Below, piece after piece: positions 1 to 33,521 of a stretch of DNA of 33,521 bases. The stretch covers positions 1 to 33,521 of the forward strand of contig JAFPZP010000060.1 of NCBI GenBank assembly GCA_017417215.1, read 5' to 3'. The translations under genes were made by a program, and so were the position numbers. Numbering within the stretch: the stretch's first letter is position 1; each line of letters starts with the position of its first letter. A model generated the notes under the pieces. That model worked only from the letters and a program-made list of their open reading frames with translations, did no database searches and was not told where the DNA came from. The DNA is from Candidatus Rifleibacteriota bacterium. GTDB taxonomy: Bacteria > Muiribacteriota > Ozemobacteria > Ozemobacterales > Ozemobacteraceae.

Positions 1-3000
1 ACAGTTATGAGGAAATGTGGGCAAAAGTTAAAAAGGCAAACAAAGATGGTTTACCTCAAACAGCTTTAAAAGAGTTAGAACCAATTTATCAAAAAGCTAT
101 AAAAGAGAAAAACCAGTCACAGGCTGTTAAAGCTCTATGCAAAATGATTACCATGGAAGGCATTGTACAAGGTAATCTTCCAGAAGAACGTATTATTCGA
201 TTTGAAAAAGCGGTAGAAACTTCCGATAAAGAGATTCAACCTTTACTTAAAGTAGTTCTAGCCAAATGGTATTTCTATTACTACAACAGAAACCGCTATA
301 AATTTCTTGATCGTACAAGAACCTCAGAAAGCACTGATTTAAATGATTTCAAGACCTGGGATTTACCACGACTCTTTGGTCACATTGGCAAATTATACGA
401 TTCCGCATTAGAAAACGAAAAAGAACTATCAGCTATTCCAATAAGCAAATTTGATGGTTTCTTAGTTAAAGGCGACTACCCAATAGAACTAAGAAACAAT
501 CTCTATGAATTTCTTGTTTATGAAGCTTTAAATTTTTACGGTCACGAAGACCAGAGCACCATCAAGCCCCAAATAGCTTTTGAAATAGATGCTGATTCAA
601 AAGCTTTTGATTCTATCGATGAATTTATTAATTGGAAACCTGAAACCTTAGATTCCGATTCATGCAATTTCAAAGCCCTTAAGCTCTATCAAAGCCTTCT
701 CTCTTTAAATAAAGCCAATAAAAATGAAAATGCGTTAATTTATAATAATATCGAAAGATTATGCTGGGCTTATAGAGTAGCTGTTGGAGCAGATAAAACC
801 GATAGACTTATTTCCGCTTTAAAAAAGCTTTCTCATGAATATCCCAATAATCCCCATGTTGCTAGAGCAATCTACATAATTGCTGAAGAACACAAAAAAA
901 ATGAAGATTATGTTAAAGCAATAGATTATGCTGAAAACGCTTATCAGAAATGGCCTGAATCATACGGTGGGAAAAGAGCTTTTAACCTTATTCAAGCAAT
1001 AAAAAGACCTAGCATTGAATACAGATCAGAAAAAGTAATTTCTACTAATACAAACAAATTCAAAGTAAGTTTTAGTAACTTAACTCATGCTTATTTCAGA
1101 CTGATAAAAAGAGATGACGACGAAATACTTAATTCTGAACGAGATGGATATTATAATAACAGTGATGTCAAATCACTATTGTCTCTACAACCAGATTATT
1201 CATTTGACACAGAATTAAATCCAGAATCTGATTACAAAATTCACACAAAATTAGTTGATATTCCTAAAATAAAGAAAGGCTATTATTGGCTAATAGGTTC
1301 TGCAAATAAAGAATTTGATATAAATAACAATTCTATTTCTATTGATGCTATTATAGTTAGTGATTTAGCTGTCGTTTCAAAAAGTAAAGACGTAGATGGG
1401 AAGAATAAAGCCTTTATTCTTGATTCTATCACTGGTAAACCTATAGAAAATGCAGATGTAAAAATATATAATTTTGATTATAGAATAGATAAATATGAAC
1501 TATTTACTACAGTAAAAACCGATAAAAATGGTATAGCTGAATATCAAGGCACTAATAGAAGTTTATTGTTATCTTGTAATTATAAAGATGATAAAATCTA
1601 TTCTCCACTACCCCTAAACGGCAACTTCTTAAGATCATATCCTAACAGTAGAATTTATATCTTTACAGATAGAGCAATATATAGACCAGGGCAGACAGTA
1701 TATTTCAAAGCAATATCAATATATCGCAATGAAGATTGCACTGATTATAGGGTCAATAGAAACGAAGAATTAGAAATAAGACTTTTAGACCCCAATCGCC
1801 AGATTGTAAACAAGTTAAATCTTAAAACAAATGAATTTGGCTCAGTCAAAGGCTCTTTTGTTATTCCAACCGATAGACTTACTGGTCAATATACAATTGG
1901 CTGTTCTCACCAGCAAAGAAGAATTAGAGTAGAAGAATACAAACGACCTAAATTTAAAGTCACTTTAGATAAACCCAAAGAATCATATAAACTTGATCAA
2001 AAAGTTAATTTGAAAGGTCATGCTCTTTCTTATGCCGGTGCAAATATTGATAACGCAGAAGTCAATTATAGAGTTGTAAGAAAAGTAATATTCCCATATT
2101 GGTGCTGGTGGATACGCCCTATTGAAAAGTCTCAGGAAATAGCTCATGCAACTGTAAAGACTAATGAAAATGGTGAATTTGAAGTTAGTTTTGTAGCTAA
2201 ACCAGACCGTACAATAGAAGAATCAAGTAACCCCATTTTTACTTATACTGTAATTGCTGATGTCACTGACAACACAGGCGAAACAAGAAGCGCAAAACAA
2301 ACCGTTAGAATAGGTTACACCGCAATTGAATTAACTATAGATTCTCCAAATCGATTTAATGCTGATAAAGAATATGAATTTTCTATAAACAGCAATACTC
2401 ACGACGGGGAAAAAGTCTCTGCAGATGGTAAAATAAGAATATATGCCTTAAAACAGCCAGACCAACCAGAACGTTATTCTTATTCTATCTCAGATATTAC
2501 AGATGATAATACTGCCATTAGGAATATGAAAGAAGGCAAAGTAGTCTTTGAAGAAAGATTTTCTACAGGCAGTGAAGGAACTTATAAAAAATCTATAAAA
2601 CTTCCAGAAGGCATATATAGAATTAAGGCCGAAAGCGAAGATAGATACGGAAAAGAAGTTAAAGTAGAAAAAGACCTAATAGCCTTGTCATATACTTCCA
2701 AAAATATGACTGTAAAGCTTCCTTATATTTTTGAAATTACTTCCAAAAATTTAAAACCTGGTGATAATTTTGAAGCTTTTTGGGCTACAGGCTATAATCA
2801 GGGACCAGCTTATATAGAAATATGTCACAGAAACATTCCACTTATTTCATACTGGACTGGGAACGATAAAAATAAACATTTTATTTCTTTCCCAATTACT
2901 GAAGAAATGCGTGGCGGTTTCTTTGTAAAAGTCTTCCAGGTAAAAGAAAACAAATATTACGGAGAAGAAAAGTACATTAATGTTAATTGGTCTAACAAAG

Positions 3001-5918
3001 ACCTTAATCTCAAACTTGTTCATTTTACTTCTAAAATGGAACCTGGTTCAAAAGAAAGCTGGAAAATTGAAATTTCTGGAGAAGATGCTGAAGCCAAAAG
3101 CATAGAAATGCTAGCAGCTATGTATGATGCCAGCCTTGATGCTTTTGCAGTCAATTCCTGGGAAAAAATAAACGTTTTCTACACTGACAGAAATGAAATA
3201 CTAAGTAGATTCTCGAATTATCCTATTAGATTGAGAAATTGGAGAGATAATTTCAAGTCAAAATATCAAAGTGTAGATTCTCCGCGTTTCCCAGAATTTC
3301 CTAACGATATAGTAACTGATTATTATGGCTATGGTTATCCGCAAACCAAAGGAGTAATGATAAAAGCAGCTAGAGCTCCTAGTATTGAACCAATGAGAAA
3401 CTATAATACAGCAGTTGCTGTTGATTCGAAAAGTGCAACCCAAGAGCTAACTGCCAATTCTTTTGTGGCAGCTCCAAAAAGAATATCCAGACCACCTTCC
3501 AAAGATTCTGCAAAAGAAGATTCTTCAAGTTCAAGTGGTTCTTCAAGTAACAATACGCCTGAAATTAACCTTACAAATGTAAAAGCTAGAACAAATCTTA
3601 ATGAAACAGCCTTTTTCATGCCACAGCTTATACTAAATGACAAAGGCATTGTTACTATAGATTTTGATATGCCAGAAGCTCTTACCACATGGAAATTTAT
3701 GGGCTTTGCTCATGGGAAAGAGCTACAAAGCGGTATCTTAACTCAGGAAGTCATTACGCAGAAAGAACTGATGATTCAGCCCAATGCCCCAAGATTCCTT
3801 AGAGAAGGCGATAAAATTGCCTTTACTGTTAAGGTTACAAATCTTAGCGACAAGGAACAAAAAGGCTCGGTAGCCTTAGAATTATTCGATGCTGTTACAG
3901 ACGAAAGCCGAAATGCTGAATTTAAGAATAACGAAAACAAAAAATCCTTCGTTATTCCTGCAAAACAGTCTAGAGGTTTCAGTTGGCTATTAGATGTTCC
4001 TTACAAACCCGGATTTGTTAAATATAAAGCCGTCGGCGCTACAAATACCAATTCAGACGGTGAAGAAGGTCTATTGCCAATTCTTTCTTCAAGAATACTT
4101 GTTACAGAATCTCTGCCTCTTCCAATAAGAGGTCCTGAAACCAAGAACTTCAAATTTGAAAAATTGATTAAATCAAGTGGTTCTAAAACCTTAGAACACA
4201 AGGCTCTAACCGTTGAAGTTACATCAAATCCTACCTGGTATGCAATTCAAGCCCTACCCTATCTCATCGAATATCCTTTTGAATGTTCAGAACAATTATT
4301 CAATAGAATCTATGCTAACAAGCTTGCCGCTCATATAGCAAATTCAGACCCCAAGATTCGAAGAGTTTTTGATATCTGGAGAAAAGATGAGCTTTACAAC
4401 AAGGGTACTGCTTTAATGTCAAATTTAGAAAAGAATCAGCATCTTAAATCTGTTACATTAATGGAAACACCTTGGGTTCTAGACGCAAAGAACGAAAATG
4501 AACAAAAACATCATATAGGCGTTCTTTTTGAAGATTCAAGACTTAAGAGAGAAATAGAAGAAGCCACAAGAAAACTTAAAGAAAGACAACTGTCTAATGG
4601 TGCTTTCCCTTGGTTCCCAGGCGGCAATCCCAGCACATTTATTACCAATTACATTATGACTGGTTACGGTCGTTTAAGGAACTTAGGTGTAGAAATTGAT
4701 CTGCTAATCGCCTTAAAATGTGCTGATTACGTGGATAATGAAATAAATAGAATATATAATGAAATTATTAAATATGATCCTGATTACGAAAAGAATAATC
4801 ATGTCAATTCTTTCATAGCTTTCTATTTATATGGTCGCTCTTTCTTCCTAAAAGATAGACCTATTCCTAGTTATTGCAGAGCTGCTGTAGATTACTTCAT
4901 CAAGCAGGCAAAAATGTTCTGGCTGCAGGTACCTTATCGCATGAGTCAGGCTCATCTTGCCCTTGGTTTAAAACGTTTCGGAGATAATGAAATCCCCAAT
5001 AAGATTGTAAAAAGCATAAAAGAACGAAGTGTTACAAATGAAGAAATGGGTCGTTTCTGGCGTGAAAAAGAAATCGGCTATTCTTGGAACAGAGCTGATA
5101 TTGAAACTCAGGCAATGATGATTGAAATGTTCTCCGAAATTACCAATGACGAAGAAGCTGTTGAAGAATGTAAGATATGGTTGTTGAAACAGAAACAGAC
5201 CCAGTGCTGGAAATCTACAAAAGCAACTGCTGACGCTGTTTATTCTCTGATTCTTCGAGGTTGTGACCTTCTAGCTTCAGACAAACTAGTTACAATTTAT
5301 CTTGATAATAAAGAAGTTAAGCAAGAAAAAGTTGAAGCTGGTACAGGCTACTATCAGAAGATTTATTCTGGTGCTGAAGTTAAACCTCAGATGGGTAATA
5401 TTCAGCTTAAAAAGGAAGACAAAGGCGTTGCCTGGGGTGCTGTACACTGGCAGTATATTGAAGACATGTCAAAAGTTACGCCTTTTGAAAACAATTTAAA
5501 GCTGAAAAAGACTTTATTTGTTAAGAAAAATACTGTAAAAGGTCCTGAAATATCACCTGTAAAAGATGGCAAGCTTAGAGTCGGAGATTTAGTTGTAGTT
5601 CGAATTGAACTTAGAACTGACCGTGACTTAGAGTTTGTACACATGAAAGACCAGCGCGGCAGCGGTATGGAACCAGTCAATGTATTATCAAGATTTAAAT
5701 GGCAAGATGGACTTGGTTACTATGAATCAACCAAAGATACTGCATCCCATTTCTTTATTGATTATCTACCCAAAGGTACATACGTATTTGAATATGAAAT
5801 TCGTGTACAACTGGCTGGTCAGTATCAGACAGGTATAGCAGAAATAATGTGCATGTATGCTCCGGAATTCAATTCTCACTCCGAATCATTCATGCTCAAT
5901 GTTGTATCTCAAGAATAA
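1..5918 (+). CDS. Alpha-2-macroglobulin family protein, 5' end outside the window
   Basis: Large bacterial alpha-2-macroglobulin, a periplasmic or surface protease trap. The reading frame is open to the left edge (codons for S-Y-E-E precede the Met at 15) and no signal peptide is visible, so Met15 is probably internal and the gene is 5'-partial. Counting from that Met, a helical TPR-like N-terminus (about 1-330) is followed by macroglobulin domains. These include the MG2-type stretch IYIFTDRAIYRPGQTVYFKA near residue 546, a Ser-rich linker at about 1160-1185 where a bait region could lie, and the A2M domain from about 1200 (FFMPQL). The thioester motif C-x-E-Q is intact as CSEQ, with Cys about 1424, followed by the alpha/alpha-toroid thioester domain and a receptor-binding-like C-terminus. 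At 1967 visible residues it matches the long Bacteroidetes-type members. A hairpin terminator follows the stop. The family call is firm; the target proteases are unknown. Confidence 0.93.
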   Translation, partial: SYEEMWAKVKKANKDGLPQTALKELEPIYQKAIKEKNQSQAVKALCKMITMEGIVQGNLPEERIIRFEKAVETSDKEIQPLLKVVLAKWYFYYYNRNRYKFLDRTRTSESTDLNDFKTWDLPRLFGHIGKLYDSALENEKELSAIPISKFDGFLVKGDYPIELRNNLYEFLVYEALNFYGHEDQSTIKPQIAFEIDADSKAFDSIDEFINWKPETLDSDSCNFKALKLYQSLLSLNKANKNENALIYNNIERLCWAYRVAVGADKTDRLISALKKLSHEYPNNPHVARAIYIIAEEHKKNEDYVKAIDYAENAYQKWPESYGGKRAFNLIQAIKRPSIEYRSEKVISTNTNKFKVSFSNLTHAYFRLIKRDDDEILNSERDGYYNNSDVKSLLSLQPDYSFDTELNPESDYKIHTKLVDIPKIKKGYYWLIGSANKEFDINNNSISIDAIIVSDLAVVSKSKDVDGKNKAFILDSITGKPIENADVKIYNFDYRIDKYELFTTVKTDKNGIAEYQGTNRSLLLSCNYKDDKIYSPLPLNGNFLRSYPNSRIYIFTDRAIYRPGQTVYFKAISIYRNEDCTDYRVNRNEELEIRLLDPNRQIVNKLNLKTNEFGSVKGSFVIPTDRLTGQYTIGCSHQQRRIRVEEYKRPKFKVTLDKPKESYKLDQKVNLKGHALSYAGANIDNAEVNYRVVRKVIFPYWCWWIRPIEKSQEIAHATVKTNENGEFEVSFVAKPDRTIEESSNPIFTYTVIADVTDNTGETRSAKQTVRIGYTAIELTIDSPNRFNADKEYEFSINSNTHDGEKVSADGKIRIYALKQPDQPERYSYSISDITDDNTAIRNMKEGKVVFEERFSTGSEGTYKKSIKLPEGIYRIKAESEDRYGKEVKVEKDLIALSYTSKNMTVKLPYIFEITSKNLKPGDNFEAFWATGYNQGPAYIEICHRNIPLISYWTGNDKNKHFISFPITEEMRGGFFVKVFQVKENKYYGEEKYINVNWSNKDLNLKLVHFTSKMEPGSKESWKIEISGEDAEAKSIEMLAAMYDASLDAFAVNSWEKINVFYTDRNEILSRFSNYPIRLRNWRDNFKSKYQSVDSPRFPEFPNDIVTDYYGYGYPQTKGVMIKAARAPSIEPMRNYNTAVAVDSKSATQELTANSFVAAPKRISRPPSKDSAKEDSSSSSGSSSNNTPEINLTNVKARTNLNETAFFMPQLILNDKGIVTIDFDMPEALTTWKFMGFAHGKELQSGILTQEVITQKELMIQPNAPRFLREGDKIAFTVKVTNLSDKEQKGSVALELFDAVTDESRNAEFKNNENKKSFVIPAKQSRGFSWLLDVPYKPGFVKYKAVGATNTNSDGEEGLLPILSSRILVTESLPLPIRGPETKNFKFEKLIKSSGSKTLEHKALTVEVTSNPTWYAIQALPYLIEYPFECSEQLFNRIYANKLAAHIANSDPKIRRVFDIWRKDELYNKGTALMSNLEKNQHLKSVTLMETPWVLDAKNENEQKHHIGVLFEDSRLKREIEEATRKLKERQLSNGAFPWFPGGNPSTFITNYIMTGYGRLRNLGVEIDLLIALKCADYVDNEINRIYNEIIKYDPDYEKNNHVNSFIAFYLYGRSFFLKDRPIPSYCRAAVDYFIKQAKMFWLQVPYRMSQAHLALGLKRFGDNEIPNKIVKSIKERSVTNEEMGRFWREKEIGYSWNRADIETQAMMIEMFSEITNDEEAVEECKIWLLKQKQTQCWKSTKATADAVYSLILRGCDLLASDKLVTIYLDNKEVKQEKVEAGTGYYQKIYSGAEVKPQMGNIQLKKEDKGVAWGAVHWQYIEDMSKVTPFENNLKLKKTLFVKKNTVKGPEISPVKDGKLRVGDLVVVRIELRTDRDLEFVHMKDQRGSGMEPVNVLSRFKWQDGLGYYESTKDTASHFFIDYLPKGTYVFEYEIRVQLAGQYQTGIAEIMCMYAPEFNSHSESFMLNVVSQE

Positions 5919-5924
5919 TACTTT

Positions 5925-5968
5925 TATAATCTGGTAAAAATCTTTTTTACCAGATTATAGAATTTTTT
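5925..5968 (+). terminator. Rho-independent terminator after the alpha-2-macroglobulin gene
   Basis: Perfect 16-bp arms (5925-5940 and 5944-5959) with a 3-nt loop, followed by a T-run at 5963-5968, starting 7 nt after the TAA stop. It separates the macroglobulin unit from the C39-peptidase unit. Confidence 0.85.
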
Positions 5969-6025
5969 AATGATATTATGTAAAATTATATTAATCTCAT
6001 AAAAAACTTTTTTAAAAAAGTTAAG

Positions 6026-6031
6026 TATAAT
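6026..6031 (+). promoter_or_regulatory. Possible -10 box for the C39-peptidase gene
   Basis: A perfect TATAAT lies 27 nt before the preferred ATG at 6059. No convincing -35 hexamer stands 17 nt upstream, only an A/T-rich run, so this is a tentative promoter. The preceding terminator means a promoter is needed somewhere in 5970-6050. Confidence 0.35.
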
Positions 6032-6058
6032 TAGTATAAACTTATTTGGGAGATGTTT

Positions 6059-7300
6059 ATGAAAAAATCCTTTTTATTATTGATGCTCGTAATTGGTTTA
6101 TGCACATCTACGGCTTATTCTCAGACTTTTGCTCCTAATCAAAAAACAGATGACGAAGTTGATTCTGGTGCAGCTTCTTATGAAGCAAGTCTTTTAGGCG
6201 ATACTAAGACAGAAACTACTACTAGTACCGCTACAGCAACCGAAACAAAAACTGAAACCAAAACAGAAACTGAAACCAAAACTGATACCGAAACTAAAAC
6301 TGTAACTTCAACTTCTACTTCTACAAGCACTTCTACTTCAACCACAGCAAGTTCTTCTAGTAGTAACAGTGATACCAACCCATTTGCTGATGACAAAGAT
6401 ATCGCTGCTACTAATACTGTTGAAAACCCATCAATTGCAGATTTAGATACTGCCAAATTGTGTGGTATTGAAAAAATCGAAGAAGGTTATCCAAAAGACG
6501 GAACAATTACTGGTGTTGAAGGCAGCAGCCTTAGATTGAGAAGTTGGCCATGGGGTAATGTATTAGGCAATTACGGTAATGGCACAAGCGTTAAAGTTCT
6601 CGGTTCTTCTGGTGAATTCTATCTTGTAGAAATAGATGGAACCCAGGGTTACATGCATAAAAACTATATTTCAACTCCAGACAAAGCTGGTTCTGGTGTA
6701 GAACCATACTATCCTGGTGATACAAGAAGCGGTGGTTCTTTAAGCAAAGAAGACGGTGTTAAAGCATCTAAAGACGGCGCCGAAGGCAAAACTCCAGCAG
6801 TTTCTGGCGGAACTCCAGGCACTGTAACAATCAGTGGCGACAAAGTTGTATTAGACGTTCCAAAGAATTATCAAGGTACAGTTAACACTCCAGCTCCTTG
6901 GTCTTCTTGTGGTCCAACTTCATTATCTATGATTCTTGGCTTCTACGGAAAAGGTGATCCAACTGTTACAGTTACAGACCTTTATAAGATCAGTGGTTGT
7001 ACAAAAGAAAACGGTACTGGTCACGATGGTTTGGCAAGAGCTGCTAAACAGTATGGTATGAGCAACGCTCAGTGGCATTACTCAGTAAATCAAGATTTCT
7101 GTAGACAAAAACTTAAAGAAGGCAAACCTTTGCTTTGCCATGTTAAAGGTCACTATGTAGTTATGAAAGGTATGGATGCCAACGGTAATGTAATTCTTAA
7201 CGACCCAGCTTGGAAGGGTGTTGAAAGAACTATGAGTTGGTCAGACTTCGTAGCTTGGTGGAAACAATCAAATGCTCCAATGTCTTGTATGTCTTGCTAA
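6059..7300 (+). CDS. Exported SH3b / C39-like cysteine peptidase
   Basis: Predicted exported protein of 413 residues. The ATG at 6059 is preferred over the in-frame ATG at 6053 because GGGAG (6048-6052) is then spaced 6 nt; from 6053 there would be no spacing. A signal peptide ends near AYS (residue 21). Residues about 50-105 are a low-complexity Thr/Glu/Lys then Thr/Ser linker. An SH3b domain (about 146-206) contains the typical LRLRSWPWG and GYMHKNYI segments. The C-terminal half is a Peptidase_C39_2-like papain fold with Cys284 in SSCGPTS, His365 in GHYVVM and Asp382 in LNDPAW, the expected triad. Cell-wall binding through SH3b plus peptidase activity suggests peptidoglycan or peptide processing outside the cell; the substrate is inferred, not shown. 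The neighbouring macroglobulin and propeller-like genes are also exported. Confidence 0.85.
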   Translation: MKKSFLLLMLVIGLCTSTAYSQTFAPNQKTDDEVDSGAASYEASLLGDTKTETTTSTATATETKTETKTETETKTDTETKTVTSTSTSTSTSTSTTASSSSSNSDTNPFADDKDIAATNTVENPSIADLDTAKLCGIEKIEEGYPKDGTITGVEGSSLRLRSWPWGNVLGNYGNGTSVKVLGSSGEFYLVEIDGTQGYMHKNYISTPDKAGSGVEPYYPGDTRSGGSLSKEDGVKASKDGAEGKTPAVSGGTPGTVTISGDKVVLDVPKNYQGTVNTPAPWSSCGPTSLSMILGFYGKGDPTVTVTDLYKISGCTKENGTGHDGLARAAKQYGMSNAQWHYSVNQDFCRQKLKEGKPLLCHVKGHYVVMKGMDANGNVILNDPAWKGVERTMSWSDFVAWWKQSNAPMSCMSC

Positions 7301-7350
7301 AATATAGTATTCTAAATTAAGATAATTAAAATAAACATTGGAGTTCTTGA

Positions 7351-8295
7351 ATGAGAAAACTATTTTTTGCAGCATTATTCGGTATAATGCTTTCTTCTGG
7401 AGAAATTATGGCAGATAACGTTAAGCAACCTTTAAATGAAAATGGTTTGTATATTAAGGGTGTATGTAAAGCTATTGCCAGTTCTCCAGATGGATATGTT
7501 TATGTTTTAACTAGAGACAAACGTCTAATTCGTATTGATTATGACGGTGATCAAAAGGAAATAGCTATTCCTTTCAACAAAGAAATAAAATCAGAAGATG
7601 ATTATTTCTGCGATATGGCTGTAGATACCAAAACAGCTTATTTCTGCGGTTATAATTATTCCTCTATTCTAGCTCTTGATGTTAATAATCCTAAAGAACT
7701 CAAAGCTATGAACTTATCATATGAAAATAAACCTATTAATCCTATGATAATTTCAAGAAATATTGACGGCTGGTGTTTAAAGGATTTTGATTTCAGAACT
7801 TTCAAAGTTGATAAAAAAGGCCAAATGACATTACTTCCTGATTCTACAGAAGTTGTGTTAGACAAGAAATGTCAATCCGTTATAGTTGAACAGCCTGTAT
7901 TTACAGAAGAAGGGAAAACTATTTTCCCAAAGAAAGTTTTCAAAGAAGACAAAAGTGTAAGATGGGTTGCTCCAGAAGCTGAAGCCCCCAAACAGGTTAC
8001 ATCTATCGAATATCTTGGATTTGATATTGATCGTTCATTAGACGTATATCTAGTAAAAGCAGCTAGTGGTGAATTAGATACTGAAGTTACTATTTATGCA
8101 GTTAATAATACTAACAATAGTATTGTTTCTAAAAAAGTAATTCCAAATAGCTCTTTAAATTTCATTATGAGATATTGTAAGTTAACTACTGATGGTTCAA
8201 TAATTGCTGTTTATGCTGACCCACAGAATCCTGACGAACAATTTATCTTAAAGAAATTTGAATTGAAAGGTATTGAACCACCAAATAAAGGATAA
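7351..8295 (+). CDS. Exported beta-propeller-like protein, function unknown
   Basis: Protein of 314 residues with a signal peptide (basic start, hydrophobic core, cleavage probably after EIMA at about 21). GGAG at 7340-7343 is 7 nt before the ATG, supporting the start. The mature part contains strand-turn-strand units such as SSPDGYVYVLTRDKRLIRID and later D-G-S-I-I-A-V-Y, which resemble blades of WD/NHL-type propellers, but the match is by eye and no catalytic motif is seen. It starts 50 nt after the C39-peptidase stop with no terminator between, so the two are probably co-transcribed. A strong terminator follows. No specific function can be assigned. Confidence 0.7.
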   Translation: MRKLFFAALFGIMLSSGEIMADNVKQPLNENGLYIKGVCKAIASSPDGYVYVLTRDKRLIRIDYDGDQKEIAIPFNKEIKSEDDYFCDMAVDTKTAYFCGYNYSSILALDVNNPKELKAMNLSYENKPINPMIISRNIDGWCLKDFDFRTFKVDKKGQMTLLPDSTEVVLDKKCQSVIVEQPVFTEEGKTIFPKKVFKEDKSVRWVAPEAEAPKQVTSIEYLGFDIDRSLDVYLVKAASGELDTEVTIYAVNNTNNSIVSKKVIPNSSLNFIMRYCKLTTDGSIIAVYADPQNPDEQFILKKFELKGIEPPNKG

Positions 8296-8325
8296 TTCTT
8301 AATCTCTCCCCTCTCTCAATAAAAG

Positions 8326-8358
8326 AAAAGCACCAAGTTTTTAATTTGGTGCTTTTTT
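8326..8358 (+). terminator. Terminator after the propeller-like gene
   Basis: Perfect 11-bp arms (8326-8336 and 8346-8356) with a 9-nt loop and a T-run at 8353-8358, placed 30 nt after the stop. The A-rich 5' side could also let it act weakly on the minus strand. Confidence 0.85.
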
Positions 8359-8424
8359 CTTACTTATAAATCTCAAATTATAATAAATGAATTAAGCCTT
8401 TATATTTTTCCGACATTTTATGGC

Positions 8425-8460
8425 TAAAATAAAGAACCACACGACTATCCGCGTGGCTCT
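8425..8460 (-). terminator. Probable terminator of the psd-pssA unit
   Basis: On the minus strand the segment 8460-8433 folds as an 11-bp stem, closed by two G-U wobbles, with a 6-nt loop, followed by a T-rich tract (8432-8425). The wobbles work only on the minus strand, which fits termination of the convergent phospholipid operon about 130 nt after the pssA stop. Confidence 0.6.
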
Positions 8461-8484
8461 CTTACTTCAAAATTAAACTTACTA

Positions 8485-8594
8485 TCGCTCTATAAGCTCT
8501 ACTGCTCTGCGCTCTGCGCTCTCTGCTCTCTTCCCTCTCTTGCTCTCTCTTGCTCTCTGCTCTCTTCTATCTTATATCTTATATCTTATATCTC
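8485..8594. repeat. Low-complexity CTCT/GCTCT array joined to a TATCTTA heptad array
   Basis: Positions 8485-8567 are degenerate GCTCT-rich repeats. Positions 8568-8593 are almost four copies of the heptad TATCTTA, running straight into the pssA stop codon. On the coding (minus) strand the heptad reads TAAGATA. Both motifs recur in other gaps of this window. Confidence 0.8.
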
Positions 8595-9513
8595 ATTCAT
8601 CATTACCAACAGTAGCTGTAGCTATAGATTTTTTACGATTCTTAACCCTTCTGCCAAAACCGAGTAAAACTCTGAATGTAGCCATAAATAAGCCATAAAA
8701 AGCAAAACCCCAGGTGGCAAAGAAAAGAGTTATCGGAGGATTGATTACGAAAGCAATTATAACAAAAAGAACACCAAAAATTCGCTTTTTACTGGTTTTA
8801 GGAGTCTTTTTCATTGCCGGATATTCAATTTTGCTTACCATTAAGAATGCTGTAACAACCATAATGATAGCAACAACAAACGAAGGTATATGCATATAAC
8901 TGAAATATAGCATTTCAAAAATAACCATTGTAACTAAGATTCCTGCACCACCAGGAATAGGCATACCTTCAAATACATCTTTGTGAGAATGAGGAGTAAC
9001 ATTAAAGCGAGCTAATCTTATAGCACCGCATAAAACAAATATTACTGAAACAAACATTCCCAAAATACTGGCTTCATCTTTAAAATGGAGAGTATAAACC
9101 AAGAATGCAGGAGCTACCCCAAAACTAACTAAGTCACATAAAGAATCTAATTCTCCGCCAAATTGTGATTCAACAGAAGTCAGTCTAGCTAGTCTTCCAT
9201 CAAGAATATCAAAAATATTAGCAATTAGAATAAGCCAGCTGGCCGCCAGGAATTCACCATGTGACGCCATTAAAATAGACATGAATCCACAAACAAGATT
9301 CATTGAAGTGCAGGAATTAGGTATAATTGAAAGATGCTTTCTTAAGGCTTTTTTCCTACGTTCTTTGGGGTTCAAAGAAGCATCTGTCTTAGTTTCTGAT
9401 TCAGAGACATTTGTTTTCTTTATAAAATTTTCAGTTGAATCAGGATTTGCTTGAGTTCCTTCGTTTATTATTTCATCATTATCGAAATAGTTATTATTGT
9501 TGTTTGTTTCCAT
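8593..9513 (-). CDS. pssA: CDP-diacylglycerol--serine O-phosphatidyltransferase
   Basis: Integral membrane enzyme that makes phosphatidylserine from CDP-diacylglycerol and L-serine. The CDP-alcohol phosphotransferase signature is complete: Asp102, Asp105-Gly106, Ala109-Arg110, Gly119, Asp123 and Asp127, in the spacing D-x2-DG-x2-AR-x8-G-x3-D-x3-D. Several hydrophobic helices follow. Against the compact bacterial family it has an unusual hydrophilic, Asn-rich N-terminal extension of about 60 residues before the catalytic part and a basic C-terminal tail. Its ATG begins 2 nt after the psd stop, so it is likely translationally coupled to psd, whose product acts on phosphatidylserine. Together they give the two-step route to phosphatidylethanolamine. 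Confidence 0.93.
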   Translation of the reverse strand: METNNNNNYFDNDEIINEGTQANPDSTENFIKKTNVSESETKTDASLNPKERRKKALRKHLSIIPNSCTSMNLVCGFMSILMASHGEFLAASWLILIANIFDILDGRLARLTSVESQFGGELDSLCDLVSFGVAPAFLVYTLHFKDEASILGMFVSVIFVLCGAIRLARFNVTPHSHKDVFEGMPIPGGAGILVTMVIFEMLYFSYMHIPSFVVAIIMVVTAFLMVSKIEYPAMKKTPKTSKKRIFGVLFVIIAFVINPPITLFFATWGFAFYGLFMATFRVLLGFGRRVKNRKKSIATATVGNDE

Positions 9514-9515
9514 CT

Positions 9516-10145
9516 TTATCTTCTAGCTATTACAGTAGAAGCTCCCGTAACTTTTTGACCTATTTTCACATCAATCTTTGCATCTAATGGCATAAAGATT
9601 TCTGTTCTAGAACCAAATCTAATTAATCCGAAACGTTCTCCTAATTGAGTTTCATCACCAGGATTCTTCCAGCATATTATTCTTCTGGCAATTAAACCAG
9701 CTATCTGTTTAACAAGAACTCTGTAACCGTCAGGACTTTCAATTCCAACTGAATTCTGTTCATTATCTGTAGAAGCTTTTGGTTCAAAAGCTGCCATGAA
9801 TTTCCCAGGTGCATATTGTCTGTATGCTATTTTCCCTTTAATTGGAGAACGATTAATATGGACATCAAATATAGATAAGAAAATAGTAACACGCTTTGCT
9901 GGACCATCAATAAATGGAGCGTGTTCTACAGAATCAATTCCAATGACTCTGCCATCAGCAGGTGAAACAATCAAACCTTCACCTTCAGGAATCTTACGTT
10001 CAGGATCTCTAAAGAAATAAAGAGTAAAACCTGTAAGAAGATAGAAAAGCCTACCAATCCATTTATTAATATATGAAGTACAAATTCCCAAAGCCAAAAA
10101 GACTCCTGCAAATTTAAACCCCTCTTTATGAATTGGACTTCTCAT
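9516..10145 (-). CDS. psd: Phosphatidylserine decarboxylase, short form
   Basis: Converts phosphatidylserine to phosphatidylethanolamine using a pyruvoyl group made by self-cleavage. At 209 residues it is the short type. A membrane-associated N-terminal hydrophobic region (about 10-45) is followed by the conserved VHINRSP and APGKF..A segments and by the cleavage site at Gly178-Ser179 in RFGSRTEIF; Ser179 should become the pyruvoyl residue. AAGGAGA lies about 8 nt before the ATG, and a near-consensus sigma70 promoter stands 34-63 nt upstream. It is the first gene of the psd-pssA unit. Confidence 0.93.
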   Translation of the reverse strand: MRSPIHKEGFKFAGVFLALGICTSYINKWIGRLFYLLTGFTLYFFRDPERKIPEGEGLIVSPADGRVIGIDSVEHAPFIDGPAKRVTIFLSIFDVHINRSPIKGKIAYRQYAPGKFMAAFEPKASTDNEQNSVGIESPDGYRVLVKQIAGLIARRIICWKNPGDETQLGERFGLIRFGSRTEIFMPLDAKIDVKIGQKVTGASTVIARR

Positions 10146-10178
10146 AGAACGTTTCTCCTTACCTATATGTTAAACAGT

Positions 10179-10208
10179 ATTATAATTCCAAGTTTAATAT
10201 GATGTCAA
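10179..10208 (-). promoter_or_regulatory. Sigma70-type promoter of psd-pssA
   Basis: On the minus strand: perfect TTGACA (10208-10203), 18-nt spacer, perfect TATAAT (10184-10179). The expected start is near 10172, giving a leader of about 27 nt that contains the AAGGAG ribosome site. This is the best promoter in the window. Confidence 0.85.
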
Positions 10209-10220
10209 TCCTACCCCGAA

Positions 10221-10246
10221 TAAAAATGCTTAAATCATAAGATTTA
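10221..10246 (-). terminator. Weak terminator after the clostripain-family gene
   Basis: A 6-bp A/T-rich palindrome (10231-10236 with 10241-10246, 4-nt loop) followed on the minus strand by a T-rich stretch. It lies just after the stop at 10250 and before the psd promoter. The stem is weak, so this is tentative. Confidence 0.35.
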
Positions 10247-10249
10247 TAA

Positions 10250-12127
10250 TTACTTATTATTCGGCATCATAGCGTCAAGAATCTTACCCCAGTCAGTAAG
10301 AGTAAGAAACTTCAAATGATAATACTCATTAGCCGGCAAGATGCCATTATAATAAGCATTGTAAACATCTTTTTCAGGGAATGTAATAGAAATTCCATTC
10401 GCATTTTTTAAGGAATCAGAATACTTACTGTATTTAACCATGGAATCAAAGGCATCAGATAAAGCATCGCTTTCTATTTTTACATTCAATAAAACATTAT
10501 AGCTTTCTTTGACTAACTGTTTTAAGTCCACAAATTCCTTAAATGCTGAAAAACTCTGTATGACATCACCGCTAACTTCTTCACCGTCATTAGTTGTTTT
10601 TAAAGTTCTTATATTATAAATAAGCGGTGCATAAGTATTTATATTTTTATAAATAGCTTCGAAATAGTTTTTACAGCAGCTTACATAATTTGGAACAACA
10701 GAATTATCTATCAGACTGATTCCTGTATCTATAACATTAGGCTGATTTACATATTTATCGGAATACAGCTTACAAATCAGCTCGGCTCTATCAAAAGCTG
10801 TCGTATTGTTTATGTTTCTTTCTGATATTTCCTTAAAGAAATCATTATAAGGTATACCCTCTGCTGGCATCAAAGCCTGTGAGAATACAGTATATTCAGC
10901 TAAATTGCTAAATTCATATGCAGTTTCTATACAGCCCATATTACAAGCGTCGAGAACAATCATATCAAACTTTCTATTTGAAGCATTAAGTTGATTGAAA
11001 GCCAATTCAATGCCAGAAGCTATATTCAAGACTGTGCCTGTTGCTACTGATGTGACATCATTCATAAATACAGCTCTATTAGAGGCAAGTATTCTTTCAT
11101 GATCTCTCCACCCTCCTCCATGAGAGCTTAGAATCAGCGAATAACCTTTTGCTGGATATTCTCTAACAGACAACTCGATGAATTTTTCTATAGCTAAGGC
11201 ATTTGTGGAATCAACGTCACCTATCTCATATAGTAATTTCAGCTTATTGCCATCAAGTCTGTATGCTGCTCCTCCAGCTTTATTTAATAGAGGTAAGGAA
11301 TGGGAAGTATCGAAAGCTATTAAAACTTCTGTATTTGAGGGCAAACCAGCTTTGGCAATACTATTTATTGTGTTTTCCATGAATATTCCTAAATCATTGT
11401 CTCCAGCAAAATAAAAAAGGAAAACATGTTCTTTAGGATAAGCTCCGGAACCACCATCATTTAAAGATGATGCCATAGCAGTATAAGTATCTTTTATTAA
11501 TGGAACTTCTGATAAAGGAGTATTTACTAATAATTCAGGATTTTTTTCGATAACTTCAGCAATAGCATCAACAGTGGTTTGGATATATTTATCTTCTATA
11601 AACTCAGGTTTAACTCTTTTGCCGTATCTGTCTCTGAGAGTTCTGGCAATATAAGAACGAGCAGTAGAATAAATATTTATTGTAACATTGATTTCGCCTG
11701 ACAAACCAGTTGAAGAAGCTCCCATCCATTCAAAAGCAATATTTTTATTAGAGCTATTCTGACAAAAAATAACGACCTGCTCTCTAGGCTCCATTTCAGA
11801 AAAAGAAAACTCACCATTTGCGCTAATGCTAGCAACATTAACATTATCGTCTTGAATACTCAGATTAAAAACTGATAAATCTCTAAATTGGTAATCATTA
11901 TTCCCACATAAAGAGGTTGGGAATTTAATATTGTTAAGTTTAACCTTGCCGTAAAGTCTTAATGTATCTGTTTTTTCTTCAGGGAAAACAGCTGAACCGT
12001 GATGATGGTGACAACCTGTCAGTATTATTGAAAATATGAAAAAAAACAGAAGTAAAAAAAACTTCAAAAAGCTGTTATTGCGAGGCACTGAAAATGTCAT
12101 GGCAATACTGCTTTTTGAAGTTTTCAT
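10250..12127 (-). CDS. Clostripain-family (C11) cysteine peptidase lipoprotein
   Basis: Predicted lipoprotein of 625 residues. A long basic then hydrophobic N-terminus ends in the lipobox ILTGC, with Cys39 the lipidation site, followed at once by four His. Residues about 50-225 form a beta-rich N-terminal region of unknown fold. The peptidase begins at FLFYFAGDNDLG (about 236) and carries the expected dyad: His336 in LSSHGGGW and Cys395 in VLDACNMGC. Clostripain relatives usually cleave after basic residues; specificity here is not shown. The start ATG is preceded by a heptad array rich in AGGAG motifs (12128-12161) that begins at the serS stop, so the gene is probably co-transcribed with serS. 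An internal ATG at residue 10 would still leave a signal sequence. Confidence 0.88.
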   Translation of the reverse strand: MKTSKSSIAMTFSVPRNNSFLKFFLLLFFFIFSIILTGCHHHHGSAVFPEEKTDTLRLYGKVKLNNIKFPTSLCGNNDYQFRDLSVFNLSIQDDNVNVASISANGEFSFSEMEPREQVVIFCQNSSNKNIAFEWMGASSTGLSGEINVTINIYSTARSYIARTLRDRYGKRVKPEFIEDKYIQTTVDAIAEVIEKNPELLVNTPLSEVPLIKDTYTAMASSLNDGGSGAYPKEHVFLFYFAGDNDLGIFMENTINSIAKAGLPSNTEVLIAFDTSHSLPLLNKAGGAAYRLDGNKLKLLYEIGDVDSTNALAIEKFIELSVREYPAKGYSLILSSHGGGWRDHERILASNRAVFMNDVTSVATGTVLNIASGIELAFNQLNASNRKFDMIVLDACNMGCIETAYEFSNLAEYTVFSQALMPAEGIPYNDFFKEISERNINNTTAFDRAELICKLYSDKYVNQPNVIDTGISLIDNSVVPNYVSCCKNYFEAIYKNINTYAPLIYNIRTLKTTNDGEEVSGDVIQSFSAFKEFVDLKQLVKESYNVLLNVKIESDALSDAFDSMVKYSKYSDSLKNANGISITFPEKDVYNAYYNGILPANEYYHLKFLTLTDWGKILDAMMPNNK

Positions 12128-12158
12128 TCCTAATTCCTAACTCCTAACTCCTCATTCC

Positions 12159-12161
<3 letters not shown>
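12128..12161 (-). repeat. Heptad array with tandem Shine-Dalgarno-like motifs between serS and the C11 peptidase
   Basis: On the minus strand five 7-bp units of the pattern TGAGGAA / TTAGGAG / TTAGGAA run from the serS stop codon to the peptidase ATG. The serS TGA lies in the first unit. Each unit supplies an AGGA core, two of them full AGGAG, and the last sits right before the ATG. Confidence 0.85.
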
Positions 12162-13620
<1,459 letters not shown>

Positions 13621-13658
13621 TAGTTTAGGTTAATTTTTTTTTGTATTGTTTTTGATTT

Positions 13659-13712
13659 AAAAATCTCCCTGTCATGCATAATATGCATGACATCCCTCTT
13701 TAAAAAAGAGGG
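13659..13712 (+). repeat. Two-hairpin palindromic element, copy A
   Basis: A TCTCCCT lead is followed by a 9-bp stem, GTCATGCAT paired with ATGCATGAC (13671-13679 and 13683-13691), and then a CCCTCTTT...AAAGAGGG stem (13694-13701 and 13705-13712). It shares its architecture with copies at 19048, 22319, 22418 and 29241. It is noncoding and lies between the aminotransferase and serS. Confidence 0.75.
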
Positions 13713-13732
13713 TATTTATAAGAATAGTCTGG

Positions 13733-13760
13733 CTTATATCTTATATCTTATATCTTATAG
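13733..13760 (-). repeat. TAAGATA heptad array after the aminotransferase gene
   Basis: Nearly four copies of the heptad, written TATCTTA on the plus strand, 15 nt downstream of the aminotransferase stop. The same heptad follows the pssA and 165-residue exported-protein genes. Confidence 0.8.
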
Positions 13761-13774
13761 CTTAAGTCTTTTTC

Positions 13775-15073
13775 TTAAAGTAGCTGTCTCATATGTGAAT
13801 CAATATTAGCCTTATATCGTTTGTAAGACTTTAATGATGAAGCAACAATCTGAATGCTTCGTCTCATTTTATCCGGTGAAACAACAAGAGCTATTCTAAC
13901 TTCATTTTTACCAAGATCCGGGTCTAGATAAAAATTCTTGGCAGGTGTCAAAGCTACTGTTTCACCACTCATATTAAAGTGTTCAAGAGTATAGTGACAG
14001 AATTCATTTACATCATCTAATTCAGGGAATTTTATCATTACATAAAAAGCGCCCTTAGGTCTTGAAACAATAGTATGAGGCAGATATTTATGAATAGCTT
14101 CCATAGTAGCGTCGAGACGTTCCTTATAAATATTTCTAAAATCTTCAATATATTCCGGTCGCCACATTGCAGCATCATAGCAGTTTGCTACGCCATATTG
14201 CATCATATCGGATATACAAGCTACAGTGTGGGCATTAACCAGTGCTATAGTGTTAACTATCGGCTGTAAAGAAATAACAAAACCTATTCTTGAACCGCAT
14301 AATGAGAAAGTTTTGCTTGCAGAATCTACAACAATCATTCTATTTATAAGCATTTCGTTCAACTCGTCATCATGCAAATCAATTTGCAAAACACTGACTG
14401 CTTCTTCATCACCTAATATCATTTCACGATAAACTTCATCGCTAATCAGATAAATATCATGTTCAATACAGATTCTAGCAAGTCTTTCCAATTCTTCATA
14501 ACTCATGATTCTTCCAGAAGGATTATTTGGAGTATTTATAAGAATTGCTTTGGTTTTATCTGTAATATAGCTTTCAATTACATCAGTATCCGGAAGAGCA
14601 AAATTATTTTCTGCTTGGGTAGGAATAGATTTAAGAACTCCACCGGCTATTGCTAAAAAACCTTGGTATGGAGAGAAAAATGGGTCAAATGTTATTACTT
14701 CATCGCCAGGATTACAGATAGTTAAAAATATATTGCTCAAACAGTGAGAAGCACCAGCACAAACAAGAATATTTTCTGTATCTATAACAAGATGGTCTAC
14801 GCCCCGTCTATCAAAATAACTGTTTAAATAACGGGCATAGGTTTCTCTCAAATATGTTTCACCATTATAAGGAGTATAATTAATCTGTCTTGATTCAACT
14901 TTTTTAATTATTCCATCAACGAATTCAGGAATACAAGGAATATCAGGCTGACCGATATTAAGCTCATAAACAGTTTTACCCTGAGCAAGCAATTCTTTGG
15001 CAATAGCCATCATCTGTCGAATTGAGCTTGGTTTTAAAAGCTTGGAACGTTCAGCATATTTAGGTTCTATCAT
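13775..15073 (-). CDS. Pyridoxal-phosphate aminotransferase, class I/II
   Basis: Fold-type I aminotransferase of 432 residues, aspartate-aminotransferase-like. Visible landmarks are the N-terminal NIGQPDIP substrate loop (about 39-46), TPNNPSGR with the conserved Asn at about 183-184, SDEVY with PLP-binding Asp212 and Tyr215, and the Schiff-base Lys254 in SASKTFSLCGSRIG. NEVRIALV near the C-terminus carries the carboxylate-binding Arg. GGGGAGG about 8 nt before the ATG supports the start. The amino-acid substrate cannot be told from sequence alone; aspartate or an aromatic or branched amino acid are all possible. It stands divergent to the FN3 gene and upstream of serS. Confidence 0.88.
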   Translation of the reverse strand: MIEPKYAERSKLLKPSSIRQMMAIAKELLAQGKTVYELNIGQPDIPCIPEFVDGIIKKVESRQINYTPYNGETYLRETYARYLNSYFDRRGVDHLVIDTENILVCAGASHCLSNIFLTICNPGDEVITFDPFFSPYQGFLAIAGGVLKSIPTQAENNFALPDTDVIESYITDKTKAILINTPNNPSGRIMSYEELERLARICIEHDIYLISDEVYREMILGDEEAVSVLQIDLHDDELNEMLINRMIVVDSASKTFSLCGSRIGFVISLQPIVNTIALVNAHTVACISDMMQYGVANCYDAAMWRPEYIEDFRNIYKERLDATMEAIHKYLPHTIVSRPKGAFYVMIKFPELDDVNEFCHYTLEHFNMSGETVALTPAKNFYLDPDLGKNEVRIALVVSPDKMRRSIQIVASSLKSYKRYKANIDSHMRQLL

Positions 15074-15240
15074 ATTAACTACCTCCCCACCGTTATGTAA
15101 GTATTCTAAGTTATTTTATCAATTTGAGCAAGATTATTTATATCACTAAGATTTTTGCTATAAAAAACTTGTAATTCTAAAAAAAATAAATAAATTAAAT
15201 ATGAATATTAATTATTCTATCTTATAAAATCGGTACAATA

Positions 15241-16869
15241 ATGAAAAAGACAGGTTTAATTAGCACAAAATTAAATCCTATTTTGTTTATTATAATTCTT
15301 ATAGGATTAATAGTTGTTTCAGGAACATTATTAAACGCTGAAAACACAGAAGCGGACAATTATTTTCAACAATGTCCTGAAGTAACCCATCTCAGTAACA
15401 AAAGCATAGAAGTCAGATGGAATTGTTTTCCCGATTCAGATGAAACCACTCATTATCAGGTCATGTTGAACCATACTTATTATGCTTTCTCAACAAAGAA
15501 CAGAAAACAAGTCTGTAATTATCTTACTCCTGCATCAGATATAGAAGTTAGAGTTGTAACTTTTCATAAAGGTGAGTTCAGAGGAATATCAAGTATAACC
15601 CAAATACTTATGAGAACTGAACCTCCTGTATTTGCTGTTACAGATATAGCTACAGCTTCATTTAATATTACATGGTCAGGAGTACAAACAGCTACTTCAT
15701 ATAATGTTTATAACGATACAAAACTAATAGGTTCCAAAAGTGAATCAGGAACAGACAATAAACTATTATTAAGCGGGTTCGAACCTGGTGAACTGCTGAA
15801 AATATCAATGACAGCAGTAAATCCTTCTGGTGAATCTCCCAAGTCTGAAGTTAAAGAAGTTCAGTTGCTTCCAGTTGCTTCTTTAACAATGACCATTCCA
15901 AATAAATCGATCACATCTACTTCATTCAAGGTAAAATGGACAAAACAACCTTACGCTACAGGTTACAGAATACTTATCAATGAAGAGTCTTTTGCTACAG
16001 TAGATGCTGATACTGAGGAGTTTGAGGTTACTGGGCTGACTGCGGGAACCTCAGTCAGTGTAAAAATTGCTGTAATGAATTCTTCTGGGGAAGATCCAAT
16101 AGATGAAGCTATAATAGTTCAATTAAAACCTGACGCCCCTATCTTGACTGCTACAGATATTTCTTCTTATTCATGCACACTGACATGGTCTGTAGCCAAT
16201 GGTGCAAACAATTACAAGATATTTGAAAACGGTGACAATGCCATTTTTAATGTTCCTTCCACTATAACAAATGTAACAATAACCGAAAATGTTATTCCTG
16301 GAGAAACATTTCACTACAAAGTAAGAGCTGTTAATGATATTGGTGAATCTGAAGACTCAAATATAGTTGAAGTCACCTATCTGCCAAGCACAGCAACGAC
16401 AGAACCCGATAATAACACTGCTCCAGCACCTGTTAATTCAAACAGATTGCTTTCATCTAGCTTTAGCATTCCTAAAGCCCATTTTTCTGATGCCCTCAAA
16501 CAAAAACAAGTCGTAGCAGTATATTTCCCTGACGATTTAAAAGGAGCAGAACTGGATTTAGAAGTTGAATATCTGGAAATGCTAGCAGAAGCCCCTGAAC
16601 TGCAAGACATAAGATTCTATGCAATATTTAACAACGAAATAATTAAAAGAGATAAGCTTCCTGAAAACCTAAGATTTAAAAGAGCCAGAGCTAGTGATAA
16701 AATAGTTATTCCAGGTAAAATCCCAGTTGTAAGGTTTTATGGAGAAGGTGGAATATTAAGAAGCGAAATACTGATTTCTATTCCGATTATGACACCTACA
16801 GACGTTTATAAAGCATTACCTGAAGCGATGGAAAAAAGAAGCAAAGTAACCCATCTCTATCACGAATAA
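15241..16869 (+). CDS. Exported fibronectin type III protein with a thioredoxin-like C-terminal domain
   Basis: Protein of 542 residues with an N-terminal hydrophobic segment (about 13-32) that serves as signal peptide or anchor. Four FN3-like domains can be laid out at about 45-123, 127-208, 213-296 and 299-381, each with the W-in-strand-B and Y/V..AVN.SGES pattern. A Pro/Thr-rich linker leads to a C-terminal domain (about 405-535) with thioredoxin-like order: VVAVYFPDD, helix, IRFYAIFNN, then KIPVVRFYGEGG with the cis-Pro-like position. The usual CxxC is absent, so no redox activity is expected. No Shine-Dalgarno is visible before the ATG; a TATAAA at 15223-15228 raises the chance of a very short leader. 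Function unknown; adhesion or scaffolding would be inference. It ends at a shared terminator. Confidence 0.8.
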   Translation: MKKTGLISTKLNPILFIIILIGLIVVSGTLLNAENTEADNYFQQCPEVTHLSNKSIEVRWNCFPDSDETTHYQVMLNHTYYAFSTKNRKQVCNYLTPASDIEVRVVTFHKGEFRGISSITQILMRTEPPVFAVTDIATASFNITWSGVQTATSYNVYNDTKLIGSKSESGTDNKLLLSGFEPGELLKISMTAVNPSGESPKSEVKEVQLLPVASLTMTIPNKSITSTSFKVKWTKQPYATGYRILINEESFATVDADTEEFEVTGLTAGTSVSVKIAVMNSSGEDPIDEAIIVQLKPDAPILTATDISSYSCTLTWSVANGANNYKIFENGDNAIFNVPSTITNVTITENVIPGETFHYKVRAVNDIGESEDSNIVEVTYLPSTATTEPDNNTAPAPVNSNRLLSSSFSIPKAHFSDALKQKQVVAVYFPDDLKGAELDLEVEYLEMLAEAPELQDIRFYAIFNNEIIKRDKLPENLRFKRARASDKIVIPGKIPVVRFYGEGGILRSEILISIPIMTPTDVYKALPEAMEKRSKVTHLYHE

Positions 16870-16870
16870 C

Positions 16871-16903
16871 AAAAAAGAGGCTTAATAAATAAGCCTCTTT
16901 TTT
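16871..16903. terminator. Bidirectional terminator between convergent genes
   Basis: Perfect 14-bp arms (16871-16884 and 16890-16903) with a 5-nt loop. An A-run leads in and a T-run leads out, so it works in both directions, for the FN3 gene (plus) and the 66-residue Cys protein (minus). Confidence 0.9.
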
Positions 16904-16914
16904 TGTTTATTATA

Positions 16915-17115
16915 TTATTTTTTTTCTTCAATTCCGCGGCAGATATTATAATCAGGACAAGTTCCTTCTATTGTTCTGCATTCCAAAAGCCCCTGCCCTT
17001 TTCCGGCACAAGCCATAATCATACCAGTTGAACGGCGTGATTTGCGGTTTAGTTCTATTTTTTTATTTCTAAGTTCAACAACTTGTTCATCTGTAAGTGT
17101 TGCTGGATTAATCAT
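16915..17115 (-). CDS. Small four-cysteine protein, function unknown
   Basis: Small protein of 66 residues, not recognised. AAGGAG 7 nt before the ATG and a strong terminator after the stop support a real gene. The N-terminal half is a charged helix (LTDEQVVELRNKKIELNRKS) and the C-terminal half has Cys36, Cys46, Cys53 and Cys59 (spacing C-x9-C-x6-C-x5-C), which could bind a metal or form disulfides. There is no signal peptide, so a metal or Fe-S site in the cytoplasm is more likely than disulfides; this is inference. A weak promoter candidate lies upstream at 17155-17183. It is transcribed as its own short unit between the MBL-fold gene and the terminator. Confidence 0.7.
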   Translation of the reverse strand: MINPATLTDEQVVELRNKKIELNRKSRRSTGMIMACAGKGQGLLECRTIEGTCPDYNICRGIEEKK

Positions 17116-17154
17116 TTTAAGACTCCTTTTGTCTTATGCAATTTATTGTTAGCA

Positions 17155-17183
17155 AGAATAAACGATTATTAACTAAATTTCAA
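17155..17183 (-). promoter_or_regulatory. Possible promoter of the small Cys protein
   Basis: Minus strand TTGAAA (17183-17178), 17-nt spacer, TATTCT (17160-17155). The -10 match is only moderate. It sits between the MBL-fold gene stop and this gene's start. Confidence 0.35.
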
Positions 17184-17229
17184 GTTAATTTATACAAATC
17201 CATAAAGTATAATGAATTTATATAATCTA

Positions 17230-18840
17230 CTAGAGCAGATTCAACAGGTTCTGAAGTTTCGCGCAGCGTTCAGATTCATCTTTGCAGTTTTCCATAAGCT
17301 CATTAATCTTGATAAGCAGTTCAGCCTTAAGATTGTGTGAGTCTCTGGTAAGTGATGAGTAAGCTGGTGCAGAAGAACGAACAAGAACATATTTAACCTT
17401 ATCGGGTTTCTTACTAAGCTCAACATCACCAACTTTAACGAACTGAAGAAGGTCGTATTCTTCACCCATTTTTGGGGCTATAGCCTTGAAACCACGTTCT
17501 TCTTTAATAAGTTTAACTAATGCCTCTGAAGACTCTGGTTCACCATGAGTAACGAATATATTTCGAGGTTCTTCTTCTACAGCTTTAAGCCATTTCATCA
17601 GACCATTCTGGTCAGCATGACCGCTATATCCATAAATAGACTCAACTTTGGCACCGACGTTTATTTCTTCGCCAAATATTCTGACTTTCTTAGCACCTTC
17701 GCTGATTAAACGGCCTAAGGTTCCCTCTGCCTGATAACCTACGAAAACTATAGTGTTTTTTGGGTCCCAAAGATTATGTTTTAAATGGTGTTTAATACGA
17801 CCCGCATCACACATACCGCTAGCAGACATAATAACAATATTATCTTTTTCGTTAAGAAGCTTAGATTCATCTACGGAATTTGTGAAATGAAAATCAGGAT
17901 GGTCAAACAAACCTCCCATCTGCTTCATGACGTTTGTAGCATCTTCATCATACATGTCTGGGTATTTTAAGAATACCTGAGTAATTTCCTTTGCAAGCGG
18001 AGAATCAACATAGACAGGTATTCTAGATATTTTATTACGTTTCTTAAGAATAAGAATATCGTGAAGCAAATCCTGAGTTCTTTCTAATGAAAAAGCTGGA
18101 ATAATAATTTTTCCACCGCGTTTTTCAGCATCTGCAAAGACTTCCGCAATCTTATTCAATCTCTGCTCTTTTGTTACGATATCTCTGTTCCTGTCACCGT
18201 AAGTAGATTCTATAAGCAGAAAATCCATCGCCTTAATACGGTCAGGGTCATTGATAATCGGGTGGTCATCTTCACCCAAGTCTCCTGAAAAGACTATTTT
18301 TCTAGTTTCATTGCCTTCTTTTACGTTTATTTCAATAAAAGAAGAGCCTAATACGTGCCCCGCATTATGGAAAGTGACATCGATATTTTTTGCAGGAGCA
18401 AAAGCTCTATAGCGTTCTATGCCTCTCAATAGACTAATTGCATTATCAGCATCTATTTCATCATAAATTGGTGTAACAGGTGGAATTCCTTTACGTTCGT
18501 TGCGCTTGTTCAACTGAAAGACTTCAACTTCTTGTATTCGCGCAGAATCTGGAAGTAGGTATTTAAGCAAATCTACAGTAGGAAGAGTTGCATAAATCAT
18601 TCCATGAAAGCCTTTTTTAACCAGTTTTGGCAACAAACCCGTATGGTCTATATGGGCATGAGTTATAAGAACAAAATCTATTGAGGCCGGGTCGAAAGCA
18701 AATTCTTTATAGTTGTTTTCTTTCAAAGTTTTATTACCTTGAAACATTCCGCAGTCTACAAGAAACTTTGAACCAGCAGCTTCAACAAGGTAACAGGAAC
18801 CAGTAACACAACCAGCGGCACCATGAAAGGATATCTTCAT
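17230..18840 (-). CDS. MBL-fold / beta-CASP RNase-like protein (CPSF73 / YSH1-like)
   Basis: Protein of 536 residues with the metallo-beta-lactamase zinc motif His61-x-His63-x-Asp65-His66 (THAHIDHTG), the GHVLGSSFIEI and FSGDLGEDDHPI histidine/aspartate motifs and a beta-CASP insert (about 210-400). SASGMCDAGRIKHHL, GYQAEGTLGR and the C-terminal RMMBL motif YSGHADQNGL followed by VTHGEPESSEAL are typical of the KH-free prokaryotic CPSF73-like nucleases. An additional tail of about 70-80 residues follows the core. The likely role is RNA processing or decay in the cytoplasm; endo- versus exonuclease activity cannot be decided. AAGGAAA about 8 nt before the ATG supports the start. Confidence 0.9.
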   Translation of the reverse strand: MKISFHGAAGCVTGSCYLVEAAGSKFLVDCGMFQGNKTLKENNYKEFAFDPASIDFVLITHAHIDHTGLLPKLVKKGFHGMIYATLPTVDLLKYLLPDSARIQEVEVFQLNKRNERKGIPPVTPIYDEIDADNAISLLRGIERYRAFAPAKNIDVTFHNAGHVLGSSFIEINVKEGNETRKIVFSGDLGEDDHPIINDPDRIKAMDFLLIESTYGDRNRDIVTKEQRLNKIAEVFADAEKRGGKIIIPAFSLERTQDLLHDILILKKRNKISRIPVYVDSPLAKEITQVFLKYPDMYDEDATNVMKQMGGLFDHPDFHFTNSVDESKLLNEKDNIVIMSASGMCDAGRIKHHLKHNLWDPKNTIVFVGYQAEGTLGRLISEGAKKVRIFGEEINVGAKVESIYGYSGHADQNGLMKWLKAVEEEPRNIFVTHGEPESSEALVKLIKEERGFKAIAPKMGEEYDLLQFVKVGDVELSKKPDKVKYVLVRSSAPAYSSLTRDSHNLKAELLIKINELMENCKDESERCAKLQNLLNLL

Positions 18841-19198
18841 TTTTACTTTCCTTTATTTATATGAGACATAAGATTTAAGATATAAGATGTAAGATTTTAG
18901 TTGTTATTGTTTTTGGTAGTTATTGTAGTTATTGTTTCATCTAAGCTTTGCAAGCTAACTTACGATATAACAATAAAAACAACAAAAACCAACTACAATG
19001 AAAACGATCTTCAATCTCCATTTTTGGTCTTCTATTCTCCCGATGCGCCCCCAGTTTAGCTGGGGGAGCTGTCAGCTTGCTGACTGAAGGGGTCTTCTCC
19101 TAACCAATAACTACAACAAAAACCAACTACCCTAAAAACTATCTTTAATCTTCAATCTTCTATCTTATATCTCCATTTTTAATCTTATATCTTATATC
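18841..19198. repeat. Repeat-filled gap: heptads, GTAGTT/GTT-rich repeats and a palindromic element
   Basis: No gene is visible. It holds a TAAGATA-like heptad tract (18864-18898, plus orientation), a GTTATTGTAGTTATTG-type repeat (18898-18938) with inverted partners at 18969-19002 and 19102-19140, two-hairpin element copy E (19048-19092) and another TATCTTA heptad tract up to the stop of the 165-residue exported gene (about 19159-19198). Confidence 0.75.
19048..19092 (-). repeat. Two-hairpin palindromic element, copy E
   Basis: CCCCCAG...CTGGGGG stem (19048-19054 and 19060-19066), then GTCAG...CTGAC (19071-19075 and 19080-19084) and a closing GGGG. Read on the minus strand it has the same order as copies A-C: a C-rich lead, a variable GTC...GAC stem, then the C-run/G-run stem. 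Confidence 0.65.
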
Positions 19199-19696
19199 TT
19201 ACTTCTTATCAGACTTAGTAGTCTTATAAGTAATCATTGATACAACACCAACACCGTATACACGGTCTATCTTTGCTGGGTTTAGAGAGGTAGAGGGAAC
19301 CAGACCCTGAATATAGAATTTTTCGCCTTTATCAAGAGTAGATTCAACAGCATAAACCATCTGAACCTGGTCAACTTTGTCTTTTGGACCAGTTATCTGA
19401 CAGGCACCAGCATCTAAACCTTGCCCAACAGTAAGAATAGGAACAACCTTAGTTGCTTCAACGTTTGGAACTGATTTGTCATTTAAAGCTTTATTGGCTG
19501 CATCATTCAAGGCTGGACCAAATTGTTTGATAAGAGCAACTATACCTATACCTTTTAATAAAGCCTTAGCATCTTCTTTTAATGTCTTAGTATTAAGATT
19601 CTTAAAATTAAATAAACCGCCGTCTACAGTTTGTAAAATAGATGTAAACATAAAGAAAACAACAAGTACAGAAAGAAACTTTTCACGTTTGGTCAT
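19199..19696 (-). CDS. Small exported protein, function unknown
   Basis: Protein of 165 residues, not recognised. A clear signal peptide (MTKREKFLSVLVVFFMFTSI) ends near TVDG at about 26. The mature part has an amphipathic segment (about 30-70), KVVPILTVGQGLDAGACQITG and a C-terminal half with VYAVEST, YIQGLVPS and YGVGVVSMITY that reads as beta strands. One Cys is present in the mature part. AAGGAC is 8 nt before the ATG, and a TTGACA promoter with a palindromic spacer lies upstream. It is monocistronic, with the PLD gene's terminator in front and repeat-filled DNA behind. No function is proposed. Confidence 0.75.
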   Translation of the reverse strand: MTKREKFLSVLVVFFMFTSILQTVDGGLFNFKNLNTKTLKEDAKALLKGIGIVALIKQFGPALNDAANKALNDKSVPNVEATKVVPILTVGQGLDAGACQITGPKDKVDQVQMVYAVESTLDKGEKFYIQGLVPSTSLNPAKIDRVYGVGVVSMITYKTTKSDKK

Positions 19697-19773
19697 TTGT
19701 TTGTCCTTATTTTTTGATTATTTCTATTATTACTGGCTTTCAAAAACTTCGAAAAACCAATAATGTTTATTTG

Positions 19774-19803
19774 ATGTTAAAGCCTATTTATAAGGCTTGT
19801 CAA
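19774..19803 (-). promoter_or_regulatory. Promoter with a palindrome in the spacer, before the 165-residue exported protein
   Basis: Minus strand TTGACA (19803-19798), 18-nt spacer, TAACAT (19779-19774). AAGCCT (19780-19785) and AGGCTT (19793-19798) form a dyad that fills the spacer, an operator-like placement. Confidence 0.6.
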
Positions 19804-19824
19804 TAGTTTATATTGTAAAGGCAA

Positions 19825-19865
19825 AAAAAAACACCTCATTAATAGAGATTATGAGGTGTTTTTTT
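19825..19865. terminator. Terminator of the PLD-like gene
   Basis: Perfect 15-bp arms (19825-19839 and 19851-19865) with an 11-nt loop and A/T runs on both sides, so it is functional for the minus-strand PLD gene and potentially bidirectional. Confidence 0.88.
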
Positions 19866-19880
19866 AAAGCTTGATTTGGC

Positions 19881-22172
19881 TTAGAACATTGGGTCTAAGA
19901 ACTTGAAATGAGTCAATATCTTGGTCAATGTTTTGTTCTTAGCTTTTTCAACATCATCTGGAGCAAATTCTTCTTCTGTATCTGTCCCCAATCGATATTC
20001 AACTGCAGCTTCTATATCTTCCATCTGACATTCACGAAGTTCTCTTGCAAAATCAGAAGACTTAATTGCTACAGCTATTTCAGAATTGACTTTTTCACTG
20101 AGAGCATCAAAGTTGTAACTGCCAACAACAGATACTTTGCCATCGAATGTGAAAGTCTTACCATGAAGCTGACCATCAGCATTTCTAGCGAAGAAACGCA
20201 TTGTAGGCATTTCAGTTAGCATATTCTTCCATTCTCTTAAAACATATGCTTCTGTTGGTGCACTATCAGATGATCTTTCACTGTTGCTGTGAACATATAT
20301 CGGAACACCACGTTTTGCTGCACGTTTTAGAGCTGCTTCTGCTCTTTCTGTTAATGCAAAATATGGATTCTGAATGATGACTTCTGTTCGGCTGCCGTCA
20401 ATATACTTTACAATGTTTTCAGTAATATCTTTACGACTACCAGTTAATGAATGGTTATCAAGAACATGTGCAGAACATCTGTGAGAATAATCTAGAAGAG
20501 CAAAAGAGTTATAGTCATTCATATGAGCATACTTTGCAAGTTCTAGATTAACTTTCTTAACAGTTGAAGAAGCTTTTTTGTAATCTCCAGAAGCAGTTAA
20601 GAAATCACCGCTTACGAGATAGTTTTCCATACAGGCATGAGCAGCGAGAAGCTTTGTGCTATAACCACTAGTGAAAAGCCCTATAAAAGCATTATCAGTT
20701 TTGTAGCTCTTCATGCTTTCAAATTCTTCATCATAAGCAAGCTTAATCTGAGAACAAATCTTTTCACTGTCAATAACAATGTCACAGTCTCTCCAAGCAT
20801 CATCCATATCAATTTCATCAACCATATAGGTATTAGCGATATTTCTACCACCTGTCATACAAATCTTACCATCAATGATGAGTATTTTATCGTGATTGCT
20901 TGATTCAACCTTACGAGCATCTGTGAAGATACTTAAAACGTTTGAAGTAATAGGATTATAAACTCTTACTTCTACATTTGGATTCTTAGCCAATTCAACA
21001 AGATAACCGCGAGCAAGAATACTAAGCTTGTTAGAACCGCGTGTATCTACCATTATACGTATTTTAACACCGGCTTTGGCTTTTTCAAGAAGATTGCCGA
21101 GAAGACTTAAACCGAAACAGTCTTTTTCAATAATGAAATATTGAACATCTATAGTTCGACGAGCCTGATTTATCATATTCCAACGAGCATACCAAGCATC
21201 GTAGTTTCTATAAATAAGTCTGATATCAGCATTTTCTTCAGGATCTTTGATTCCTGCCTGCCATTCGTTAAAGACACCTTCTACATTGGTTATAAAATTA
21301 GCCTGAATAGCTTCATACTGAACCATGTAATCTTCATAGTCAGCTTCGTTAGATGTAAACTTGGCATTAGCAACAACAGCCTTTACACCTCTTACGATTT
21401 TAACAGGGAAAGCAAGCCAGCTTGCATTTTTAAAGCTAGCCTTAGTGTTGTTTAATTCAGCGTTTTTATTAATTAAGTCTTTCTGCCAAGCTACTTTTTT
21501 AAGCTTTGCATTCTTATAATTAATATTCATCTTAGCCAAATTTACAAATCGTGTTTTATTGGTGGCAATCAATTCGTTTAATAGCTTTTGAGATTTCTTT
21601 TCATCGATAGAAAGTCTATCTAGAGCAGTAGCCACTTCATACTTCATATAATTGGCAGCATCATCGTCTTTAGAAGATTCTATCTTTTGTTCGATAGCAC
21701 TAACTAGTTTTTCTGCTCTTTCTTTATCTTGGGTTTCACGAAGTTCGTCGATTAAAGGCTTAACATCTGAATCTAATTTGTTGTATAAATCATCTGTTGC
21801 TCTTTGTATATCGCTCTTTTTAGCAACAACTGGTTCGGAAGGAACTTCTGAAGGGATACCTACAGAGTTCAGACCACCATTTGCCTGAGAAGCGTTAACA
21901 ACAGGTGAATTTGCATTATCGTTATCATCTTTGGAAAGAGTCTGACTGCCAATAGAAATATTATATTGTTCTTTGGCTTGAATATATTTCTTTAATGCGT
22001 CTTGAACTTCTGCATCAGACTTTTTGGAATTTAAAGTATCCTGATAAGTCTGATAAGAGCTTAAATAGTTATCATATGCTTCCTGTTGGGAAGTAGCAGA
22101 AAACCCAGGATGATTTACCAGAAACATGAAAGCCATCATGGCACTTATTTTTAATAGCTTATTAATTCTCAT
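19881..22172 (-). CDS. Exported phospholipase D / cardiolipin-synthase-like protein
   Basis: Protein of 763 residues with two HKD motifs: His427-x-Lys429 ... Asp434 (NHDKILIID) and His670-x-Lys672 ... Asp677 (LHGKTFTFD), each followed by a G-S/T-x-N-type segment. This is the bilobed PLD fold that hydrolyses or transfers phosphodiester bonds. The catalytic half begins at about 325 (ARWNMINQARRTIDVQYFI, as in cardiolipin synthases). The first 300 residues are a long charged helical region absent from standard synthases. The ATG at 22172 is preferred to the GTG at 22190: AAAGGTGG sits 5 nt before it and the signal peptide (about 5-26, ending FSA) then starts properly. Export makes a periplasmic phospholipase or nuclease as likely as cardiolipin synthesis. 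Confidence 0.87.
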   Translation of the reverse strand: MRINKLLKISAMMAFMFLVNHPGFSATSQQEAYDNYLSSYQTYQDTLNSKKSDAEVQDALKKYIQAKEQYNISIGSQTLSKDDNDNANSPVVNASQANGGLNSVGIPSEVPSEPVVAKKSDIQRATDDLYNKLDSDVKPLIDELRETQDKERAEKLVSAIEQKIESSKDDDAANYMKYEVATALDRLSIDEKKSQKLLNELIATNKTRFVNLAKMNINYKNAKLKKVAWQKDLINKNAELNNTKASFKNASWLAFPVKIVRGVKAVVANAKFTSNEADYEDYMVQYEAIQANFITNVEGVFNEWQAGIKDPEENADIRLIYRNYDAWYARWNMINQARRTIDVQYFIIEKDCFGLSLLGNLLEKAKAGVKIRIMVDTRGSNKLSILARGYLVELAKNPNVEVRVYNPITSNVLSIFTDARKVESSNHDKILIIDGKICMTGGRNIANTYMVDEIDMDDAWRDCDIVIDSEKICSQIKLAYDEEFESMKSYKTDNAFIGLFTSGYSTKLLAAHACMENYLVSGDFLTASGDYKKASSTVKKVNLELAKYAHMNDYNSFALLDYSHRCSAHVLDNHSLTGSRKDITENIVKYIDGSRTEVIIQNPYFALTERAEAALKRAAKRGVPIYVHSNSERSSDSAPTEAYVLREWKNMLTEMPTMRFFARNADGQLHGKTFTFDGKVSVVGSYNFDALSEKVNSEIAVAIKSSDFARELRECQMEDIEAAVEYRLGTDTEEEFAPDDVEKAKNKTLTKILTHFKFLDPMF

Positions 22173-22203
22173 TTTTGCCACCTTTAGCACTTATGTACAC
22201 TTA

Positions 22204-22232
22204 ATTCTACTTATAATTTCACTAACTGTCAA
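22204..22232 (-). promoter_or_regulatory. Sigma70-type promoter of the PLD-like gene
   Basis: Minus strand TTGACA (22232-22227), 17-nt spacer, TAGAAT (22209-22204), about 31 nt before the ATG. A 6-bp inverted repeat (CCCTTA...TAAGGG, about 22240-22256) lies just upstream of the -35 box. Confidence 0.8.
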
Positions 22233-22318
22233 GGTTTTACCCTTAATAAATAAGGGCAAATGCAAACTTTTTTAGCCATTGATAGTTATTTGCAATAAAA
22301 GAACATTTTCTTATAATA

Positions 22319-22365
22319 TCCCCTTTTTAAAAGGGGATGATTGCGTTGGCAATCTAGGGGATTTT
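22319..22365 (-). repeat. Two-hairpin palindromic element, copy D
   Basis: CCCCTTTT...AAAAGGGG stem (22320-22336) followed by GATTGC...GCAATC (22339-22344 and 22349-22354) and TAGGGGATTTTT. Its reverse complement aligns with the architecture of copies A-C, but with an unrelated central stem sequence. Confidence 0.7.
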
Positions 22366-22417
22366 TGAGAAGTTTATTAAGCAGTACAAAGTTGAGTCCG
22401 ATGACTTTGGTGTTATT

Positions 22418-22471
22418 AAAAATCTCCCTGTCAGGCATTACATGCCTGACATCCCTCTTTAAAAAAGAGGG
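22418..22471 (+). repeat. Two-hairpin palindromic element, copy B
   Basis: Near-identical to copy A (13659) except in the central stem: GTCAGGCAT paired with ATGCCTGAC (22430-22438 and 22442-22450). Two arm positions differ from copy A and both are compensated on the opposite arm. The CCCTCTTT...AAAGAGGG stem is unchanged. Confidence 0.75.
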
Positions 22472-22524
22472 ACTAATATGTTATAATAAAAATACGACAG
22501 TTTGGTTGAACTTGTTTCACCCAT

Positions 22525-22558
22525 AAAAAAAGCCTCGACATTTTGCCGAGGCTTTTTT
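22525..22558 (-). terminator. Terminator of the H1-like-tail gene
   Basis: Perfect 12-bp arms (22526-22537 and 22547-22558) with a 9-nt loop, and seven T on the minus strand (22531-22525, mostly within the stem end). It lies 15 nt after the stop. Confidence 0.85.
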
Positions 22559-22572
22559 CTAACTAATTTCAA

Positions 22573-23136
22573 TTACTCTTTTACTACAGAAACGGGCAAC
22601 TTCTTATTTTTAACATAAGTAAAAAGTTTCATAAGTCGAAGCTCGTGTGTTGCTACCATAGTATTGCCTAAGTCTGTTGTATATTCAGCCCTTAAGGTAT
22701 TGCCTTTTTTATCTTTGATTTCTTTCATAGAAACCACTTTACCACCATCGGGAGAATCAAAAGTTCTTGGCAAATGACAAATCAGACCATAGCGGCCTTC
22801 TGCTATTTCATAAGCATTTTCACGAAGTTCCTTCGGAAGTTTTTCCAATTCGCCTTGATATAAGGGAATATAAGTTCCAACAGTTCCGAAATCACCTTGG
22901 TCAATCAAGCCAGCAAAAGGTCTGGAAAAAGATTTCAAGCCTAAAGCGTCAAGAATTTTTCCGATTAACTCAGGAGTAACAATTTTTACACTCGGCTTAA
23001 CAACCTTAATACTTGTTTTTTTAGCAGAGCTTTTAGTAGTAGAAGACTTCTTTGCAGTTGTCTTCTTCTTGACCGTAGTTTTTCTAGCTGTAGTTTTTGT
23101 TGTAATTACAGGGTTAGTTCTTTTTATTATTTCCAT
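22573..23136 (-). CDS. Protein with a histone-H1-like basic tail and an unknown C-terminal domain
   Basis: Protein of 187 residues. Residues about 10-50 are almost only Lys, Thr, Ser, Ala and Arg in repeats such as KTTARKTTVKKKTTAKK and SAKKTS, like eukaryotic H1 tails and bacterial H1-like proteins, which suggests nucleic-acid binding. Residues about 55-187 form a compact domain not recognised here, with LIGKILDALGLKSFSRPF, GTYIPLYQGELEKLPKELRE and YTTDLGNTMVATHELRLMK. There is no signal peptide. The ATG has no strong ribosome site. It is 57 nt downstream of alr on the same strand and could be the last gene of that unit; a strong terminator follows. Nucleoid association is inference from the tail only. 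Confidence 0.72.
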   Translation of the reverse strand: MEIIKRTNPVITTKTTARKTTVKKKTTAKKSSTTKSSAKKTSIKVVKPSVKIVTPELIGKILDALGLKSFSRPFAGLIDQGDFGTVGTYIPLYQGELEKLPKELRENAYEIAEGRYGLICHLPRTFDSPDGGKVVSMKEIKDKKGNTLRAEYTTDLGNTMVATHELRLMKLFTYVKNKKLPVSVVKE

Positions 23137-23193
23137 GTTTTGAATTCTATTATGTTATGCACCATTTTTCAAGAATAAATTTTTATTTTAGGC

Positions 23194-24324
23194 TCAGTTT
23201 TCGTAATAACGCTGTAAACGATGATTGATCAAACAGGTAACTTCGTAAGAAATGGTACCTAATTTTTCTGCCAATTCTTCACCGGTTATTTCTTCATTGC
23301 CTGATTTACCTAATAAAACTACTTCATCGCCCACCTTAACATTAGGCTTTTCACCAGTTCCAAGACTGCACATGCTTTGATCCATACATATTCGACCAAC
23401 AACCGGGCAAGACATACCATTAATCAGCACCCTACCCCTGTTTGAAAATTGTCTATTGAAACCGTCTGCATAACCAGCCGGGAAAGTAGCTATCCAGGTA
23501 TCTTCCGATGCAACCCAGGTTCTACCATAACCAACAGAGGTACCCTTTGTAACTTTCTTGATAAATGAAACTCTGGTTTTTACACTCATACCAGGTCTTA
23601 AATCAAGTGTCTGGGGCACATCTTTAGATGGGTAGAAACCATAAATAATGATTCCTGGTCTAACCATATTGTAATGTGCATTAGGATAAGCAGTAATAGC
23701 AGCACTGTTAGAGCAGTGCACAAGTTTAAATTTAAAATTAAGAGAAGTTTCAATTTTGTTAACGATTTTGTAGAACTTGTCTATCTGTCTTTCTGTAAAA
23801 GTTCTGCTTGAATCATCACTTACGGGCATATGTGTCATAACGCCTTCCAATTCAAGATTCGGGCATTGTTTTATTATAATTTCCGCAAGCCTTAATCCTT
23901 CTTCTTCACCAACACCTATTCGCCCCATACCTGTATCAAGCTGTAAATGAACGACTGCCTTTTTCCCCATTAATCTTGCTGTTTCATCATATTTACGAAT
24001 ATTATCTTCTTCACAAACACAAAGTGCTATTTCATTAGCTACTGCAGATTCCATCTCACATTCAAAAGCAGGACTAAGTTTTAAAACTGGAAGTGTTACA
24101 CCTGCTTCTCGAAGTTCCATTCCTTCTGGAACTGTTGCTATTGCAAGATAATCAGCTAATTTATGTTTTTGAGCCATCAAAGCAATTTCCACCGCTCCAT
24201 GACCATAAGCATTTGCTTTGATAGAAAGTAAAATCTTGTATTTGGGGTCAACGACTTTACGTATTTCCTCAATATTGTGCTTTATATTATTCAAATGAAT
24301 AACAGCATGAGTTTGATACAACAT
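23194..24324 (-). CDS. alr: Alanine racemase
   Basis: PLP enzyme interconverting L- and D-alanine, needed for peptidoglycan. At 376 residues it has the usual length. Lys36 in SIKANAYGHG binds PLP; Tyr285 in FPAGYADGF is the second catalytic base; the C-terminal beta domain has VVGRICMDQSM and GDEVVLLG. It is 4 nt downstream of the ornithine/alanine-racemase-like gene, with GAAGG overlapping the end of that gene, so the two are co-translated. Having two different PLP racemase folds side by side is unusual and links D-amino-acid supply to this operon. Confidence 0.95.
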   Translation of the reverse strand: MLYQTHAVIHLNNIKHNIEEIRKVVDPKYKILLSIKANAYGHGAVEIALMAQKHKLADYLAIATVPEGMELREAGVTLPVLKLSPAFECEMESAVANEIALCVCEEDNIRKYDETARLMGKKAVVHLQLDTGMGRIGVGEEEGLRLAEIIIKQCPNLELEGVMTHMPVSDDSSRTFTERQIDKFYKIVNKIETSLNFKFKLVHCSNSAAITAYPNAHYNMVRPGIIIYGFYPSKDVPQTLDLRPGMSVKTRVSFIKKVTKGTSVGYGRTWVASEDTWIATFPAGYADGFNRQFSNRGRVLINGMSCPVVGRICMDQSMCSLGTGEKPNVKVGDEVVLLGKSGNEEITGEELAEKLGTISYEVTCLINHRLQRYYEN

Positions 24325-24328
24325 TTGT

Positions 24329-25435
24329 TTAACCTTCTTTTATAACTTTAAATATATATTCTGAGGTAATTAGAGCTAATAGAGCGCCATAGCTTGGATA
24401 GAAAGCAATTTCGTCACCAACTTCAAAAGGTCGCTTACAGTCGGTTACATCTAAAATCAAATGGTCGCTTGATGCACCAAGAATTTCAACCCCTTCATCC
24501 AGTGGTGTCAAACCATCTGGAATGACGTCTTGTCTACCTACATTACAGATTATTCTTGTTCTTAAGCCTTTATCAACGAATTCAGGAACATTACCAAAAG
24601 CATCCTGACCAATGGTTCCGATTGGCTTAGAAGGCTTAGTTTCAGCTTCTATAACTTCAGATTTAAGAATGAATGTATCTTGGCGGGTTCCAGGCCATGG
24701 ACTGCGGTCTATAACATTTCTGCCAAGCATAATGGCTTCACCTATTCTATAAAGGTTAATTCCACCAGGCAATCTGCCAGAAGCCAACAATGGCAAACCT
24801 GAACTGTTACCGCCACAGACTACAGATAAAGGCAATTCTGTAGCACGTCTGCATGCAGAAACGGTATCCATCAAAAGGCGCATATTTTCAGGAGTTGGGA
24901 TTACACCACCATAACAAGCGAGATTTGTTCCAAGACCTATAACTTCAATACCAGGAACAGAGGCAGCAGCTTTAACCAGTTTCGGAGCCTTGTCTGGCCA
25001 GGTTCCTTCACGCAAATCACCCACATCAATCATTATTATTACACGATGAATGTGATTTTGAACTATTGCTGCACGTCCAAGAGCTTCTATTGTTTCTATG
25101 GAAGAATTCAAGCTGATATCAGCAGCTTCAACAGTTTCAGCAGCTCTAGATGGAGTCGGCAGACGCAAAAGCATGAAGGGTCCTTTTAAACCACTGTCAC
25201 GAAGCTTGTAAAGGTTTTCTATTCTAGAATCGGCAAGCATATCAGCACCACCAGCCTGCATAGCTTTGGCGACTTCAACGTTTGCACCAACTACTTTAGT
25301 AACACAAGCCACTGAAACATGAGCATCATGGCATTGTTTTACAATAAATTCGGTATTCTGACGAACCCTTTCCGGGTAAATCTCTAAGCGTGGAGTCGGG
25401 TCACAGACCTTTCTAAATTGCGAATAATTTATCAT
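24329..25435 (-). CDS. Alanine/ornithine racemase family PLP enzyme (ornithine-racemase-like)
   Basis: Fold-type III PLP protein of 368 residues resembling the ornithine racemase (Orr) / YhfX group: LEIYPERVRQNTEFIV near the start, PLP Lys47 in VTKVVGAN, GLGTNLACYGGVIPTPEN, VVCGGNSSGLPLL, NLYRIGEAIMLGRN and a C-terminal beta domain. The ATG at 25435 is preferred to the GTG at 25444, because GGAG (25447-25444) gives 8-nt spacing to the ATG but overlaps the GTG. It overlaps the GlmL-family gene by 23 bp, so translation is coupled. Known Orr enzymes make D-ornithine for ornithine 4,5-aminomutase; no aminomutase gene is in the window. Alanine, ornithine or another amino acid could be the substrate. 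Confidence 0.82.
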   Translation of the reverse strand: MINYSQFRKVCDPTPRLEIYPERVRQNTEFIVKQCHDAHVSVACVTKVVGANVEVAKAMQAGGADMLADSRIENLYKLRDSGLKGPFMLLRLPTPSRAAETVEAADISLNSSIETIEALGRAAIVQNHIHRVIIMIDVGDLREGTWPDKAPKLVKAAASVPGIEVIGLGTNLACYGGVIPTPENMRLLMDTVSACRRATELPLSVVCGGNSSGLPLLASGRLPGGINLYRIGEAIMLGRNVIDRSPWPGTRQDTFILKSEVIEAETKPSKPIGTIGQDAFGNVPEFVDKGLRTRIICNVGRQDVIPDGLTPLDEGVEILGASSDHLILDVTDCKRPFEVGDEIAFYPSYGALLALITSEYIFKVIKEG

Positions 25436-26765
25436 GTTTTTCACTCCAGCTTTTAAATGTATTTTTAACTAATTCAGGATAATCTACACTCATTGTGCCT
25501 AGTGCAGAAAATAAATAATCTGAGTCGATTAGAATCTTAGCGTTCTTTGGAGGCATTAAATACTTTCCTACCCCTGTGCATATCGACTCTAGAATTTTAC
25601 GCCCTCCCTCAACTCTTGTCAAGGCACCGCCTGTTCCGATTACATACTTGACTGCAGAGAGGTCTTTCCCTTTTATAACCTGTCTGCGCCCTACAGGTGT
25701 AAATATTTCAGATACAACGGCAGCATGACGTCTAACGCCTATTTCTACTGCTTTTCGACAGAGCCAGCTAGTCATTTCTTTTTCAGAATCAGAGAAAGGA
25801 ATAGCCTTTACTTCATCTGCTTTATCCTGTCTGCTTGCTTCTTCAGATATTTCTATTATGTTAGCGGCATTTACGAAAACGCCCAAATCACCTTCAACAG
25901 AACGTTTTGAATGAGGTTCGGGGTCTGTAAGTTTATCAGCAAACTCTTTGCTTCCATCTGTAACAGAATGAACATCAGTAGTTGCACCGCCAACGTCAAC
26001 TACAACTACGTCACCAAGAGTTTCAGCAAAAATCTCTGTAGCTCTGAGAACTGCTGCAGGAGTAGGAATAATAGTATGATTGGAAATAGCCTTCAGACGT
26101 TCCATACCAGGAGCATGAATTATATGCTTTGAGAAAAGGTCTTGCATTCTTCGTCTCAAAGGCTCAACATTCAACTGGTCTACATCTGGGAAAACATTAG
26201 GAACTACAGCTATTTCAACACCAGTTCTATGGAAAATGGTTTCAACGCCACGTTTTAACGCAGAATTACCGGCATAAACGACTGGTGCGCCAATATCCAT
26301 GGCAGCAAGCTCCATAGCGTTGCCTAAGACTATTTCTTTGGCTCCGAAATCGACACCACCAGCCAGAACTATCATATTAGGCTGGAGTTCTTCGATTTCG
26401 TCAATATCGTATTCGCTTAACTCACCAGCAGTAACTTTTTTTATTATGGCACCTGCACCAAGACTGGCTTCTTTTGCCGCTCTTGCAGTCATATTATAAG
26501 TCAGCCCGTGTACAGTAACACGCAGTCCACCAGCAGCCGAACTATTTGCAAAAACTTCGCAAGTATCGGTTCCGTATGAACTGCGTTTTTCTAAATCATC
26601 AACAGCAGCAAAAATTCCTATTCCAACATTGCCTTGAGCAACAGAAGTAGGCGCAAAACCTTGGGCAACGTGTTCCAGAGAATTGTCAGCAGTCTTCATA
26701 AAGCCGTTGGCCTTAGTTATTGTGCTGCCAACCTCTAGAGTTAAGAAATCAAGCTGCTTTGGCAT
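25413..26765 (-). CDS. GlmL/MutL-family ASKHA ATPase
   Basis: Protein of 450 residues of the GlmL (MutL, glutamate-mutase-associated) family. Two actin-like ATPase segments are visible: DFLTLEVGSTITKANGF (about 6-22) and VVVVDVGGATTDVHSV (253-268), plus the C-terminal GVRRHAAVVSEIFTPVGRRQ and YVIGTGGALTRVEGG motifs. Family members are encoded next to B12-dependent glutamate mutase or ornithine aminomutase and are thought to act as their reactivating or chaperone partner. Here neither mutase is adjacent; the downstream gene is an Orr-like racemase. The gene begins 9 nt after the GH13 gene stop with a weak ribosome site, implying coupling. The exact role is inferred from the family. Confidence 0.85.
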   Translation of the reverse strand: MPKQLDFLTLEVGSTITKANGFMKTADNSLEHVAQGFAPTSVAQGNVGIGIFAAVDDLEKRSSYGTDTCEVFANSSAAGGLRVTVHGLTYNMTARAAKEASLGAGAIIKKVTAGELSEYDIDEIEELQPNMIVLAGGVDFGAKEIVLGNAMELAAMDIGAPVVYAGNSALKRGVETIFHRTGVEIAVVPNVFPDVDQLNVEPLRRRMQDLFSKHIIHAPGMERLKAISNHTIIPTPAAVLRATEIFAETLGDVVVVDVGGATTDVHSVTDGSKEFADKLTDPEPHSKRSVEGDLGVFVNAANIIEISEEASRQDKADEVKAIPFSDSEKEMTSWLCRKAVEIGVRRHAAVVSEIFTPVGRRQVIKGKDLSAVKYVIGTGGALTRVEGGRKILESICTGVGKYLMPPKNAKILIDSDYLFSALGTMSVDYPELVKNTFKSWSEKHDKLFAI

Positions 26766-26774
26766 ATAGCTTTA

Positions 26775-28823
26775 TTACCAGGCAAAGAAGCAGCACTGAC
26801 CTGCTTTAAGGCTATATTTAAGTTTGTTGTTTTCAACCTTGAAGGTTACATGACCATCAGTAAGTCTGTCGCTTAAGCCCTTAACACCGTCTGGATTACA
26901 CCAGCTTATGTCGATTTCACCTTCGTAACCATTCTGCAAATCTCTGTTGAAGAGAACCATAACACGCTTGTTGTCATTTCCTCTGATAAAAGCGATTACA
27001 TCAGAATAGCCAGTCATGAATGATGCAAAAGTATCTACACTTGTTGGTTTAACACATTCAGCATATTCTTCACGAAGAGCAAGAACCTTCTTGACGAAAC
27101 TATACATTTCGTGCTTGCCATCCCAGTCGTAGCCAACCAAGTCAAACAAAGCAAGCTTTTTGCCCTTTAATGATTCTAACAATTCGTTAGAGAAATCAAG
27201 ACCGGTATTAACAGGCATTGCTTCGCCAAGTTCCTGACCAGCATGTATAAATGGAACAGCATGTGGAAGCATTGTGTTAACCAGGAAAGCGTATTTTGCA
27301 TAAGCAACTCCGCCTTCTCTGCCACAGGCTCTTGGAGTGTTGTGGTTTTCAACGGCACCGAAGAAGCTTAATGGAACGCCCTTCTTGCCGATGTGTTCAA
27401 GCATGTCATACATACCATCACGGCGGTATTCAACCCACCAGCAGTAGCCGACAACAGCATTATAACCAGCATCAACACTAGCCTGACCAATTTCAAAGTT
27501 TTCAGATAGGAAACAGAAATTGGGGTCTACAGTTCTGGCTTTGCCTATTAATTTCTGCATTAAAGGAACTGGAACAGCGTGACCCATATCAATCATAACG
27601 CCATCAATACCATATTCGGTCTGATATGTTGGAATCAAGTCTATGATTGCATCCCAAAGAGGCTGATTGGCAAGTTCCGGTCTGGCAAGCTTGTTATCAT
27701 ACATTCTGATTGTATTGTATGCAATATAGTTAAATTCAGGTTTTACAGGATTTTCATCCTTATACATCTTGAAGTATGTAACATCACCCCACGGCGGCTG
27801 ATTATCATCCGGTGGCCAGTCTGCAAAAGCGCCAGGAACTCTGACTTTGCATTTATCGCCTGTAATCGGATCTGTTCCATTTCCTTCATACTGACCTTTA
27901 TCGTTCAACTTAACTTCGCCTGCTTTTGGAGCAATTTTAAAGAAGTTTACGTAGTTCTGATGTGGAGCTGGTAAATCATTAAAATCATGAGCTTCAACCT
28001 TAGCCTTGATAACCTTCAATTCTTCTTCTGTGAAAATTGGGTTGCCGTAAGTAGCTTCACATTTAGCTATATCTGTTTCTCCAGGAGTTCTATCCTGAAT
28101 CTTGGCATCAAGCCAATAGAACCAGTCTGGGTGTTCAGCTATCCAGTCAGCGTCTTTACTTGCTGTTCTGAAAACAAATTCACAGATTACTCTGATGCCT
28201 AACATATGAGCAGCCTGCATAAAAGCTCTGAACTGGTCTTCAGCAGACATTTCAACCATTGGGTCAGCCAAGGTTTCTTCTAATTTATATGGGTTCTTGA
28301 TGCCGTAAGGAGAACCAAGTTCGCCCTTATTGCCATCATGACCTATAGAAGTTATAGGAAGAAGATGTATTGTTGTGCAACCCAAAGCTTTGATGTAACC
28401 AAGCATTGCAATAGCTTTCAAGAAAGTGCCTGATTCTCTGATTCCATCCTGGTTAAGAGTAAGGTCAACCATACTACCGCCCAGCTTGTTATCGCCGTTA
28501 TGGTCATAAGCAGTAGTTAGTCTGACAAACATATTATAAATAGCCTGATTGTTTATCCAACTACCGCCTTCGCCGCCTTCAATCTGACCATTGAGGGAAC
28601 GGAAAGGATCGATGCCTTCTACTTTATTCTTTTCAATAGCTTCGATATGCTTTAGGTAAAATTCAGCAGGATTAATAGAAACTGGCTTCTTGCCGTCTAC
28701 TGGTTCTTTTCCTACTTCAACCCATAAAGATGGAACATAATATTTATGTTTAAAAGGTTTGTCTGCAAGCTTTTTCAGCTGTGTCTTCAATGATTCTAAT
28801 GGATTTGCCATACGTTCGGACAT
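26775..28823 (-). CDS. GH13 alpha-amylase-superfamily protein, GlgE-like, with altered conserved residues
   Basis: Protein of 682 residues with a (beta/alpha)8 GH13 core and a C-terminal beta domain ending in CCFFAW. Likely nucleophile Asp412 (DGVMIDMGHAVP) and acid/base Glu441 (FLSENFE) are present. The segments VICEFVFRTASKDADWIAEHPDWF (split: about 212-235) and IDMGHAVPVPLMQKLI resemble the maltosyltransferase GlgE and its relatives more than secreted amylases. Two conserved positions differ: the usual Arg two before the nucleophile is Met410, and the usual Asp of region IV is Asn495 (VENHNTPR). There is no signal peptide, so action on intracellular glucan is likely if the protein is active. 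GGAGGAG 5 nt before the ATG supports the start. It is the first gene of the GlmL-Orr-Alr unit. Confidence 0.85.
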   Translation of the reverse strand: MSERMANPLESLKTQLKKLADKPFKHKYYVPSLWVEVGKEPVDGKKPVSINPAEFYLKHIEAIEKNKVEGIDPFRSLNGQIEGGEGGSWINNQAIYNMFVRLTTAYDHNGDNKLGGSMVDLTLNQDGIRESGTFLKAIAMLGYIKALGCTTIHLLPITSIGHDGNKGELGSPYGIKNPYKLEETLADPMVEMSAEDQFRAFMQAAHMLGIRVICEFVFRTASKDADWIAEHPDWFYWLDAKIQDRTPGETDIAKCEATYGNPIFTEEELKVIKAKVEAHDFNDLPAPHQNYVNFFKIAPKAGEVKLNDKGQYEGNGTDPITGDKCKVRVPGAFADWPPDDNQPPWGDVTYFKMYKDENPVKPEFNYIAYNTIRMYDNKLARPELANQPLWDAIIDLIPTYQTEYGIDGVMIDMGHAVPVPLMQKLIGKARTVDPNFCFLSENFEIGQASVDAGYNAVVGYCWWVEYRRDGMYDMLEHIGKKGVPLSFFGAVENHNTPRACGREGGVAYAKYAFLVNTMLPHAVPFIHAGQELGEAMPVNTGLDFSNELLESLKGKKLALFDLVGYDWDGKHEMYSFVKKVLALREEYAECVKPTSVDTFASFMTGYSDVIAFIRGNDNKRVMVLFNRDLQNGYEGEIDISWCNPDGVKGLSDRLTDGHVTFKVENNKLKYSLKAGQCCFFAW

Positions 28824-28926
28824 TTATCTCCTCCGATAATTTGTTTGGCTAATATATTAGCATATTTTTGATGGCTATCGCCACTGTTTTTATTGTGGTT
28901 GGTAGTTTCGAGGTAAAGCCTCATTT

Positions 28927-29020
28927 AGAGCATAGAGCGACAGAGCATAGAGCGACAGAGCTTAGAGCAACAGAGCGTAGAGCATCAGAGCATAGAGCGA
29001 AGAGCCAAGCGGAACTTGGC
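28927..29020. repeat. 15-bp AGAGC array capped by a hairpin
   Basis: About five copies of the 15-mer AGAGCATAGAGCGAC (alternating 7- and 8-bp AGAGC units), degenerate toward the right, ending in a GCCAAG...CTTGGC stem (29004-29009 with 29015-29020). A short related AGAGC run capped by the same stem sequence lies at 32249-32276. Confidence 0.8.
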
Positions 29021-29240
29021 GTGATGGGTGGTTGGTGGTTGGTGATAAGTGAGCGGACAGTAGACGCGAGACCTCTATTCTCCGCACAAGGCTCGTTCCC
29101 TCTAAGTCTATTCGTAGATACAAATTCACAGAGACCGCGGAGGAGAATAAGGTTGAGCAAACAACTGTCAGCATTAAAGAAATTGAGAGTTAAAATAGTC
29201 TTCGGACTTAACTTTATACTGCTTATCCAGCTTCTCGAAG

Positions 29241-29286
29241 ATCCCCCAGTCTACTACGTAGACATCCCCCTTTGAAAAAGGGGGAT
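29241..29286 (+). repeat. Two-hairpin palindromic element, copy C
   Basis: ATCCCCC lead, GTCTAC...GTAGAC stem (29249-29254 and 29258-29263) and CCCCCTTT...AAAGGGGG stem (29266-29273 and 29277-29284). The order matches copies A and B, with a different central stem. Confidence 0.75.
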
Positions 29287-29395
29287 TAAAAGAATTGCAC
29301 TCACTCATTGATTGGTCGTAATAGATGGTTATATCAGTTACTTCCTTTTGCTAAAACAATCCCCTTATCTCTTATATCTAAACTCTCATCTCTAG

Positions 29396-29425
29396 AACAA
29401 ACGCCTGAATAATCAGGCGTTTGTT
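29396..29425 (-). terminator. Hairpin right after the FGE-lipoprotein stop
   Basis: Perfect 13-bp arms (29396-29408 and 29413-29425) with a 4-nt loop, starting at the base after the TAA. The T-tract after it on the minus strand is poor, so termination is likely but not certain. Confidence 0.6.
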
Positions 29426-32002
29426 TTATTCCTTCACCAAAGCCAAGCGGAAACCATAAAATTTTTCTGCAACAGAGGGGCCGAAGCCTGTGCGATAAAC
29501 TGAAGTGCAATAGCTCGAGTTTTGGCCCCAGTTACCACCACGCATAACACGGTTCGAGTTAGAGTAAATATCATCACACCATTCAGCTACATTTCCAAAC
29601 ATGTCATAGAATCCCCATTTGTTAGGATATTTTTTCCCAACTGTATGAGTGGAATTAGTATTTGAATTACTATCATAATACCAGGCATAATCTCTAAGAC
29701 TACCTACAGTAACTTCCTCACCACTTGTATTTAAGCAATAATTACCAGTACTTCCTGCACGGCAAGTATATTCCCATTGTTCTTCTTTTGGCAGAACAAA
29801 TTCATAACCTTCTGGAAGTGAACCGTTATTTTTCAATAACTGAGTAAGCAAAACACAGGTTGCACTAGCATCATTCCAACTGACTTTTTCAACAGGACCA
29901 GAGGCGACACTTGAGAAATGCGAAGGATTATTTCCACCATTTATAGCAACATACTGCAAGCCGGTTACTTCGTATATTCCCATAAAGAAATTGTCGGTTG
30001 GCTGTGGACGCTTGACGATCAAGATTTCTTCACTGTTTGGTATTGTGAATTCCAGAACATCAGCAAGAGTCCAGCTTGCAACATAGCTTCTCGCGCCTAT
30101 TGTTCCCTGATAAATCTTAACAGTCTTGGAAGCTGTTCCTTCTTCGATTCCTGTGCCTGTCCAACCAAGAAAGACATAGTTCTTTCTAGTTGGGTTTTCT
30201 AGAATTATTGTTGCAGAAGTAATATCGTAAGTCGCAGGGTTGGTTACGCCTTCAGCTAGATCGCCTGAAGCAAGGTTATAAGTAATATCATAACTAATTA
30301 GACCGTAATTTGCGTTGTAGGTTCTGTTACCAATAGATCCTTTTTCAATACTTAGTGTTTTTTGAGGAACATCACCGTTTGAGCCTGTCCAGCCGATAAA
30401 TTCGTAGCCTTTCTTGCTAGGTTCTTTTAGGGTAATTGTAGCAGATGTAACATCATAATTTGTTGGGTTGATCACACCTTGGGCAATAGAACCTTCAGCC
30501 AAATTGTATGTTATGCTGTAGCTTATTGGCTTAGCGTTGGCAGTAAGAGTAACATCTTCTGAAGGCATTATGAATGGACTTGCAACTTCATTGACGTTAG
30601 AATCTGACCATTTGTCGAATTCATAACCATCTTTTAAAGTATAGTTAAGGGTAATACTTTCGTCAGCCTTGTAAGCCTTGCTGTCATAGACAGAGGCAAT
30701 ACCTGTGCCAGCAACAAGAGTAAGAGTATATTCACCTGGTGCATTCTGCTGCCAGTTTGCTTTGTAGCTTAAATTACCAGAGGTGCCTTTAGCTATAGTA
30801 ACAGTTTCTTCTGGAGTGTTACCGTTCGAGCCGGTCCAGCCAAGGAAGGTGTAACCTGTTTTTTTGGGGTTGCTAAGTGTAAATTCGCTTTCCACTGTGT
30901 ATTCAGATGGGTTGTTTCCTGTAGGTTCACCATCATCTAAATCGTAAGTAATAGAATAAGTTGCTAAAGGGTCAGGGTCAGGCCCTTCCTGTTTTTCGAC
31001 CTTTTCAAAGCTGAAAGGCAGAGTATAGATGAAAGGAAGCATATCAGCAGCATCGCCCTTAGAATAGAATTCCACCAAGAAATCAGTTGGGAAAACATCT
31101 AGACTTAATCCGTTCAAATTGAGGGCAAAGCTCAATGATATTTCACCTGCATTAGAATCTATTGTAAGATTAGTGACTTCAAAAGAGTGTTCGTAACCAC
31201 CAGAAACAGCCTTATCGCTAAGATTGATCTGTTTTACTATACTTCCATTGGCTTTAATTTCATCGGGGGTTTCTTTGTCGCTTCTGTAAGTGATTCTTGC
31301 AATAACGCCTTCTGGATTTATATTGGCAAGTTTTTCGCCAGTTACAGCAACTTTTATATAAATTTCTTCTCCATAACAGCCATCCATTACAGTAACTTTG
31401 GTTTCGGTTGGAACAGTGATTGAATCTATTTTAGTTTCATCTTTGCTCTGGTTATTTAAAACAAAAAGTGCGAAACTTATACCAAGTCTGTAAAGATTGA
31501 AATTGCATTGGCTGGGAGTGCTGGCTTGAAGTCTTACGAATCTTATGTCTGCCAAGCCGTCTGTAGCAAGGCTGTATCGCCATGGGTCTGATTCGCTTGC
31601 CCTTGTGCCTATGTAGCAGGTGCCTGTTGTGCTGCTGTTTGGAAGAGTTACAGAAATTGGTTTTTCGAGGGTATTTACTGAAACTGATGTATTAAGAGCG
31701 TCGTTAGTGATTAATTTAGCCGTTATATTATATATATAAGCAGGTGTTCCATTAGGAACTTTCTGTTCGGTAGCGATTATTTTGGTGCCTTCTTTAAGGG
31801 TTCCATCCTGAGTGCATTTAATTACCGCCCCTGATGGGAATGTAATATCAGCGAATCTGCCGTTTTCATCTACTTCACGTTCGAAGCTAACTAGATTAGA
31901 TTCGAACGGAACATTAATGAAAGGTGCGCTTCCACCTGCGTGACAACCAATCAGCAGGGCAACAAAGCCTGCTAATATTACCAACCATATACTTTTATTC
32001 AT
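29426..32002 (-). CDS. Lipoprotein with InlB-type repeats and a C-terminal FGE/SUMF1 domain
   Basis: Protein of 858 residues. Lipobox LLIGC gives lipidated Cys20. Residues about 30-335 form a beta-rich region of unknown fold. Listeria-Bacteroides (InlB B) repeats lie at about 346-418, 494-567 and 569-644, each with Y.ITY.L..G and GY.F.GWTGS.G. A related bacterial repeat with GYEFDKWSD is at about 424-490. The C-terminal domain (about 652-858) is formylglycine-generating-enzyme-like: MGIYEVTGLQY, LPKEEQWEYTCRAG, GFYDMFGNVAEWCDD, RVMRGGNWGQ and a final YGFRLALVKE. No sulfatase is nearby, so the domain is probably a binding fold and not a sulfatase activator. A GAGG-type ribosome site is 7 nt before the ATG, inside a small CTCTT...AAGAG hairpin. 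Likely surface-exposed and ligand-binding (inference). Confidence 0.88.
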   Translation of the reverse strand: MNKSIWLVILAGFVALLIGCHAGGSAPFINVPFESNLVSFEREVDENGRFADITFPSGAVIKCTQDGTLKEGTKIIATEQKVPNGTPAYIYNITAKLITNDALNTSVSVNTLEKPISVTLPNSSTTGTCYIGTRASESDPWRYSLATDGLADIRFVRLQASTPSQCNFNLYRLGISFALFVLNNQSKDETKIDSITVPTETKVTVMDGCYGEEIYIKVAVTGEKLANINPEGVIARITYRSDKETPDEIKANGSIVKQINLSDKAVSGGYEHSFEVTNLTIDSNAGEISLSFALNLNGLSLDVFPTDFLVEFYSKGDAADMLPFIYTLPFSFEKVEKQEGPDPDPLATYSITYDLDDGEPTGNNPSEYTVESEFTLSNPKKTGYTFLGWTGSNGNTPEETVTIAKGTSGNLSYKANWQQNAPGEYTLTLVAGTGIASVYDSKAYKADESITLNYTLKDGYEFDKWSDSNVNEVASPFIMPSEDVTLTANAKPISYSITYNLAEGSIAQGVINPTNYDVTSATITLKEPSKKGYEFIGWTGSNGDVPQKTLSIEKGSIGNRTYNANYGLISYDITYNLASGDLAEGVTNPATYDITSATIILENPTRKNYVFLGWTGTGIEEGTASKTVKIYQGTIGARSYVASWTLADVLEFTIPNSEEILIVKRPQPTDNFFMGIYEVTGLQYVAINGGNNPSHFSSVASGPVEKVSWNDASATCVLLTQLLKNNGSLPEGYEFVLPKEEQWEYTCRAGSTGNYCLNTSGEEVTVGSLRDYAWYYDSNSNTNSTHTVGKKYPNKWGFYDMFGNVAEWCDDIYSNSNRVMRGGNWGQNSSYCTSVYRTGFGPSVAEKFYGFRLALVKE

Positions 32003-32021
32003 TTTCTGTACCTCTTCGGTA

Positions 32022-32056
32022 AGAGATTAGAGCATAGAGCAAAAGAGCATAGGGAA
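32022..32056. repeat. Short AGAG heptad tract before the FGE lipoprotein gene
   Basis: Degenerate 7-bp units AGAGATT, AGAGCAT, AGAGCAA, AGAGCAT, starting 20 nt upstream of the gene start. The first unit overlaps the arm of a 5-bp hairpin (32012-32016 with 32021-32025) that covers the ribosome site. Confidence 0.65.
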
Positions 32057-32166
32057 TTGTTTTAGATTCTGCTATAACAAGCTTTTAAGTATTCTCTAGA
32101 GTTTTTAATATAACATAGTTTCAATATTTTAACTATTTTTTGTTCTTGTTTTGAAGGAGAAAGGGA

Positions 32167-32276
32167 AGTCTACACATTTGTCATAAAAAGTATAGCGTAT
32201 GGGCTTTAGCCCTGAAAGCTATACGTTTATGACAATGGGTAGACTACACAGAGCAGAGAGCCAAGCTTAGCTTGGC
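32167..32276. repeat. 79-bp imperfect palindrome and a short hairpin after the solute-binding-protein gene
   Basis: The arms AGTCTAC.CA.TTGTCATA..(A)..GTATAGC and their complement span 32167-32245 around an inner GGGCTTTAGCCC stem. Next come an AGAGC unit and a 7-bp stem GCCAAGC...GCTTGGC (32260-32276) that reaches the stop codon. The outer arm start GTCTAC...GTAGAC also forms the central stem of element copy C. Confidence 0.7.
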
Positions 32277-33521
32277 TACATTCCATTCGCGAGCTTATAT
32301 TCGTGCTCCCAGTTATCGATAAAAGCTTTTGAAACGTTTTTCCAGTTTTCTTCACTCTGGTCAGCAGCATACTGGGTTAAATTAGTGTTTAACATATTCT
32401 TCCATTCCTGCGAAGGAATAGTTGTAAAAGACCAGGCAACAGGCGTCTTGCCTTCTTTTGAATAATTCTCGTTCTGAATTACAAAAGCATTTTCAGATTT
32501 TAAAGCCTTTTTAAAGGGAATAACAAATCCCATTTTCTGGGACATAGCCTTTGTTCCTTCTTCAGAAGTAACACACCAGTTTATAAAGTCTAAAGTGGCT
32601 TTAATATCTGACTTAGAAGATTTTTGGTTTACGCACCAGAAATTTTCGGTTCCGGTACACAACCCCTGCTTTGCTTCTTCCCCTACCCCAAAATAAATAG
32701 GTAACATAGCAATTTCATCTGCTTTAAAAGCTTTATCAGAAACAAGATTAGCAAATTCCCAAGAGCCGTTCTGATAAAAAACGCCCTTTTCTGCCAAAAA
32801 TTCATTTCTAGCATCATCAGCAGTTTTTGCAGATATTTCTTTAGGTTCGCAGGGACCGTTATTGATGTATAAATCCCAGATAGCCTTATAATTGCTCAAA
32901 TATTTGCCATCAAGCTTTTCTTCAATAGAAATATTCTTATCTTTGTATTCAAAATATAAAGGCATATTGGCAAGATGGGTAGTAAAACGCCAATTAGAAG
33001 AGTTATCCATGCCAGAGGAGCAAAAAGCAGAAAAGCCAAGTTCATTCTTTCTAGCAGTAATATCTTCTGCAATCTTCTTTAAATCAGCAAAAGAATTAAT
33101 ATCCTTCTTAGTATAACCTGCTTTCTTTAAAAGCTTTAAATTAGCGATTAAACCGTAAGACTCGATAGTGTAGGCAATTCCGCAGACTTTTCCCTTATTG
33201 GATTTTAAAGTATAAGCTTCGTCGGTGAGTTCCTTATAAATATCAGAAACTGCCAAATCATAGCAGAAATCTTCCTTGCCATTGAGCGTAGAAGGCCCTT
33301 GAATCTGAAAAAGAGTCGGAGCATCAATCTTGCTCAATTCGGCCGCCAAAGTGGTCATATATTGCCCTGATGCAGCAGTAACAACAGTTACAGGAACCCC
33401 TGTCTTCTGAGTATAATACTTTGCCAGTTCTTGCCAAGCCTGATCTTGCTCAGGTTTGAAATTAAGGTAATAAACAGAGCCCTTGCCAGTATCGATTTTT
33501 TCATTCAAAAAACCAATCTGC
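32276..33521 (-). CDS. ABC-transporter solute-binding protein (sugar-type), 5' end outside the window
   Basis: Family 1 extracellular solute-binding protein, the part of an ABC importer that captures substrate, usually a sugar or oligosaccharide. Typical segments are KGSVYYLNFKPEQDQAWQEL near the visible start, VTVVTAASGQYMTTLAAEL, APTLFQIQGPS, the FLAEKGVFYQNGSWEFA ligand region and CTGTENFWCVN. The frame is open to the window edge (Q-I-G-F precede the TTG-encoded position at 33508) and no signal peptide is visible, so the start is missing and the TTG is not the true start. No permease or ATPase gene is in the window. A small hairpin touches the stop codon. The substrate is unknown; the nearby GH13 gene would fit a glucan but is only context. 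Confidence 0.88.
   Translation of the reverse strand, partial: QIGFLNEKIDTGKGSVYYLNFKPEQDQAWQELAKYYTQKTGVPVTVVTAASGQYMTTLAAELSKIDAPTLFQIQGPSTLNGKEDFCYDLAVSDIYKELTDEAYTLKSNKGKVCGIAYTIESYGLIANLKLLKKAGYTKKDINSFADLKKIAEDITARKNELGFSAFCSSGMDNSSNWRFTTHLANMPLYFEYKDKNISIEEKLDGKYLSNYKAIWDLYINNGPCEPKEISAKTADDARNEFLAEKGVFYQNGSWEFANLVSDKAFKADEIAMLPIYFGVGEEAKQGLCTGTENFWCVNQKSSKSDIKATLDFINWCVTSEEGTKAMSQKMGFVIPFKKALKSENAFVIQNENYSKEGKTPVAWSFTTIPSQEWKNMLNTNLTQYAADQSEENWKNVSKAFIDNWEHEYKLANGM

Follow-up and report, generated by a model that had tools for sequence, protein, structure and literature searches.

The closest described counterpart of the locus studied here is the cluster of orr, oraS, oraE, ord, ortA, ortB and or-4 genes in C. 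sticklandii and Clostridioides difficile, which is built from the same enzyme families. The steps of the anaerobic oxidative L-ornithine pathway are described in PMC8803604; the oxidative pathway of C. sticklandii is reported to yield acetate, D-alanine and ammonia (PMC3091704), and L-alanine is given as the product in the C. difficile paper (PMC8803604). Two other systems are comparable to the product of or-4. GlmL, the glutamate mutase accessory protein, resembles Or-4 in belonging to the MutL family (PF13941), in its size and in its pairing with a B12-dependent mutase. The large subunit of the diol dehydratase reactivating factor (PDB 2d0o), which reactivates a B12-dependent enzyme, has the actin-like ATPase fold that is predicted for Or-4. 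A limited literature search for co-mention found no report of ornithine fermentation in Riflebacteria.

We analyzed a window of 33,521 nt, the whole stretch of DNA considered here, which is contig 21 of a Candidatus Riflebacteria assembly (108 contigs totalling 2.57 Mb; estimated completeness 69%). The searches and the mapping of gene neighbourhoods covered 24 genomes of the class.

Layout and family assignment of the or-4–orr–alr run

The window encodes an Or-4-type ATPase and an ornithine-racemase-like enzyme next to an alanine racemase (Table 1). The longest orr reading frame (24329–25444, minus strand) opens with a GTG at 25444, and the likely start is the ATG at 25435, which has a GGAG stretch just upstream. 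Taking this ATG, orr overlaps or-4 by exactly 23 bp, with the or-4 stop located at 25413; alr starts 4 nt past the orr stop, and a gap of 9 nt separates the end of the GH13-like gene from or-4. The open reading frames and their coordinates confirmed the layout given in the initial annotation, including the overlap, the position of alr and the GH13 gene in front.

Table 1. Genes of the or-4–orr–alr run and its flanks in the window
Feature	Coordinates (nt)	Strand	Supporting matches
or-4, GlmL/MutL-family ATPase with a predicted actin-like fold	25413..26765	-	PF13941; best NCBIfam model NF040744 Or-4
orr, ornithine-racemase-like PLP enzyme	24329..25435	-	PF01168; NF040742
alr, alanine racemase	23194..24324	-	TIGR00492
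GH13-like gene	26775..28823	-	weak Alpha-amylase / hDGE_amylase matches
conserved small protein, downstream of alr in most relatives	22573..23136	-	no Pfam match; synteny

The ATPase, for which the name Or-4 was taken from NCBIfam, scored 469.8 bits against the MutL family, 527.5 bits against its best NCBIfam model, NF040744 (cut-off 600), and 363.7 bits against the GlmL model NF040745 (cut-off 475). Orr scored 409.3 bits against NF040742, below the cut-off of 480, and only 34 against the alanine racemase model, and its K50 was invariant among 12 sequences. Every Riflebacteria copy of Or-4 and Orr fell below the NCBIfam cut-offs, those from intact clusters included. Alr reached 358 bits on TIGR00492, above the cut-off of 168, and no second full alr was detected in the assembly. 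The closest named relatives by Or-4 identity were the uncultured bacterium RUG334 (98%) and a reindeer Candidatus Riflebacteria MAG (97%). Outside the genus of the window genome, the relatives' copies, mostly located beside oraSE, were 58–73% identical for Or-4 and 60–68% for Orr.

The GH13-like gene is the immediate upstream neighbour of or-4 in genera g1, g4 and g9 and in genome G023, in all of which oraSE is not adjacent to or-4. It is a common neighbour that stands outside the ornithine pathway. Nearby, positions 28868–29275 of the window and 18781–19192 of locus L008 encode similar short peptides (e.g., ‘SAVSVNLYLRI’), and the occurrence of such stretches on two contigs suggests a dispersed intergenic repeat.

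The aminomutase and the remaining pathway genes

Genes for the mutase, OrtA/B and Ord were all absent from the window. The initial annotation had recorded this absence and had offered, as its first option, a mutase encoded elsewhere in the genome. A search of the assembly for the Lys-AminoMut_A and B12-binding families, a kind of check that the initial annotation had suggested, led to contig 43 (C43), where oraS (116 aa) and oraE (a reading frame of 749 aa) are adjacent, so that the absence holds for the window and fails for the genome as to the mutase. OraE scored 1329 bits on the D-ornithine 4,5-aminomutase model (cut-off 800), and OraS 142 bits on the OAM alpha-subunit family PF16552. OraE shares 63% identity with the C. 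sticklandii enzyme of known structure (3kow) and retains H618 (axial, B12), K629 (the PLP lysine), E338, H225, R297 and Q299, residues whose roles are described in PMC3958899 and PMC4413051. A search of the assembly for cobalamin riboswitches gave no match.

Co-occurrence with the mutase, which had likewise been suggested as a check, was strong across the class. Or-4 and OraE were found together in 17 of the 24 genomes, Or-4 alone in one, OraE alone in none and neither in six, which places OraE in 17/18 genomes with Or-4 (Fisher p = 5e-5, a value inflated by relatedness and completeness). All 14 genomes of at least 90% completeness contained Or-4, Orr, OraE, OrtB and Ord. No OraE was found in G023, which carries a GH13-or4-orr-alr run.

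Ord and OrtB gave no strong match in the assembly of the window genome. Because this assembly is 69% complete, their absence is weak counter-evidence, and it is best read as incompleteness. Both proteins were present in all three congeners; in one of these (G016), OrtA, OrtB and Ord passed the curated cut-offs. All five genes were found in two of the three congeners, whose Or-4, Orr and OraE are 95–98% identical to those of the window genome. According to the initial annotation, an oraSE locus elsewhere in the genome together with ornithine degradation genes would make the pair an ordinary split pathway. The former was found in the genome itself and the latter in congeners and other relatives, with Ord and OrtB unseen in the incomplete assembly. 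The window pair most probably belongs to an ordinary split pathway made up of known families, and genes missing from the contig neighbourhood do not equal a missing pathway.

Three arrangements of these genes were observed in the class. A single run, ord-ortA-ortB-oraS-oraE-or4-orr-alr, was present in G006, G007, G012 and G013, and the same full order spanned contig ends in G009 and G014, where it is probably one cluster. In G002, G003, G018, G020 and G022, oraS-oraE-or4-orr-alr stayed together with ord-ortB at another place. In the genus of the window genome and in G004 and G010, or4-orr-alr, oraSE and (where found) ord-ortAB formed three loci, with the GH13-like gene upstream of or-4. The outgroup G027, from another family of the phylum, contains the full cluster without alr, which suggests that the undivided arrangement is the probable ancestral state and that splitting came later. 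Rearrangements within the class would then have parted ord-ortAB, and in some genera oraSE as well, from or4-orr-alr. When the three-locus state was traced on a tree of Or-4, Orr and Alr, the best tree needed at least two changes; the tree analysis still leaves room for a single origin.

Alternative roles of the pair and exceptions in the phylum

As its second option, the initial annotation had proposed that the pair has a different job, which can be read as Orr and Alr supplying D-amino acids for the cell wall or signalling while the ATPase assists the racemase. The direct succession of orr and alr in 19/19 class genomes with orr is in keeping with such a role, as are the Orr score under the family cut-off and the G008 genome, where ord, orr and alr lie together and neither OraE nor Or-4 was detected. 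We nevertheless consider it very unlikely, since OraSE is present in the same genome, OraE accompanies Or-4 nearly throughout the class, and several relatives carry or4-orr-alr directly downstream of oraSE and ortAB. The proposal found no support at the locus, and a separate role is unneeded once OraSE has been located in the genome. It is exceedingly improbable that the window species has instead lost Ord and OrtAB, with Or-4, Orr and OraSE left over or making 2,4-diaminopentanoate for another use; the lack of a strong Ord or OrtB match, which would speak for this loss, comes from an incomplete assembly, and it is countered by the congeners: Ord and OrtB occur in all three, and two combine the complete set with nearly identical Or-4, Orr and OraE.

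Identification of the ATPase as GlmL itself is almost certainly mistaken. Despite membership in the same Pfam family and an appreciable score on the GlmL model, the window protein matched the Or-4 model 164 bits better, whereas the GlmL copies of the class scored 460–469 bits on the GlmL model and 254–277 on the Or-4 model. These copies are encoded within about 150–240 bp of GlmE in many class genomes (e.g., L054–L060), and no GlmE was found in the assembly of the window genome. The GlmL assignment was rejected on the score difference and the lack of GlmE. Other members of the MutL family were also seen: frames of about 570–680 aa occur in most class genomes, and locus L002 (G000:C107, 1141–2955) encodes a 604-aa protein with a C-terminal extension, next to genes for a membrane-like protein and for a 373-aa protein weakly similar to RnfC_N/biotinyl.

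Parts of the set occur in other settings in certain members of the phylum. In G008 (83% complete), ord, orr and alr lie side by side at 9894–13180 of contig C33 (L048) with no ortAB, oraSE or or-4 between them, and the rest of that genome yielded no OrtB, OraE or Or-4. Stand-alone genes for Or-4-like ATPases, scoring about 540–549 bits, occur in G025 (L080, 1325–2692) and G026 (L081, 8660–9985), where their neighbour is an rRNA methyltransferase-like gene and neither a mutase nor a racemase is encoded close by. That some phylum members use these pieces, Ord-Orr-Alr in G008 and the stand-alone Or-4 in G025 and G026, without the mutase appears rather doubtful. If true, it would mean a role of Or-4 or Orr outside ornithine fermentation, which does not apply to the window genome with its OraSE.

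Proposed pathway and comparison with known systems

Taken together, our analysis makes it highly probable that Or-4 and Orr of the window belong to the anaerobic oxidative L-ornithine pathway and have been parted from the other genes of its cluster, and it assigns ornithine fermentation to the majority of genomes in an uncultured class of Riflebacteria. Judged by family and context, Orr would convert L-ornithine to D-ornithine, the substrate of OraSE. By homology, and with the cofactor residues kept, OraS-OraE from C43 would shift the amino group with AdoCbl and PLP as cofactors, and Ord and OrtAB, as present in the congeners, would then lead to acetyl-CoA and alanine. Alr may turn D-alanine, the reported end product, into L-alanine and serve cell-wall supply as well. 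The constant orr-alr order fits D-alanine as the pathway product, and a cell-wall role of Alr is also likely because no other full alr was found in the assembly. The pairing offers the simple idea that the pathway begins and ends with a racemase.

In this pathway, Or-4 would serve OraSE as an ATP-dependent chaperone or reactivator, in the way that diol dehydratase reactivase serves its own enzyme. Its structure model (pLDDT 70, moderate confidence) resembled FtsA, Hsp70, exopolyphosphatase (PPX) and diol dehydratase reactivase, with low TM-scores in the PDB matches (query-normalised at most 0.35 among the significant ones); sequence searches of the PDB found no credible Or-4 relative. From this model we infer a predicted actin-like ATPase fold. 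Or-4 tracks OraE as GlmL tracks GlmE, which would support the view that each B12 mutase has its own helper ATPase. By analogy with the GlmL-GlmE pair, and considering the fold and the co-occurrence, a chaperone or reactivator role of Or-4 is the most likely one.

The fold of Or-4 matched that of the diol dehydratase reactivating factor only weakly (2d0o; query TM-score 0.35), and no small subunit was identified. Unlike GlmL, the window ATPase scored far better as Or-4 and comes from an assembly lacking GlmE, and the relatives possess a distinct GlmL near GlmE. In contrast to the clostridial cluster, the genes of the window genome are split into separate loci with alr placed after orr, its Or-4 and Orr do not reach the NCBIfam cut-offs, and Ord and OrtB are unseen in the incomplete assembly. 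Like the clostridial cluster, relatives from the same family as the window genome hold the whole set in one cluster.
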